The translations under genes were made by a program, and so were the position numbers. Of a DNA stretch of 64,000 bases, positions 1-64,000 are shown piece after piece. The DNA is from Saccharothrix deserti (GTDB taxonomy: Bacteria; Actinomycetota; Actinomycetes; Mycobacteriales; Pseudonocardiaceae), in contig NZ_VKAB01000001.1 in the NCBI RefSeq assembly GCF_009769385.1, positions 434,001 to 498,000 on the forward strand. The letters run 5' to 3'. Every line of letters starts with the position of its first letter. Position 1 is the first letter of the stretch. The notes beneath the pieces are model-generated. The model ran no database searches, was not told the DNA's origin, and saw only the letters and a program-made list of their open reading frames with translations.

Positions 1-351
1 GATCTGCCGGGCGGTGGCCAGCAGCAGGGCGACCGCGTGCTCGGCGGCGCTGACGATGTTCGAGGTGGGTGCGTTGACCACCATCACGCCGCGCTCGGTG
101 GCGGCGGGCACCTCGACGTTGTCCAGGCCCACGCCCGCGCGGGCGACGACCTTCAGCTTGGTGGTCGCCTTGAGGACCTCGGCGTCGACCTTGGTGGCGG
201 AGCGGACCAGGAGGGCATCGGCGTCGGCGACGGCTTCGAGCAGCGCGGGACGGTCGGTGCCGTCGACGTGGCGCACCTCGATGCCATCACCGAAGACGTC
301 GAGAACGGACGGTGCGAGCTTCTCGGCGATGAGGACAACGGGCTTGGTCAC
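1..351 (-). CDS. serA: D-3-phosphoglycerate dehydrogenase, N-terminal part (cut by window edge)
   Basis: First step of the phosphorylated serine pathway: NAD-dependent oxidation of 3-phosphoglycerate. Only the first 117 codons are in the window; the C-terminal Rossmann and ACT parts lie outside. The visible protein starts MTKPVVLIAEKLAPSVLDVF and contains ARAGVGLDNV and VMVVNAPTSN, the conserved stretch before the nucleotide-binding domain of SerA. The GTG start at 351 follows a GGGAG at a good distance. In M. tuberculosis serA1 lies just beside ilvC, and the same holds here. Family assignment is firm. Confidence 0.93.
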   Translation of the reverse strand, partial: MTKPVVLIAEKLAPSVLDVFGDGIEVRHVDGTDRPALLEAVADADALLVRSATKVDAEVLKATTKLKVVARAGVGLDNVEVPAATERGVMVVNAPTSNIVSAAEHAVALLLATARQI

Positions 352-643
352 GGACGTCGCTCCCGGTGGTGTGATCAGGTGGGGAGCGCGGGGGCCGTCG
401 AGCAGGTCGTCACCCGCGCCGGCCGGCCACGGCAATGTGTCCGGGTTGTTAACGAGCATAGTCAGCGTCCGCTCGGCGGTTGACACCCGGGTCTCGCGTT
501 TCACCTGCTGGAACCCGGTACGCGCGTCCTGCGAGGGCACCTCCCGGTCACCGGGGCGGATGCCCGGTGTCGGGGCGGCCACTTTTCGGCTGACGCCCGG
601 TCACGGCCGTATCACCCGTGGCGTCCCCGGCATCGGGTCCCAC

Positions 644-709
644 ATGACCGACAACCCGTTCCGGCCGACGGCCGGGGAGCGGCGCCGGGTGACGATGGGG
701 GTGGCATGA
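644..709 (+). CDS. possible 21-residue upstream ORF
   Basis: A short frame from ATG 644 encodes 21 residues (begins MTDNPFRPTAGERRR) and ends in a TGA that overlaps the ATG of the next gene as ATGA. That geometry suggests translational coupling. There is no convincing Shine-Dalgarno sequence in front of it, so it may be chance. The rest of 352-643, between the two divergent starts, shows no gene; on the minus strand TATGCT near 455-460 could be the -10 of serA but no matching -35 is clear. Confidence 0.25.
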   Translation: MTDNPFRPTAGERRRVTMGVA

Positions 710-1518
710 CGGACCAGCAGCCGATCAGCTGGCGACCGACGTCGAGGGAGTGGACCGAGGGCACCACGATGGCGGTGCAGTTGGTGTCGACGCTCGTGCT
801 GGGCCCGTGGGGCCCGCCGGTGGCGTTCCTGGCGCAGTACCTCTTCACCCGCCGCGAGCTGCTGTTCGACTCGTACGGCGGCCCGGCGCAGGCGGTGAAC
901 GCGTCCGGCCAGGCGGTTTCCCTGCCCGCGTTGCGCGCGACGCCCACCACCCGGCAGGGCGTCCTGTCGCTCAACGCGAGCCTCACCGACTCGGCCCGGC
1001 GCCAAGGGCTGCGCACGGGCGACCCCGTCGGCTTGGTGGTGACCAACCACACCCCGGCCGCCGGCGGGATTCCCGGTGGCCGGCTCGTGGTGCCCGCGCG
1101 GATCGGTGAGCGGGTGGACGTGACGGTCCCGCACGGCACCTACTCGCTGGGCGCGTTCGCCGGACAGCGCGCCGTGCTGTTCGCGCGGCCCGACCCGTTC
1201 ACCGCCGGCACCGGGCACACCGCCGTGCTCGGCGGGCGGCGGCTCGAACTCGGCCTACCCCTGGCGGCCCGACCGGCCGCACTGCAACTCGCCAGGCCGA
1301 TCGCGCCGGTGGCGGCCACCCGGCCGGTCGTGCACCGGCCGGCCGCGGTCCGCGTCACGCACTGCCACCTGTGCTCGGCGACGTACAGCGGGTACGAGGC
1401 CCAACAGGCCCACATCCGCAACGCCCACTCCCGGGAGTGCTGGGCCTGCGGGTACACCGAACTCCACTGCGACTGCCTGGTCGGTTCCCTGCGGCGCTAC
1501 TGGAACGGCGGGACCTGA
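706..1518 (+). CDS. hypothetical protein with C-terminal Cys/His zinc-binding motif
   Basis: I do not recognise the family. The 270-residue protein has a short hydrophobic stretch near residues 23-45, a middle section rich in Gly, Pro and Arg, and a C-terminal cluster at about residues 222-260: CHLC, then H-x4-H, then CWAC and CDC. This looks like one C2H2 finger followed by a Cys-rich knuckle, so zinc binding is likely, and nucleic-acid or protein binding possible. The ATG at 706 overlaps the TGA of a tiny upstream frame. A recombinase remnant follows directly, so the gene may be accessory DNA. Confidence 0.55.
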   Translation: MTDQQPISWRPTSREWTEGTTMAVQLVSTLVLGPWGPPVAFLAQYLFTRRELLFDSYGGPAQAVNASGQAVSLPALRATPTTRQGVLSLNASLTDSARRQGLRTGDPVGLVVTNHTPAAGGIPGGRLVVPARIGERVDVTVPHGTYSLGAFAGQRAVLFARPDPFTAGTGHTAVLGGRRLELGLPLAARPAALQLARPIAPVAATRPVVHRPAAVRVTHCHLCSATYSGYEAQQAHIRNAHSRECWACGYTELHCDCLVGSLRRYWNGGT

Positions 1519-1542
1519 GCGGACGGCGTTCGGGCGCGGTTG

Positions 1543-1686
1543 TCTTACCGGTGGGCGGCCGAACGCTTCGAGCAAGCCACCGGGAAGCTGCCCGGCGGAC
1601 CGTGGGAACTGCACCAGTTGCGGCACTCCGCGCTGCCCCATGCCGCGAGGAGGGTGCGAACGCCTCGACTGCCGACCAACCGATGA
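1543..1686 (+). pseudogene. remnant of a tyrosine recombinase (integrase) C-terminus
   Basis: In one frame the DNA reads SYRWAAERFEQATGKLPGGP and then WELHQLRHSAL, which matches the H-x-L-R-H box II of actinomycete tyrosine recombinases; normally Thr-His and an E-x-G-A/T stretch follow. Here that continuation, REEGANASTADQ, is in the next frame, so a frameshift lies near 1628, and the sequence stops before the catalytic Tyr. It has no start and no upstream catalytic core. This is a dead scar of an integrated element. The assignment rests on the LHQLRHS signature and flanking residues. Confidence 0.7.
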
Positions 1687-1728
1687 CATTCTGGTGGTGG
1701 GCTTTTCGTCGCGCCCACCACCAGAATG
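1687..1728. terminator. perfect 16-bp hairpin, probable terminator
   Basis: CATTCTGGTGGTGGGC (1687-1702) pairs exactly with 1713-1728 across a 10-nt loop beginning TTTT. It lies 8 nt past the stop of the minus-strand gene ending at 1736 and just after the recombinase remnant. There is no U-tract, but long GC hairpins serve as terminators in actinomycetes. Confidence 0.7.
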
Positions 1729-1735
1729 CTTCGGA

Positions 1736-2830
1736 TCAGCGGGTGGGTTCGGCGCCGATGCGGTCGACCACCGCCGTGGTGATGGAGGAGTAGCTGGTGA
1801 CGGTGCCCTTCGGGATGTCGGCGAACATCGAGTCGGACACCTTGCGTTCCCCGATCACCTCGCCGGTGCCGGGGTCGAGGATGATCTCCTGGCGCTCTCC
1901 GCCCTCGGAGATGCCCAGCGCCACGCCCTTGTGGCCGTCGAGATCGGCGGCGCGGTCGGTGACGTCCAGTCCGGGGAGGTGGGCCAACGCCCGCAGCAGG
2001 TTCGCGCGGGCCGCGGCGGGCATCAGACCGGTGCGCAACGCGTCCGCGGCGTAGACCAGGGATTGCATACCGCCGCCGCTGTCCTCACGCAGCCTTTCGT
2101 ACAACTGCTCGGGGTCAGTGGGCAGGCCGGCGAGGAACTCCGGTTCGGGGAACTGCCAGTTCCCGTGCTCGGGAGCGCCCTGGACGAAGTCGCCGCCCTT
2201 GGCGCGCTGCTCCGGCCACGGCATCTCCTCGATCACGGCCCCGGCCGCACGGGCTTCGGCCTCGGTGCCCTTCACCCACTTGCGGTTGCCGGTCTCCCGG
2301 CGCCGCTGCAGCCACTCCCCGTTCGGATCGGCGGGAATCCAAGTCTCGACGAGGTTCTCGTTGAGGAAGGAAAAGCTCCTGCTCTCCGCGCCCGTCGTCT
2401 TGATCCACCAGGCATGGGTGGCCACATAGCGGTACTGGCCGCCCGCCAACACCGGATCGTCGGCCCGCGCGGCGACATCGGCGGCGCTGGTCAACGCCTC
2501 CTGCGCTTGGGCGGTGGCGGTGTCGGCGGAGAACAACACCGTCTGTGCGAACACACCCCCGGTCGCGAGCACCGCGACCGCGGCCGCCGCGGCCAACCAG
2601 CGGCGCAACGGCCGCCGCCGACGCGCACCCTCCCCGATCTCGACCGTGCCGGTCTCCACCAGGCCCAGCCGCGGCTGGGCCTGGCCGTCCGCGGCCGCCA
2701 TCAGGTTCTCCCGCACCCCGGCCAGACCCCGTTGATCAGTCTTGATGTCCATGTACAGTCCGGCCAGCGCGCGGTCGAGCTCGTCCTCGGTCCACACCTG
2801 CCGCATCCCGGCCCGATCCCCGTCACGCAT
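1736..2830 (-). CDS. CU044_5270-family membrane protein, ECF sigma partner
   Basis: A 364-residue protein: cytoplasmic N-terminus, an Arg-rich stretch followed by one membrane helix at about residues 77-98 (RRWLAAAAAVAVLATGG), then a large extracytoplasmic domain with the Y-R-Y-V-x-T-x-x-W-W type motif of the CU044_5270 family. Such genes sit behind ECF sigma factors in actinomycetes and may act as anti-sigma-like or sensor partners; that role is inference. I chose ATG 2830 because GGAGG lies 6 nt before it and the ATG overlaps the sigma factor stop by 8 nt (ATGCGTGA), implying coupled translation. An in-frame upstream ATG at 2848 is the alternative. Confidence 0.82.
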   Translation of the reverse strand: MRDGDRAGMRQVWTEDELDRALAGLYMDIKTDQRGLAGVRENLMAAADGQAQPRLGLVETGTVEIGEGARRRRPLRRWLAAAAAVAVLATGGVFAQTVLFSADTATAQAQEALTSAADVAARADDPVLAGGQYRYVATHAWWIKTTGAESRSFSFLNENLVETWIPADPNGEWLQRRRETGNRKWVKGTEAEARAAGAVIEEMPWPEQRAKGGDFVQGAPEHGNWQFPEPEFLAGLPTDPEQLYERLREDSGGGMQSLVYAADALRTGLMPAAARANLLRALAHLPGLDVTDRAADLDGHKGVALGISEGGERQEIILDPGTGEVIGERKVSDSMFADIPKGTVTSYSSITTAVVDRIGAEPTR

Positions 2831-3428
2831 CGCCGTCCTCCATTCCACTGGTCGCGACAGAACTGTGTGACTGCAGCCACCGGCGCACCCTGTGCAGGCG
2901 CGAGTAGACCGTGCCCACCGGGATGCCCAAGGCCTGGGCCACCTCGGTCGAGCTCAGACGACTCCACGAAGTCAGCAGCAGCACGTCCCGGTCCCCGGGC
3001 TCCAGCGCGGCCAGCGCACCGGCCAGCTGCCGGACCTGCTGCTGCGCGGTGACCCGCTCGGTCGTGCGGACCTCAGGCGACTCCGCCTGCACCCGCTCCG
3101 ACCCCACCATCCGGGCCCTGGCCTGCCAGCCCCGAACCTCCTGCCGCACATGCCGCCGCAGCAGGTTGCCGGCAATCCCGTACAACCACGGCCGCACCCC
3201 AGCCCGAGCCGGGTCGTAGGTGTGCCGTTGCTGCAACGCCACCAGAAACGTCTCCGACACCAGGTCATCAGCCGTCTGGTCCCCGACCCGACGAGCCAGG
3301 TAAGCGTGCAACGACCCGGCGTGCTCGTCGAAGAGCCGCCCGAACACCGACCTCGGATCCGGCCCCGACAGATCCAGGCCATCCCCGAGCGGCGGCCCCG
3401 GGCCGGGGCCGGCTGAATTCGCGGTCAT
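2823..3428 (-). CDS. ECF-family RNA polymerase sigma factor
   Basis: A 201-residue sigma-70 family protein. Region 2 spans about residues 25-95 (VFGRLFDEHAGSLHAYLARR, then DDLVSETFLVAL, with the -10 binding helix). Region 4 spans about 130-185, ending in the helix-turn-helix SSTEVAQALGIPVGTVYSRL. It transcribes a small regulon, probably including its own operon. It is coupled by an 8-nt overlap to the membrane protein at 1736. ATG 3428 is preferred because AGAGG lies about 10 nt upstream; an in-frame GTG lies 9 nt earlier. The signal and target promoters cannot be read from the sequence. Confidence 0.92.
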   Translation of the reverse strand: MTANSAGPGPGPPLGDGLDLSGPDPRSVFGRLFDEHAGSLHAYLARRVGDQTADDLVSETFLVALQQRHTYDPARAGVRPWLYGIAGNLLRRHVRQEVRGWQARARMVGSERVQAESPEVRTTERVTAQQQVRQLAGALAALEPGDRDVLLLTSWSRLSSTEVAQALGIPVGTVYSRLHRVRRWLQSHSSVATSGMEDGDA

Positions 3429-3943
3429 CCTTGTCACGCCTCTACTTGCCCGCGGCCCACCACGCCCTTCACGAAACCAACGTGTCCTGCAACACCCCTG
3501 TTCACCCACCGCCCTACGCGCACCCGTGGCTCGGCCGGTTCACCCACTGACCGAGAAGGTGCGGCGAGCAGCCAGGCGCAGCGGTCATCCCAGCGGCCCT
3601 GGACTGACTTCAGGTCAAATCCGACGGGTGCCCCGCGAGCAGATCCAGATCCCGACGGGCAGACGCCCAGCCGCGGACGGGAAAGTCATCGGTCCGGAGA
3701 ACCGCGGTCCTTCCACCCGGTCCGCGTCGACCACGACCGCGCCGGGGAAGCCCGTGGTAGTGCCACACAGCGCCGGCAGGCCATTGCGGTGGCGCCGGGC
3801 GAGGTTGGACGGGCCCGTTCGAATCAACCGCAACCCACCCGAACGGCCCCCGCCCGAGGAACCGGCTTACCCGGATCGCTTCAGATACGAAGCGGAGTCG
3901 AACTCATCCCGGGGAACTCGAAGTGCCCCGGCGGGCACCTGCA
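3429..3943. other. intergenic region without recognisable gene
   Basis: This 515-nt stretch upstream of the sigma factor holds an open frame on plus (3526-3975) that lacks a ribosome binding site, resembles nothing and runs into the DUF397 gene on the other strand. A 72-codon minus frame (3615-3833) also resembles nothing. The sigma operon promoter must lie near 3440-3520. I see no repeat, tRNA or mobile element here. Confidence 0.5.
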
Positions 3944-4213
3944 TCACCAGGGTTCGTCGAACTCGCCGTCCTTGACGCCGAGGATGAACGCCTCCCACTC
4001 GGCGGGCGTGAAGACCAGGACCGGGCCCTCGGGGTGGGCGGAGTTGCGCATCGCCGTGTACGTCACGCCGTCGGTGTGCTCGACGAACGCGATCTCGACG
4101 TGCTCCTCTTCCTCCTCCGCGCCTTCGTCGCTGCGGATCCACTCGGCGCCGGTGAGGTCGAGGTTGCCCCGGACATGGGCCTTGTCGTCGTAGATGGGCG
4201 CGCTGTCGGTCAT
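3944..4213 (-). CDS. DUF397 domain protein
   Basis: An 89-residue acidic protein with the DUF397 pattern: AEWIRSDEG near residue 23, VEIAF, then a display-type middle and GPVLVFTPAEWEAFILGV close to the end. DUF397 proteins usually lie next to an XRE-type helix-turn-helix regulator (BldB/WhiJ-type pairs in streptomycetes) and may be its antagonist. No such regulator is adjacent here, so this is an orphan copy. An EEEEE run near residue 35 is unusual. AGGTG lies 4 nt before the ATG at 4213. A hairpin terminator separates it from ilvC upstream. Confidence 0.85.
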   Translation of the reverse strand: MTDSAPIYDDKAHVRGNLDLTGAEWIRSDEGAEEEEEHVEIAFVEHTDGVTYTAMRNSAHPEGPVLVFTPAEWEAFILGVKDGEFDEPW

Positions 4214-4228
4214 GGCACCTAGGTATAC

Positions 4229-4264
4229 CGGAGCCCGCAGCGTTCGAGAACACTGCGGGCTCCG
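4229..4264 (-). terminator. terminator of the ilvBNC operon
   Basis: CGGAGCCCGCAG (4229-4240) pairs perfectly with 4253-4264 over a 12-nt loop. It begins 20 nt after the ilvC stop and ends before the DUF397 start. Confidence 0.75.
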
Positions 4265-4283
4265 ATGGGTGAAACAGCTGGTC

Positions 4284-5835
<1,552 letters not shown>

Positions 5836-5837
5836 CG

Positions 5838-7676
5838 TCACTCGTCCTCGTCGAACAGCGGGCGGATGCCACGCGCGGCCATGATCTCGCTGTTGCCGGT
5901 GCCCGGGCCGACCATCGGCCACACCTGGGCGTCCTTGCCGACCACGAAGTCGATGACGACCGGCCGGTCGTTGATCTCCATGGCCTTCTGGATGACCGCG
6001 TCGACCTCGTCGCGCGACTCGGCCCGCAGGCCGGCGCAGCCGTACGCCTCGGCGAGCAGCTTGAAGTCGGGGATGCGGTGCTTGTGCGTGCCCAGGTCGG
6101 TGCTGGAGTAGCGCTCGCCGTAGAACAGGGTCTGCCACTGGCGGACCATGCCCAGGTTGCCGTTGTTGATCACGGCGACCTTGATCGGGATGCCCTCGAT
6201 GGCGCAGGTGGCCAGCTCCTGGTTGGTCATCTGGAAGCAGCCGTCGCCGTCGATCGCCCACACCTGGACGTCCGGCACACCGGCCTTCGCGCCCATCGCG
6301 GCGGGCACCGCGTACCCCATCGTGCCGAGGCCGCCGGAGTTGATCCACGTGCGCGGCGTCTCGTACTTCACGAACTGCGCCGCCCACATCTGGTGCTGGC
6401 CGACGCCCGCGGTGAACAGGGTGTCCGCCGGGGTCAGCACACCGATCCGCTCGATCACGTACTGCGGCGACAGCGTGCCGTCCTCGGGCCAGTCGTAGCC
6501 CAGCGGGAACGTCTCGCGCAGCGCGTTGATCTGGGCCCACCAGGGCGTCAGGTCGACCGCGCGGGCCGCGTTCTCCTTCTCCACCCGGACCGCGTCGACC
6601 AGCTCGCCGATGATCTCCTTGCAGTCGCCCACGATCGGGACGTCCGCGCGGCGGTTCTTGGAGATCTCCGCCGGGTCGATGTCGGCGTGCACGACCTGCG
6701 CGTCCGGCGCGAACGTGGACAGCTTCCCGGTGACCCGGTCGTCGAACCGCGCGCCGAGGGCGATCAGCAGGTCCGACTTCTGCATCGCGGCGACCGCCGA
6801 CACCGTGCCGTGCATACCGGGCATGCCCAGGTGCTGCGGGTGCGAGTCGGGGAACGCGCCGCGCGCCATCAGCGTGGTGACCACCGGGATGCCGGTGGAC
6901 TCGGCCAGCTCCAGCAGTTCGGGCGACGCCTCGGCCTTGATCACGCCGCCGCCGACGTAGAGCACGGGACGGCGGGCCGCGGCGATCAGCTTCGCGGCCT
7001 CGCGCACCTGCTTGCCGTGCGGCCGGGTCGTCGGCCGGTAACCGGGCAGGCGCAGTTCCGGCGGCCAGGAGTACGAGGTCATCTCCTGGAGCACGTCCTT
7101 GGGGATGTCCACCAGGACGGGACCGGGTCGGCCGGTGGAGGCCAGGTGGAACGCCTCGGCGATGGCGCGCGGGATGTCCGCGGCGTCGGTGACGAGGAAG
7201 TTGTGCTTGGTGATCGGCATCGTGATGCCGCAGATGTCGGCTTCCTGGAACGCGTCGGTGCCGATCAGCGGCCGGGACTGCTGACCCGTGATGGCGACCA
7301 CCGGGACGGAGTCCATGTTGGCGTCCGCGAGCGGCGTGACGAGGTTCGTCGCGCCGGGGCCCGAGGTCGCCATGCAGACACCGACCTTGCCGGTGGCCTG
7401 GGCGTACCCGGTCGCGGCGTGGCCCGCGCCCTGCTCGTGGCGGACCAGGATGTGGCGCACCTTGGTGGAGTCGAGGAGCGGGTCGTAGGCAGGCAGGATC
7501 GTGCCGCCGGGAATGCCGAAGACCACCTCGCAGCCCACCGCTTCCAGTGAGCGGACGAGGGCCTGGGCACCGGTCACGCGGATGGGAGCGCCGCTCGGCG
7601 GGGCCGGTTTCGGCCGCGGTCCAGGGCGGGGCGACGGAGGCTCACCGGGAGCCGGTCGCGAGGTTGCGCTGGTCAT
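5838..7676 (-). CDS. ilvB: acetolactate synthase large (catalytic) subunit
   Basis: ThDP- and FAD-dependent condensation of two pyruvates, or pyruvate with 2-oxobutyrate. The 612-residue protein has a Pro-rich N-terminal extension (about 30 residues), the catalytic Glu in [14 protein letters not shown], the FAD domain in the middle, and the ThDP motif [14 protein letters not shown] ending in NNGNLGM near residues 470-500. The ATG at 7676 follows GAGG at 7 nt. First structural gene of ilvBNC, controlled by the leader region at 7719-7866. Same order as ilvB1-ilvN-ilvC in M. tuberculosis. Confidence 0.97.
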
Positions 7677-7718
7677 CTGTCTGCCTCGTGGGTAAGGAGA
7701 ATGCACGGTCCGGGCACG

Positions 7719-7756
7719 AAAAAACCCTCGCCAACCCGAACGGGTCGTACGAGGGT
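7719..7756 (-). terminator. ilvB leader terminator (attenuator hairpin)
   Basis: Read on the minus strand, ACCCTCG pairs with CGAGGGT around an inner ACCCG/CGGGT stem, followed by six U residues: a true intrinsic terminator 40 nt before the ilvB start. Being inside the leader rather than after a gene, it fits an attenuator. Confidence 0.85.
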
Positions 7757-7757
7757 C

Positions 7758-7797
7758 GCGCGTCGACGCAAGCTCGAATGCCTAGGCGTCGACGCGC
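7758..7797 (-). promoter_or_regulatory. 12-bp leader hairpin overlapping the end of the leader peptide
   Basis: GCGCGTCGACGC and its exact complement form a 12-bp stem with a 16-nt loop. The 5' arm contains the last leader-peptide codons (Arg-Val-Asp-Ala), so ribosome position decides whether the stem can form. It lies directly before the terminator hairpin. I could not find a clean antiterminator pairing by eye, so the switching mechanism is inferred. Confidence 0.65.
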
Positions 7798-7829
7798 CTG
7801 GGAAGTACGAGAACGAGGTTGCGCTGCAT
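7782..7829 (-). CDS. ilv leader peptide MQRNLVLVLPRRVDA
   Basis: A 15-codon frame with five consecutive branched-chain residues, Leu-Val-Leu-Val-Leu, placed between the promoter and the terminator hairpin of ilvB. Shortage of charged tRNA-Leu or tRNA-Val would stall a ribosome there. The predicted transcription start is within a few bases of the ATG and there is no Shine-Dalgarno, so the peptide is probably translated as a leaderless message. It is too short for normal gene calls. Leader peptides of this type are known for ilv and leu operons in enteric bacteria and corynebacteria. Confidence 0.85.
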   Translation of the reverse strand: MQRNLVLVLPRRVDA

Positions 7830-7837
7830 GGCGCTGA

Positions 7838-7866
7838 CGTTAACCGCACCGGGTGCGGAGCGTCAA
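7838..7866 (-). promoter_or_regulatory. predicted ilvBNC promoter
   Basis: On the minus strand TTGACG (7866-7861) and TTAACG (7843-7838) are separated by exactly 17 nt, a good sigma-70/HrdB-type promoter. Initiation about 7 nt downstream would fall at the leader-peptide ATG (7829). Confidence 0.65.
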
Positions 7867-7962
7867 CTCTGCGGGACGACGCTCCCGGATGGTGGAAGTC
7901 CCCGGGTGCGTGGACGTGGGCCGAAGTCACCCGCTCGGACGACCGGTGGCAGCATCTCCGGG

Positions 7963-8466
7963 GTGCCGAAGGTCGTGTTCCGCATCCCCACCCCCGCCCT
8001 GCTCGCCGCCGGTCTCGCCGCGATCGGCGCGACGCCGTTCGCGTTCGCCGCGCCCGGTCTGCAGGCCGTCTACCTGCTGCCGGCGGCGTTCGCGGTGTGG
8101 GTGCTGCGCAACCGGACCACGGTGGACCGCGAGCGATTGGTAGCGCGTTCGACGTTCGGTCGGCGTGAGGTGGCGTGGGCGGACGTGAAGGCGATCAAAG
8201 TCACGCCCAGGGGGTGGCTGAGCGCCGTGCTGACCGACGACTCGCTGGTCCGGCTACCTGCCGTCCGGGCCGGTCACCTGCCCGCGCTGGCCGCGGTGAG
8301 CGGTGGCCGCATCCCCGACCCGAAGGCCGCCGATGAGCCGGCCGAGGCGCCTGCCGACGTGGAGACCGAGGTCACCGAAGAGGTCACAGAGGAGAGTGGC
8401 TCCACTCCGGCGCGCCCCGTCCCTGACCAGGACACAACGCCGCCGTCCCTAAAGTCTGAAGAGTGA
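7963..8466 (+). CDS. PH-domain membrane protein, CFP-6 (Rv3004) type
   Basis: A 167-residue protein: two hydrophobic segments near the N-terminus (about residues 8-27 and 30-45), then a bacterial PH-like domain (RTTVDRERLVARSTFGRREV, with W-A-D-V-K-A-I), then an acidic tail rich in Glu, Thr and Pro. In M. tuberculosis the low-molecular-weight antigen CFP-6 has this fold and is also divergent from ilvB1, which supports the call. Function unknown. The GTG at 7963 matches the start of the conserved part; the frame is open upstream to 7819. Its TGA overlaps the next GTG. Confidence 0.8.
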   Translation: MPKVVFRIPTPALLAAGLAAIGATPFAFAAPGLQAVYLLPAAFAVWVLRNRTTVDRERLVARSTFGRREVAWADVKAIKVTPRGWLSAVLTDDSLVRLPAVRAGHLPALAAVSGGRIPDPKAADEPAEAPADVETEVTEEVTEESGSTPARPVPDQDTTPPSLKSEE

Positions 8467-8906
8467 GTTCGAACACGCGGACCTTGAGCTGGGTGCCGGT
8501 CGTCAGCCTGGCGCTGTCGCTGGCGGGCCTGGCCGTCTCGACCTACCTCACCATCGCGCACTTCACCGCGGGCGCCCTGTTGTGCGCCGAAGGCGAGGTC
8601 ATCGACTGCGGCACGGTCACGACCAGTGAGCAGTCGGAACTGCTCGGTATCCCGGTCGCGGTCCTGGGCCTGGCGTTCTTCGCGTTCCTGACCGTCGCGT
8701 GCCTGCCGTTCGCCTGGCGCAACGAGGCCCTGCACTGGGCCAGGCTGGCGTCGGTCGGCGTCGGCGTGCTGTTCGTGGTCTACCTCGTCGCGGCCGAGTT
8801 CCTGCTCATCGGCAAGATCTGCCTGTGGTGCACGGCCGTGCACGTCATCACACTCGCGCTCGCCGCCGTGCTGGTCATCGGCGCGTTGCGGCGGAGTAAC
8901 CTCTGA
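8463..8906 (+). CDS. vitamin K epoxide reductase (VKOR) family membrane protein
   Basis: A 147-residue four-helix membrane protein with the VKOR signature: paired cysteines in [14 protein letters not shown] near residues 40-50, a conserved Ser/Thr loop, and the active-site CLWC at about residue 120. Bacterial homologues reoxidise DsbA-type proteins with menaquinone and so drive disulfide bond formation outside the membrane. Starts with GTG overlapping the preceding stop by 4 nt (GTGA), so it is in an operon with the PH-domain gene. No DsbA-like partner is in the window. Confidence 0.93.
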
Positions 8907-8985
8907 GGCACCGCTCCCACCCCTCGCGCCCAACCCCCGCGCGCCGTTCGCGAATCACTTGGCAGAGAGACTTCCTGGAGGAGCC

Positions 8986-10830
8986 GTGCCACCGCTCCGT
9001 TCCCGCACCACGACCCACGGGCGCAACGCCGCGGGTGCTCGCGCGCTCTGGCGCGCGACCGGTATGACCGACAGCGACTTCGGCAAGCCGATCGTGGCCA
9101 TCGCCAACTCCTACACGCAGTTCGTGCCGGGGCACGTGCACCTGCGCGACCTCGGGGACATCGTGGCCGAGGCGATTCGCGAGGCGGGCGGGGTGCCGCG
9201 CGAGTTCCACACGATCGCGGTGGACGACGGCATCGCCATGGGGCACAGCGGGATGCTCTACTCGCTGCCGTCGCGGGAGATCATCGCCGACTCGGTCGAG
9301 TACATGGTCAACGCGCACCAGGCCGACGCGATCGTGTGCATCTCCAACTGCGACAAGATCACCCCCGGCATGCTGAACGCCGCGATGCGGCTCGACATCC
9401 CGGTCGTGTTCGTCTCGGGCGGACCGATGGAGGCGGGCAAGGCGGTCGTGGTGGACGGCGTGGCCGTCGCGCCGACCGACCTGATCACCGCGATCTCCGC
9501 GTCCGCGTCGCCGGACGTGGACGAGGCCGGGCTGACCGAGGTCGAGCGGTCCGCGTGCCCGACCTGCGGTTCGTGCTCGGGCATGTTCACCGCGAACTCG
9601 ATGAACTGCCTCACCGAGGCGCTGGGCCTGGCGCTGCCGGGCAACGGCTCCACGCTGGCCACGCACTCCGCGCGCCGCGAGCTGTTCGCCGAGGCCGGCC
9701 GCACGGTCGTGGAGCTGTGCAGGCGGTACTACGAGCAGGACGACGAGTCGGTGCTGCCGCGCTCGATCGCCAACCGCAAGGCGTTCGAGAACGCCATGGC
9801 GCTGGACATGGCGATGGGCGGCTCCACGAACACCGTGCTGCACATCCTCGCCGCCGCGCAGGAGGGCGAGATCGACTTCACGCTGGCGGACATCGACGCG
9901 GTGAGCCGGCGGGTGCCGTGCCTGTCGAAGGTGTCGCCGAACTCGGACTACCACATGGAAGACGTCCACCGGGCGGGTGGAATCCCGGCCCTGCTGGGTG
10001 AACTCTGGCGCGGCGGTCTGCTCAACGAGGACGTGCACACCGTGCACAGCCCGGACATCGCGTCGTGGTTGGGCGAGTGGGACATCCGCGCTGAGTCGCC
10101 GTCCGAGCGCGCTCTGGAGCTGTTCCACGCCGCACCAGGTGGTGTGCGCACGACGCAGGCGTTCTCCACGTCCAACCGGTGGTCGAAGCTCGACACGGAC
10201 GCGGCCGGCGGCTGCATCCGCGACGTCGAGCACGCGTACACCAAGGACGGCGGCCTGGCCGTGCTGCACGGCAACCTGGCCGAGCGCGGCGCGGTGATCA
10301 AGGCCGCGGGCATCGACGAGGAGCTGTGGCACTTCGAGGGACCGGCGCGGGTGGTGGAGTCCCAGGAGGAGGCCGTCTCGGCGATCCTGAAGAAGGAGAT
10401 CCAGCCGGGTGACGTCCTCGTGGTCCGCTACGAGGGCCCCGCGGGCGGTCCGGGCATGCAGGAGATGCTGCACCCGACCGCGTTCCTCAAGGGCGCGGGC
10501 CTGGGCAGGAAGTGCGCGCTGATCACGGACGGCCGGTTCTCCGGCGGCACGTCGGGCCTGTCCATCGGCCACGTCTCGCCGGAGGCGGCGGGCGGCGGCG
10601 TCATCGGCCTGGTCCAGGACGGCGACCGGATCCTGATCGACATCCACGAGCGGCGGCTGGAGCTGCTGGTGGACGAGATGGTGCTGGCCGAGCGGCGGGC
10701 CAAGATGGAGGCGTCCGAGCGGCCGTGGCAGCCGGTGGACCGGGTCCGCCCGGTGACCGCCGCGCTGCGCGCCTACGCCCGGATGGCGACCGACGCCTCG
10801 ACGGGCGCGGTGCGGGACGTCAACAAGTAG
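8986..10830 (+). CDS. ilvD: dihydroxy-acid dehydratase
   Basis: Third common step of branched-chain amino acid synthesis, dehydrating 2,3-dihydroxy acids to 2-oxo acids with an iron-sulfur cluster. The 614-residue protein has cluster cysteines in [11 protein letters not shown] and in [18 protein letters not shown], and the ilvD C-terminal signature [12 protein letters not shown] and [11 protein letters not shown]. The GTG at 8986 is chosen because GGAGG lies 4 nt upstream and it removes a poorly conserved tail from the longer frame (8959). Single gene with its own terminator, near but not in the ilvBNC operon. Confidence 0.97.
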
Positions 10831-10843
10831 GCGAGTCTCGGGA

Positions 10844-10876
10844 AAACCGGCCGGCGGACAGTCCGTCGGCCGGTTT
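10844..10876 (+). terminator. ilvD terminator
   Basis: A 16-nt arm (AAACCGGCCGGCGGAC) pairs with 10861-10876 with one G-U pair; it starts 14 nt after the ilvD stop and ends in TTT. Confidence 0.8.
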
Positions 10877-10883
10877 CCGCTGT

Positions 10884-11015
10884 TCAGGACCTGTGGAGTA
10901 GCCAGGCGAGACCGAGTGAGGCGAGGAACACCGCCCACCCGGCCAGCGGCCCGGTGACCGGTCTTCGCGGGAAGGCGACCACCGCGCGAGGTCGCGTCGA
11001 TCGTTCGCGACTCAT
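10884..11015 (-). CDS. possible 43-residue membrane protein
   Basis: The frame from ATG 11015 encodes a basic N-terminus (MSRERSTRPRAVVAF) followed by one hydrophobic helix (GPLAGWAVFLASLGLAWLL), a plausible small single-pass protein. Its start lies inside the hairpin that follows the DoxX gene and has no properly spaced Shine-Dalgarno, so it may not be expressed. Confidence 0.3.
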   Translation of the reverse strand: MSRERSTRPRAVVAFPRRPVTGPLAGWAVFLASLGLAWLLHRS

Positions 11016-11050
11016 TTCCCGGCGATCACGCTTTTCGATCGTCGGGAAAT
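11014..11050 (-). terminator. imperfect 14-bp hairpin after the DoxX gene
   Basis: ATTTCCCGGCGATC (11014-11027) pairs with 11037-11050 with one G-U pair and a 9-nt loop, about 60 nt past the stop of the minus-strand gene at 11109. Confidence 0.5.
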
Positions 11051-11108
11051 CAGGCGCGAACGATCGACTTCCAGGCGACCGAGCCGCCGTCTGCGGAGCA
11101 GCGGCCAT

Positions 11109-11840
11109 TTAACGGAAGACGTAGAGGGTTGCTGCCGTCGCGCCGGCTGCGATCACCAGGCAGATGAACCCGGCCAGCAGCGGGTGGCGGAACCAGCTCC
11201 GGTTGTAGTCGATGGCCGCGCGACCGGGGCCGGCGAACAGGACGCCGAACGCCATCGCCGCGTACGCCACCTCCAGCTCCACGCCGTCGGGCAGGAAGAA
11301 CCCGCCCCGGTACTTCAGCGCGATGACGTTGGCCATCACGCCGAGCACACCGGCCGCCGCGAGGGGCGTGAACAGGCCGAGGACCAGCAGCGCGCCCCCG
11401 CCCAGCTCGGTCACGCCGGTGACCCAAGCCAGGATGCGCGCCTCCCGGAACCCGCTCGACTGGAGGTTCTGCGCGAACCCGTCGATGTCCGGCCCGCCGA
11501 ACAGGCCGAACACCTTCTGCAACCCGTGCAGGACGAACGCGCCGCCCAACACCAGCCTCAGCGCCAGCAGGCCGAGGTCGGCGCTGCCGGTCCAGCCGAA
11601 CCGCTTGCGCTCCTCGTCCTCGAAGGAGTCGTAGTGCGAGACGGGCTTCTCGTCCAGGTCGGTGATCGGCGTGTACCCGGTCGAGTCGAAGCTCGAGGTG
11701 TCCTTGTCGTAGGTGTCGCTCTTGATCGTCTGGGTGCCGTCGTCGAAGTGGTGCACTCCTCCGCCCACGCCACTCGTGGAGTAGAACCCGTCGTCGGAGT
11801 AGCCGCTCGAAGCCCTCGAGCGGTCGTCGTGAGTAGCCAC
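11109..11840 (-). CDS. DoxX-family membrane protein (Rv3005c type)
   Basis: A 243-residue protein with a long polar N-terminal region (about 85 residues rich in Asp, Ser and Thr) and then four membrane helices of the DoxX/DoxD fold, including LVLGGAFVLHGLQKVFGLFGG and VTELGGGALLVLGL. In M. tuberculosis the DoxX protein Rv3005c works with SodA and SseA in a membrane oxidoreductase complex against oxidative stress and is in the same chromosomal position, so the two are likely orthologues. The GTG start at 11840 gives MATHDDRSR. Neither partner gene is in this window. Confidence 0.88.
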   Translation of the reverse strand: MATHDDRSRASSGYSDDGFYSTSGVGGGVHHFDDGTQTIKSDTYDKDTSSFDSTGYTPITDLDEKPVSHYDSFEDEERKRFGWTGSADLGLLALRLVLGGAFVLHGLQKVFGLFGGPDIDGFAQNLQSSGFREARILAWVTGVTELGGGALLVLGLFTPLAAAGVLGVMANVIALKYRGGFFLPDGVELEVAYAAMAFGVLFAGPGRAAIDYNRSWFRHPLLAGFICLVIAAGATAATLYVFR

Positions 11841-11912
11841 GCACCCGCACGTTAGGAGGTTCGGAGGACGACCGCGAGCGTCCGTTCAGCTGTGCAGGTT
11901 CACCCGAATAGT

Positions 11913-12827
11913 CTAATATTCGCCCTTGACCAGGTTCACCGGCTGCTCACCGCGGGCGAAGCGGGCGACCTCGGCGGCCACCACGGCGTACGCGCGCTCG
12001 GCGTGCCCGGTGCAGCTGCCGGCCACGTGCGGCGTGAGGAAAAGACCCGGCGCAGTCCACAGTGGATGGTCGGACGGCAGCGGCTCGGGCTCGGTCACGT
12101 CCAGCGCCGCGCGCAGCCGTCCCGACGTCAGCTCGGCCAGCAACGCGTCCGTGTCGACCACCGCGCCACGCGCCGCGTTGACCAGGATCGCGCCGTCCTT
12201 CATCCGGGACAGGAACTTCGCGTCCACCATCCCGGTGGTCTCCTCGGTCAGCGGCACCACGACCAGCACCGCGTCGAAACCGCCCAGCAGGTCGGGCAGC
12301 TCGTCCACGCCGTGCACACCGGGCCGCGCGGTGCGGCCGACTATGGTCGCGGTCGCGTCGAACGGCTCCAGCCGACGCCGGAACTGCTCGCCCAGGTCGC
12401 CCGCGCCGACCACGAGCACCTTCTTGTCCTGCAACGTCTCCGTGGCGTGGTAGTCCCAGCGCCCTTCCTGCCGGGCCCGCTCGAACACCGGGAAGTCGCG
12501 GTAGATGGCGAGCAGCGCGCCGATCGCCCACTCCGCCGTGCTGCCGCCGTGCGCGCCCCGGCACGTCGACAGCATCACGCCGCCGGGCACGACGCCGACG
12601 AACCGCTCGGCGCCCGCCGACAGCAGCTGCACCAGCTTCAGCGACGGCAACTGCGCGAACACGTCACGCGGATCGGTGCCGTGGAGGAACTTCGGCACCA
12701 GGACTTCCGCCTGCGCGGCTTCGGCGGGGAGCGGCTGCCCCGGCTCGTAGCGGACGGGCCGCACACCCTCCACGTCGGACAGCGCGCGGACACCGAGATC
12801 ATCGGGGACCAGAACGGTGAGGCTCAC
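11913..12827 (-). CDS. D-isomer 2-hydroxyacid dehydrogenase
   Basis: A 304-residue NAD(P)-dependent oxidoreductase of the D-2-hydroxyacid dehydrogenase family. The nucleotide-binding motif VLVVGAGDLGEQFRRRL is near residue 135, followed by ILVNAARGAVVD with the catalytic Arg, then the Glu in LDVTEPEPLP and the His in LTPHVAGSC. Substrate not predictable; candidates are hydroxypyruvate, glyoxylate or 2-oxo acids. GTG at 12827. It is divergent from the hydrolase at 12858 with only 30 nt between starts. A small AT-rich palindrome (CGAATA/TATTCG) covers the stop codon. Confidence 0.9.
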   Translation of the reverse strand: MSLTVLVPDDLGVRALSDVEGVRPVRYEPGQPLPAEAAQAEVLVPKFLHGTDPRDVFAQLPSLKLVQLLSAGAERFVGVVPGGVMLSTCRGAHGGSTAEWAIGALLAIYRDFPVFERARQEGRWDYHATETLQDKKVLVVGAGDLGEQFRRRLEPFDATATIVGRTARPGVHGVDELPDLLGGFDAVLVVVPLTEETTGMVDAKFLSRMKDGAILVNAARGAVVDTDALLAELTSGRLRAALDVTEPEPLPSDHPLWTAPGLFLTPHVAGSCTGHAERAYAVVAAEVARFARGEQPVNLVKGEY

Positions 12828-12857
12828 GGGTTCGCACGTTACGGCACACTTGCCGCC

Positions 12858-13727
12858 ATGCGGGAGCACGACGTCTTCTCCGCGGACGGCACGCGGATCA
12901 GGTTGTGGCGCACCGACGCCGACGGGCCGGACGTGCTCCTGAGCCCCGGTCTGGGAGCGGTGCCGACGCTGTGGCCGGAGCTGCCGTCGGCGCGGGTGCA
13001 CAGCTGGTACCACCGCGGCACCCTGGGGTCCGGCCGGCCCGCCGACCCGCGCCGCGTCGAGTTGGCCGACCACGTCGCCGACGCGCTGGCCGTGCTGGAC
13101 GACGGTGACGTGGGGCAGTGCGTGGTGGTGGGCTGGTCGATGGGCGCGACGGTGGCCGCCGAGCTGGCGTTGCGGCACCCGGACCGGGTCAGCGGCCTGA
13201 TGCTGGTGACGGGCGCGCCGGGTGACACGTTCGCGGGCGTGCTCGGGCTGCCCGGTGTGCCGGTGGAGCTGCGGCGGCTGATCGGGGTGTCGAGCGCGAC
13301 GGCGTTGAAGGTGGCCGGGCCGCTGCTGGACGCGGTGCTGCACCGGGTGCCGGTGCCGGACGTCGGCGGGCCGTTGACCTCGTCGCTGCGGCGGTACCTC
13401 AAGCACGACTGGGGCTGGTACTTCACGCTCGCGCTGGCCCTGGGCCGCACGCCCCGGCTGGACCTGACCGGCGTGACGTGCCCCACAACGGTGCTGGCCG
13501 GGCGGTACGACCTGCTCGCGTCGGCGGACGGGGTGGTCGGCCCGGTCGCCGGGTTGCCGCAGGCCAGGGTGCGGATGCTGCCGAACACGCACTTCCTGCC
13601 GCTGGAGGACCCGCAGGTGGTGGTGGAGGAGTTGGAACTCCTGCTCGACCGGGTGGACGCCGTGCAGCGGGCCGTGCACGACGACGTCGACGGGCCGCTC
13701 ACCTCGCGTTCACGGCCGCGCGCCTAA
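12858..13727 (+). CDS. alpha/beta-fold hydrolase
   Basis: A 289-residue alpha/beta hydrolase. The nucleophile elbow GWSMGA is at about residue 95, a probable catalytic Asp is in AGRYDLL and the catalytic His in NTHFLPLEDP. It is most like the non-haem haloperoxidase/esterase group. Substrate unknown, cytoplasmic by lack of a signal. The start ATG 12858 is close to the divergent dehydrogenase start, so the promoters must overlap the coding ends. It is followed 10 nt later by the lipoprotein gene. Confidence 0.9.
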   Translation: MREHDVFSADGTRIRLWRTDADGPDVLLSPGLGAVPTLWPELPSARVHSWYHRGTLGSGRPADPRRVELADHVADALAVLDDGDVGQCVVVGWSMGATVAAELALRHPDRVSGLMLVTGAPGDTFAGVLGLPGVPVELRRLIGVSSATALKVAGPLLDAVLHRVPVPDVGGPLTSSLRRYLKHDWGWYFTLALALGRTPRLDLTGVTCPTTVLAGRYDLLASADGVVGPVAGLPQARVRMLPNTHFLPLEDPQVVVEELELLLDRVDAVQRAVHDDVDGPLTSRSRPRA

Positions 13728-13737
13728 CCTGGGTCTC

Positions 13738-14928
13738 GTGTCGCGACTGCGTGGAGTGCTGATCGGGTCGGCCCTCGGCCTGCTGGCCGCGGGCTGCGCG
13801 AGCTTCCCCGAGCAGCCGGGACCGGCGGGGTGGAGCGCGGCCCAGCAGCTGACGCCGCAGGCCGGGCCGGTGCCCGAACTGCCGGGCGAGCTGCCGAAGG
13901 GCCCGGCCCAGGGCCAGCAGCCCGGCGGCCAGCCGCCGACGCCCGTGCCGCCGCCGCAGGGCTGCACCGACTTCAACCCGACCGTGATCGCGACGTGCCT
14001 GGACCCGGTGTCCGGGGTGGCGCTGACCGACGTCAACCAGACGACCGGCGCGGTGACGGCGCTGGCGACCGAGCGCGCCACCGGGCGGCTGCTCAAGGTG
14101 ACCAAGGACGTCCCCCCGGTCGAGGTGGCGAAGTTCGAGGTGGACGCGTCCGGGGACGGCGGGCTCAGCGGGCTCACGCTGTCGCCGACGTACCCCGAGG
14201 ACCAGCTGGTCTACGTGTACCTGACGACGGCGACCGACAACCGGGTGATGCGGATCGCGCCGGGTGACGTGCCGAAGCCGGTGCTGACCGGTATCCCGAA
14301 GGGCCCGAGCGGCAACCGGGGCGTGCTGGCCTACGACCGCACCGGTGCGTTGCTGGTGGCGACGGGTGACGCGGGCAACCCGGCGCTGGCCGCCGACCCG
14401 AACTCGCCGGCCGGGAAGGTGCTGCGGATCGACGGCGCCGGGCAGCCGGCGCGCGGCAACCCGACGGCGGGGTCGCGGGTGCTGGCGAGCGGGCTGAAGT
14501 CGCCGGGTGGGTTGTGCGTGTCGGGTGACGGCACGAAGACGTGGGTGACCGACGTCGGCGCGTCGGCCGACCTGCTGTACCGGGTCGAGGCGGGCAAGGC
14601 GCTGGGCGACCCGGCGTGGTCGTGGCCGGACCGGCCGGGGGTCGGCGGGTGCGCTTCGTTCACGGACATGGTGATGGTGGCGGCCGGCGGCAACACGCCC
14701 GGCCTGCTCAACCTGCCGATGAACCCGGACGGCAGCTTCACCGGCAAGCCCGAGGTGACCGGGAACGGCGAGGACGGCTTCGGCCGGCTGGGCCCGTTGG
14801 TGATGCTGGACGACACGGCGACGCTGGTCGGCACGGTGAACAAGAAGCCGGGCGGCACGCCGGTCTCCAGCGACGACCGCGTGGCGATCCTCGTGCGCCC
14901 CACGGGTGGGCCGGGCGGTAGGGACTGA
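13738..14928 (+). CDS. lipoprotein with glucose/sorbosone dehydrogenase-like beta-propeller (LppZ type)
   Basis: A 396-residue exported lipoprotein: signal peptide ending in the lipobox LAAGC (Cys at residue 21), a Pro/Gln-rich linker, then repeated beta-propeller blades of the PQQ-dependent sugar dehydrogenase-like fold (GGLSGLTLSPTYPEDQLVYV, later NRGVLAYDRTGALLVATGD). M. tuberculosis LppZ (Rv3006) has the same architecture and neighbourhood. Catalytic activity is not assured: such proteins often lack the PQQ pocket. GTG at 13738. Confidence 0.86.
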   Translation: MSRLRGVLIGSALGLLAAGCASFPEQPGPAGWSAAQQLTPQAGPVPELPGELPKGPAQGQQPGGQPPTPVPPPQGCTDFNPTVIATCLDPVSGVALTDVNQTTGAVTALATERATGRLLKVTKDVPPVEVAKFEVDASGDGGLSGLTLSPTYPEDQLVYVYLTTATDNRVMRIAPGDVPKPVLTGIPKGPSGNRGVLAYDRTGALLVATGDAGNPALAADPNSPAGKVLRIDGAGQPARGNPTAGSRVLASGLKSPGGLCVSGDGTKTWVTDVGASADLLYRVEAGKALGDPAWSWPDRPGVGGCASFTDMVMVAAGGNTPGLLNLPMNPDGSFTGKPEVTGNGEDGFGRLGPLVMLDDTATLVGTVNKKPGGTPVSSDDRVAILVRPTGGPGGRD

Positions 14929-14953
14929 CGGCTGACCGTCAGGCGGTCAGCCG
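14929..14953. terminator. bidirectional terminator between convergent genes
   Basis: CGGCTGACCG (14929-14938) pairs perfectly with 14944-14953 over a 5-nt loop; the right arm includes the last codons and stop of the minus-strand peptidase. Confidence 0.7.
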
Positions 14954-17433
14954 GCCGCCGACGGGGCCGCGGTGCGGTAGATGGCGTCCGCCACCTGCCA
15001 GTACAACCCCTTCGGGTGGTCGCGGAAGAGTGGTTCGGTGCCGAACAGCACCGCTCGGGCGCCGCGCGGTGACGTGCCCGCCACGACCGCCGCCTGGCCG
15101 GCCGCCTGCTCCTGGCCGCCCGACCCGTCGGCGCGGGCGATCCAGTGCCCCGCGACCAGGTCCTGGTAACGCTGCCGCGCGCTCACCCCCGGCCCGAGGT
15201 CGGTGAACCAGTGCGGCGCGTACACGAACGAGTGGCCGACCGCGCCCGATTCGTCCACCACCGACACGACACCGTTCGCGTCCTCCCGGCCCGCGACCGC
15301 CCGCACCGGCAGCACCCCGGCGTCGGCGTTGAACCGCGCGCCCGTCGCACCGCGCGTCACCACGCCACCGCGCGCCAGGAACCCGTCCACGGCCGCCTTG
15401 CCCGAGGCGTTCAGCTGGTCGTACCGCAACCCCGACGACACGAACAGCACGTCCACCCCGGACAGGTCGAGCCCGGCGTTCACCGTCGCCGTCGACACGG
15501 GCCGCACGTCGAAACCCATGTCCCGCAACGCCTTCAGCTCGTCCGCCGCCACCGCGCCGGCCACCACGGGACGCCGCAGCGGCACCCCGCCCGGCCCGGC
15601 CGCGGTGAACCTCACCCCGTACCGGTCCGACACCTCCTCCGCCGCCGACCGCGCCGACGCGGGCACCACGACCGTGCCGTCGTCCTGCCGCCGCAGCTCC
15701 AGCCCGCGTCCCAGCAGGTCGTTCACCGCCGCCGCGTCCTTGCTGTCGGCCAACGCCAGCGCGAGGTCGCCGCCCACGGCCGCCTGGACCGATCCGGTCG
15801 GCGAGGCCGCCTGCACGTCACGTCCGCGCACGTCCACCCGCCCGTCGCGCACGATGTCCACCGAAGCGCCCCACAGCAGCCGGTGGCTCCAGCCGCTGAT
15901 GTCGTACATGACCGGCACCTTGTCCGAGATGTCCCGCCCGGCCTCCAGCATCACGTTGGCCAGCGCGCGTTTCGGCTGGTGCATGTCGACCACGTACGAC
16001 CCGGCCGGGTACGCCCGACCGCCGAGCGAGAACCCGCGATCGGCTCGCGTCACCCGCACGTCGTGCGCGACCAGGTGGTCGACCAACCGTGCCGCGGCGG
16101 GTCCGGAACGCTGGCCGTCACCGACCGGGATGACGTACGCGCGCGGGAACTCCGTGGTGTAGCGGTCTTCGGGGCCGAAACCCGGCACGAGACCGTCCGG
16201 CAGGAACCGCTGCGCCTCGCCCGCCAGCCCCCGGCGGAACATCTCGATCTGGTTGTCCAGCATCGAAACCCGGTGCTCCTTCACGTACGTCAGCGCGCTG
16301 CGGATCGTCGCCTCGACGACGTCCGTGTTGATCGCCGAACGCCGCCGCAGTTCCGTCACCGGCTGTGTCGTGTAGTCACCCCGGTTCACTCGCATGGGAA
16401 TCTCGATCGTGTAGGACACCGCGCCGTGGTACATCGAGTACTGCGCGGTGTAGATCGGCGCCCAGCCGTCCCACACGCCCGGCTCGTAGTCGCGGAACGG
16501 GATCTCCGGCTTGGCCGCCTCCGGGTGGCCGAGGTCCTGCACGGCGTCCTCCATGTGCAGGCCGCCCGCGTAGCCGTGCTTGATGTAGAGGTCGAAGTCG
16601 TAGTTCTGGCCGTGCGGCGGGGTGGTCGGCTCGATCAGCGTGTTCGACACGTACCCGTGCTCGTCCAGCATCAGCAGCGGCTGGATGCGCTTGACCACGT
16701 CCCGCATCGCCCGCGACTCCGGCTGCGAGGACGTGACGAAATCGCGGTTCAGGTCGAACCCGGCCGCGTTGGCCCGCGTCCCGGCCACCCGCCCGTCCGG
16801 GTTCGCGGTGAGGTTCACGTACACCCGGTTGCGCCGCAGGAAGTCCACCGCGGAACGGTCGTTCGTCACGGCGAGGTCCTCGATCACCCGCAGCGCGCCG
16901 TCGGTGCCCTCCCACTCGTCGCCGTGGATGTTGGCGTTGATCCACACCGGCGCCTTGTAGCCGCTGCGCAGGAAGACGTCGCGGCGCGCGCCGACCGGGT
17001 CGTTCTCGATCCGGTCGCGCCACGCCTCCTGCCTGCGGGTCTCCGCCGGGCTCTCCGGTGCGGTGAGGGTCACCAGGTAGAGGTCGCGTCCCGATTGCGA
17101 CTGGCCGACGACCTCGACGGACACCCGGTTGCTGCGGCGCTGGAGGTCGTTGAGGCGCGGGGCGAGCGAGTGGTACGGCGCGAGACCGAGCTTGATCGAC
17201 TTGTCGGCCTGGTCCTCCGGGTAGACGCGGAGTTCGGTGCGGCGCGGGTAGCCGGGGTTGGCGTCCGGCCGGTTGTCGCCGCGCGCGGTGGCGTGCAGCG
17301 GTGGGTCGACGGCGGCGACCTGGTTGCGCTCCGGGCCGTTGCCCGGCTCCTCGGCCCGGCCGACCGCGGGCGCGGCGGTCGCGGGTGTGGTCATCGTGGC
17401 CAGCAGCAGCACCGTGAGCAACAACGAACGCAC
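14947..17433 (-). CDS. secreted M14-family zinc carboxypeptidase
   Basis: An 828-residue exported metallopeptidase. Signal peptide of about 20 residues (MRSLLLTVLLLATMTTPATA). The M14 domain spans about residues 75-400: zinc ligands in NANIHGDEWEGTDG (H-x-x-E), third zinc His in MLDEHGY, substrate Asn-Arg in FDLNRDF, and the catalytic Glu in YTIEIPM. The rest holds a long C-terminal region with a class I amidotransferase/DJ-1-like fold (VDVLFVSSGLRYDQL). GTG 17433 follows GGAGGGGG. It probably trims peptides outside the cell. Not part of the mycobacterial order, so this block is lineage-specific. Confidence 0.92.
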   Translation of the reverse strand: MRSLLLTVLLLATMTTPATAAPAVGRAEEPGNGPERNQVAAVDPPLHATARGDNRPDANPGYPRRTELRVYPEDQADKSIKLGLAPYHSLAPRLNDLQRRSNRVSVEVVGQSQSGRDLYLVTLTAPESPAETRRQEAWRDRIENDPVGARRDVFLRSGYKAPVWINANIHGDEWEGTDGALRVIEDLAVTNDRSAVDFLRRNRVYVNLTANPDGRVAGTRANAAGFDLNRDFVTSSQPESRAMRDVVKRIQPLLMLDEHGYVSNTLIEPTTPPHGQNYDFDLYIKHGYAGGLHMEDAVQDLGHPEAAKPEIPFRDYEPGVWDGWAPIYTAQYSMYHGAVSYTIEIPMRVNRGDYTTQPVTELRRRSAINTDVVEATIRSALTYVKEHRVSMLDNQIEMFRRGLAGEAQRFLPDGLVPGFGPEDRYTTEFPRAYVIPVGDGQRSGPAAARLVDHLVAHDVRVTRADRGFSLGGRAYPAGSYVVDMHQPKRALANVMLEAGRDISDKVPVMYDISGWSHRLLWGASVDIVRDGRVDVRGRDVQAASPTGSVQAAVGGDLALALADSKDAAAVNDLLGRGLELRRQDDGTVVVPASARSAAEEVSDRYGVRFTAAGPGGVPLRRPVVAGAVAADELKALRDMGFDVRPVSTATVNAGLDLSGVDVLFVSSGLRYDQLNASGKAAVDGFLARGGVVTRGATGARFNADAGVLPVRAVAGREDANGVVSVVDESGAVGHSFVYAPHWFTDLGPGVSARQRYQDLVAGHWIARADGSGGQEQAAGQAAVVAGTSPRGARAVLFGTEPLFRDHPKGLYWQVADAIYRTAAPSAAG

Positions 17434-17465
17434 CGGGCCCCCTCCGATCGATCGCCGAAGAACTC

Positions 17466-17489
17466 CTCCACCCTGAGTAGTGGGTGGAG
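17466..17489 (-). terminator. 8-bp hairpin after the CHAT gene
   Basis: CTCCACCC (17466-17473) pairs with GGGTGGAG (17482-17489), 40 nt past the CHAT stop and before the peptidase start. Weak without a U-tract. Confidence 0.35.
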
Positions 17490-17528
17490 TGATCTCCGGT
17501 CAACCGGTCGAAAGGCTGGTCAGCCGTG

Positions 17529-20174
17529 TTAACCCGAGCCCAGGCACACGAACGGGCGACGCAACGGGTCCACCGCCACCGCGTCGGCCAGCGCGACCGC
17601 CGGTGACGCGCCGCCGGCCAGGTTGCGGTGGAAGTCGGCCATCGCCGCCGCCGACGGCTCGTCACCCACCCGGCTGGACGCGGCGATCACCGTCCGCGCG
17701 CCGCCGGCCAGCAGGGCGCCGGCGAACCCGAGCGGCTCGTCGCCGGGACGCACGCGGTTCAGCGCCAGCTCGCACGCGGCCAGCACGACCTGGTGCGGCG
17801 GCCGGCGGACGCGGCCGACCTCGTGCGCGAACATCGCGCCGTCCACCAGCTCCAGCCGGGAGAACAGCGCGTTCTCCGGCTCGTGCTCGCCGTGCGCGGC
17901 GATGTGCGCCAGCTCCACGCCGTCCAACGCCTCCAGCACCGCGCCGACCTTGGCCTCGGTGACGCCGAGCAGCTTCGCGTCACCGTGGTAGCCCGCGAGC
18001 CGGTCGATCTCACCTTGCGCGGCCTGCAGACCGGGACCGCGCACCAGCAGCACCCCGCTGGCCGCGTCACGTTCCTCGCGGATCGCCGAAATCCACGCGG
18101 TGGCCGACGGGACGACCGTCGTCGGCCGGTTCGCGCACATCGGCAGCACGCCCCAGGGCACCACGTACAGCGCGCCCGTCGGCACGACGACCAGTTCCCG
18201 GTCACCGATCATCGGGGCCAGCGGCTGCAGCAGCAGTCGGTCCAGCTTCTCCGCCTCACGGCGCGCGGACGCCGAGATGACGTCCGCCAGCGGCTGCGGG
18301 AGGTGGTCGGGGGCGAGCGCGTTGAGGTCGGCGTGCAGGCGGCGGGCCCCCTCCGTGACGGCGGCGGCCGACCCGAGGCGCACCATGCGCACCCGAACGC
18401 CGGCCAGCACGACGGCGACCAGCTCGTCGCCGGACACCGCGAAGCTCACCATCGCCCGCCCGCCCAACCGGGCCAGCACGTCGTCCGACGTGACGACCGG
18501 GCGCGGTGTGCCCCACGGGCCGGCGCTCCACCCCATCCGGGTGGCGGCGCGCTGGCTGGCCTTGAGCCGCTCCTCCAGTTCCGCGGTCGGCAGGCCGTCG
18601 AGGCGGGCGCGCAGCAGGGCGCGGCTCAACCGGCGCACCTCGGTGATCCGCTCACCCACCTCGGAGTCCACAGTGGATTCCGCCGGGTCGTACCGGTACA
18701 GCTGGGCCCTGGTGCGCTCCAACCAGGCGAACAGGCGCTTGGCGTCGGCCGCCGAGTCACGGCCCTGCAGCACCAGCCGCACGGCGAGTTCACCCAGCTC
18801 ACGGCCGTGCACGGCGGTGCCGGAGACGAGTTCCAGCCCACCGAGCCGGTCGCGCATCCGGCCCAGCTCGGCCAGGCCCGCCTTCGCCTGCGCCAACGCC
18901 ACCCGCCGGTTGCCGCGGGCCAGCGCCAGTTCCGCCCGGCACAGCCGCAGCAGCATCCGGTGGTCGATCGGCGTGATCCGGCGGGACTTGGGCACGCTGC
19001 GCAGCAGCTCGGCGCCCCGGTCCGGGTCGCCGCGGCGGATCTCCAGCCGGGCCGCCAGCACCAGGGCGAACGCGGCCTGGTCGTGCAGCTTCAGCCCGGC
19101 CAGCTCGGCGGACAGCTCGATCGCCTTCGCCACCACCCTGGCCGCCGGCCGCCGTGACTCCAGCGCGCGCAGCGCGTCCACCCGCAGCGTGATCAGGCCG
19201 GCCACCGCCGCCCACGCCGGGCTGCCGCGCTGGACCAGCTTGCGCTGCGCGGCGTTCGCCATCCGCTTGGCCAGCACGAGGTCGCCGTCCTGCAACGCCG
19301 CCGCCGCGCGGAACAGCTCGGCCTCGGCGACGTCCTGCCCGATGCGCTGGCGGCGCAGTTCCGGCAGCACCTCGTCGAGCAGCCGGCCCGCCTCGTCGGC
19401 CAGGCCGACGCTGATCATCGCCTCGGCCTGGTCGATGCGCAGGCGCAGCAGCAGGCCGGGTTCGAGTTCCTGGAACGCCCGGTTGGCCTCGTGGTAGTGG
19501 CGCAGGGCGCTCGGGATGTCGCCGGCGCGCTGCACCGCGTTGCCGAGGGCGTGCTTCGCGATCGCGGCGCGCAACGGCAGGTCGTGCGCGTCGGCGAGTT
19601 CGACGGCGCGGTTCAGGTCGCGGACGGCCTTGTCGTAGCGGTGGACCTCGCCGTGCGCGTTGCCCCGGTTGGACAGCGCGACCGCGAGCAGGTCGACGGC
19701 TTCGGGGTCGGTGTGCGCGTCGAGGCGTCGTTCGCTGCGGTCGATCTCCCGGTCGAGCTGGGCGATGCCCTCGTCGATGCGGCCGACCCGGCAGAGCAGG
19801 GCGGCGCGTTGGAGGTTGACCCTGGTGGACAGGTGCGCTTTCAACGCCTCGTCGCGCAGGCCCGCGAGTTCCTGGTCGACGCCGGCGAGCTGGGTGAGGC
19901 CGTCGTCCACCTTGCCCGTCTCGGCGAGGCAGAAGGCCAGGGTGTTGAGCAGCCGGACGCGGACTTCGAGCCGTTCCTGGGGGTCGATCCCGGGGTTCTC
20001 CAGCAGCGCCAGGCCCCTGCGCATCTGCCGGATGGCGGACGGGTGGCGGTCGGCGGTGGCCGCGTCCAACGCGCTCCGGTGCAACTGCCGGGCCAGTGCG
20101 ACCGGGCGCACCGGTCTGGAGGAGCCGCGCGTCCCGCGTGGTCTGCGAGCGGATGTTTGCGCAGGCACGTTCAT
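17529..20174 (-). CDS. TPR-CHAT caspase-like protease
   Basis: An 881-residue protein. Residues about 25-480 are tandem helical repeats of TPR type (LSNRGNAHGEVHRYDKAVRD, LGNAVQRAGDIPSALRHYHE). The last 300 residues form a CHAT peptidase: ELVVVPTGALYVVPWGVLP, the catalytic His in LAHIAAHGEHEP and the catalytic Cys in VVLAACELALN, then FAGALLAGGARTVIAA. Both dyad residues are present, so it should be active. CHAT proteases act on dedicated partner proteins in defence and cell-death systems. ATG 20174 has no Shine-Dalgarno; a hairpin and a repeat-peptide gene lie just upstream on the same strand. Cytoplasmic. Confidence 0.92.
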   Translation of the reverse strand: MNVPAQTSARRPRGTRGSSRPVRPVALARQLHRSALDAATADRHPSAIRQMRRGLALLENPGIDPQERLEVRVRLLNTLAFCLAETGKVDDGLTQLAGVDQELAGLRDEALKAHLSTRVNLQRAALLCRVGRIDEGIAQLDREIDRSERRLDAHTDPEAVDLLAVALSNRGNAHGEVHRYDKAVRDLNRAVELADAHDLPLRAAIAKHALGNAVQRAGDIPSALRHYHEANRAFQELEPGLLLRLRIDQAEAMISVGLADEAGRLLDEVLPELRRQRIGQDVAEAELFRAAAALQDGDLVLAKRMANAAQRKLVQRGSPAWAAVAGLITLRVDALRALESRRPAARVVAKAIELSAELAGLKLHDQAAFALVLAARLEIRRGDPDRGAELLRSVPKSRRITPIDHRMLLRLCRAELALARGNRRVALAQAKAGLAELGRMRDRLGGLELVSGTAVHGRELGELAVRLVLQGRDSAADAKRLFAWLERTRAQLYRYDPAESTVDSEVGERITEVRRLSRALLRARLDGLPTAELEERLKASQRAATRMGWSAGPWGTPRPVVTSDDVLARLGGRAMVSFAVSGDELVAVVLAGVRVRMVRLGSAAAVTEGARRLHADLNALAPDHLPQPLADVISASARREAEKLDRLLLQPLAPMIGDRELVVVPTGALYVVPWGVLPMCANRPTTVVPSATAWISAIREERDAASGVLLVRGPGLQAAQGEIDRLAGYHGDAKLLGVTEAKVGAVLEALDGVELAHIAAHGEHEPENALFSRLELVDGAMFAHEVGRVRRPPHQVVLAACELALNRVRPGDEPLGFAGALLAGGARTVIAASSRVGDEPSAAAMADFHRNLAGGASPAVALADAVAVDPLRRPFVCLGSG

Positions 20175-20194
20175 ATGAGATCACAGTCGGCATG

Positions 20195-20228
20195 CGAATG
20201 CCGCCGGCCTTTGAGCCGGCGGCATTCG
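20195..20228 (-). terminator. strong 14-bp hairpin between repeat peptide and CHAT gene
   Basis: CGAATGCCGCCGGC (20195-20208) pairs perfectly with 20215-20228, loop of 6 nt. It lies 30 nt after the repeat-peptide stop and 21 nt before the CHAT start, so it would terminate or reduce readthrough into the protease gene, or stabilise the upstream message. Confidence 0.75.
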
Positions 20229-20258
20229 TGCGCCGTCACCGTTGTGTCACTGACGGTA

Positions 20259-20537
20259 TTACTTCGTCTGGGTGGATGCCGCCGGGTCGTCGGTCGGCTT
20301 GTAGGGGCCGCCCGTCGGCTTCACCAGCGGGTCGTCGGTCGGCTTGTACGGGCCGCCCATCGGCTTGACCAGCGGGTCGTCGGTCGGCTTGTAGGGGCCG
20401 CCCGTGGGCCCGACACCCCCGCCGTCGCCCGGCTCGGCTTCGGTTTCGGTTCCGGTTTCGGTTCCGGTCCCCGCGTCGATGACCTCGTCCTCGGTGGCGT
20501 CGATCTCGGCGACGAGCTTCGGGTCACTTCGAGTCAT
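20259..20537 (-). CDS. 92-residue acidic repeat peptide upstream of the CHAT protease
   Basis: I do not recognise the family. The N-terminal 45 residues are acidic and rich in Thr, Glu and Gly (TGTETGTETEAEPGDGGG). Then come three copies of GGPYKPTDDP separated by LVKP, a 15-residue period that is also a 45-nt DNA repeat (from 20284, 20329 and 20374). The repeats are nearly identical at protein and DNA level. GGAGGG lies 9 nt before the ATG at 20537, a good start. No signal peptide or membrane segment. Its place directly before a TPR-CHAT protease suggests substrate or regulator; a multi-core precursor peptide is another option, but no modification enzyme is near. Confidence 0.75.
   Translation of the reverse strand: MTRSDPKLVAEIDATEDEVIDAGTGTETGTETEAEPGDGGGVGPTGGPYKPTDDPLVKPMGGPYKPTDDPLVKPTGGPYKPTDDPAASTQTK
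20284..20409 (-). repeat. 45-nt tandem repeat inside the peptide gene
   Basis: Units begin at 20284, 20329 and 20374; the third is incomplete. Differences are single bases, so the array expanded recently. It is in frame (15 codons). Confidence 0.85.
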
Positions 20538-20856
20538 GACGTTGTCCCTCCCCTACAACGGCCCCTGTTCGGGGTTTCATCCGCGTCTGTTTGATCATTC
20601 GACCGGCCCCCCGACCTCTGCCGAATGGGCTCAAGCGTGACACAGATGGACGCAGCCATGAGAGAAAAACTTACTAAGAGCAACCAGAAACCCGATCTTG
20701 AGCCTCGCTGACCAGCACCGAAGCAGCAGTTCGAGAAGTGTTACCACTCGAATGGGCGAATGTGTTAACAGAGTGCAGGCACTCCGAGGGCCGCAATTAG
20801 GCGACTCCAGCCGGACCGCCCAACCCGGAATCCGCCCCTCCGGCCCCGGAAAACAG
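20538..20856. other. intergenic region upstream of the repeat peptide
   Basis: About 320 nt with lower GC around 20640-20710. It must hold the promoter of the minus-strand peptide gene. On plus, GTGTTA occurs twice 24 bp apart (near 20738 and 20762), which could be a binding site. An 85-codon minus frame here (20631-20888) looks non-coding. Confidence 0.4.
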
Positions 20857-20895
20857 CGGCGGGGTGGGGCTCGCGTCGCAAGCCCCACCCCGCCG
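20857..20895 (-). terminator. gatB operon terminator
   Basis: CGGCGGGGTGGGGCT (20857-20871) pairs perfectly with 20881-20895 over a 9-nt loop, 21 nt past the gatB stop. Confidence 0.8.
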
Positions 20896-20916
20896 TCGAA
20901 CCCGCCTGCACCCGCC

Positions 20917-22419
20917 CTACGAACAGCGGGCGATGATCAGTTCACGCACGCGCTTCGCGTCCGCCTGACCCTTCGTCGCCTTCATCACCGCGCCGACGAT
21001 CGCACCGGCCGCCGCGACCTTGCCGTCGCGGATCTTCGCCGCCACGTCGGGCTGCGCGGCCAGCGCCTCGTCCACCGCCTTCTCCAGCGCCGAGTCGTCC
21101 GAGACGACCTTCAGCCCCCGCGCCTCGATGACGGCCTCGGGCTCGCCCTCACCGTCGAGCACACCGGTGACGACCTCGCGGGCGAGCTTGTTCGTCAGCT
21201 CACCGGAGTTCACCAGCCCGATCACCCTGGCGATCTGCACCGGCGTGATGGCCAGCTCCGACAGCTCGACGCCGCGGTTGTTGGCCTCCTTGGTCAGGTA
21301 GGCCACCCACCACGACCGGGCCTCGGCGGGCGTCACGCCCGCGTCCACCGTCGCCGCCACCAGGTCCACCGCACCGGCGTTGACCAGGTCGCGCAGCTCG
21401 GCGTCGGTCAGCGACCACTCCTGCTGCACCCGCTTGCGCCGCTCCCACGGCAGCTCGGGCAGCGTCCCGCGCAGTTCCTCCACCCATTCGCGGGACGGTG
21501 CGATCGGCACCAGGTCGGGCTCCGGGAAGTACCGGTAGTCCTCCGCCGTCTCCTTCGTGCGCCCTGGGGAAGTGCTCCCCGTGGACTCGTCGAAGTGCCG
21601 CGTCTCCTGGGTGACCTTGCCGCCGGCCACCAGCACCGCCGCCTGGCGGGTCATCTCGAACCGCACCGCCCGCTCGACGCTGCGCAGCGAGTTGACGTTC
21701 TTCGTCTCGGTGCGCGTGCCGAACTCGGTCGCGTCCTTGGCCATCAGCGACACGTTCGCGTCGCACCGCAGCGAACCCTGGTCCATCCGGACGTCCGACA
21801 CGTCGAGCGCCTTCAACAGGTCGCGCAACGCCGTGACGTAGGCGCGCGCCACCTCGGGCGCCCGCTCGCCGGTGCCCGAGATCGTTTTCGTCACGATCTC
21901 GATCAGCGGCACGCCGGCGCGGTTGTAGTCGAGCAGCGAGTGCTCGGCGCCGTGGATACGGCCGGTCGCGCCGCCGACGTGCAGCGACTTGCCGGTGTCC
22001 TCCTCCATGTGCGCGCGCTCGATCTCGACCCGGAACAGCGAGCCGTCGTCCAGCGTCACGTCCAGGTAGCCGTTGTACGCGATCGGCTCGTCGTACTGCG
22101 AGGTCTGGAAGTTCTTCGGCATGTCCGGGTAGAAGTAGTTCTTCCGGGCGAACCGGCACCACTCCGCGATCTCGCAGTTGAGCGCCAACCCGATCCGGAT
22201 CGCCGACTCCACCGCCTTTCCGTTGAGCGCGGGCAGCGCGCCGGGCAGGCCGAGGCAGGTCGGGCAGACCTGCGTGTTCGGCTCGCCGCCGAAGACGTTC
22301 GCGCAACCGCAGAACATCTTGGTGTTGGTGTGCAGCTCGACGTGCACCTCCAACCCCAGCACCGGGTCGAAGCGCTCGATGACCTCGGCGTAGTCCATCA
22401 GCTCGTGCACCGACGTCAT
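20917..22419 (-). CDS. gatB: Asp-tRNA(Asn)/Glu-tRNA(Gln) amidotransferase subunit B
   Basis: The kinase/tRNA-binding subunit of GatCAB, which converts mischarged Glu-tRNA(Gln) and Asp-tRNA(Asn) to the correct amides. The 500-residue protein has the GatB signature [19 protein letters not shown], zinc-type cysteines ([13 protein letters not shown]), [18 protein letters not shown], and the C-terminal tRNA-binding helical/YqeY domain. ATG 22419 overlaps the stop of the small upstream gene (ATGA). Last gene of the gat operon, with a terminator after it. Confidence 0.97.
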
Positions 22420-22607
22420 GCCTTCCCGTCCTTCCGCAGACCCCGCACGGCCAGCGCCGCACCGGTGATCGCCACCAGGATGCTCGCCGCCGCGTTGACA
22501 AGCGCCAGCTTGTCGTTCTTGCCGCGAGCCGATTTCAACGTGGAGAACGCGCTGGTGGCCGCACCGGCGGCGCCGACCAGCGCGAGGACCGTCCGTGCCT
22601 TCTTCAC
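22416..22607 (-). CDS. small membrane protein inserted in the gat operon
   Basis: A 63-residue protein with two hydrophobic segments ([14 protein letters not shown] and [19 protein letters not shown]) and a basic middle (KSARGKNDK). Starts with GTG overlapping the gatA stop (GTGA), ends with TGA overlapping the gatB start (ATGA), so it is translated within the operon. In M. tuberculosis pfkA lies at this position. No known function; a link with GatCAB is only positional. The perfect overlaps and coding-type composition make it real. Confidence 0.75.
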
Positions 22608-24124
22608 CGGGCCGCACCCGCCAACTGTGGCACGCCCTGGATCACCGGCGCGCCCAGGGCCGCGTCGCGCGCGACCTCGTACGCCGCCGCCACCCGGTAC
22701 ATCCGGTGGTCCTGCAACGCCGGTGCCATGATCTGCAGACCGACCGGCAGACCGTCCTCATCGGACAGTCCACTCGGGACGCTCATGGCGGCGTTGCCGG
22801 CCAGGTTCGCCGGGATCGTGCACAGGTCCGCCTTGTACATGGCCATCGGGTCGCCGGCGCGCTCACCGATCGGGAACGCGGTGGTCGGCGTGGTCGGCGA
22901 GACCAGCACGTCCACGGTGGCGAACGCGGCCTCGAAATCGCGGGAGATGAGCGTCCGCACCTTCTGCGCCGAGCCGTAGTACGCGTCGTAGTAACCCGAC
23001 GACAGCGCGTACGTGCCGATCATGATGCGCCGCTTCACCTCGGGGCCGAAACCGGCCTCGCGGGTCAGCGACATGACCTCCTCGGCGCTGCGGGTGCTGT
23101 CGTCGCCGACCCGGATGCCGTAGCGCATCGCGTCGAAGCGGGCCAGGTTGGACGAGGCCTCGCTGGGCGCGATCAGGTAGTACGCGGGCAGCGCGTAGTC
23201 GAAGCTCGGGCACGAGACCTCGACGATCTCCGCGCCCAGCTGCTTGAGCTGCGCCACGGCCGCCTCGAACGAGCGCAGCACGCCCGGCTGGTAGCCGTCA
23301 CCGCTGAACTGCGTCACCACGCCGACGCGCACGCCGGTCAGGTCGCCGTTCGCGCCCTCGCGGGCCGCCGCCACCACGGGCGGCACGGGCGCGTTGATCG
23401 AGGTGGAGTCCATCGGGTCGTAGCCCGCGATGACCTCGTGCAGCAGGGCCGCGTCCAGCACGGTCCGGGCGCACGGCCCGGCCTGGTCCAGCGACGACGA
23501 GAACGCCACCAGGCCGTACCGGGAGACACCGCCGTAGGTCGGCTTCACGCCGACCGTGCCGGTGACCGCGCCGGGCTGGCGGATCGAGCCGCCGGTGTCC
23601 GTGCCGATCGACAGCGGCGCCTCGAACGCGGCCAGCGCCGCCGCCGAGCCACCGCCCGAACCGCCGGGGATGCGGTCAAGGTCCCACGGGTTGTGGGTCG
23701 GGCCGTAGGCGGAGTTCTCGGTGGAGGAGCCCATCGCGAACTCGTCCATGTTGGTCTTGCCGAGGATCACCACGCCGGCTTCCTTGAGCCTGCGGGTGAC
23801 CGTGGCGTCGTAGGGCGGCACCCAGCCTTCGAGGATCTTCGAACCGACCGTGGTCGGCACGCCCTCGGTGGTGAGCACGTCCTTGAGCGCGACCGGCACG
23901 CCGGCCAGCGGACCGACGTGGGCGCCGGCGGCGATGTCCTCGTCGACCTTGCGGGCCGCCTTGAGGGCGCCCTCGGTGTCGACGTGCAGGAACGCGTTGA
24001 CCGCGCCGTCGACCTCGCCGATCCGGTCGAGGTGGGCCTGGGCGACCTCCACCGCGGAGACCTCGCGGCTCGCGATCCTGGCGGCGAGCTCGGCGGCGGT
24101 GCTGCGAATCAGGTCGCTGGTCAT
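22604..24124 (-). CDS. gatA: Asp-tRNA(Asn)/Glu-tRNA(Gln) amidotransferase subunit A
   Basis: The glutaminase/amidase subunit of GatCAB. The 506-residue amidase-signature protein has the catalytic Lys in PVALKDVL, the [13 protein letters not shown] Ser-rich loop, and the nucleophile region [13 protein letters not shown] (Ser-cis-Ser-Lys triad). The start ATG overlaps the gatC stop (ATGA). The channelled ammonia is passed to GatB. Confidence 0.97.
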
Positions 24125-24420
24125 GCTTCCTCCCCGAGGATGCGGGGCACGCGGAAGCGGCCGTCCTCGGCGGCGGGGGCGCCCGCGAGCGCCTGCTGCT
24201 GACCGAGGCTGGGACGCACCACGTCCTCGCGGAACACGTTGGTCAGCGGAACGGCGTGCGAAGTGGGCGGGATGTCCGCGGTGGCGATATCGCCCACCGT
24301 GGCCACCGACTGCAGGATCACGTCCAACTGGCCGGCGAACAGGTCCAGCTCGTCGTCTGTGACGGCGAGCCTCGCCAGACGGGCCAGGTGCGCGACCTCG
24401 TCGCGGGAGATGCTGGGCAC
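24121..24420 (-). CDS. gatC: Asp-tRNA(Asn)/Glu-tRNA(Gln) amidotransferase subunit C
   Basis: The 99-residue belt subunit that holds GatA and GatB together. Typical N-terminus [21 protein letters not shown] followed by [21 protein letters not shown] and [14 protein letters not shown] at 24420 after GGGGG at 8 nt. First gene of the gatC-gatA-orf-gatB operon. The promoter lies in 24421-24480; TAGACT on the minus strand near 24470 is a possible -10. Confidence 0.96.
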
Positions 24421-24641
24421 CTCGTCAACCCCCGTGGGTCGGATTTTCGTATTTTGGACCTGCCGAGTCTATTGGCTGGTCAGGCCGACCTTCGACCGGG
24501 TTACCCGCGCTCGCGCGCGTGGGTGCGCGATTTTACCGGTGTGCAACGCGCCTGGTGGGTCGGAAAGCGAAGCTGCGTCTGCGAGAATCATCGGCCGGCG
24601 AGTCCCACCTCGATGCTCCACCAGCCTTGGAGGCGTGCACC

Positions 24642-25295
24642 GTGTCCTTCCTGATCCGGGTCCAGCTCCCGGACCGTCCCGGCACACTGGGCGCGGTCGC
24701 CTCCGCGCTCGGCGCGATCGGGGCCGACATACTGAGCGTGGACGTGGTGGAGCGCGGGGCGGGTGTGGCCATCGACGACCTGGTGGTCGAACTGCCCTCC
24801 GGGCGGCTGCCCGACGTGCTGATCACCGCCGCGGAGTCCATCGAGGGCGTCGAGGTGGACGCGGTCCGGCCGTACGCGGGTGTGCTGGACACCCACCGTG
24901 AGCTGGAACTGGTGGAAGAGGTCGCCGAGGACCCGCGGAACGGGCTCGCGGTGTTCACCGAGGGCGTGCCGAAGATCATCCGGGCGGGCTGGGCGGTCGT
25001 CGTGTCGTGGAACGGCAGCACCGTCCACCGCCTGACCTCCTCCTCGGCCGCACCGGAGACGAAGCTGGAAACCCCGCCGTGGCTGCCCTTGGCGCGGGCG
25101 ACCGTCCTGGACGGCGAGGACGACTGGGTCCCCGAGACCTGGCGTGAGCTGGGCACCGAACTGGCCGCCACCCCCCTGGGCAAACCGGACCGAGTCCTCC
25201 TGGTCGGCCGCCCAGGCGGCCCCATGTTCCGCGCCGCCGAGGTAGCCCGCCTAGCCCACCTGGCAGGCATCGTCTCGGTAGTCCTCCCCGACTGA
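24642..25295 (+). CDS. ACT-domain protein (Rv3013 type)
   Basis: A 217-residue protein with an N-terminal ACT domain (SFLIRVQLPDRPGTLGAVAS, residues 2-70) and a second part with weak GNAT-like or ACT-like character. ACT domains bind amino acids and regulate enzymes; the ligand is unknown. The orthologue Rv3013 is also divergent from gatC in M. tuberculosis. The GTG at 24642 follows GGAGG at 8 nt, which decides against the longer frame from 24519. Confidence 0.85.
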   Translation: MSFLIRVQLPDRPGTLGAVASALGAIGADILSVDVVERGAGVAIDDLVVELPSGRLPDVLITAAESIEGVEVDAVRPYAGVLDTHRELELVEEVAEDPRNGLAVFTEGVPKIIRAGWAVVVSWNGSTVHRLTSSSAAPETKLETPPWLPLARATVLDGEDDWVPETWRELGTELAATPLGKPDRVLLVGRPGGPMFRAAEVARLAHLAGIVSVVLPD

Positions 25296-25300
25296 CCCGG

Positions 25301-25423
25301 GAGTCGAACACTCAGGACTCGAGAGTCGAACCTTCAGGACCCCTGAGTTCAACGTTCGGAACGTTGAGTTCAGGGGTCCTGAGTGTTCGACTCTCGTGAT
25401 CTGGAGGTTCGACTCTCGGGATC
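25301..25423. repeat. large intergenic dyad repeat with four GAGTCGAA cores
   Basis: Arms 25321-25357 and 25359-25395 (37 nt each) form a near-perfect inverted repeat: 33 Watson-Crick pairs and 3 G-U pairs as RNA. Flanking copies at 25301-25320 and 25404-25423 repeat the outer sequence, giving GAGTCGAA(C) twice on each strand. It fills the gap between two convergent genes and could be a terminator, a palindromic repeat element or a protein-binding site. Confidence 0.85.
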
Positions 25424-26060
25424 AGTCCTTGCGGCCGGTGGTGGCGATGGTCACGCCCAGGCCGATCATGGTGAGGCCGCCGAAGCCGCCGACCAGGGCC
25501 AGGCGGCGCGGGGAGCGGGCGAACCAGGTGCGGGCGGTGGCGGCGACCAGGCCCCACACGCTGTCGGAGGCCAAGGCGATGATGTTGAAGATGAGACCCA
25601 GCAGCAGCATCTGAGCCACCACGTGGCCCTGGGCCCGGTCCACGAACTGGGGCAGCACGGCGGCGAAGAACACGATCGTCTTCGGGTTCGCCACGCCGAC
25701 GGCGAAGCCCTCCCACAACGTGCGCAGGCTGCCGTGCGCCGGACCACCGCCGTTGAACGAGGCGTGCAACGCCCCGCGCTGCCGCACCGCCTTCACCCCG
25801 AGGTACACCAGGTATGCGGCACCCACGAGTTTCAGGGTCGTGAACACGATCGCCGAACGCTCCACGATCGCCCCCACACCGACGGCGACAGCGACGACGG
25901 CCGCGTAGGCCCCGAGCGTGTTACCCAGCACCGTGATCAGCGCGGCCCGCTTGCCCTGCGCCAACGCCCGCCCCACCACGAACAGCACGCTCGGCCCGGG
26001 GATCACGATCAGCAGGAACGACATGGCCGCGAAGGCCAGCAGCCGGTCAGTGGACACCAT
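25422..26060 (-). CDS. LysE/RhtB-family amino acid exporter
   Basis: A 212-residue, six-helix membrane protein. Diagnostic features are the N-terminal IPGPSVLFVVGRALAQGKRAAL, the LKLVGAAYLVYLGVKAVR helix and GFAVGVANPKTIVFFAAVLPQF. Members export lysine, threonine, homoserine or similar compounds; the substrate cannot be told from sequence. ATG 26060 is used; GTG two codons later is an alternative. Its stop lies inside the dyad repeat region. Confidence 0.93.
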   Translation of the reverse strand: MVSTDRLLAFAAMSFLLIVIPGPSVLFVVGRALAQGKRAALITVLGNTLGAYAAVVAVAVGVGAIVERSAIVFTTLKLVGAAYLVYLGVKAVRQRGALHASFNGGGPAHGSLRTLWEGFAVGVANPKTIVFFAAVLPQFVDRAQGHVVAQMLLLGLIFNIIALASDSVWGLVAATARTWFARSPRRLALVGGFGGLTMIGLGVTIATTGRKD

Positions 26061-26109
26061 GCGGTCAACGAAACCACCTCGACCACCCGCACTACCAGCG
26101 CTTTTCCCT

Positions 26110-26808
26110 TCAGCCGGCCAGCTTCACGAGCTGCGCGTTATTAAGAGCACGCGTGCCGTCACGGGCGGTGAGCGTGTCTTCCAGGCCGATGCGGGTGTCG
26201 AGCCCACGCGACAACGCGTAGTCGAGGACCGGCCACGCGCTGTCGTCCTCACCGTGCAGCAGGATCGGGACGCCGAGCGGCGCGAGCAGGTCGAGCAACC
26301 GTTCAGCGTGCCGGGTCGTCTCCCCCGGCTGGACCTCGGCCAGCACCCGGACCGTGCCCTCCGGCACACCGGCGTCCACCAGGGACCGAGCCGCCTCCTC
26401 GTGGAACACGCCCAGCTCGATGCCGATGCCCGCGTCGCGCAACGCGGCGGCGGCGTCACGCCAACCGTCCTCGTGGACGTTGACCGAGGCGAAGTCCGGA
26501 CGTCCGGCGGACAGCCCCGCCCACCCGCGCACCAGCTCGGCCCGCCGGACCGGGTCCGGCACGATCCACGCGGCCGTCGTCACACCGATCTCCACGTGCG
26601 GCACGGCCGCCCGCACCACGGAGACCGCCGTGGCGACCTCGGGACCCGCCAACACCTCCAGGCCCACCACGTCACGCGGGTGCAGGTGGAACGACGTGAC
26701 GCCCAACTCGGCGCACTCCACGGCGTCGGCCGCCAACTGCTGCGGGGTGATCGGCACACTAGGGTGGCTGCCCGGCTCACGGGCACCGTTCAGACAAGCC
26801 TGGAGCAC
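26110..26808 (-). CDS. BKACE-family (DUF849) 3-keto-5-aminohexanoate cleavage-type enzyme
   Basis: A 232-residue TIM-barrel protein with the family signature LQACLNGAREPGSHPSVPIT at the start, TSFHLHPRD with the zinc-binding His-x-His, and a later acidic catalytic residue in VNVHEDGW. BKACE enzymes condense a beta-keto acid with acetyl-CoA, giving acetoacetate and a new CoA ester; substrate differs between members. GTG 26808 matches the conserved N-terminus; the frame is open upstream. It is shorter than the usual 270-310 residues. Divergent from the SWIM gene with about 35 nt between starts. Confidence 0.85.
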   Translation of the reverse strand: MLQACLNGAREPGSHPSVPITPQQLAADAVECAELGVTSFHLHPRDVVGLEVLAGPEVATAVSVVRAAVPHVEIGVTTAAWIVPDPVRRAELVRGWAGLSAGRPDFASVNVHEDGWRDAAAALRDAGIGIELGVFHEEAARSLVDAGVPEGTVRVLAEVQPGETTRHAERLLDLLAPLGVPILLHGEDDSAWPVLDYALSRGLDTRIGLEDTLTARDGTRALNNAQLVKLAG

Positions 26809-26843
26809 GAAACCCACCGAACCACAAGGTGTTGGATACCGCC

Positions 26844-27254
26844 ATGCCGACGCTGACCTCAGCCCTGCTGCGCCACCACGCGGGCGCCAAGTCGTACTGG
26901 CGCGGGTTGACCTACCGGGACTCCGTGGTCGAGCTCGCCGTGCGGTCACGGCACGTGGAGGGTGTCGTGGTCGGCGCGGCCGAGTACCGGGTGACGTTGG
27001 AGTGGGAGGGCACCCACCTGGCGGGCTCCTGCTCGTGCCCGTACGGGTCGCAGGGGTTCTTCTGCAAGCACTGCGTCGCGGTCGGCCTGGTCCTGCTGGA
27101 ACGCGGCCTCACCGTGCCGCCGCCGGACGCGGAGGACGAGGAGCTGCGCGTCCGCCTCGCCGAACTGGACCACGCGACGCTGGTGGAGCTGCTCTACGAC
27201 CGGGCTTCGCGGGACCGGTCGCTGCGGGACGAGATCATGCGAGTTCGAGGCTGA
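26844..27254 (+). CDS. SWIM zinc-finger protein
   Basis: A 136-residue protein with a complete SWIM motif at about residues 63-76: CSCPYGSQGFFCKHC (C-x-C-x8-C-x-H pattern), used for DNA or protein binding. The rest is mostly charged and helical. ATG 26844 preferred with GGA 7 nt upstream; an in-frame GTG at 26829 would add five residues. Function unknown. Its 3' end overlaps the convergent GNAT gene by 20 nt. Confidence 0.8.
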   Translation: MPTLTSALLRHHAGAKSYWRGLTYRDSVVELAVRSRHVEGVVVGAAEYRVTLEWEGTHLAGSCSCPYGSQGFFCKHCVAVGLVLLERGLTVPPPDAEDEELRVRLAELDHATLVELLYDRASRDRSLRDEIMRVRG

Positions 27255-27741
27255 ACCCGAGCGCGGTCACGTCCACGCCCGGCACCGGCCGCCAATCGCG
27301 TTCCGGCAGCCGCTGGAAACCCAGCCGCTGGTAGAGCCGGTGCGCCGTGATCATGTGCTCGGAACTGCTCATCACCAGCCGCAGCGCGCCCAATTCCCGT
27401 GCCCGCACGATCACCGCGCGCACCAACGCCTCGCCGACACCGCGACCGCGCGCGGACGGGCTCACCGCGAGCATCCGGAACTCCACCTCGCCGTCCCGGC
27501 TGACCTCGGCGTACGGGGTGCCCGGCCGGACCACCGTGACGGTGCCCAGCACGGTGTTCTCCACGTCCACCGCCACCAGCAGTTCCGCTTCCCGGGCGCG
27601 GGTGCGGGCATCGACCAGCGTGTCGGCGTACCCGCCGGTGTGGCTGTCGATGTGGCGGTCGGCCTGGTAGGCGGCCACGGTGATCGCACCCGCCGCCGCC
27701 CACTCGTCTTCCCTGGCGGGCCTCACCACGACGTCGGCCAT
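27235..27741 (-). CDS. GNAT-family N-acetyltransferase
   Basis: A 168-residue acyl-CoA-dependent acetyltransferase. Motif A is visible as FRMLAVSPSARGRGVGEAL (R/Q-x-x-G-x-G/A) near residues 85-105, and the C-terminal YQRLGFQRLPERDW is the usual motif B. Substrate unknown. GGAGGGG lies 6 nt before the ATG at 27741, which overrules the longer frame to 27813. Confidence 0.9.
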   Translation of the reverse strand: MADVVVRPAREDEWAAAGAITVAAYQADRHIDSHTGGYADTLVDARTRAREAELLVAVDVENTVLGTVTVVRPGTPYAEVSRDGEVEFRMLAVSPSARGRGVGEALVRAVIVRARELGALRLVMSSSEHMITAHRLYQRLGFQRLPERDWRPVPGVDVTALGFSLELA

Positions 27742-27860
27742 CTGGTACCCCTCCACCCTCGCGGAACGTCCCCGATTGTCGTCCACACAACTGCGCCGGA
27801 AACCTTCGATCAAGGTTTGGGCCGGTTCCGGGCCGGATTAGCTCTCGGCGAACCCCGTTC

Positions 27861-27880
27861 CGCCCGCAAGACTGCGGGCG
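27861..27880. promoter_or_regulatory. 8-bp palindrome in the GNAT/phosphatase divergent region
   Basis: CGCCCGCA-AGAC-TGCGGGCG lies 14 nt before the phosphatase GTG. It may be an operator or a hairpin affecting translation start. The rest of 27742-27893 shows nothing I can name. Confidence 0.35.
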
Positions 27881-27893
27881 TGATGATGGCCGC

Positions 27894-28346
27894 GTGATCC
27901 TTTCCGGTGCGATCGAACTACCCGACGGCGCTTTCGTGCGCGGTCGCGGCCTGCGGAAACCGACTCCCGAAGGGGCCCCCGACTACGGGCTCTACCTCGG
28001 CTCGCCCCGGATGCGGCGGTCGGTGCCGGCGCGCGCGGAGGGCCTCCCCTGGCCGCACGAGTGGATCGAGTGGCCGGACTTCCGGCTGCCCAAGTCGCCG
28101 GAGCGGGCCGTGGCGCTGATCCGGGACCTGCACGCGCGGGCCGTGGCCGGTGAACGGGTCGAGGTGGCGTGCGGCGGCGGTGTCGGGCGGACCGGCACGG
28201 TGATCGCGTGCCTCGCCGTGCTGGCGGGCGTTCCATCGGGTGAAGCCGTGGCGTGGACGCGGGCCCACTACAACCGGCACGCGGTGGAAACGCCCTGGCA
28301 GAAGCGGTGGGTGGCGCGCTTCCCGAACGTGACGTCCCCGCGTTAA
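27894..28346 (+). CDS. protein-tyrosine/dual-specificity phosphatase
   Basis: A 150-residue cysteine phosphatase. The P-loop VACGGGVGRTGT carries the C-x5-R-T signature (the usual His before Cys is Ala here) at about residue 90. The general-acid Asp is probably in EWPDFRLP (W-P-D loop). It likely removes phosphate from tyrosine or small molecules. GTG 27894; no strong Shine-Dalgarno. Followed by the ribosomal protection gene block after 75 nt. Confidence 0.85.
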   Translation: MILSGAIELPDGAFVRGRGLRKPTPEGAPDYGLYLGSPRMRRSVPARAEGLPWPHEWIEWPDFRLPKSPERAVALIRDLHARAVAGERVEVACGGGVGRTGTVIACLAVLAGVPSGEAVAWTRAHYNRHAVETPWQKRWVARFPNVTSPR

Positions 28347-28420
28347 TCGGTTGCCGCGGTCGCGAGCCGGCTGCTTTGGTACTCGGCGTTCTTGGTTGCC
28401 GTCGAGCGAGGAGAACGACC

Positions 28421-28531
28421 GTGCGAGCTGTCATGCCCTTCCAGAAGGTCGTATTCGCCTGTCTCGAAGAGGACATGACACTTGGTGCGAACGCTGAACC
28501 TGGGGATCCTGGCGCACGTCGACGCCGGTAA
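28421..28531 (+). CDS. upstream ORF overlapping the start of the ribosomal protection gene
   Basis: A 36-codon frame (starts MRAVMPFQKVVFACLEEDMT, ends in GARRRR). AGGAG lies 7 nt before its GTG, a much better start site than that of the resistance gene, whose start at 28482 lies inside it in another frame. The two overlap by 50 nt. Such an arrangement fits translational control: ribosomes on this frame either block or, when slowed by drug, deliver ribosomes to the downstream start. Leader peptides control tet(M) and other resistance genes. That it is translated is inferred from the ribosome site. Confidence 0.6.
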   Translation: MRAVMPFQKVVFACLEEDMTLGANAEPGDPGARRRR

Positions 28532-30434
28532 GACGAGCCTGACCGAGCGGCTGCTCCACGCCGCCGGTGTCATCGACGAGGTCGGCAGCGTCGACGACGG
28601 CAGCACCCAGACCGATTCGCTGGCCCTGGAACGGCAGCGCGGCATCACCATCAAGGCCGCGGTGGTGTCGTTCGACGTGGGCGGCACTTCCGTCAACCTG
28701 ATCGACACACCCGGTCACCCGGACTTCATCGCCGAGGTGGAACGGGTGCTCAGCGTGCTCGACGGCGCGGTGCTGGTGGTGTCGGCCGTCGAGGGCGTGC
28801 AGGCGCAGACCCGCGTGCTGATGCGGGCGTTGCGGCGGTTGCGCATCCCGACGCTGGTGTTCGTGAACAAGGTGGATCGGCGTGGGGCGCGGCCTTCTTC
28901 CGTGCTGCGGGACATCGCTGTTTTCCTGACTCCCGCTGTCGTTGCCATGGGTCGGGTGCTCGACGCCGGAACCCGCGGTGCTTCCGTCGTGCCGGGAATC
29001 GGGGACGGTGCGGTCGAGGTGCTGGCCGAACACGACGACGCGGTGTTGGCCGCCTATGTCGAGGGTCGGGAGCCGCCCTCTCTCGCTGCGGTGGTGGCGG
29101 CGCAGACGCGGCGGTGCGCGGTGCACCCGGTGTACTTCGGCTCGGCGATCACGGGTGCGGGTGTGCCGGAGTTGGCGGCGGGTGTGGCGGAGTTCCTGCC
29201 CGTGTCGTCCGGTGATGCCGACGGGCCCGTGTCGGGGTCGGTGTTCAAGGTGGAACGCGGGGCGGCCGGTGAGCGGATCGCTTACGTGCGCATGTTCTCC
29301 GGGACTGTGCGCGTGCGTGACCGGGTTCATGTCCGGGTTCGTCGTGAGGAGAAGGTCACCGGCATCAGCGTGTTCGCCCAGGGGGCCGCGGTGCGCCGTG
29401 ACGCCGTGCGCGCGGGTCAGGTGGCTCGGCTGTGGGGGTTGGAGGACGTCCGGATCGGTGACGCGATCGGTGTTCCGCCTTCTTCCCGTGAGCACCGATT
29501 CGCGCCGCCGACGTTGGAGACGGTCGTCGTGCCGTCGCGTGCAGCCGATCGCGGGGCGTTGCACGCGGCGTTGACGCAGTTGGCGGAGCAGGACCCGTTG
29601 ATCAACCTGCGGCACGACGGGGTGCGGCAGGAGATGTGGGTGTCGCTGTATGGCGAGGTGCAGAAGGAGGTCGTGCAGGCGACGTTGGCCGGCGAGTACG
29701 GGCTCGAGGTGGAGTTCCGCGAGACTTCCGTCATCTGCCTGGAACGGCCGGTCGGGGTCGGGTCGGCGGTGGAGTTCATCCGTCAGGGCGACAACCCGTT
29801 CCTGGCCACGGTGGGGTTGCGGGTGGAGCCGGGGTCCGGGGTGACGTTCCGGCTGGGCGTCGAGTTGGGGTCGATGCCGTTCGCGTTCTTCAAGGCGGTC
29901 GAGGAGACCGTGCGGGAGGCGCTGGGGCAGGGGTTGTGCGGGTGGCGGGTCACCGATTGCGCGGTGACTGTGACGCATTCCGGTTATTGGGCTCGGCAGT
30001 CGCACGCGCACGGGACGTTCGACAAGAGCATGTCCAGCACGGCGGGTGACTTCCGGTTGCTGACGCCGTTGGTGCTGATGTCGGCTCTGCGTTCGGCCGG
30101 GACCGAGGTGCTGTCGCCCGTGCACCGGTTCTGGTTGGAGGTGCCGAGTGATGTGCTCGGTGTGCTGACGCCGGTGATGGCGCGGTTCCGGGCGGTGCTG
30201 TCGAGCAGCGTGCCGCGTGGGCGGACGACGGTGGTGGAGGGCGACATCCCGGCGGCGTTCGTGCACGCGTTCCAGCGGAAGGTGCCCGGGTTGACGCGTG
30301 GCGAGGGTGTGTTGGAGACGTCTTTTTCGCACTACGCGCCGGTGCGTGGTGAGGCGCCGGTTCGGGAGCGGACCGATCAGAACCCGCTCGACCGCAAGGA
30401 ATACCTGCTGCGCGTGACGCGGCGGACCGAGTAG
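28482..30434 (+). CDS. TetM/OtrA-type ribosomal protection protein
   Basis: A 650-residue translation GTPase of the tetracycline ribosomal protection group, related to EF-G. G1 AHVDAGKTSLTERLL, G2 QRGITI, G3 DTPGHPDF and G4 NKVDR are intact. Domain IV has the HSGYWARQSHAHGTF region typical of TetM/OtrA proteins. It removes tetracycline or a self-made translation inhibitor from the ribosome. The start is TTG 28482 (GAGGA at 8 nt) or GTG 28485; both lie inside the upstream ORF at 28421. T-ending codons are commoner than in neighbours, a mild hint of transfer. The methyltransferase gene follows after 14 nt. Confidence 0.93.
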   Translation: MVRTLNLGILAHVDAGKTSLTERLLHAAGVIDEVGSVDDGSTQTDSLALERQRGITIKAAVVSFDVGGTSVNLIDTPGHPDFIAEVERVLSVLDGAVLVVSAVEGVQAQTRVLMRALRRLRIPTLVFVNKVDRRGARPSSVLRDIAVFLTPAVVAMGRVLDAGTRGASVVPGIGDGAVEVLAEHDDAVLAAYVEGREPPSLAAVVAAQTRRCAVHPVYFGSAITGAGVPELAAGVAEFLPVSSGDADGPVSGSVFKVERGAAGERIAYVRMFSGTVRVRDRVHVRVRREEKVTGISVFAQGAAVRRDAVRAGQVARLWGLEDVRIGDAIGVPPSSREHRFAPPTLETVVVPSRAADRGALHAALTQLAEQDPLINLRHDGVRQEMWVSLYGEVQKEVVQATLAGEYGLEVEFRETSVICLERPVGVGSAVEFIRQGDNPFLATVGLRVEPGSGVTFRLGVELGSMPFAFFKAVEETVREALGQGLCGWRVTDCAVTVTHSGYWARQSHAHGTFDKSMSSTAGDFRLLTPLVLMSALRSAGTEVLSPVHRFWLEVPSDVLGVLTPVMARFRAVLSSSVPRGRTTVVEGDIPAAFVHAFQRKVPGLTRGEGVLETSFSHYAPVRGEAPVRERTDQNPLDRKEYLLRVTRRTE

Positions 30435-30448
30435 CAACGGAGGCAGTG

Positions 30449-31192
30449 TTGTCCAGCAGCTATGACGTGATCGGCAATCCGTCGTTCTTCGGCCGTGTGT
30501 GGGCGGAGGACTACGACAGCGAAACGGAGTTGGACCCGACTCCGGCAGTCGACTTCCTGGCCCAACTGGCCGGCGGGCGGAGGACTTTGGAACTGGCCAT
30601 CGGCACCGGCCGCGTCGGGTTGCCGTTGGCGGCGCGCGGGGTGCCCGTGGAGGGGGTGGAGGGATCGGAGCTGATGGCGGCGAAGCTCGCCGCCAAACCG
30701 GGCGGCTCGGACGTGCCGGTGACGATCGGGGACATGGCCGACGTGCCCGTGTCGGGCCGGTTCGCGTTGGTGTACCTGGTGTTCAACACGATCTTCAACC
30801 TGGTGGACGTGCGGCGGCAGGCGGACTGCTTCGCGAACGTCGCGCGGGTCCTGGAGCCGGACGGCGCGTTCGTGATCGAGACCTACGTGCCGGCCCCGTC
30901 GCACTTCCCGGACGGGAAGCGGGTGCAGGCGCTGTGGGCGGACGCGGAGTCGGCGGCGATCGAGGTGTACGACGTCGACCTGGCGGCGCAGCGGTTCGTG
31001 AGCCAGAAGGTCATCTTCACGGCAGACGGCATCCGCTTGAAGCCGCACGCGGAGCGGTACAGCTTCCCCGGCGAGCTGGACCTGATGGCGGAGCGCGCAG
31101 GTCTGCGCCTGGCCGAACGCTACGAGTCCTGGGACCGCCGCCCGTTCACCGGCTCCAGCCCCGGCCACGTGTCGGTGTACCGGCCGATGTGA
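30449..31192 (+). CDS. class I SAM-dependent methyltransferase
   Basis: A 247-residue methyltransferase. The SAM motif LELAIGTGRVGLPLAARG is at about residues 47-64, followed by VEGSELM, DMADVPVSGRFALVYLVFNT and VLEPDGAFVIET. Substrate unknown. GGAGG lies 5 nt before TTG 30449 and only 2 nt before an in-frame GTG at 30446, so TTG is preferred. Probably co-transcribed with the ribosomal protection gene 14 nt upstream, but a resistance role is not shown. Confidence 0.9.
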   Translation: MSSSYDVIGNPSFFGRVWAEDYDSETELDPTPAVDFLAQLAGGRRTLELAIGTGRVGLPLAARGVPVEGVEGSELMAAKLAAKPGGSDVPVTIGDMADVPVSGRFALVYLVFNTIFNLVDVRRQADCFANVARVLEPDGAFVIETYVPAPSHFPDGKRVQALWADAESAAIEVYDVDLAAQRFVSQKVIFTADGIRLKPHAERYSFPGELDLMAERAGLRLAERYESWDRRPFTGSSPGHVSVYRPM

Positions 31193-31693
31193 CGGTGACG
31201 GTGACGCGGCGTGGCAGCCGATGTGTCACGCCGCCGGGCAGCGGCACGGCCCGCGCGAGCGGTCGGCCCGCGCGAGCGGTCGGCCCGCGCGGGCGGGGTG
31301 CGGGATGCGACGGGCGGGGTGCGTCGCGCCGTGGTGCGGCGATCTCGGAGTGCGGGCGATCTCGGAGTGCGGCGCTGGCGTGCGGCAGGTCGAGTGCGGG
31401 GTGCGGTGGACGGGGGCGGGTGCGGTGGACGGGGTCGGGTGATCGGAGTGCGGCAGGCCGAGTGCTGCGGGCCGTGTGCCGTGTGCCGGATCGACGCGTT
31501 CGGCCCGCCGCTTGGGTCGGGGCGGGGTGGGCGGTTGGGCGGGAGTCGGGTGGTTGGTGGGGGCCTCGTTGTTTCAACCGACGTTTCAGGTTGGCAATAA
31601 CGGTGTTATTTTTAGGTTCTCGGGTCGTGATCACCCGATTGTGTATCGCGCCTCCTAGAAAACTGCAGGTCAGCGGTGGGCTTGAGGTTGGGG
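31193..31693. other. 500-nt gene-free region with short direct repeats
   Basis: Between the convergent methyltransferase and ligA. 31240-31450 holds short tandem duplications: GCGAGCGGTCGGCCC twice, GATCTCGGAGTGCGG twice, GCGGTGGACGGGG twice. 31560-31670 is AT-richer and holds a possible terminator. Open frames on both strands reflect extreme GC and repeats, not genes. Confidence 0.65.
31596..31613 (+). terminator. possible terminator in an AT-rich stretch
   Basis: AATAAC-GGT-GTTATT followed by TTT. The stem is weak (AT pairs), but it has the U-tract and lies downstream of the plus-strand methyltransferase gene. Confidence 0.35.
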
Positions 31694-33904
<2,211 letters not shown>

Positions 33905-33926
33905 CTAGCCAGGGGGCCCGACGATT

Positions 33927-34595
33927 TCAGGAGGGATCCTCGAGCATCGCCCGGACCAGGTCGCGGAACTCCAGCAGGCCGATCGTGCCCTCCGGTTCGG
34001 TCGACGCGGTTTCCACCCGGCCCAGCCGTTCACCCGCCAACCGCTCACCCAGGGTGACGTCCAACGGCAGGAACGTCATGGTCTGCCTGGCCGCGTCGTC
34101 CAGGTTCGTGAACTCGGGGTGGTAGACCGCGACGTCGACCAGGCCGTCGGACACCTGGGCCACCACGCGCACGTCGGCCAGCCGGATGCGGCGGGCGCCG
34201 AGGTTGATGGTGACCTGGGTCGGGTCGGGCACCGGGGGCACCGAGTCGTGGTACTCCCAGATCATGTCCTCGGACGGCGCGGCCTTGATCCACGCGTCGG
34301 TGTAGGGGCGGAGCTTCGGGTCCTCCTGGCTGGTGATCACCAGGGCGTAGATCGCGCGGTGCCCGCGTTCGAGGGAGAACTCCAGGTCGGGGTGGATGCC
34401 GGCGACCAGTGCCCCGATCTCGCCCTCCACGCGGTGCGGCTCGCCGTCGCCGAGGGCCGCGCTCACGGTCGGCAGGAGTTCGAACCACGCCTGCCAGAAC
34501 GCCACCGCGGCCTCGTCCGGGTTGGGCAGGTGGACGGGCTCGGGCACGGACACGGGCTCGGGCACGGGCTCGGTGCGTCGGCGGAACCAGCTCAT
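33927..34595 (-). CDS. conserved hypothetical protein upstream of ligA
   Basis: A 222-residue cytoplasmic protein I cannot assign. N-terminus MSWFRRRTEPVPEPV is a basic patch plus a Pro-Glu-Val linker; the rest has alternating strands and helices (RAIYALVITSQEDPKLRPYT, QVTINLGARRIRLADVRVVA). It ends 31 nt before the ligA start on the same strand, so both are probably one transcript. Confidence 0.7.
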   Translation of the reverse strand: MSWFRRRTEPVPEPVSVPEPVHLPNPDEAAVAFWQAWFELLPTVSAALGDGEPHRVEGEIGALVAGIHPDLEFSLERGHRAIYALVITSQEDPKLRPYTDAWIKAAPSEDMIWEYHDSVPPVPDPTQVTINLGARRIRLADVRVVAQVSDGLVDVAVYHPEFTNLDDAARQTMTFLPLDVTLGERLAGERLGRVETASTEPEGTIGLLEFRDLVRAMLEDPS

Positions 34596-34619
34596 GCGCT
34601 CAATTGAACTACGACAGAA

Positions 34620-35510
34620 CTACGGCTGTGCATGTCCACGGCGGCCGGCCACGGCGAGGAGTTCTGCCGGAGGTCCGACCAACCGCCGTCCGCCGGGCCA
34701 CACGGCTCGCAGCACGCGTCGCAGGTCGAGCTCCACGGGCACCTCGATCAGCCTGCCTTCGGCCAGGTCGGTGGCGACCGCGAGCACGCTCAGCACGGCC
34801 GGCGCGACCCCGGCGACCACGGCGCCGCGCACCGCCGTGGTCGAGCCCAGCTCCAACGCGGGCGCGCAGGCGTCCGGCAGCGCCCGGTCCAGCGTGTCCC
34901 GCGTCCCCGAGCCGCGTTCCCGCATCACCAACGGTGTCGCGGCCAACTCGTCGGGAGTGGGGGAACGACGTCGACGCGCCCACGGGTGCCCCGGCGCGAC
35001 CACCACGGCGAGCCGGTCCACGGCCACCTTCCGTGACGAAAGCCCGGGTAGAGGCCCTGGTGCTTCGACGAACCCGAGGTCGACCACGCCGTCGCGCACC
35101 AGCTGCCCGACCGTCTCCGAGTTCGTCACCCGCAGCCCCACCCGCAGGTCCGGCCGCGACCGCCGCAGCTCACCGATCCAGCTCGGCGCCAGGTGCTCGG
35201 CCACGGTCATGCTGGCGGCCACCCGCAACTCGGCTTCCTGCGCCGACCGCAGTGCCCGCGCGCCCTCCACCAGGCCGGCGACCTCGTCCAGCACCCGCCG
35301 TGCCCGCTCGGTCACCACCACGCCCGCCGGCGTCAGCACCGAACCGCGCCGTCCCCGGTCGACCAGCACCACCCCGAGCCGGCGTTCCAGCGTGGCCAGC
35401 CGCTTGCTCGCCGACGGCTGCGCGATGCCCAGCTCCTCGGCCGCCCGGCCGAGGCTGCCCAACTCCCCGACCAGCACCAGCAGGCGCAGCGATTCGAGGT
35501 CCGGGGTCAT
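34620..35510 (-). CDS. LysR-family transcriptional regulator, divergent from the YeiH gene
   Basis: A 296-residue LysR regulator. N-terminal winged helix-turn-helix (LRLLVLVGELGSLGRAAEEL, then QPSASKRLATLE) at about residues 6-60; C-terminal substrate-binding domain. Its ATG at 35510 (GTG two codons earlier also possible) is only 11 bp from the divergent ATG at 35522, and both starts sit in the arms of a T-N11-A palindrome, so the regulator likely controls both genes from that site. Ligand not known; CysB/YeiE-type neighbours of YeiH suggest sulfur compounds. Confidence 0.9.
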   Translation of the reverse strand: MTPDLESLRLLVLVGELGSLGRAAEELGIAQPSASKRLATLERRLGVVLVDRGRRGSVLTPAGVVVTERARRVLDEVAGLVEGARALRSAQEAELRVAASMTVAEHLAPSWIGELRRSRPDLRVGLRVTNSETVGQLVRDGVVDLGFVEAPGPLPGLSSRKVAVDRLAVVVAPGHPWARRRRSPTPDELAATPLVMRERGSGTRDTLDRALPDACAPALELGSTTAVRGAVVAGVAPAVLSVLAVATDLAEGRLIEVPVELDLRRVLRAVWPGGRRLVGPPAELLAVAGRRGHAQP

Positions 35511-35529
35511 AGCCACAGGGTATGACCCC
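35503..35529. promoter_or_regulatory. LysR operator palindrome containing both start codons
   Basis: GGGGTCATA-N9-TATGACCCC is a perfect 9-bp inverted repeat that includes a T-N11-A LysR box. CAT in the left arm is the regulator ATG on minus; ATG in the right arm starts the transporter gene. Neither gene has a proper Shine-Dalgarno, so both messages may be leaderless. Confidence 0.7.
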
Positions 35530-36376
35530 AGAGCTCGGGACCGCCTACCGGAAACCTCCCGCCGGACCGAGGCTGGACGGTGTGCTGATCGCCGCGTTGG
35601 TCCTGGGTGTGCTGGTGGGTGGACGCCTGCCGGACCTGACCGGCGTGACCCGGAAACTGCTCCGCGCCGGTGTGGTGCTGCTCGGTTTGCAACTGTCCGT
35701 TCCGCAACTCCTCGATCTGGGACCCGGCGTGCTGGTCGCGGTGCTCGTCACGGTCTCGGTGACGTTCTTCGGCACGTTGTGGCTGGGCCGCTGCCTCCGC
35801 CTGCCGCGCGGGCTGTACGTGCTGGTGGCCAGTGGTTTCTCGATCTGCGGCGCGTCCGCCATCGCGGCCGTGGAGGGCAGGGTGGAGCGGGAGGACGAGC
35901 ACGTGGCCACGAGCGTCGCCCTCGTGACGCTCTACGGCGCCGTGGCCATGATCGCGTTGCCGCTGCTGAACGCCTCACCGCAGTGGATCGGGCTGAGCGT
36001 GCACGAGGTCGCGCAGGTGGCCGCCGCCGCGCCTGCGGGTGGTGTGGCGACGGCCATGGCGGTGAAGCTCGGCCGGGTGGCGTTGCTGGCGCCGATCGTG
36101 GCCGGTGTCGGGGCGCGCGGTCGCGGTACTCCGCTGGTGCCCGGTTTCCTGCTCGGGTTCCTGGCGTTGATGCTGGTCAGCCCGGTCGTGCCGGCTGCCG
36201 TGCTGTCCACCGCCAAGACGTTGACCACGATCGTGCTGGCCGCCGCGCTGTTCGGCCTCGGCACGTCGGTCCGTCTCAAGAGCCTTCTGCGGACCAGCCC
36301 CAGAGCACTCCTCCTGGGGCTGCTCTCGACGCTCCTGGTGTGCGGGACGGGTTACCTGTCGCTGCGGGTGGTGTGA
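35522..36376 (+). CDS. YeiH-family (UPF0324) putative sulfate exporter
   Basis: A 284-residue membrane protein with about nine helices and the family pattern: [31 protein letters not shown] and [24 protein letters not shown]. The family is proposed to export sulfate or related anions; evidence is limited. Typical size is 330, so this one is slightly short. ATG 35522 lies within the LysR operator. Its last 25 nt overlap the convergent sdhB end. Confidence 0.87.
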
Positions 36377-37094
36377 GCGCGCAGCAGGTCGGCGTTCAAG
36401 CGGGCGATCGTGGTCAGCGGAATGCCCTTGGGGCACGCCGACGTGCACTCACCGGTGTTCGTGCACCCGCCGAACCCCAAAGCGTCGTGCTCGGCCACCA
36501 TGTCCCGCGCCCTTGAATACCGCTCCGGCTGTCCCTGCGGCAGCACGCCCAGGTGCGTGGCCTTCGCGGCGGTGAACAACATGCCGGACCCGTTGGGGCA
36601 CGCCGCCACGCACGCGCCGCAGCCGATGCACGCCGCCGCCTCGAACGCGGTGTCCGCGTCCGGCTTCGGCACGGGCGTCGCGTGCGCGTCCGGCGCGGAC
36701 CCGGCCGGCACGCTGATGTACCCGCCGGCCGCCACGATCCGGTCGAACGCCGACCGGTCCACCACCAGGTCCCGCACCACCGGGAACGGTTCGGCCCGCC
36801 ACGGCTCCACGGTCACCACGTCACCGTCGCGGAAGTGCCGCAGGTGCAGCTGGCACGCGGTGGTGGCCTTCTCCGGCCCGTGCGCCATCCCGTTGATCAT
36901 CAACCCGCACATGCCGCAGATGCCCTCGCGGCAGTCGTGGTCGAACGCCACCGGCTCCTGCCCGGACGTGATCAGCCGCTCGTTCAGCACGTCCAGCGCT
37001 TCCAGGAACGACATGTCCGGCGACAGGTCGTCCAGCGCGTAGTCCACCAGCCGCCCGGTGGCACCGCTCTGCCGCCAGATCCGCAGGGTCAGTT

Positions 37095-37098
<4 letters not shown>
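36352..37098 (-). CDS. sdhB: succinate dehydrogenase/fumarate reductase iron-sulfur subunit
   Basis: Electron-transfer subunit of a type B succinate:menaquinone oxidoreductase. The 248-residue protein has the [2Fe-2S] cysteines in [15 protein letters not shown] (residues about 57-70), and the [4Fe-4S]/[3Fe-4S] motifs [14 protein letters not shown] and [17 protein letters not shown] 37098 overlaps the sdhA stop by 4 nt (GTGA). Third gene of sdhCAB. Its last 25 nt overlap the convergent transporter gene. Confidence 0.95.
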
Positions 37099-39005
<1,907 letters not shown>

Positions 39006-39006
39006 G

Positions 39007-39636
39007 TCAGCTCACCAATCCGGTGAAGACGGCGAAGGGAACGGAGAGGAACCCGGCGCAGACCACCACGGCCACGCCGAGGCCGATCACGCGCGAGGTG
39101 GTGACGCCCAGGGTCTGGGTGGCGCTCCACACGCCGTGGCGGATGTGGAAGCCCAGGGCGAGCACGGCGACCGTGTACGCCAGCACCACGTACCAGTGCT
39201 GGAAGTCCGCGACCACGTTCGCGTGGATCTCGCCGGGCACGCCGTTCGGGTTGAGCCACCCGACGGTGAGGTCGAGCAGGTGGTAGACCACGAACAGGGC
39301 GAGGATCACGCCGCCCCAGCGCATCGTGCGGGCCGCGTAGCTGCCCTGGACGCGTCGGCGGTGCTCGTACCGGCCTCTGGCCTTCCTGGCGCGCGCTGTG
39401 AGTTGGTAGGCGGCTACGAAGTGCAGCGCCACGCACACGAGCAGCGCGACCCTGGTCGGCCAGACCGCGCCGATCTCGCGCAGCCACCGGCCGTAGCCGT
39501 CGATCGCCTCCGCGCCGGAGAAGATCGTCAGGTTGCCGACCATGTGCGCGACGACGTACAGCAGCAGCGCGACACCGGTCACCGCCATGACGGCCTTCTT
39601 GCCGATGGTGGTGCGGTAGAGCCCGATCGTGTCCAC
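39007..39636 (-). CDS. sdhC: succinate dehydrogenase cytochrome b subunit
   Basis: Membrane anchor carrying haem b and the menaquinone site. The 209-residue protein has five membrane helices with His residues suited to haem ligation ([53 protein letters not shown]). GTG 39636 gives [21 protein letters not shown]. First gene of sdhCAB, divergent from a LysR gene with a palindrome in between. Confidence 0.93.
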
Positions 39637-39657
39637 GTCACCGACGCTAGGAACCGT

Positions 39658-39686
39658 GCTCACGAGTCGTCCAATACATCGTGAGC
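39658..39686. promoter_or_regulatory. inverted repeat in the lysR/sdhC divergent promoter
   Basis: GCTCACGA (39658-39665) and TCGTGAGC (39679-39686) are perfect 8-bp arms 13 bp apart, midway between the two starts. A likely LysR binding site controlling sdhCAB and lysR. Confidence 0.6.
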
Positions 39687-39708
39687 TGCCTGAAGATAGC
39701 CTGGGGCT

Positions 39709-40614
39709 ATGACGCTCCAGCAGCTCGTGTACTTCCTGGCAGTGGCCCGGACGCGGCATTTCACACGCGCCGCGGCGGAGGTGCGTGTGGCGCAGCCCTC
39801 ACTGTCCAAGCAGATCCACGCGTTGGAGAAGGAACTGGGGGCGGAGCTGTTCAGCCGGGCGCGCGGGAACGTCACGTTGACGCCGGCGGGTGAGGCGCTG
39901 CTGCCGGTGGCCAGCCGGATCCTGTCCGATGTGGACACCGCGCGGCTGGAGGTGGCCGAGCTGGTGGGGCTGCGGCGCGGGCGGGTGCGGGTGGGTGCGA
40001 CGCCCAGCCTGTGCGGCAGCCTGTTCGCGGACGTGATCAAGCGGTACCACGACGCTTACCCCGGCATCCAGGTGTCGGTGACGGAGGGCGGGTCGCGTGA
40101 CCTCGTGGCGGCGTTGGAGGCCGGTCAGCTGGACCTGGCGCTGGTGATCGTGTCGCCCGCGGACGCGGAGCGGGCGCTGACCGTGGTGCCGGTGCTGCGG
40201 GAGGAGCTGGTGGTGGCGTCCGCCACGCCGTTGGGTGTGCCCCGGATGCGGTTGACCGACCTGCGCGAGCAGCCGTTGGTGATGTTCCGGCCGGGGTACG
40301 ACCTGCGGGAGACGACGTTGGCCGCCTGTCGTGGGGCCGGGTTCGAGCCCCGGTTCGCGGTGGAGGGCGGGGAGATGGACGCCGTGCTGCGGTTCGTGGA
40401 GGTGGGGTTGGGGGTGGCGATCGTGCCGAGCACGGTCCTGGCCACGCGGTCGTTGCACGGCACGCCGTTGGCTCCGGGCACTTCGCGGACGGTGGCTCTG
40501 GCACACCGGACGGATGTCGCGCCGACGTCGGCCGGCCGGGCGTTCCGGGAGGTGCTGCTGGGGTTCCTGCGTGAGGCGGAAATGCCTTCGGGCGTGCACC
40601 TGGTGAGGTCGTAG
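39709..40614 (+). CDS. LysR-family regulator divergent from sdhCAB
   Basis: A 301-residue regulator. DNA-binding domain at residues 1-60 (LVYFLAVARTRHFTRAAAEV, QPSLSKQIHALEKELGAELF), followed by the usual periplasmic-binding-type effector domain. Its divergent position and the shared palindrome suggest control of succinate dehydrogenase. GGGG just before ATG 39709 is a weak ribosome site. The GNAT gene starts 10 nt after its stop. Confidence 0.93.
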   Translation: MTLQQLVYFLAVARTRHFTRAAAEVRVAQPSLSKQIHALEKELGAELFSRARGNVTLTPAGEALLPVASRILSDVDTARLEVAELVGLRRGRVRVGATPSLCGSLFADVIKRYHDAYPGIQVSVTEGGSRDLVAALEAGQLDLALVIVSPADAERALTVVPVLREELVVASATPLGVPRMRLTDLREQPLVMFRPGYDLRETTLAACRGAGFEPRFAVEGGEMDAVLRFVEVGLGVAIVPSTVLATRSLHGTPLAPGTSRTVALAHRTDVAPTSAGRAFREVLLGFLREAEMPSGVHLVRS

Positions 40615-40624
40615 GGTGCTCTTC

Positions 40625-41128
40625 GTGCTGATCCGACGCGAGACCGCGGCTGATGTCGAGGCCATCCACACCGTGACCGAAGCCGCGTTCGCCGGGAATC
40701 CCGGCGGGGAGGCGTGGCTGGTGGGTGAGCTGCGCGCGGACGTGGGCTGGATCCCGGCGCTGTCGCTGGTGGCCGAGGCGGACGGCGCGGTGGTCGGGCA
40801 CGTGGTCTGCACGCGGGGCTCCGTGAACGGTGCGCCGGCGCTGGGGTTGGGGCCGTTGAGCGTGCTGCCTTCCCATCAGCGCACCGGCGTGGGCAAGGCG
40901 TTGATGCACACCGTGCTGGGTGCGGCGGATGCGTTGGACGAGCCGCTGGTGGTCCTCCTGGGCGACCCGAAGTACTACTCGCGCTTCGGCTTCCGCCTGG
41001 CGGGCGAGTACGACATCACCCCGCCGGTCCCCGACTGGGCACCGTACTTCCAGGTCCGCACGCTGAGCGCCTACACACCGGCGCTCAGCGGCGGATTCCG
41101 GTACGCCGAGCCGTTCGACCGCCTCTAG
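40625..41128 (+). CDS. GNAT-family N-acetyltransferase (YhbS-like)
   Basis: A 167-residue acetyltransferase: ETAADVEAIHTVTEAAF at the start, motif A LGPLSVLPSHQRTGVGKAL near residue 85 and the YYSRFGFRLAGEYDI C-terminal motif of the YhbS/COG3153 group. Substrate unknown. GTG 40625 follows TAGGG at 8 nt; an in-frame GTG at 40616 is also possible. Probably co-transcribed with the LysR gene; its 3' end overlaps the convergent GH9 fragment by 4 nt. Confidence 0.9.
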   Translation: MLIRRETAADVEAIHTVTEAAFAGNPGGEAWLVGELRADVGWIPALSLVAEADGAVVGHVVCTRGSVNGAPALGLGPLSVLPSHQRTGVGKALMHTVLGAADALDEPLVVLLGDPKYYSRFGFRLAGEYDITPPVPDWAPYFQVRTLSAYTPALSGGFRYAEPFDRL

Positions 41129-41826
41129 GTCTCGCCGACGCCGATCACGAGGCTGGTGCCCCACGCGTTCGCGCCCAGGGTGAAGTTGCGCTGTTGCACG
41201 CCGAACGCGTCGTACCGGCGGTCACCGGTCAGGTCCCGGTACAACCGCGCCGTGGCGGCGAAGCCGAAGCTGCGCGTGGCGACGTCGAACTGCTCGACGC
41301 TCGCGGCCGTGCGGAACGGACTCGACGCGGCGCTGTCCACACCGGACTGGAGCTGACGGCGCAGGTCGGCGACGACCTCCCGTTCGGTCACCTCCGCGCC
41401 CGGAACGCCGGAGCGCAGCAGCTTCGCCAGGTCGTAGTGCCCCAACGCGCTGGTGTTGTAGACGTTGAGCGTGTCGGTGTCACCGCTGGTCAGGTACACC
41501 TTCGCCCAGTGCGTCGCGGCCCGCGCCCAGTCCTGGGAACGGGGGTCGCGCAGGGCACGAGCGGCCAACGCGAGCTGCGTCGCGCCGAACTCCATGTCGT
41601 CGGCCCAGGAGTCCTCGGGGTAGTACGCGTGCGGGAACGCGGTCACCAACTCCCCCACGTCCGCCGTCTTCGCCTGGGCGAACACCGACGCCGCCTCGGC
41701 CAGGTAGGTGCGCGCCAACGCCGGATCGCGCCGAGCGGGCCCGTGCACCAGCACCGAACCGGTCACGGCGGCGGCGGCGAGCACGATCGCCCACCGGGAG
41801 AACCGCTGGAACCGCGGGAACAACAT
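41125..41826 (-). CDS. truncated GH9 endoglucanase-like secreted protein
   Basis: A 233-residue protein whose middle and end match glycoside hydrolase family 9: YYPEDSWADDMEFGATQLAL, LNVYNTSALGHYDLAKLL, GFAATARLYRDLTGDRRYDA and LGANAWGTSLVIGVG. Family members then continue with the His/Asp/Glu catalytic end, but here a stop follows directly, and the N-terminal catalytic Asp-x-Gly-Asp part is also missing. What remains has a fused signal anchor (RWAIVLAAAAVTGSVLV). GGAGGTG precedes ATG 41826, so it can be translated. With no catalytic residue it is a degraded or repurposed gene. Confidence 0.75.
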   Translation of the reverse strand: MLFPRFQRFSRWAIVLAAAAVTGSVLVHGPARRDPALARTYLAEAASVFAQAKTADVGELVTAFPHAYYPEDSWADDMEFGATQLALAARALRDPRSQDWARAATHWAKVYLTSGDTDTLNVYNTSALGHYDLAKLLRSGVPGAEVTEREVVADLRRQLQSGVDSAASSPFRTAASVEQFDVATRSFGFAATARLYRDLTGDRRYDAFGVQQRNFTLGANAWGTSLVIGVGET

Positions 41827-41859
41827 GGCACCTCCGCTCCAGGCCGGCGGCGGTTGGCC

Positions 41860-41880
41860 TTAGTAAGGAAACTTCCCTAA
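41860..41880. promoter_or_regulatory. palindromic motif upstream of the GH9 fragment
   Basis: TTAGTAAGGAAACTTCCCTAA: a GGAA-AC-TTCC core flanked by TTAG and CTAA. Similar motifs occur before secreted glycosidase genes of actinomycetes as I recall. It lies 34 bp before the GH9 start on the minus strand. Confidence 0.55.
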
Positions 41881-41913
41881 TTGAAGCGGAAGACTAGCCG
41901 CCGGCCGGGCGGG

Positions 41914-42924
41914 TCACCAGCCCTCGGGCGGTTCCACGAACGCCTTGCCCACGTCCCGGGTCAACGCCATCGCCCGCCGCACCCACTTCCCGCTCGCGCC
42001 GGCCAGGCCGCACGTCGGCGTCGGCACCGCGTTCGTGGCGAGGATCGAGCGCGGGAAGCCAAGCCGGTCCACCAGGTCCAGCGCCGGTTGGGCGAGCGAG
42101 CGGAGGTTGCCGGGGGCCGTCGGGTCGGTGCTCGGGGTGAGGCCGAGGAACAGCTGGGTCTTCTCCTCCCACGCCTCGCCGATCTCGTCCCACATCGTCT
42201 CGTCCAGGACCGTGAGGTCGAACGAGACCGCCCGCGCGCCCGCTTGACGGATCAGCGTGACCGGCGGCTTCGGCGCGCAGCAGTGCACGATCACGTCCGC
42301 GTCCACGGACTCGATCACGGTCTGCAGCACGGCGCGCGCGTTCGGCGCCGGGACGGCGGCGACCGTGCCGAGCTTGGACGGCGTCGGCAGCAGACCGTTG
42401 AGCACGGCGGGCAGCGCCGGTTCGTCCAGCTGCACGACGACCTTCGCGCCGGTGCGCTTGGCGACCTCGGCGACGTGCCGGTTGAGGCCTTCGCAGAGGG
42501 ATTCGGTGAACTCGCGCAGCGCGCCCTTGTCGGTCAGCACGCGGTGGCCGCGCACGAGCTCGATGCTCGCGGTGAGCGTCCACGGTCCGACGACCTGCAC
42601 CTTGACCACCGACGGCGGCGCGGGCTCGGCGGCCTCCTCGAACGCGTCCAGGTCGCGGCGCATCAGGTCGACCGCGCGCCGGTGGTCCCGCCCGGGGTGC
42701 GCGGCGGTCCGGTAACCCGACGGGACCACCTCGACCGGCAGGTCGACCAGGAGCGCGGCGGTGCGGCCGATCATGTCCGCGCCGACGCCCCGCGCGGGGA
42801 GTTCGGGCAGGTGAGGGAGGTCGGGGAGTTCGCCGAGAACGATCCTGGCGGCCTCCAGCGGGTCGGTTCCGGGTAGCGAGCCGATGCCGGTTGCGGCGCC
42901 GGCGGACCAAGGGAGGGCATCCAC
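41914..42924 (-). CDS. MetE-like methionine synthase family protein (Rv3015c type)
   Basis: A 336-residue protein of the cobalamin-independent methionine synthase C-terminal fold: GIGSLPGTDPLEAARIVLGE near the start, VVVQLDEPALPAVL, VDADVIVHCCAPKPP (zinc-type His-Cys-Cys) and LGLTPSTDP. Real MetE is about 750 residues with two barrels; this is the single-barrel form. Activity is unknown; a methyltransfer role is likely. The orthologue Rv3015c follows ligA in M. tuberculosis. GTG 42924 lies 9 nt after GGGAG; the longer frame to 43005 lacks a start site. Confidence 0.85.
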   Translation of the reverse strand: MDALPWSAGAATGIGSLPGTDPLEAARIVLGELPDLPHLPELPARGVGADMIGRTAALLVDLPVEVVPSGYRTAAHPGRDHRRAVDLMRRDLDAFEEAAEPAPPSVVKVQVVGPWTLTASIELVRGHRVLTDKGALREFTESLCEGLNRHVAEVAKRTGAKVVVQLDEPALPAVLNGLLPTPSKLGTVAAVPAPNARAVLQTVIESVDADVIVHCCAPKPPVTLIRQAGARAVSFDLTVLDETMWDEIGEAWEEKTQLFLGLTPSTDPTAPGNLRSLAQPALDLVDRLGFPRSILATNAVPTPTCGLAGASGKWVRRAMALTRDVGKAFVEPPEGW

Positions 42925-42970
42925 CCGGACAGTCTCCCACCCGGGCGGTCGGGCCGTCGGGGTCGGAAAA

Positions 42971-43012
42971 GGTCTAGACCCATTGACCGCTGTGGTCCAG
43001 TCCACCTACGGT
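42971..43012 (+). promoter_or_regulatory. chitinase-type promoter with DasR-like palindrome
   Basis: The 10-bp palindrome GGTCTAGACC (42971-42980) equals the core of the DasR dre operator. It is followed by TTGACC (42983-42988), GTGGTCCAGTCCACC and TACGGT (43007-43012), an 18-nt spaced sigma-70 promoter of the layout used by streptomycete chitinase genes. The gene downstream is a PaaI thioesterase, not a chitinase. Confidence 0.6.
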
Positions 43013-43054
43013 CACCTTGTCGGTGCCTGCAGTCGCGAACTGCACCGTCACGAC

Positions 43055-43094
43055 GTGGTGTGGGGACGTGCCGCGCCCCATGCCCCCACACCAC
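43055..43094. other. 11-bp hairpin in the paaI leader
   Basis: GTGGTGTGGGG (43055-43065) pairs perfectly with 43084-43094 over an 18-nt loop, between the predicted promoter and the gene at 43128. Could be a leader structure or a leftover terminator. Confidence 0.5.
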
Positions 43095-43127
43095 TCCCAA
43101 CGGCACCCGCGAACCTAAAGTGCAGGG

Positions 43128-43541
43128 ATGAACGGACCCGCGGACATGCTCGCCAACGACGCCGCGTCGGCCGCGCTCGGCATCCGGGCGCTCGAACTCG
43201 GCGAGGGCACCGCCCGGCTCGCGATGACCGTCACCGACCTGATGGTCAACGGCCACGGCATCGGGCACGGCGGGTACGTGTTCCTGCTCGCCGACACCGC
43301 CTTCGCCTGCGCGTGCAACCGCCACGGCTCGGTGACCGTGGCGGCGCAGGCGGAGATCGATTTCATCGCCCCCGTGTACGCGGGGGACGAGTTGGTGGCC
43401 GAGGCGGTGGAGCGGGCGAGGTTCGGGCGGAGCGGGATCTACGACATCACCGTGCGCCGGGGTGACGAGGTGGTGGCCGAGTTCCGCGGCCGGAGCCGGA
43501 CCCTCAGGCCGAACGGCGCAGACCCAGCACCTGGAGCGTGA
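43128..43541 (+). CDS. paaI: hotdog-fold acyl-CoA thioesterase PaaI
   Basis: A 137-residue hotdog thioesterase of the phenylacetate pathway group. Signature VNGHGIGHGGYVFLLADTAF (HGG with the catalytic Asp four to five residues later), then AAQAEIDFIAPVYAGDELVAEA. It releases ring-hydroxylated phenylacetyl-CoA that would otherwise trap CoA. No other paa gene is near, so it may serve another CoA ester here. ATG 43128. Its 3' end overlaps the convergent membrane-protein gene by 38 nt. Confidence 0.88.
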   Translation: MNGPADMLANDAASAALGIRALELGEGTARLAMTVTDLMVNGHGIGHGGYVFLLADTAFACACNRHGSVTVAAQAEIDFIAPVYAGDELVAEAVERARFGRSGIYDITVRRGDEVVAEFRGRSRTLRPNGADPAPGA

Positions 43542-43884
43542 TGAACCCCGTCACGGCGACCGCTTGGGCCACGATCAGGAAAACACCCAGCCCGGTCACC
43601 GGGAACCACCCGGCGAAAGCGGTGAGGAAGCTGTCCAGCACCCAAACCGAATTGCCGATGATGACCACCGCGACCAATGCTCGAACGGGCCGCGTGCCGA
43701 GCACGAAAACACCCACGCCGTAGGCGAGCAGGAATACGCTGAGCCCGATCACGAGACCGCGGGGCAATCCCGTCGGGAGGTCGTTGAACAGCAGGGCCAC
43801 CAGGCCCAGCCCGCCCGAGGCGACACCGTCGAGCTTGAGGGCGAAGCGGAGGAGACCGTCGTTGCGAACCCGAGTTGTCGTCAT
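43504..43884 (-). CDS. four-helix integral membrane protein
   Basis: A 126-residue protein with four hydrophobic helices (GGLGLVALLF, LVIGLSVFLLAYGVGVFVLG, ALVAVVIIGNSVWVLDSFL, LGVFLIVAQAVAVTGFITL). Family not recognised beyond small DUF-type membrane proteins. ATG 43884. Three 10-bp spaced GCCAA repeats lie just upstream at 43922-43947. Overlaps the 3' end of paaI by 38 nt in the opposite direction. Confidence 0.75.
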   Translation of the reverse strand: MTTTRVRNDGLLRFALKLDGVASGGLGLVALLFNDLPTGLPRGLVIGLSVFLLAYGVGVFVLGTRPVRALVAVVIIGNSVWVLDSFLTAFAGWFPVTGLGVFLIVAQAVAVTGFITLQVLGLRRSA

Positions 43885-43921
43885 GGCCCGAAAGCTATGG
43901 TCCGATCCACTGCCGGCGGTA

Positions 43922-43947
43922 CGCCAAACACTGCCAACGGCTGCCAA
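43922..43947 (-). promoter_or_regulatory. three direct repeats at 10-bp period
   Basis: On minus, TTGGCA, TTGGCA and TTGGCG start exactly 10 bp apart, one helical turn, as in AfsR/SARP-type activator sites. A -10-like TAGCTT lies about 24 bp further toward the gene at 43884. Confidence 0.4.
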
Positions 43948-45138
43948 TCACTCGGCCGCAACCTGCGAGAACAAGTCCTCGGCCACCAGCTTCGCCCCCG
44001 CGTTCTGCCAGTTGTGCAGGGTCCGCTCCGGCACCTGGTTGACGAACCACGCCAGCGCCCGCCGTGCCTGCGGGTCGAGGTCCTCGCGCTTGGTCCGCCT
44101 GCTGTACGGCCGGATGCCGACCACGTAGTAGAAGTACAGCGCGTTGTAATGCCGCCATTCGTCGCTGGTGCCGAATTCGCCGTCACGAGGCTTGAGCCGG
44201 CAGATGCTCTCCAACAACAACGACTTCAACTCGGCCGCGCGTTCCAGCGGTTGGTCGGACGCACCGCGAGCCGCGAGCCGGGCGCCGATCACCGGCAATT
44301 CCGTCAACGGGCTGGCGACCAACTTGCCCAGATCGCCGTAATTGCTCAGCGCACGCCTGGTCAGCTTCACGAATTCGGCCTGGTCGGATGCGGCCGGGTC
44401 GAGCGGCGCACGGCGGGGCAGCGCCTCGGCCGCGTCACGCAGTTCGGCCCGGGACGCGGCCACCTCGGGCACCGCGACCTTGTCCACCAGCAGCGCCAGC
44501 GGGTTGGCCAGCACCTGCACCGCGATCGCGGCGGCCACCGAGCCGTACAGCAGCGGCACCAGCCGGTCGTCCAGGAACAACGCCACCTGCCCGCCGAACA
44601 CCGCCGCCAGCCCGGCCGACGTGAGCAGCGAGCGCACCATGTCCGCCCGGATCGCCTCGCCCTCGTCGAACGCGTCCGCCACGGCCACGATCACGCCGAA
44701 CACCAGCAGGTCGACCCCGGCCGACGCGATCACCAGCGCCTCGGGCAGCACGTCGAGCAGCAACAGCGCGCAGCTCAACCCGAACAGGATCGTCGCCGCG
44801 CCCAGCAACGCCCGCCGCACGCGCAGGCACAGCACCAGAGCCGCGGCCAACGGGATCAGCACCACCACGGGCGCGAAGTACGCCGCCACCGACAACGGCA
44901 GCGCGCCGTACCGCCACCACCGGTCGTAACGCACCGGCAGCCAGCACACGACCACCCCGGTCCACGCCACCGCGGGCACGGCCATCGCCATCGGCGGCAG
45001 CGGGAGGACGATCACCAGAGCGTAGGCGAGCAACCCGATCGAGGCTCGCCGGAGCAGGTGTTTCCGCGGGTCGCGCACGAGCAGGTAGAGGCCGAGCCAC
45101 CAGGCGAGGCCGAAGGTCACCACCGACACCGCGATCAC
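43948..45138 (-). CDS. hypothetical multi-helix membrane protein with C-terminal cytoplasmic domain
   Basis: A 396-residue protein: about eight hydrophobic helices in the first 230 residues (VTFGLAWWLGLYLLVRDPRK at the start) and a soluble, helical C-terminal domain of 160 residues with EWRHYNALYFYYVVGIRPYS and WFVNQVPERTLHNWQNAGAK. I do not recognise the family. GTG 45138. Divergent from the DUF6584 gene with a 41-nt gap. Confidence 0.75.
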   Translation of the reverse strand: MIAVSVVTFGLAWWLGLYLLVRDPRKHLLRRASIGLLAYALVIVLPLPPMAMAVPAVAWTGVVVCWLPVRYDRWWRYGALPLSVAAYFAPVVVLIPLAAALVLCLRVRRALLGAATILFGLSCALLLLDVLPEALVIASAGVDLLVFGVIVAVADAFDEGEAIRADMVRSLLTSAGLAAVFGGQVALFLDDRLVPLLYGSVAAAIAVQVLANPLALLVDKVAVPEVAASRAELRDAAEALPRRAPLDPAASDQAEFVKLTRRALSNYGDLGKLVASPLTELPVIGARLAARGASDQPLERAAELKSLLLESICRLKPRDGEFGTSDEWRHYNALYFYYVVGIRPYSRRTKREDLDPQARRALAWFVNQVPERTLHNWQNAGAKLVAEDLFSQVAAE

Positions 45139-45179
45139 CGGAAGATCCTACGGTTGCCCAGCCTGGGACGATGTTCGTC

Positions 45180-45686
45180 ATGCCGGTCGAGCAGACGCTC
45201 CGCAAGGCCGCCGAAGAGATCGAACGCGGCGATTTGGCCAGCTTGTTGCGCGCGCGGCAGCGGCTGGTCGGGCTGGTCACCAGCTACCCCGGTCGACTGG
45301 ACCTGCGCGACCGCCTCGCGGCGGTGTACCGGCTGCTCGGCGACGCGGCGCAGGCCGGCCGGTGGAGCTACCTGTCCGAGGTGCGCGACGAGGCGGAGGT
45401 GGCGGCGTTCGAACGCGCCTACCGCACGCCGCTGGCCCGGCTGGAGGCGATGAACTGGGTGAGCGGCGAGTCCGGCGCGACCACGCAGACCGCGCGTGAC
45501 CGGCTGGTCGCGCTGCAGGGCGAGGCCGACGCGCAGCTGCGCGCGGAGCTGTCGGTGGCCGACGACCGCGACTCGTCGTGGGGCACGAACGTGCTGGTCC
45601 TGCTCGGTCTGGTGATCGTGCTGCTGTGCTTCGTGGTGGGCGCGGTGACGCTCGTCATGTGGGTCTACCGGTGGTTCACCGGGTGA
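45180..45686 (+). CDS. DUF6584-family protein with C-terminal membrane helix
   Basis: A 168-residue protein. The first 80 residues form a TPR-like helical repeat (RARQRLVGLVTSYPGRLDLR, LAAVYRLLGDAAQAGRWSYL) with DEAEVAAFERAY, the DUF6584 pattern. One membrane helix near the C-terminus (VLVLLGLVIVLLCFVVGAVT). Function unknown. ATG 45180 matches the family start; an upstream in-frame ATG at 45171 adds three residues. Confidence 0.75.
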   Translation: MPVEQTLRKAAEEIERGDLASLLRARQRLVGLVTSYPGRLDLRDRLAAVYRLLGDAAQAGRWSYLSEVRDEAEVAAFERAYRTPLARLEAMNWVSGESGATTQTARDRLVALQGEADAQLRAELSVADDRDSSWGTNVLVLLGLVIVLLCFVVGAVTLVMWVYRWFTG

Positions 45687-45720
45687 GCGCGTCCGGTTCG
45701 CGTGGGCGCATGCTGGAGGG

Positions 45721-46593
45721 ATGACCCCGGACGTCGCCGCCGCCGCCGACCGCATCCGCCCGCACGCCCGCCGCACCCCGCTGTGGCGCACGGAGGTCGA
45801 CGGCAGGCCCATCGTGTTCAAGCTCGAACACCTCCAGCTCACCGGCTCGTTCAAGCTGCGCGGCGCGTTGAACACCCTGATCGCCGCCGGTTCACCGGAT
45901 CGTGTGGTCACGGCGTCCGGTGGCAACCACGGGCTGGGAGTGGCGAAGGCCGCGCAGCTGCTCGGGCTGCACGCCACGGTGTACGTGCCGGTGAGCGCGC
46001 CCGAGGGCAAGGTGCGGCGGATCGAGGCGGCGGGCGCGAAGCTGATCCGGCACGGTGAGACGTACGCGGCGGCGGTGCTGGCGGCCCGCGAGACGCCCGG
46101 GTTCTACGTCGAGGCGTACAACGACCCGATCGTCGTCGCCGGTCAGGGCACGGTCGCGGCCGAGGTGGTCGCCGACGCGCCGGACGTGGACGTGATCGCG
46201 GTCGCGGTCGGCGGCGGCGGGTTGGCGGCGGGCACGGCGCTCGCGTCGGGTCGGCCGACGATCGCGGTGGAGCCGGATCGGTGCTGCGCCCTGCACAACG
46301 CGCTCGAAGCGGGCGAACCGGTCGACTCCGAGGTCGACTCGGTCGCCGCGTCCGCGTTGGGCGCCACCAGGGTGGGTGAGGTTCCGTTCGAGATCCTGCG
46401 GTCGCACCCGGTGACGTCGGTGCTCGTGTCGGACCCCGAGATCCTGGCCGCCCGCGACCGGCTGTGGGAGGAGTTCCGGCTGGCCGTGGAGCCGGCGGCG
46501 GCCGTGCCGTTCGCCGCGTGGCTGGCCGGGCGGGTGCCGGGTGACCTGGCGTGCGTCGTGCTGTGCGGCGCGAACACCGACTGGACCCCGTAA
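45721..46593 (+). CDS. PLP-dependent threonine/serine dehydratase-like enzyme
   Basis: A 290-residue fold-type II PLP enzyme. The cofactor Lys is in LTGSFKLRGALN, the Asn loop is ASGGNHGLG, and the phosphate cup is VAVGGGGLAAG. It lacks the C-terminal regulatory ACT domains of biosynthetic IlvA, so it resembles catabolic threonine dehydratase or serine racemase. Product 2-oxobutyrate would feed the ilv pathway, but nothing shows a shared regulon. ATG 45721. Confidence 0.9.
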   Translation: MTPDVAAAADRIRPHARRTPLWRTEVDGRPIVFKLEHLQLTGSFKLRGALNTLIAAGSPDRVVTASGGNHGLGVAKAAQLLGLHATVYVPVSAPEGKVRRIEAAGAKLIRHGETYAAAVLAARETPGFYVEAYNDPIVVAGQGTVAAEVVADAPDVDVIAVAVGGGGLAAGTALASGRPTIAVEPDRCCALHNALEAGEPVDSEVDSVAASALGATRVGEVPFEILRSHPVTSVLVSDPEILAARDRLWEEFRLAVEPAAAVPFAAWLAGRVPGDLACVVLCGANTDWTP

Positions 46594-46641
46594 CCGGCTC
46601 TCGGTCCGCGTGCCGAGGTTTGCTCGCGTTCCAAGGCGTAC

Positions 46642-46773
46642 GTGCCCGCACTGGCCTGGGCGTTGAGCCTCACCGCGTGGAGCGAGCAGCGGCGCACCCG
46701 GACCGTCGCTCTCGCGTCGGCCGGCTACTGCGCCCTCATCGCCGCCGCAGCCGCCTACAACGCCCTGGTCTGA
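46642..46773 (+). CDS. possible 43-residue membrane protein
   Basis: GTG 46642 follows AAGG at 5 nt. The frame codes for two hydrophobic stretches around a basic turn: VPALAWALSLTAW, SEQRRTRT, then VALASAGYCALIAAAAAY. It looks like a small hairpin membrane protein or the C-terminal relic of a larger one. The rest of 46594-46897 shows nothing else. Confidence 0.4.
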   Translation: MPALAWALSLTAWSEQRRTRTVALASAGYCALIAAAAAYNALV

Positions 46774-46897
46774 CCGCACTCACCGCAGCCGAGAACCGGC
46801 AAGCCGACGGCTTCTGCCCGTATTGCCCACCGGCCGCGATGACGCGCTTTTGTGACCCCGCACACACGCGTCATCGCGAACACCGGCGGACTCGACG

Positions 46898-47212
46898 TCA
46901 GCGCGCCTCCGGAACGCGCTCGTCCGCGCCGCGCGCCTGCGGCGGCACCTCGATCTCCCGCGTCATCGCCGGATCCAGCCCCTCGACCCGCTCGACGAGG
47001 ACCTCCACCTCGGCGATCAGATCGGCCCACTCGGGCCGGTGCAGGCGCTCCCGGACCACCCAGCGCAGCGTGCGGGCCTCCGCCCGCAGCCGTTCGAACT
47101 GCTCCGCGTCGAGACGTTGCGCGGACGGGTGGTCGAGCTTGCTCGCCAGCACCCTCACCCGGGTCCCTACATCCACCAGCGACCTCCGGCGTCGTGCGTT
47201 GTCATACGGCAC
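46898..47212 (-). CDS. small helical hypothetical protein
   Basis: A 104-residue protein, mostly charged helix (DAEQFERLRAEARTLRWVVR, ADLIAEVEVLVERVEGL), no motif known to me. Lies 46 nt downstream of trmU on the same strand. Start uncertain: ATG 47212 or a GTG about 12 codons later. Composition looks coding. Confidence 0.5.
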   Translation of the reverse strand: MPYDNARRRRSLVDVGTRVRVLASKLDHPSAQRLDAEQFERLRAEARTLRWVVRERLHRPEWADLIAEVEVLVERVEGLDPAMTREIEVPPQARGADERVPEAR

Positions 47213-47258
47213 ACGCGCAGTGTGTCAGGCCGCACCGACAAATCGACGACGCCCGACG

Positions 47259-48344
47259 TCAGCGGGTGGAACTGATCGTGGCGCTGGCCAACACCAGGTC
47301 GCCCGCCGCCGCGTCCTCCCGGTACACCGCGACCGCCTGACCAGGCGCGACACCGCTCAACGGCTCACGCAAGCGCACCAACAGCTCGCCGTCCACGAGT
47401 TCGGCCACCGCCGGCGCGAGGCCACCGTGCGCCCGCACCTGCGCCACGCACTCCACCGGACCGTCGAAGGAGATCCTGGTCACCGGCCGCCGCGCGACGA
47501 TCTCGGTGACCTCCAGCTTCTCCGCCGCACCGACCCGCACCGTGCCGCTCACCGGCTCCAGCGACAGCACGTACCGCGGCCGACCGTCCGGCGCGGGCGC
47601 GTCGATGCCCAGGCCCTTGCGCTGGCCCACGGTGAACTCGTGCACGCCCAGGTGCCGCCCGAGCACCGCGCCGGTCTGGTCGTCCACCAGGACACCGGGC
47701 TGCTCGCCGAGCTTGCGGGTCAGGAAGCCGCGGGTGTCGCCGTCCGGGATGAAGCAGATGTCGTGGCTGTCCGGCTTCTCCGCGACCTGCAAACCGCGCT
47801 CGGCCGCCTCGACCCGCACCTGCGCCTTGGTCGAATCGCCGAGCGGGAACATGGCGTGCGCCAGCTGCTCGCGGGTCAACGAGGCCAGCACGTACGACTG
47901 GTCCTTGCCGTCATCGGCCGAACGGCGCAACTCGATCACACCGTCCACAGTGGCCAGTCGGGCGTAGTGCCCGGTGCACACCGCGTCGAAACCGAGCGCG
48001 ATCGCCTTGTCCAGCAACGCCTCGAACTTGATCTTCTCGTTGCAGCGCAGGCACGGGTTCGGGGTGCGGCCGGCCGCGTACTCGGCCACGAACTCGTCCA
48101 CGACCTCCTCGGTGAACCGCTCCGCGAAGTCCCAGACGTAGAACGGGATGCCGAGCACGTCCGCCGCACGCCGCGCGTCCCGCGCGTCCTCGATCGTGCA
48201 ACAGCCCCGCGCGCCCGTGCGCAACGTGCCGGGCTTGGCCGACAACGCGAGGTGCACGCCGGTCACCTCGTGACCCGCCGCCACCGCCCGCGCCGCAGCC
48301 ACGGCGGAATCCACCCCGCCGCTCATCGCCGCCAGCACCCGCAT
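47259..48344 (-). CDS. mnmA: tRNA-specific 2-thiouridylase
   Basis: Makes 2-thiouridine at the wobble position of tRNA for Lys, Glu and Gln, using sulfur relayed from a cysteine desulfurase. The 361-residue protein has the PP-loop [14 protein letters not shown], the catalytic Cys in [12 protein letters not shown] and the second active Cys in [17 protein letters not shown] lies 8 nt before ATG 48344. It follows the cysteine desulfurase gene by 5 nt, the expected sulfur donor. Also called trmU. Confidence 0.95.
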
Positions 48345-48349
48345 GCCCG

Positions 48350-49633
48350 TCACACCTCCGCTGTCGCCTGACCACCGGCTCGACCCGCGGCCACCGAACC
48401 GTCAGCCCGACCCGCAGTCACCGAACCATCGGCCCGGCCGGCTGTCGTCGAATTGTCGGCCCTGCCGACGGCAAGCCTCTTCAACCCCGCGATACCCGCC
48501 GAGCGGGCGCGTTCGACCACCGGGCCGATCACCTCGACCAACTCGCGCACCTCGGCCACCGTCGACGTGTGGCCGAGCGAGAACCGCAGCGACCCGCGCG
48601 CCAGCACCGGGTCGACACCCATGGCCAGCAGCACGTGGCTCGGCTGCGCCACCCCCGCCGTGCACGCCGAACCGGTCGAGCACTCGATCCCCTTGGCGTC
48701 CAACAGCATCAGCAGGCTGTCGCCCTCGCAGCCGGGGAACGTCAGGTGCGCGTTGCCGGGCAACCGGTGCACCGGATCGCCGTTCACCGCCACGTCCGGC
48801 ACCACCCGCCGCACCGACGACACCAACTCGTCGCGCAGCGCGGCGACCGAAGCCGCCGTCGAAGCCTGGTGCTCCACCGCGTGCCGCACCGCCGCCGCCA
48901 TGCCGACGATCGACGGCACGTCCAGCGTGCCGGACCGCACGTCCCGCTCCTGCCCGCCGCCGTGCAGCAGCGGCGTCGTCGCCACGTCACGTCCGAGCAG
49001 CAGCACACCGACCCCGTAGGGTCCGCCGACCTTGTGCCCGGTGAGCGTCAACGCCGACGCGCCCGACTCGGTGAAGTCGACCGGCACCGCGCCGACGGCC
49101 TGCACCGCGTCGGTGTGGAACGGCACCCCCCGCGCGGCGGCCAACGCGGCCAGCTCGCGCACCGGGTTGACCGTGCCGACCTCGTTGTTCGCCCACATCG
49201 TGGTGACCAGGGCGACGTCGTCGTCCAGCACGTCGCGCAGCGTCTCGGGCCTGATCCGGCCGAGCCCGTCCGGCTCCAGCCAGGTGACCTCGGCGCCCTC
49301 GTGCTCGACCAGCCACTGCACGGCGTCCAGCACGGCGTGGTGCTCCACCGACGACGCCACCACCCGACGCCGCCGGGACGTGCGCCGCGCCCAGTAGATG
49401 CCCTTGACCGCGAGGTTGTCGCTCTCCGTGCCACCGCTGGTGAAGATCACCTCGGAGGGGCGCGTGCCCAGGGCGTCCGCGATGTCCTCCCGGGCCTCCT
49501 CTACCGCCCGCCGCGCCCGCCGCCCCGAGGTGTGCAACGACGAGGCGTTGCCCGTGGTGGACAACGCCCGGGTCATCGCCTCGATCGCCTCGGGGAGCAT
49601 GGGGGTCGTGGCGGCGTGGTCGAAGTAGGCCAT
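48350..49633 (-). CDS. cysteine desulfurase (IscS-type) with repetitive C-terminal tail
   Basis: PLP enzyme that takes sulfur from cysteine for tRNA thiolation or Fe-S assembly. The 427-residue protein starts [20 protein letters not shown], has HHAVLDAV, the PLP Lys in [15 protein letters not shown], and the active-site Cys in [18 protein letters not shown]. After residue about 388 comes a tail of 9-residue repeats (TAGRADGSV) not usual for the family. The MFS stop and this ATG overlap by one base (TGATG). Directly upstream of mnmA, so it probably feeds it. Confidence 0.93.
48353..48470 (-). repeat. 27-nt tandem repeat at the 3' end of the desulfurase gene
   Basis: About four degenerate copies of a 27-nt unit encode the TAGRADGSV repeats. 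In frame, so probably a recent expansion of the tail. Confidence 0.7.
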
Positions 49634-51000
49634 CAGTTTTCCAGGGTAGCCCGGCGCAGACGCCCCGCGAGCACCGCACCGAGCACCGAGACGCCCGCCA
49701 TCAGCAGGTCGAACGGCACCACGGCGGCCGTCGGCGCGGCGGCCGAGGCGAACGTGGTGATCAGCACGCCGCCGAGCCCGACCAGGAGCGCGGAGCCGAG
49801 CATGTCGCTGATCTGCAGGGCCGAGGAGTTGAAACCCCGGTCGACCTCGGACGACAGGCCCAGGGTCAGCACGCTCAGACTCGACATGGCCAACCCCATC
49901 CCGGCTCCGGCGACCGCCCACAGGACCGGCGTGGCCCACGCGGGGCCCCACGAAGGTGCGATGAGCGTCACTCCGGAAATACCCGCGGCGTTGAGCACGA
50001 ACCCCCACCGCACCAACTTCTCGCGCGGGATGTCCGGCTTGCGCGACTGCCACCACGCGGCACTCGACCAGCCGAGCGCGCTCAGCGTGAGCGGGATGCC
50101 GGCGGCGATGGCGGAGTAGCCGTGCACGGCCGTCAGGGTCAGCGGGATGAACGCCTCGGCCGCGAAGAACGACCCGGCCAGCAGCGCGCGGGCCAGGATC
50201 GTCACCGGCAGACCGCGGCGTGCGGTGAGCGTGCCCTTGGGCAGCAGCACCCGCAGTGCCGGGGCCAGCACGACCAATCCGGCCGCGCCGATCACCAGGT
50301 TGAGGCCGCGCGGGTTCTGGGCCGCCCAACTCAGCGCCGCGACACCGAACCCGGCGCCGAGCGCGGCCAACGGCAGCCCGCGCCGCGCGTTCTGATCAGG
50401 CGTGTGCGGTGGCAGGTTCCGCAGCACGGGCACCAGCAGCAGCACGCCGACCAGCACGAACGGCGCCAACCCCAGGAACACCCACCGCCAGCTCAGCACC
50501 TCGGTCAACCACCCGGCGAGCGCGGGCCCCACCAGCGACGGCACCACCCAGGCCGACGCCAGCAGCCCGAACACCGCCGGCCGGTCCCGTTCGGCGTAGA
50601 CGAGGCCGATCAGGACGTAGACCGCGACGATCTGCGCCCCGCCGCCGATGCCCTGGAGCACCCGCCCGAGGAGCAGCTGGGTCATGTCCTGCGCCAGTCC
50701 CGCCACGATCAGACCGACCAGGAACAGCGCGGGCCCGACCAGCAACGACGGCCGGGGTCCGCGCAGATCGCTCAACCGCCCGGACAGCACGGTGGCCACC
50801 ACGCTGGCGGCGAGGAACGCCAGGAACGGCCACGCGTACAGCTCGTTGCCGTCCAGGTCGGCGACCATGCGCGGCATCGCGGTGCTGACGCCCATGTTCT
50901 CGAACGCCAGGAGCGTGACGAGGAGGATTATCCCGACCGTCGGGCCGCGCCGTTCGGCTGTCCACAGGTTGGTCTTGGCGGGCGTCTCCGTTGTCGTCAC
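49633..51000 (-). CDS. MFS transporter
   Basis: A 455-residue major facilitator with about 14 helices. The loop motif [20 protein letters not shown] lies between helices 2 and 3, the [19 protein letters not shown] motif in helix 4, and the [24 protein letters not shown] drug:proton antiporter motif C region in helix 5. This is the DHA2-like drug efflux layout. Substrate unknown. GTG 51000. Its stop overlaps the desulfurase start by one base. Confidence 0.9.
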
Positions 51001-51058
51001 GGATCAATGGTTCAACCTCCACCGGGGTAGAGGTCAAGGCAATTTGACGCAGTCCGGT

Positions 51059-51928
51059 TCAGGCCACCCGAGTGGCCATCCCCGCAGCGTGCACGCGCTG
51101 CGCCGGCACCTCGACCGCCCCTGAGATCACGCGCTCCGCCTCCTGCTGCACGAGTGCCGCCAACTCCCGGCGCGTCGACGCGCGGCCGGGTGCGACCTCG
51201 TCCAGCACGCGCACCTCGACCACGAGACCGCGTGACCGCAGCACCCGCCGCATCGAGTCGACCAACGTGTCCGACCCGATGAACGCGGGCCTGGTGGACG
51301 GCGCCGAGTCCTGGAGGTACCGCAGCACCACGGGCCGCACCGGCACACCGGCGTCCAGCGCCGCCTGGAACAGCGCGGGCCGGTAACGCCCGGACGCCAC
51401 ACCGCACCACGTCGTCCCCTCGGCGTGGATGCCGACCGCAGCGCCGTCCCGCAGCGCCGCCGCCAACTCCGCCACCGTCGCCGGCAGCAACGACAGCCGC
51501 TCCCGGTCCAGGTAGACCGTGCGCGCCGCGGTGATCAGCCGACCGAGCACCGGCCAGTCCCGGATGTCCCGCTTGGCCACCATCCGGATCGGCTGCACCG
51601 CGTCGATCGCCAGCTCGTCCAACCACGACACGTGGTTCGACACCACCAGCACACCGCGACCGGGGTTGTCCTGGAACACCGGCCCGATCACCCGCAGCCG
51701 CACGCCGAAAGCCCGCAGCAGAGCCCGGAACCACTGCCGGAGCAACGCCGAGCGGGCCGGTCCGCGAACGCAGAAGACGGCGAGGACCACGAGCACCCCG
51801 GACAGCATCACGGTCGCCGCGGCCAACAGCCGCCACGCCGCCCGGACCGGCCCGACGGACGCCGTCGAGTGGTCGACGCACCCGTCACCGCAGGGCGAAA
51901 CAGGCATCCACGCGTGCTTGGCGCTCAC
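51059..51928 (-). CDS. 1-acyl-sn-glycerol-3-phosphate acyltransferase family (OlsA/PlsC-like)
   Basis: A 289-residue membrane-bound acyltransferase. Membrane helix near residue 40 ([13 protein letters not shown]), catalytic NHVSWLDE (H-x4-D) at about residue 100, and GIHAEGTTW (E-G-T motif). It adds an acyl chain to a lyso-lipid. GTG 51928 overlaps the upstream GNAT stop by 4 nt (GTGA), matching an olsB-olsA operon for ornithine lipids. Orthologous pair Rv3027c-Rv3026c in M. tuberculosis. Confidence 0.88.
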
Positions 51929-52695
51929 GATGTCTCCCCGAGGAAGAACTTCAGGTACCGCTGGTCCACCCGATCCATCCCCAGCAGCACGGGCAGGTCG
52001 ACCACGCCGAAATCGGCGTCCAACGCGGGCGGCCCGCACACCCACGCGCCCAGCCGCAGGTAGCCCTTCAGCAACGGCGGCAGCACGGTCTTCTCCGGCC
52101 GCTCCGCCGATTCCACGTCCCACGGCGTCAACGGCGTCACCCGGTACTCCTCGGGGGCGTGGTGCTTGGTCCGCACGACGTCCCACACGCCCGCCGCGAA
52201 CGACCCGCCGTCGTGCAGCGGCACGGAAGCGCAGCCGATCAGCCACGAGTGCCCGGACAGCAGCATGTAGCGGGCGATACCGGCCCACACCAACGACACC
52301 ACGGCGCCGTTGCGGTGGTCCGGGTGCACGCACGACCGCCCGGTCTCCACCAGGGACGGCCGGAGTGCGTCCAGCGCGGACAGGTCGAACTCGCCGTCGG
52401 AGTACAGCCGGCCCGCCTCGGCGGCCCGTTCCGGCGGCAGCATCCGGTACGTGCCGACGATCTCGCCGGTCCGGTCGTCCCGCACCACCAGGTGGTCGCA
52501 GAACTGGTCGAAGTAGTCGACGTCGTGCCCCGGCACGGGGGTGTGCAGCACGGCGCCCATCTCGGAGGCGAACACCTGGTGCCGCAGCCGCTGCGCGGCC
52601 ACGACCTCGTCGCTGTCACGCGCGACCAACAGGGAGTAGCGCGGCGCGTCGGAAGCGGCGTCACCGGTGCTGACAAGCAGTTGCGGCTGCGTCAT
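51925..52695 (-). CDS. OlsB-like L-ornithine N-acyltransferase (GNAT fold)
   Basis: A 256-residue GNAT-fold protein of the Acetyltransf_5/hemolysin-like group. Features: [27 protein letters not shown], the [19 protein letters not shown] acyl-donor binding motif and a C-terminal [19 protein letters not shown], all typical of OlsB. It would put a 3-hydroxyacyl chain on ornithine. Operon with the PlsC-type gene downstream. Biochemical role inferred from the pair. Confidence 0.85.
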
Positions 52696-52788
52696 GGCTC
52701 TGGTCTACCGATCGGTTGGCGACCGGGAGCAGGTCGTTCCGATGACGCCTCAGTGGCAGGTCGGTTAAGCCCCGGTGAGGTCGTGCAC

Positions 52789-52830
52789 GGCACGAGGGCC
52801 GCCCCGCGTGAGCGGAGCGGCCCTCGTGCC
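52789..52830 (-). terminator. etfBA terminator
   Basis: GGCACGAGGGCCGC (52789-52802) pairs perfectly with 52817-52830 across a 14-nt loop that can itself pair. Starts 24 nt after the etfA stop. Confidence 0.85.
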
Positions 52831-52853
52831 GACCGAACGGATGAACCAGCAGG

Positions 52854-53813
52854 TCAGCCCTTGCGCTTGCCGACCTCGTCGGTGAGCTGGGGTGCGACCG
52901 TGAACAGGTCGCCGACGACGCCGAAGTCGGCGATCTCGAAGATCGGGGCCTCGGGGTCCTTGTTGACCGCGACGATGGTCTTCGAGGTCTGCATGCCGGC
53001 CCGGTGCTGGATCGCGCCGGAGATGCCCAGCGCGATGTACAGCTGCGGGGAGACGGTCTTGCCGGTCTGGCCGACCTGGAACTGGTGCGGGTAGTAGCCG
53101 GAGTCCACCGCGGCCCGCGACGCGCCCACGGCCGCGCCGAGGCTGTCGGCCAGCTTCTCCACCACCGCGAAGCTCTCCGCGCTGCCCACGCCGCGACCAC
53201 CGGACACCACCACCGACGCCTCGGTCAGCTCCGGCCGGTCACCGCCCACGACCGGCTCCCGGCCGGTCACCCGGGTGACCCGCGCCGGGTCCGCCGCCGG
53301 GGCCTCGACCGCGACCTCGACCGCGTCGGCCGGGGCCTCGGAGGCCTCGATGCCGCCGGGCCGCACCGCGATGACCGGCACCCCCTGGGTGACCTTGGAC
53401 TTCACCACGTACGCGCCACCGAACACGGACTGGGTGGCGACACCCTCGGCGTCCAGGTCGACCGCGTCGTAGAGCAACCCCGACCCGAGGCGCACGGCCA
53501 GCCGGCCGGCGACCTCCTTGCCCTCCAGCGTCGCCGACACCAGCACGGCGGCCGGAGAGGCGGTCGCGGCGACCGCGGCCAGCGCGTCCACCTTCGGGGT
53601 GACCAGGAGCGTGGCGGCGTCCTCGGACTCCACCGCGTACACCTTCACCGCCCCGTACCGGCCCAGCGACTCCCTCACCTTGCCCGCGGTGCCGGGCGAT
53701 CCGACCACCACCGCGGCCGGCTCGCCGAGACCGCGCGCGGCGGATAGAAGCTCGTAGGTGACCTTCTTGACCTCGCCGTCGACGTGGTCGACGAGGACCA
53801 GGACCTCGGACAT
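52854..53813 (-). CDS. etfA: electron transfer flavoprotein alpha subunit
   Basis: Binds FAD and passes electrons from acyl-CoA dehydrogenases to the quinone pool through ETF dehydrogenase. The 319-residue protein has the FAD-binding C-terminal signature [40 protein letters not shown] and [19 protein letters not shown] lies 6 nt before ATG 53813. Second gene of etfBA (fixAB in the M. tuberculosis naming, Rv3029c-Rv3028c). Confidence 0.96.
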
Positions 53814-53827
53814 GTGATTCCTCGCCT

Positions 53828-54610
53828 TCAAATGAGCTTCTGGCCGACCAGGTACTCGGCGATCTTCGAACCGCCGTCACCCGAGTCCTCGACACGCTGA
53901 CCCGCGCTGCGCGGCGGCTTCGGGGCCGCCTCCAGCACCTGCGTCCAGGCGGCGGTCAGACCGACCTCGCCGGCGTCCAGCCCCAGGTCGGCGACGGTGA
54001 GCTTGCTGACCGGCTTCTTCTTCGCCGCCATGATGCCCTTGAACGACGGGTACCGCGGCTCGTTGATCTTCTCGGTGACGCTGACCACGGCGGGCAGGCC
54101 CGCCTCCAGGTGCGCGACGCCCTCGTCGGTCTCCCGCTCGGCCTTGACCGTGGAGCCCTCGACGGTCACCTTGCGGACCTGCGTGACCTGCGGCCACCCC
54201 AGCAGCTCGGCCAGCATCGCCGGCACCGCGCCCGCCCGGCCGTCGGTGGCCTCGTTGCCCGCGATCACCAGGTCGACACCCTCGACCGTGCCGATCGCCT
54301 TGGCCAACACCCGCGCGGTGGTCAGCGCGTCGGAGCCGTGCAGCGCGGTGTCGGAGACGTGGACGGCCTTGTCCGCGCCCATGGACAGCGCCTTGCGGAT
54401 CGCGTCGGTCGCACGGTCGGGACCCATCGCGACGACGGTCACCTCACCGCCGTGCGCCTCCTGGAGCAGCAGCGCCTCTTCCACGGCACGCTCGTTGATC
54501 TCGTCGAGCACGGCGTCCGCGGACTCGCGGTCGAGGGTGTGGTCGGCGTCGGCGAGCTTGCGCTCGGACCAGGTGTCGGGCACCTGCTTGACCAGGACGA
54601 CAATGTTCAT
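53828..54610 (-). CDS. etfB: electron transfer flavoprotein beta subunit
   Basis: Partner of EtfA, binding AMP. The 260-residue protein has the ETF beta signature VVLVKQVPDTWSERKL, NERAVEEALLLQE, GPDRATDAIRKALSMGADKA and the late VTEKINEPRYPSFKGIMAAKKKP motif. ATG 54610 after GAGGACCT. The upstream region holds two inverted repeats that may bind a regulator. Confidence 0.96.
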   Translation of the reverse strand: MNIVVLVKQVPDTWSERKLADADHTLDRESADAVLDEINERAVEEALLLQEAHGGEVTVVAMGPDRATDAIRKALSMGADKAVHVSDTALHGSDALTTARVLAKAIGTVEGVDLVIAGNEATDGRAGAVPAMLAELLGWPQVTQVRKVTVEGSTVKAERETDEGVAHLEAGLPAVVSVTEKINEPRYPSFKGIMAAKKKPVSKLTVADLGLDAGEVGLTAAWTQVLEAAPKPPRSAGQRVEDSGDGGSKIAEYLVGQKLI

Positions 54611-54695
54611 AGGTCCTCTTCGACCTCCTGCGGACGGGCGGCGACGGGATCGGCGCCGGTGGTTGCCTGTGGTCGCCGGATTGTTCGTGACCCTG

Positions 54696-54734
54696 CCATG
54701 CCATCACCGCATTGGCATGGTGGTGTCGACCACC
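54696..54734. promoter_or_regulatory. two adjacent inverted repeats between etfB and degV
   Basis: CCATGCCA (54696-54703) with TGGCATGG (54713-54720), then GGTGGT-GTCG-ACCACC (54719-54734). They lie in the 280-nt divergent gap, about 90-120 nt before etfB. Likely regulator site(s). A further ACCGGT-containing stretch is at about 54756. Confidence 0.45.
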
Positions 54735-54890
54735 TGAATGTTACCCACCGGTAGCAGAGGTGCAAACCACAGCAAGCACCCGCCGCGCGTGATGATGCTC
54801 ACTGGATCTCTGTCAAGGTGATTCCGACGATCGCGAACATCGTGACCACCGCGTTACAAACCCTTCCCCTACTCGGCTAGGTTCGAGCGC

Positions 54891-55733
54891 ATGCCCCGGC
54901 GTGTAGCGATTGTCACGGATTCCACCGCGTCCCTGCCGCCGCAGTTGGCCGAGAAGCTCGGCGTGACGGTGGCCCAGGTCCAAGTGCGCATCGGGGACTG
55001 GGTGGACGACGAGGTCCGCGTGCCCGTGCCGAAGCTCGTGGACGCCCTGCGCGGGCAGCTCGACGTCACCACCTCGCCGCCGGACCCCGGCGCGTTCTTC
55101 TGGGCGTACGCCGACGCGGCGGCCGCCGGAGCGGACGCGATCGTCTCCCTGCACGTGTCGACGGGTCTGTCGCAGACCGTGGAGGCGGCTCGGCAGGCCG
55201 CCGCGCAGGTGCAGGTGCCGGTGCACGTCGTGGACACGCAGACGTGCGGCATGAGCCTCGGGTACGCGGTGGTGGCCGCCGCCACCGCGGCCGGCGCGGG
55301 CGGTGACGCGAACCGCGTGCTGTCCGCCGCGCAGCACATCCTCCGGCGCAGCACCGAGCTGATCTACGTGGACACGCTGGAGTACCTCCAGCGCGGCGGG
55401 CGGATCGGCCGGGCCGCAGCCCTGCTCGGGTCGGCGCTGTCGATGAAGCCGCTGCTGACCGTGACGGACGGGCAGATCGCGCCGTTGGACCGGGCGCTCG
55501 GCGCGGAACGGGCGGTGCGCAAGCTGATCGACATCGCGGTCAAGCGGGCGGGCCGGGAACCGGTGGACATCGCGGTCGAGCACTTCGACGCGGCCGAACG
55601 CGCCGGGAACGTGCTCGAACAGCTGCGCGCGAAACTGCCCAACGTGCGGCGGTTCCTGGTCACCCAGGTCAGCTCGGCGATCGGCGCGCACGTCGGTCCG
55701 GGCGCGCTTGGCGTGACCGTTTCGCCGGTTTAG
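54891..55733 (+). CDS. DegV-family fatty-acid-binding protein
   Basis: A 280-residue DegV protein: RVAIVTDSTASLPPQLAEKL at the start, VTTSPPDPGAFFWAY, HVSTGLSQTVEAARQAA (the Ser that binds the fatty-acid carboxylate), VVDTQTCGMSLGYAVV and LEYLQRGGRIGRAAALLGSAL. In Gram-positive bacteria these act as FakB subunits presenting fatty acids to the kinase FakA; no FakA gene is in view. ATG 54891. Confidence 0.93.
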   Translation: MPRRVAIVTDSTASLPPQLAEKLGVTVAQVQVRIGDWVDDEVRVPVPKLVDALRGQLDVTTSPPDPGAFFWAYADAAAAGADAIVSLHVSTGLSQTVEAARQAAAQVQVPVHVVDTQTCGMSLGYAVVAAATAAGAGGDANRVLSAAQHILRRSTELIYVDTLEYLQRGGRIGRAAALLGSALSMKPLLTVTDGQIAPLDRALGAERAVRKLIDIAVKRAGREPVDIAVEHFDAAERAGNVLEQLRAKLPNVRRFLVTQVSSAIGAHVGPGALGVTVSPV

Positions 55734-55782
55734 GAACTCCGCGCGGGGTTTGCGCGTTGGCCGGACAGGGAAGGAGGTGGAC

Positions 55783-55926
55783 ATGGCTTCTCTGTTCAGC
55801 AAGATCGCCGCGTTCGCCCGGAGTCCGCAGGGCCGCCGGGTCACCCAACAGGTCAAGCAGGCGGCGCGCGATCCGCGCAACAAGGCGAAGGCGCAGCAGC
55901 TGCTGCGCAAGTTCCGCAAGCGCTGA
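55783..55926 (+). CDS. 47-residue basic protein
   Basis: Starts MASLFSKIAAFARSPQGRRV and continues as a Lys/Arg/Gln-rich helix ending in KFRKR. AAGGAGGTGG lies 3-10 nt before ATG 55783, one of the strongest ribosome sites in the window, so it is surely expressed. Amphipathic and strongly basic (a nucleic-acid or membrane-surface binder is plausible). Similar tiny proteins occur widely in actinomycetes; function unknown. It is 49 nt after the DegV gene. Confidence 0.8.
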   Translation: MASLFSKIAAFARSPQGRRVTQQVKQAARDPRNKAKAQQLLRKFRKR

Positions 55927-55987
55927 GGCTGCCGGCCGTTCGGCCCGCTGCGGGTTCCGACTCGCGGCGGGCCGTTTCGACCGCGCG

Positions 55988-56491
55988 TCAACAGCGCCGG
56001 CGGTACTCGCCCGTGTCCGGCAGGTGCACCTGCGGCGCGGGCTGATCGGTGACGGGTGCCGACGTCCCGGGCTCAGGCTCGGGTCCGGTCGGCACTTCCA
56101 CCAGGACGGGCTCGGTTCGGTCCGGCACCTGGTCTGACACGGGCTGGGACCCGTGGACGACCGGCTCGTCCGACTCGACCGCGTCCCGCACCACGTGCAT
56201 CCGGCGCACCTCGTCCTGCCGGACGGGTTCCTCGGGCTCCAGGTCCGGCACCAGGACGAGCGTGGGCCGTGCGGGCTCGGGCGGGGGCAGTGCCGTCGGG
56301 ATGCCCATCACCGGGTTGCGGTGGATCGGCCTGGTCGCGTAGTCCTCCGGCGGTAACCGCAGGTTCATCGTCGGCACGCGCGCATCGGTCACCGGCTCCG
56401 GCGTCCGGTCGCGTCTGAGCATCACGGCCGTCAGCACGCAGCCCGCGGCGAACGACAGGGCGCACAACCCGAACACGACCGCGCCGGACAT
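55988..56491 (-). CDS. membrane-anchored Pro/Glu-rich hypothetical protein
   Basis: A 167-residue protein with one N-terminal helix (VVFGLCALSFAAGCVLTAVML) followed by a long low-complexity tail rich in Pro, Glu and Val, ending in two Arg and Cys. No known domain. Third in a minus-strand row with the DivIVA-like gene and a small gene, 10 nt apart, so probably one operon. A tail like this could bind cell-wall or division proteins; that is a guess. Confidence 0.65.
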   Translation of the reverse strand: MSGAVVFGLCALSFAAGCVLTAVMLRRDRTPEPVTDARVPTMNLRLPPEDYATRPIHRNPVMGIPTALPPPEPARPTLVLVPDLEPEEPVRQDEVRRMHVVRDAVESDEPVVHGSQPVSDQVPDRTEPVLVEVPTGPEPEPGTSAPVTDQPAPQVHLPDTGEYRRRC

Positions 56492-56501
56492 CACCGCATC
56501 C

Positions 56502-56762
56502 TCACCCGACGAGCACGTCGACTCGCGGGCCGCCGTCGGACGGCGGGCCACAGACCGGGTCGACCACGACCCCGGTGCTGACGGCCTCGGCCGGCACGCC
56601 GCGCCCGACCACTAACTCCCACACCGATTCCGCCCGCCGCAGGGCGAGAAGTCCGGACCGACACGTCATCGTCTCGCCGTTCCCCGTGTGGGCGACCACC
56701 GTGACGGCGATGCCGGACCGGTTCCACGGCCCGGCAGTCCCGGCCGCACCGCCATCAAGCAC
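56502..56762 (-). CDS. small hypothetical protein coupled to the DivIVA-like gene
   Basis: An 86-residue protein from GTG 56762, which overlaps the DivIVA-like stop by 8 nt. Sequence has a strand-rich part (GIAVTVVAHTGNGETMTCRSG) and two later Cys/Gly/Pro segments. An internal ATG at 56669 with GAGACG nearby would give 55 residues. Unknown function. Confidence 0.5.
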   Translation of the reverse strand: MLDGGAAGTAGPWNRSGIAVTVVAHTGNGETMTCRSGLLALRRAESVWELVVGRGVPAEAVSTGVVVDPVCGPPSDGGPRVDVLVG

Positions 56763-57825
56763 CGACCCGCTGGTCTTCGGTGTCGATCTGCCCGGTACCG
56801 GCCTGCTCGGTGTCGACCAAACCGGTGTCGACCAGCTCGGTGTCGACCAAACCGGTGTCTACCAGCTCGGGTTCCGCCTGTTCCACGGTGGTCTGCTCCG
56901 GGATCAGACTCGGCACCCGGTCCGCCGCCTCGTCCAGCGCCACCCGCGCGGCGCCGAGCTGCGAGACCACCATCCGGCGCAGTTCGCGGAGGTCGTCGGC
57001 CTGCTGCTGGATCTCGCCGATGCGCCGCTGCGCCTCACGCGCCGCGAGCTTGATCAGGAACGAGGCCCGCGCCTTGGCCAGTTCCTCCTGCTGGGCGAAG
57101 TGCTGCTCGGCCTCGTGGCGCCGCCTGTTCATGGTCAGCTCGAAGAAGTTCTGCGCCTTGGCGCGCTTGGCGTCGGACTCGGCCTCCAGCCGGTGGCACT
57201 GCTCGGTGGCCTCCCGCAGCAGCCGGTCCGCCTCCTCCTCCGCCCGTGCGATCGCGGCGGCGCACTCGGCTTCGACCTCCTCGCTGCGGGCCGTGAGGTG
57301 CGCCTCGACCTCGACCTGGCGGCGTTCCAGGTCGACCTCGCGCTGGTCCAGCTCGGCGGCCCGGCGGTTGGCGGCCTCGCGCTGCTCGCGCGCGTGCGCT
57401 TCGGCCTCCTCGCGCAGGGCGGTCAGCTCCGCCTCGACCTCGCGCCGCCGGTCGGCCAGCTCCGCCTCGGTGCGCTCGCGCAGCGCCGCGATGTCGTGCT
57501 CGGCGCGCAACCGCAGGTCGTTCGCCTCGTCCTCGGCCAGCAGGAGTATCCGGTGCATGCGCTCGGTGGCGCCGGAGGTCGTGCTGGGCGACATCTCCAG
57601 CCGCTCGATCCGGGCCCTGGCCTCCTCCAGGTCGTGCCTGGTCATCTCCAGCAGCTTGCGCAGATCCGCCGCCTGGGCCAACGCCTCGGCCCGGTCGACG
57701 GTGGTGAACTTGAGCTGCTCCTCCAGGTTCTCGAGGTGCTCGATCACCTGACGTCGGTTGAAACCCCGGTAGGCGATGTCGAAACCCGCGTGCAGCGGAA
57801 CAATCTCCTGCTCTTTCGCACCCAT
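56755..57825 (-). CDS. DivIVA/FilP-like coiled-coil protein
   Basis: A 356-residue coiled-coil protein. The N-terminus FDIAYRGFNRRQVIEHLENL resembles the DivIVA lipid-binding head (G-F-D-x2-Q/R-V). Residues about 30-290 are heptad-rich coiled coil with many Glu, Ala and Arg (EEADRLLREATEQCHRLEAE). The C-terminal 50 residues carry VDTGLVDTEL repeats. Such proteins mark cell poles and guide tip growth or form cytoskeletal filaments in actinomycetes. ATG 57825. Upstream is a 300-nt regulatory region. Confidence 0.85.
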   Translation of the reverse strand: MGAKEQEIVPLHAGFDIAYRGFNRRQVIEHLENLEEQLKFTTVDRAEALAQAADLRKLLEMTRHDLEEARARIERLEMSPSTTSGATERMHRILLLAEDEANDLRLRAEHDIAALRERTEAELADRRREVEAELTALREEAEAHAREQREAANRRAAELDQREVDLERRQVEVEAHLTARSEEVEAECAAAIARAEEEADRLLREATEQCHRLEAESDAKRAKAQNFFELTMNRRRHEAEQHFAQQEELAKARASFLIKLAAREAQRRIGEIQQQADDLRELRRMVVSQLGAARVALDEAADRVPSLIPEQTTVEQAEPELVDTGLVDTELVDTGLVDTEQAGTGQIDTEDQRVGA

Positions 57826-57943
57826 GGCGGCCCCACTCGTTTGAAGATTGGCCGAGGGTACCGAGAGTAAGGCACCCGAGCGGCATATGACCACCCATTA
57901 CTACCCATATCGTGTGTCGTCGATGCACGCCACTTGCAGGCTG

Positions 57944-57995
57944 AACACCATCGGGAAGATCAACACAAGACCCGTATAGGTCACCCGATGGTGTT
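57944..57995. promoter_or_regulatory. 12-bp inverted repeat in the divergent promoter region
   Basis: AACACCATCGGG (57944-57955) and its exact complement (57984-57995) flank 28 bp containing GTATAGG. It lies between the DivIVA-like operon and the methyltransferase operon. Probably an operator or looped regulator site; the rest of 57826-58139 shows no gene. Confidence 0.55.
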
Positions 57996-58139
57996 ATTCC
58001 TCCGGAAAGAACAGGGCCGAAAAGAATGCGCGCAGCGACAAACGGGGACTATCAAGTATCGACAAGTTCACACGAAACAGTGACATCGCAACGGACGGGC
58101 GATGGCTACCCGCGAGTAACGAGGAACTAGGCTGGTCGG

Positions 58140-58886
58140 GTGACCGTCGAGCCGCTGCCCCTCACCGGTGAGCGCACCGTGCCCGGGATCGCCGCCGAGA
58201 ACTACTGGTTCAGGCGACACGAGGCCGCGTACCTGGATCTTGTCCGGCACTGCGCCGGCGCGGTCGTGCTGGAGGCGGGGTGCGGCGAGGGCTACGGCGC
58301 CGCGCTGATCGCCGGGCACGCCGCGCGGGTCGTCGCGCTGGACTACGACGAACTGACCGCCGCGCACGCCGGCCGAGCGTACCCGGAGCTGGCGGTGCTG
58401 CGGGGCAACCTGGCGTCGCTGCCGTTGCGCGACGCGAGCGTGGACGTGGTGGCGAACCTCCAGGTCATCGAGCACCTGTGGGACCAGGAGGGCTTCCTGG
58501 CCGAGTGCGCGCGGGTGCTGCGGCCCGGCGGACGGCTGCTGGTCACCACGCCGAACCGGATCACCTTCTCCCCCGGCCGCGACACGCCGCTCAACCCGTT
58601 CCACACCCGTGAGCTGGCGCCCGCCGAGCTGGCTTCGCTGCTGGTCGACGCGGGCCTGCGGGTCGAGTTGCTGGCCGGTCTGCGGCACGGCCCGGCGTTG
58701 CGGTCGCTGGACGAGCGGTTCGGCGGGTCGATCATCGACGCGCAGGTGGCCGTGGTGGTGGACGGCGGCGAGTGGCCCGAGGACCTGCTGGCCGCCGTGG
58801 CGTCCGTGCGCAGCGAGGACTTCGAGATCACCACCGACGACCCGGACGCGAGCCTCGACCTCGTCGCCGTGGCGGTGCGCGAGTGA
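58140..58886 (+). CDS. SAM-dependent methyltransferase (Rv3030 type)
   Basis: A 248-residue class I methyltransferase. SAM motif VVLEAGCGEGYGAALIAG at about residue 42, then LDYDELTAAHAG, LRGNLASLPLRDASVDVV and LRPGGRLLVTTPNR. The orthologue Rv3030 lies in the methylglucose lipopolysaccharide gene set of mycobacteria and is a proposed sugar methyltransferase. GTG 58140; its stop overlaps the next GTG by 4 nt. Confidence 0.9.
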   Translation: MTVEPLPLTGERTVPGIAAENYWFRRHEAAYLDLVRHCAGAVVLEAGCGEGYGAALIAGHAARVVALDYDELTAAHAGRAYPELAVLRGNLASLPLRDASVDVVANLQVIEHLWDQEGFLAECARVLRPGGRLLVTTPNRITFSPGRDTPLNPFHTRELAPAELASLLVDAGLRVELLAGLRHGPALRSLDERFGGSIIDAQVAVVVDGGEWPEDLLAAVASVRSEDFEITTDDPDASLDLVAVAVRE

Positions 58887-60376
58887 CGGCGAACGGTCGA
58901 CCCGGCTCCGACGAGGGCACGTTCTGCCTGGTCCTGCACAGCCACCTGCCGTGGCTGGCGCACCACGGCGCCTGGCCGGTCGGCGAGGAGTGGCTGTACC
59001 AGGCGTGGGCGCACTCGTACCTGCCCGTGGTCGACATGCTGGAGCGGTTCGCCGCCGAGGGCCGCGAGGACGTGCTGACGCTGGGCGTGACGCCGGTCCT
59101 GGCCGCGCAGCTGGACGACCCGTACAGCCTGCGGGGCGTGCACGACTGGCTGGGCAACTGGCAGCTGCGCGCGCACAGCGCGTCGTCCCGGCTGCCGGAT
59201 CTCGCCGCGCGCGAGCACCGCTCGTCGGCGTGGGCGTTGGAGCGCTTCGAGACGCGGTGGCGGCACGGCTTCTCGCCCTTGCTGCGGTCCCTTGTGGACT
59301 CACGGGTGATCGAGCTGCTCGGCGGACCGGCCGCGCACCCGTTCCAACCGTTGCTCGACCCGCGGCTGCGGGCGTTCTCCCTGCGCACCGGGTTGGCGGA
59401 CACCGCGCTGCGGATCGGGTCGACGCCCGAGGGGATCTGGGCGCCGGAGTGCGCGTACGCGCCCGGCATGGAGCACGGCTACGCGCGAGCCGGTGTGCGG
59501 CGGTTCATGGTGGACGGCCCGTCACTGCACGGCGACACGGCCGCGGGCCGGCCGGTCGGCACGTCGGACGTCGTGTGCTTCGGGCGTGACCTGGAGGTGT
59601 CGTACCGGGTGTGGTCGCCCAAGGTCGGCTACCCCGGCGACCCGGCGTACCGGGACTTCCACACCTACGACCACCCGAGCGGGCTCAAGCCGTCCCGGGT
59701 GACCGGGAAGAACGTCGAGCCGTCGGACAAGCGGCCGTACGAGCCCGGTCTGGCCGCCGAGGCGGTGCGGCGGCACGCGGCGGACTTCGTGGACACGGTG
59801 GTGCGGCGGCTGCGGGCGTTGAAGGAGCAGCACGGCCGGCCGTCGCTGGTGGTCGCCGCGTACGACACCGAGCTGTACGGGCACTGGTGGCACGAGGGCC
59901 CGGCGTGGCTGGAGGCGGTGCTGCGGTTGCTGCCCGAGGCCGGGGTGCGGGTGACGACGCTGCGCGGCGCGGTCGAGGCCGGGCACGTGGGCGCGCCGGT
60001 CGAGGTGCCGCCGTCGTCGTGGGGCGCGGGCAAGGACTGGCACGTGTGGAACGGGCCCCAGGTCAGCGACATCGTGCACGGCAACGCCGAGGTCCAGCGC
60101 GAACTGCTCGCGCTGGACCTGTCCGGCGTGGTGCGCGACCCGGTCGCCGACCAGGCCGTGCGGGAGGCGCTGCTGGCGTTGTCCAGCGACTGGGCGTTCA
60201 TGGTCACCAAGGACTCGGCCGCCGACTACGCCCGTTACCGGGCCAAGGTGCACGCGGACCGGTTCGCCGAACTCGTCACCCTGCGGCGGGCCGGACGCGG
60301 GCACGGCCGGGCAGCCGAACTGCGCCGGATCGACGGAGCGTTCGGCCACCTCGACGCGCGGGGGCTGGCTAGTTGA
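58883..60376 (+). CDS. GH57 1,4-alpha-glucan branching enzyme (Rv3031 type)
   Basis: A 497-residue family 57 glycoside hydrolase that makes alpha-1,6 branches in glucans. HSHLPWLAHHGAWPVGEEWL at the N-terminus, catalytic Glu in GIWAPECAYAPG, catalytic Asp in AAYDTELYGHWWHEGPAWL, then the C-terminal helical domain with SSDWAFMVTKDSAADYARYR. GTG 58883 overlaps the methyltransferase stop (GTGA). Acts with the GT4 enzyme at 60666. Its end overlaps the convergent small gene by 8 nt. Confidence 0.95.
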   Translation: MTANGRPGSDEGTFCLVLHSHLPWLAHHGAWPVGEEWLYQAWAHSYLPVVDMLERFAAEGREDVLTLGVTPVLAAQLDDPYSLRGVHDWLGNWQLRAHSASSRLPDLAAREHRSSAWALERFETRWRHGFSPLLRSLVDSRVIELLGGPAAHPFQPLLDPRLRAFSLRTGLADTALRIGSTPEGIWAPECAYAPGMEHGYARAGVRRFMVDGPSLHGDTAAGRPVGTSDVVCFGRDLEVSYRVWSPKVGYPGDPAYRDFHTYDHPSGLKPSRVTGKNVEPSDKRPYEPGLAAEAVRRHAADFVDTVVRRLRALKEQHGRPSLVVAAYDTELYGHWWHEGPAWLEAVLRLLPEAGVRVTTLRGAVEAGHVGAPVEVPPSSWGAGKDWHVWNGPQVSDIVHGNAEVQRELLALDLSGVVRDPVADQAVREALLALSSDWAFMVTKDSAADYARYRAKVHADRFAELVTLRRAGRGHGRAAELRRIDGAFGHLDARGLAS

Positions 60377-60602
60377 CGCCCCCGCCGAACGCGTTGCCGC
60401 CGCGCCCGTCGACCCGCTCCGCCACGCCGGCCGAACCCGGGTTGTCGATCCGGGCCTGCACCACCGGGTCCGCCTTCGAGCGGCCCCTGGTGTCGGCCGG
60501 TCGTTCGAGGCCGGCGCGCTTCGCCCGCGCCTTCCGGTCGACCGCGAAACCGATCGCCAACAACGCGGCGCAGAACAGGACTCCCCAGACCCAAGGCTGC
60601 AT
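60369..60602 (-). CDS. small single-helix membrane protein
   Basis: A 77-residue protein with an N-terminal membrane helix (PWVWGVLFCAALLAIGFAV) and a basic, Gly-rich tail. GGGGGAA lies 5 nt before ATG 60602; an upstream ATG at 60629 would add nine residues but has a poor site. Inserted antisense between the GH57 and GT4 genes. Function unknown. Confidence 0.6.
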   Translation of the reverse strand: MQPWVWGVLFCAALLAIGFAVDRKARAKRAGLERPADTRGRSKADPVVQARIDNPGSAGVAERVDGRGGNAFGGGVN

Positions 60603-60665
60603 GACCGTTCCCCCACTTCCGTCGGTCATTCCCAGCGTAGCGGTTCAGAAATGCGAGGATGGCCC

Positions 60666-61916
60666 ATGCGCGTGCTGATGTTGTCCTGGGAGTACCCGCC
60701 GGTCGTCGTGGGCGGGTTGGGTCGGCACGTGCACGCGTTGGCCGGGAACTTGGCCGCGCAGGGGCACGAGGTCGTCGTGCTGTGCCGTCAACCGGCGGGG
60801 ACGGACGCGGTGACGCACCCGACGTCGGACTCGGTTGTCGACGGTGTGCGGCTGATCCGGGTCGCCGAGGACCCCGCGCACCTGGTGTTCGAGCGGGACC
60901 TGGTGGCGTGGACGCTGGCCATGGGGCACGCGATGACGCGGGCGGGGTTGGCGTTGCTGCGCGACTGGCGGCCGGATGTCGTGCACGCGCACGACTGGCT
61001 GGTCACGCATCCCGCGATCGCGTTGGCGGAGGCGTCCGGCGTGCCGTTGGTGGCGACCGTGCACGCCACCGAGGCCGGGCGGCACAGCGGGTGGCTGTCG
61101 CAGACGTTGAACCAGCAGGTGCACTCGGTGGAGTGGTGGCTGGCGAACCGGGCGGACGCGCTGATCACGTGCTCCTCGGCGATGCGGACCGAGGTGGCGC
61201 ACCTGTTCGAGGTCGAGCCGTCGTCGATCACGGTGCTGCACAACGGCATCGAGCCACGCCGCTGGCGCGTCCGCTCGTCGGACGTCGACGCCGCCCGTGC
61301 CGCCCACAGCCCTGGCGGTGCGCCGTTGCTGCTGTTCTTCGGGCGGTTGGAGTGGGAGAAGGGCGTGCAGGATTTGATCGCCGCCCTGCCCCGGATCCGG
61401 CGCGCGTGGCCGGGCGCCCGGTTGGTCGTGGCCGGGACCGGGACGCACCGGGATTGGCTGGTGGACCAGGCGCGCAAGCACAAGGTGCGTCGGGCGGTCG
61501 ACTTCGTCGGGCACCTGTCGGACCGTTCCCTGGCGGCGGTGCTGTCGGCGGCGGACGCCGTTGTGCTGCCGAGCAAGTACGAGCCGTTCGGCATCGTGGC
61601 GTTGGAGGCGGCGGCAGCCGGCACCCCTCTGGTGGCGTCCACGGCGGGCGGCTTGGGCGAGGTAGTGCTGGACGGCATGACCGGCCTGTCCTTCACCCCC
61701 GGTGACGTAGATGCACTGGCCGGCGCCGTCCGGTCCGTTTTGGACGATCGCCCCTCAGCCCTGCGCCGGGCACGCGCCGCGAAGTCCCGCCTGGCAACCG
61801 ACTTCGACTGGTCAAAGATCGCCGCCGACACCACGGCCGTCTACCAGTCCGCCACCATCCGCGACCACCACCCGCTCGGCCGCCCCAAGATCCCCACCGG
61901 CAACGTCTTCCTCTGA
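60666..61916 (+). CDS. GT4 alpha-1,4-glucosyltransferase (Rv3032 type)
   Basis: A 416-residue GT-B glycosyltransferase. LMLSWEYPPVVVGGLGRHVH is the glycogen synthase-like N-terminal glycine loop; VHAHDWL and ITCSSAM follow; the C-terminal domain has GRLEWEKGVQDLIAAL and the E-x7-E motif in PSKYEPFGIVALEA. Rv3032 elongates the glucan backbone of mycobacterial methylglucose lipopolysaccharide and contributes to glycogen. GAGGA 7 nt before ATG 60666. Its 3' 105 nt overlap the convergent NACHT gene. Confidence 0.94.
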   Translation: MRVLMLSWEYPPVVVGGLGRHVHALAGNLAAQGHEVVVLCRQPAGTDAVTHPTSDSVVDGVRLIRVAEDPAHLVFERDLVAWTLAMGHAMTRAGLALLRDWRPDVVHAHDWLVTHPAIALAEASGVPLVATVHATEAGRHSGWLSQTLNQQVHSVEWWLANRADALITCSSAMRTEVAHLFEVEPSSITVLHNGIEPRRWRVRSSDVDAARAAHSPGGAPLLLFFGRLEWEKGVQDLIAALPRIRRAWPGARLVVAGTGTHRDWLVDQARKHKVRRAVDFVGHLSDRSLAAVLSAADAVVLPSKYEPFGIVALEAAAAGTPLVASTAGGLGEVVLDGMTGLSFTPGDVDALAGAVRSVLDDRPSALRRARAAKSRLATDFDWSKIAADTTAVYQSATIRDHHPLGRPKIPTGNVFL

Positions 61917-64000
61917 CCGGGCCTCCGCCATACGCCGCAGCGCCGCCACAGCCGACGGCAGGTCCGGGAAGGTTTCTACGACGTCGTGCTCGGAGACGTA
62001 AACCTGCACGAACCTCAGGATCTCCTCTTCATCTGCGCGCACCTCACTCGAACTCGTGGAAAATTTCACGACAACGTCGAGGAAGTAACGCGGATCAACC
62101 CTGCGCAAAGCCCTATGGGAGGATCCCCTCAACGCTCTGAGGAGCTCTCTGTCGAACACCCAGTTCGCCGCCTCCGGGCCGGCCAGGTATTCAAATGACT
62201 CAGCCGGGAAGTACACATCGTTCAGGTAATCACCATCGCCCCGGCGCGCCGCCACGTCGAGCAGCCCCAGGAGTTTGCGGACACCCTCTCTTTTACCCGC
62301 CGCAGCCGCGTTGGTCCGCCACACCATGATCAAACACGACAGAGCCTCACCCTGGTTTTCGGCAACCCACCCGGCAATACGATCGACCATGCCGTCAATT
62401 TCGTCCAGCAACTGCGGATGGGCACAGATGATCGAACACACCTCGAACGTCATTTGAACACCTGCGGCGGACCCGTGCTGATCCAGCGCAAACCACTTGA
62501 CCACCCGGAGCACCATTTCCACAGGAAGTCTCCACGCCTTCCGAGACAAGGAAAAGAGCAGGACGTGTTGCGCGTCATGGTTCATCGGGACGCTGGACTC
62601 GAGTCCATCGAGAACCTCTTCGAGAATTCCGATGTCATAGGGTAGAAAACTTCGGGAAGCTGCCATCCCACTGTTCCTGGCAACCCATACGGATAATCTC
62701 TGGAGCAGATCCTGCTCCCGCACATCCGGCGTGACATCGCTGCTAATGAATGTGTCACCGACACGCACTGTGCCTTCGAGCATGGGATCACCGAGGAGGC
62801 GCGCCTCGCCCACGTATTCAGTACCGGTCAACTCTTTTTGGACGACGATGCGCGGAATACCGCTGTCCCATTCGAGGGTGAGCGTCCCAAGAATGCTGCG
62901 CCACCCCTCCGAGTCCGACCCGGAATGCCACAGGTGGACCATGGATTGCCAGGCACCGAGGTCGTCGCCCAAGCCCGGGAACAGGCTGTCGAGCGACACG
63001 GGTGAGTCATCCAGGTAGAGGCGGAGGCAGATCAGGTTCGCCGAGTATGCGGCCAATCGGGACACCAGCGTCGCCCCGGAAGGGTCGTACCTCGGGTGGG
63101 CGTCGTTCTTCACCCGTTGGTGCACCGATCGGATCAGCTCGTCGAGCACGCCGAGGATCCCCGCGCGGACATCCGGGTCGAGCGCCCTGAACAGTCCGGA
63201 CGCGAATTCGAGAATGGGCCGCCTCTTGGTGAACACGTGGTGCGAGATCAATGAGAACAGCAGGGCGTCGTCCAGGAGCCCGAAGCTCTCGAAGGGACTC
63301 GATTCGCGCCGTTGTTTGTCCACCACTACCGCGCCGAGCAGCTTCAGGGTCCGTTCGGCGATCAGGTACTCACCGAACGTGGCGTGCAGGAACTCGTAGG
63401 TGCGGCGGCCGGTGGACGCGCCGTCCCGCGCGTTCAGCTGCGCCGAGTGGATGAAGAAAAAGTCCCCGACCGTCCGATCTGCGAGGCTGAGCGGATCGTC
63501 GAAACTGCTTCGCTGCACCGCCTCCTGGGACGGTGTGAAGGGTGCGAGGTCTCGTTCCAACTCCGCGTCGTCCACGTACTGCCGGCCGCGGTTGAACATG
63601 GCCAACGCCGCGATGCCCAGCTGCCACTTGCTCTGCTTGACCTTCGTCGCGACCTGCCGGTCGGACGGCTGCATCCGGCTCTTGTCACGGGCTTGGCGCA
63701 GGACGAAGGAGTCGATCAGGCGCTCGTACAACTCGGCCCTGGACAGGTTTTCGTCGTCCAGTCGCCTGCTTTCCGCGTCGGCGGCGTAGATGGCGAGCAT
63801 CATCAGGATCAGCGGCTGCCTGGCCAGGTCACCGTGCCGGAGGAGGTCGGCCGATGCGAGCGGCCGGAAGGCCGGTGTCGGGGCGTTGGCCTGGTTCCAC
63901 GCGTCCAGCCACTTCCCGACGCGAGTGTCGTCGAACTCCTCCAGTTTCACGATCGGCACACCGTCGGGGATGCGCGCCCGGTCCACGACGAGGGTCCGTG
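61812..64000 (-). CDS. NACHT-type NTPase, C-terminal part (cut by window edge)
   Basis: The frame runs off the right edge; at least 728 codons are present. The N-terminal visible part has the end of a NACHT/STAND domain: DLARQPLILMMLAIYAADAE, LSRAELYERLIDSFVLRQ, and YEFLHATFGEYLIAERTLKL, the typical motif after the ATPase core. The rest (about 500 residues) is a helical sensor-like region without clear repeats. Walker A and B must lie outside. Bacterial NACHT proteins of this type act in anti-phage defence or signalling. GC is lower than in neighbours, suggesting transfer. The stop lies 105 nt inside the convergent glycosyltransferase gene. Confidence 0.8.
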   Translation of the reverse strand, partial: RTLVVDRARIPDGVPIVKLEEFDDTRVGKWLDAWNQANAPTPAFRPLASADLLRHGDLARQPLILMMLAIYAADAESRRLDDENLSRAELYERLIDSFVLRQARDKSRMQPSDRQVATKVKQSKWQLGIAALAMFNRGRQYVDDAELERDLAPFTPSQEAVQRSSFDDPLSLADRTVGDFFFIHSAQLNARDGASTGRRTYEFLHATFGEYLIAERTLKLLGAVVVDKQRRESSPFESFGLLDDALLFSLISHHVFTKRRPILEFASGLFRALDPDVRAGILGVLDELIRSVHQRVKNDAHPRYDPSGATLVSRLAAYSANLICLRLYLDDSPVSLDSLFPGLGDDLGAWQSMVHLWHSGSDSEGWRSILGTLTLEWDSGIPRIVVQKELTGTEYVGEARLLGDPMLEGTVRVGDTFISSDVTPDVREQDLLQRLSVWVARNSGMAASRSFLPYDIGILEEVLDGLESSVPMNHDAQHVLLFSLSRKAWRLPVEMVLRVVKWFALDQHGSAAGVQMTFEVCSIICAHPQLLDEIDGMVDRIAGWVAENQGEALSCLIMVWRTNAAAAGKREGVRKLLGLLDVAARRGDGDYLNDVYFPAESFEYLAGPEAANWVFDRELLRALRGSSHRALRRVDPRYFLDVVVKFSTSSSEVRADEEEILRFVQVYVSEHDVVETFPDLPSAVAALRRMAEARSEEDVAGGDLGAAERVVVADGGGLVDGRGVGGDL

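Follow-up and report, generated by a model that had tools for sequence, protein, structure and literature searches.

What does a short gene for an acidic, repetitive peptide have to do with the gene of a TPR-CHAT protease that directly follows it? The question arises from two genes on the minus strand of the window, the stretch of 64,000 nucleotides of Saccharothrix deserti DNA analysed here, which a preliminary description had regarded as a possible two-gene protease system. The upstream gene (20259..20537, minus strand) encodes 92 residues laid out as a leader, an acidic linker, three copies of GGPYKPTDDP and a short tail. The copies occupy residues 46-55 (20373..20402), 61-70 (20328..20357) and 76-85 (20283..20312, all minus strand), and the 15-residue period described at the outset was recovered both in the ORF and in the DNA, where it forms an array of 2.8 x 45 bp with 92% matches. 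This looks like a genuine gene rather than a chance ORF, because a Shine-Dalgarno-like GGGAGGG (20546..20552, minus strand; called as GGAGG) lies 5' of the start, GC3 of the ORF is 0.89, motif-bearing orthologues occur in 25 of 25 genus genomes, and the copies differ mainly at synonymous positions. The peptide is probably a disordered carrier of the motif; it matched nothing above cutoff in Pfam, NCBIfam or PADLOC, and no obvious secretion signal was apparent on reading it. Seven other peptides gave only matches far below cutoff against NCBIfam and, against Pfam, no gasdermin match and a single SLH match (22.6 bits, cutoff 20.8) for a Kibdelosporangium peptide, which we took as spurious.

Downstream on the same strand, 84 nt beyond the peptide stop, starts the protease of 881 residues (17529..20174, minus strand), in the order first described. 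Pfam identifies a CHAT domain (E 2.9e-28), drawn over residues 639-865 (17580..18260, minus strand), and TPR_1 (E 3e-7), and DSSP of an AlphaFold2 model (pLDDT 82.8), together with fold matches, places a TPR superhelix at about residues 24-490 (18705..20105, minus strand). The catalytic half of the model resembles separase, and its TPR half resembles Rap receptors. The His/Cys dyad, already called intact, corresponds to His761 (17892..17894) and Cys801 (17772..17774, both minus strand), each retained in 115 of 115 aligned relatives, an alignment from which 18 of 133 loci were omitted as late matches or because of a stop. With TPR repeats followed by a CHAT domain bearing this dyad, the protein belongs among the TPR-CHAT proteases.

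Are the two genes inherited together? A search of 149 related genomes returned close protease orthologues (68-100%) in every one of the 25 genus genomes, that of the window included, these being mostly Saccharothrix plus an Actinosynnema, and the related genera sampled included Umezawaea, Lentzea, Kibdelosporangium with Actinocrispum, Actinokineospora and Amycolatopsis. Reading of the DNA upstream of the protease found a short peptide with GGPY, GGPF or, once, DGPY in all 25. Among 297 family genomes, 157 have a protease match at E<=1e-100, and a profile built from 19 peptides gave matches at E<1e-4 in 26 genomes, always at the protease locus and never away from it, although the reach of this profile is limited, since it missed the GGPY-type protease neighbours in G018, G045 and G082 (the latter two having no row among the matches listed). 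Six weaker profile matches (E 3e-4 to 0.0084) lie in other reading frames and were read as chance; one falls in a genome where the true locus is present as well. Earlier weak matches to the peptide query, for example in G131 (E 5.3e-4) and G023 C6 (E 0.0022), were likewise taken as chance. Peptide homologues in these 297 genomes are thus found with the CHAT gene and not mostly away from it, the distribution supports the view that peptide and protease are one jointly inherited module, and the two-gene system of the preliminary description stands to this extent.

The notion that this block is an insertion fared differently. A gene that we call gatB from reading of its ORF lies upstream in 28 of 29 loci of the GGPY type and in 20 of 21 loci of the Lentzea type, which carry another class of peptide. 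Because the position is shared by both types, arrival at the gatB site is older than several genera, and a recent stray insertion was rejected; the block is old and common to several genera. A terminator-like hairpin 3' of gatB (20857..20895, minus strand) suggests that the peptide and the protease may lie outside the gat transcript, the hairpin being weak by itself with one found and 1.0 expected from shuffles. The neighbouring ORFs (14000-24000) include gatB- and gatA-like genes by eye and an M14 peptidase and a GSDH-type dehydrogenase by Pfam. Within the flank examined, the M14 carboxypeptidase lies downstream in 21 of 21 Lentzea-type and 16 of 29 GGPY-type loci, and its N-terminus has, by reading, a secretion-signal-like stretch. 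On account of this signal-like start and of the 16 of 29, we left it as a neighbour and not as a third member of the module.

The wider family of loci indicates how far the pairing extends. Loci were collected by protease match (L001-L030, L061-L143 and 20 more distant ones, L144-L163) or by peptide query (L031-L060), and the protease tree holds 115 proteases, L003 being among the 18 of 133 loci omitted. In this tree, the 80 loci that have a short peptide upstream but lack a REG protein group in one clade with support 100 (81 with L003), and the short peptide was present in 81 of 81 loci read from this clade, to which the window protease belongs. Peptide classes, assigned by reading ORFs, comprise the GGPY class (29 loci), a class with other repeats such as GPVHHQ, GPRNT, GPVQQDG and the like (11 loci), a Cys-Cys class from Lentzea (21 loci) and a His-rich class ending in a C-x-G-x-x-C-like stretch (20 loci), the last two being free of P-aromatic repeats. 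The window genome itself has one locus of the GGPY type (L001) and one of the His-rich type (L065). A further 80 loci proved to be 49 copies of loci already read and 31 others, of which six have a sigma factor with REG and four have S8. In all 21 remaining loci, which stand outside the protease tree, a short Shine-Dalgarno-led peptide is present; L176 has the GGPY type, and the others have Cys types, which lack the P-aromatic repeats.

The motif is uniform inside one peptide and different between lineages, and among stand-alone peptides with GP, the residue after P is Y, F or V in 35 of 38 by manual count. At least two copies are present in 34 of 37 peptide loci, L025 and L026 having a single copy. 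Pooled over these 37 of the 40 GGPY and other-repeat loci, divergence between copies amounts to pS 0.37 and pN 0.12, where picking copies by their first residues biases pN low and leaves degenerate copies uncounted. Because copies have diverged at synonymous sites, this comparison says that the peptide motif copies are not all recent. Such conservation with synonymous change, and the strict co-inheritance through one clade, speak against a disordered peptide that is simply carried along with the protease as a bystander; the lack of any family match above cutoff for the window peptide and the variability of the sequence would suit a bystander, and yet we regard this as very improbable.

The more distant TPR-CHAT proteases offer a second view of the motif. 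Their neighbour is a subtilase (S8) of cytoplasmic appearance, in most cases accompanied by a sigma factor and by REG, a protein of ~160 residues. All 27 REG loci have a sigma factor upstream, as does one of the 20 His-rich loci, against none of 61 loci of the GGPY, other GP and Cys-Cys types; these counts cover 1.5 to 2 kb upstream for most loci. Since having REG is what defined the REG label, only the sigma factor is an independent count. Applied to the REG loci, the same kind of ORF filter yielded pieces of the REG, sigma or S8 frames but not a separate peptide, save at L094 and L096, where sigma factor and REG are joined by a repeat peptide. Within the flanks examined, a motif-bearing partner was absent beside the 27 sigma-REG-CHAT loci of the tree; in the gap between the REG and CHAT genes, a search found a repeat peptide only at L094 and L096. 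With one such subtilase as query, matches appeared in 15 of the 197 class genomes at E<=1e-20 and, at E<=1e-30, in 23 of the 149 relatives, and 38 of 41 S8 loci have a sigma factor (34), REG (31) or TPR-CHAT within 1.5 kb, the other three being second S8 matches in genomes already among the 38. The S8 relative of L243 matches the PADLOC model 'subtilase' with 39 bits. Of the 25 genus genomes, 19, with that of the window among them, lacked any match to the subtilase query at E<=1e-30, and subtilase, sigma factor and REG are all absent from the locus of the window lineage.

Many of the subtilases bear tandem units at one site, after the N-terminal part and ahead of the catalytic domain, which in L243 begins at residue 231 by Pfam S8; the units come in two to seven copies and include PFGSGV, PFGHGQ, PVSHGQ, NPYHSG, NPFTRT, PFMKGG and others. 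Among S8 rows whose N-terminus is complete, 26 of 35 (25 of 33 once two duplicates are removed) have exact tandems, which by definition are identical words; none of seven short rows has one, and four rows without a readable D motif were omitted. Exact tandems are missing in 8 of the 33 distinct full-length proteins, and a short tandem word occurs elsewhere in the protein in 11 of 42 rows. Some Saccharothrix subtilases have a single GTPWDTN at the linker site. Copies identical in amino acids differ at synonymous sites (pS 0.53), so the linker copies are old and maintained. In S8 units with P, an aromatic or aliphatic residue follows P in 21 of 24 rows by manual count, and nearly the same word is found in a subtilase (PVSHGQ, L087) and in a peptide (GPVSHQ, L029), the likeness of the two sets being judged by eye on a short motif, [small]-P-[aromatic/aliphatic]-x-x-x. 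An AlphaFold2 model of an S8 protein computed from five sequences had pLDDT 44. An S8 clade is favoured, though not firmly, as the sister of the peptide clade (SH-aLRT 91; in a 44-row tree, bootstrap 55 and SH-aLRT 93), and these trees do not tell us if the free peptide descended from the subtilase form.

Because of joint inheritance and of similar motifs in another TPR-CHAT partner, a direct relation between peptide and protease is likely, the peptide being a candidate substrate, activator or ligand. The simplest reading is that the motif would be a recognition element, for binding or for cleavage, of the TPR-CHAT protease, since this protease is the element common to all arrangements, the motif sits in the linker of a subtilase or else in a stand-alone peptide, and it is kept where S8 was not found. 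In the protease alignment, ten columns track motif type, all in the TPR part, versus 0-7 in 12 control groupings; as the TPR part evolves fastest, we take these columns neither for nor against this reading. As a candidate element of this kind the P-aromatic motif is not universal, as is seen from the REG-only loci and the Cys-type peptides.

Two other accounts of the motif need to be weighed against these data. One might suppose that it is the subtilase's own maturation site, as its place between the S8 N-terminal and catalytic domains would allow, with the motif of the peptide loci being either a leftover or a target for some other protease; the peptides, however, keep their copies although 19 of the 25 genus genomes, that of the window among them, gave no S8 match at E<=1e-30, which makes this account quite improbable. 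The other is that the peptide is a multi-core precursor, akin to RiPP or pheromone precursors, from which CHAT excises repeated cores acting as a signal or a metabolite. The leader-plus-repeats layout with Gly-Gly at the start of each unit, units uniform within and different between lineages, and the likeness of the TPR half to Rap receptors are all in keeping with such a precursor, but no modifying enzyme or exporter was recognised beside the pair among neighbours read unsystematically, and a similar unit inside the subtilase linker would hardly be a product there. We consider a precursor unlikely, if somewhat less so than a maturation site.

Between the peptide stop and the protease start lies a hairpin with a 15-bp stem (20195..20228, minus strand; z -5.5 for the gap alone). 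The gap z is below -2 in 68 of 78 clade gaps (2 of 80 being too short to measure, and some longer gaps including the first protease codons, as starts were set by the Shine-Dalgarno rule), and 64 have a stem of at least nine pairs; the shuffle control applies to gap z and not to stem length. In 17 Saccharothrix loci, two-sided changes affect 9 of 13 pairs, a count made without shuffle control and with two loci lacking an aligned 3' arm. The natural guess is that the hairpin might be a processing or attenuation site yielding more peptide than protease. Such an excess would also suit a stoichiometric inhibitor of antitoxin or securin type, whose uncut repeats would fill the TPR groove or the active site and whose loss would free a toxic protease. 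Separase is held by securin, and the catalytic half here matches separase; several identical copies would moreover suit avidity. Against an inhibitor, the subtilase motif is placed just before the catalytic domain, where cleavage makes more sense, and two peptides (L025, L026) have a single motif copy. To us this is a doubtful alternative, at perhaps half the weight of the reading we prefer.

That reading is a dedicated protease-partner module, in which the TPR-CHAT protease would read the motif, the subtilase would be its older target and a stand-alone peptide would take that place here; we assign it a probability of about 0.5. The sigma-REG-CHAT loci, peptide classes and subtilases described above that lack the motif or its tandems speak against it, as do the shortness of the motif likeness and the weakly supported sister group. 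The protease would be a separase- or caspase-like TPR-CHAT enzyme, and the peptide would carry several copies of a recognition motif, [small]-P-[Y/F/V]-x-x-x. In the older form, operating beside a sigma factor and a REG protein, TPR-CHAT would most likely dock on and cut the S8 linker, turning the subtilase on as an initiator does an executioner; a site just before the S8 catalytic domain would suit activation by cleavage. In the window lineage the short peptide alone would bear the motif, most likely as the protease's own substrate or as a tethered pseudo-substrate, and the hairpin between the genes would keep it in excess, so that the protease perhaps stays occupied by peptide until a signal frees it. 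What the sequences show is joint inheritance, conservation of the motif, the anatomy of the genes and similar motifs in both kinds of partner; motif recognition, cleavage, disorder of the peptide, its excess, the signal and the downstream effect are steps that we infer.

More tentatively, and with appreciably less confidence than in the module itself, one may imagine a widespread and so far unrecognised actinobacterial family of protease switches, in which a TPR-CHAT initiator reads P-aromatic tandems that diverge between lineages and between paralogues of one genome, the older form gates a subtilase executioner beside a sigma factor, and the detached multi-copy peptide of the window lineage serves as bait or brake. 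Few bacterial caspase-like proteases have, as far as is known, a dedicated substrate. The sequences here supply a candidate motif for recognition together with many of its natural variants and two architectures of the partner. That puts substrate recognition, the evolution of specificity and a bacterial protease cascade, if there is one, within direct reach of experiment, and cleavage of the motif, if it occurs, would add a collection of protease-tag pairs.

How does this pair compare with systems already described? Among the open-literature matches listed, we recognised no paper on a peptide-TPR-CHAT pair or an S8-TPR-CHAT operon, and neither window gene matched PADLOC defence models at E up to 1. 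Bacterial gasdermins neighbour CHAT-type proteases, and such pairs likewise place a protease and a dedicated target side by side; the window peptide, in contrast, looks disordered and repetitive and, having no Pfam match above cutoff, does not belong with the gasdermins. The pair differs from separase and securin in being bacterial, and from Rap-Phr receptors, which it recalls through fold likeness of a model only, in that the TPR part is fused to a protease and the peptide has no obvious secretion signal. In type III-B CRISPR systems, a cascade reportedly runs from SAVED-CHAT through PCaspase to a sigma/anti-sigma pair. As in the proposed step from TPR-CHAT to subtilase, a CHAT protein activates a second protease beside a sigma factor; the second protease here, however, would be a subtilase with tandem linker motifs, of which there is none at the window locus, and a Pfam scan of the window protease gave no SAVED match. 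In the Csx29 system, the TPR-CHAT protease cleaves Csx30, which inhibits an ECF-like sigma factor (PMC10028731). The window protease scores 20.3 bits against the curated Csx29 model (cutoff 300), by which it is not Csx29, and no CRISPR or other large effector was recognised near the locus among the ORFs of 14000-24000 read by eye. The partner of TPR-CHAT here is instead a 92-residue repeat peptide or a subtilase, while the sigma-REG-CHAT operons of the more distant relatives parallel in layout the Csx29-Csx30-CASP-sigma arrangement of type III-E CRISPR (Craspase).

Before the start of the window TPR-CHAT protease lies TGTGATCTCATATG (window 20172-20185), and this word or one nearly identical to it is present in the Saccharothrix loci aligned for the hairpin between peptide stop and protease start; a clear Shine-Dalgarno sequence was not seen before the window protease start (20172-20185). 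On the other side of the protease, a gene for an M14 zinc carboxypeptidase (14947-17433, minus strand) follows downstream, as it also does in all 21 Lentzea-type loci (L030, L066, L105, L106, L110, L112, L114-L117, L119-L128 and L138), with gatB upstream in 20 of them. The upstream peptides of these 21 loci carry a PMCCGGG/PQCCG-like motif in place of GGPY repeats.

The genome containing the window encodes a second TPR-CHAT protein, at L065 (G000, contig C25), whose partner is unlike the GGPY-type peptide. As read from the ORF, this partner is a 72-residue product encoded upstream of the protease, His-rich and acidic, with PMCIGGGC close to its C-terminal end. Twenty loci with peptides of this His-rich type were read, and we might guess at metal or redox sensing as their role.

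Outside the family, a sigma factor, the ~160-residue REG protein, a repeat-bearing subtilase (S8) and a TPR-CHAT protein are encoded together within a single locus (L277, L279, L280, L281, L299, L303, L305 and L314). Paired S8 matches near each other (L310/L315, L311/L316 and L313/L317), in three genomes of one family within the order, are possibly tandem subtilase copies. At L269, where the subtilase is located upstream of a TPR-CHAT relative, the linker preceding the subtilase domain contains GGPKYKGGPATE, and the GGP pair recurs there.
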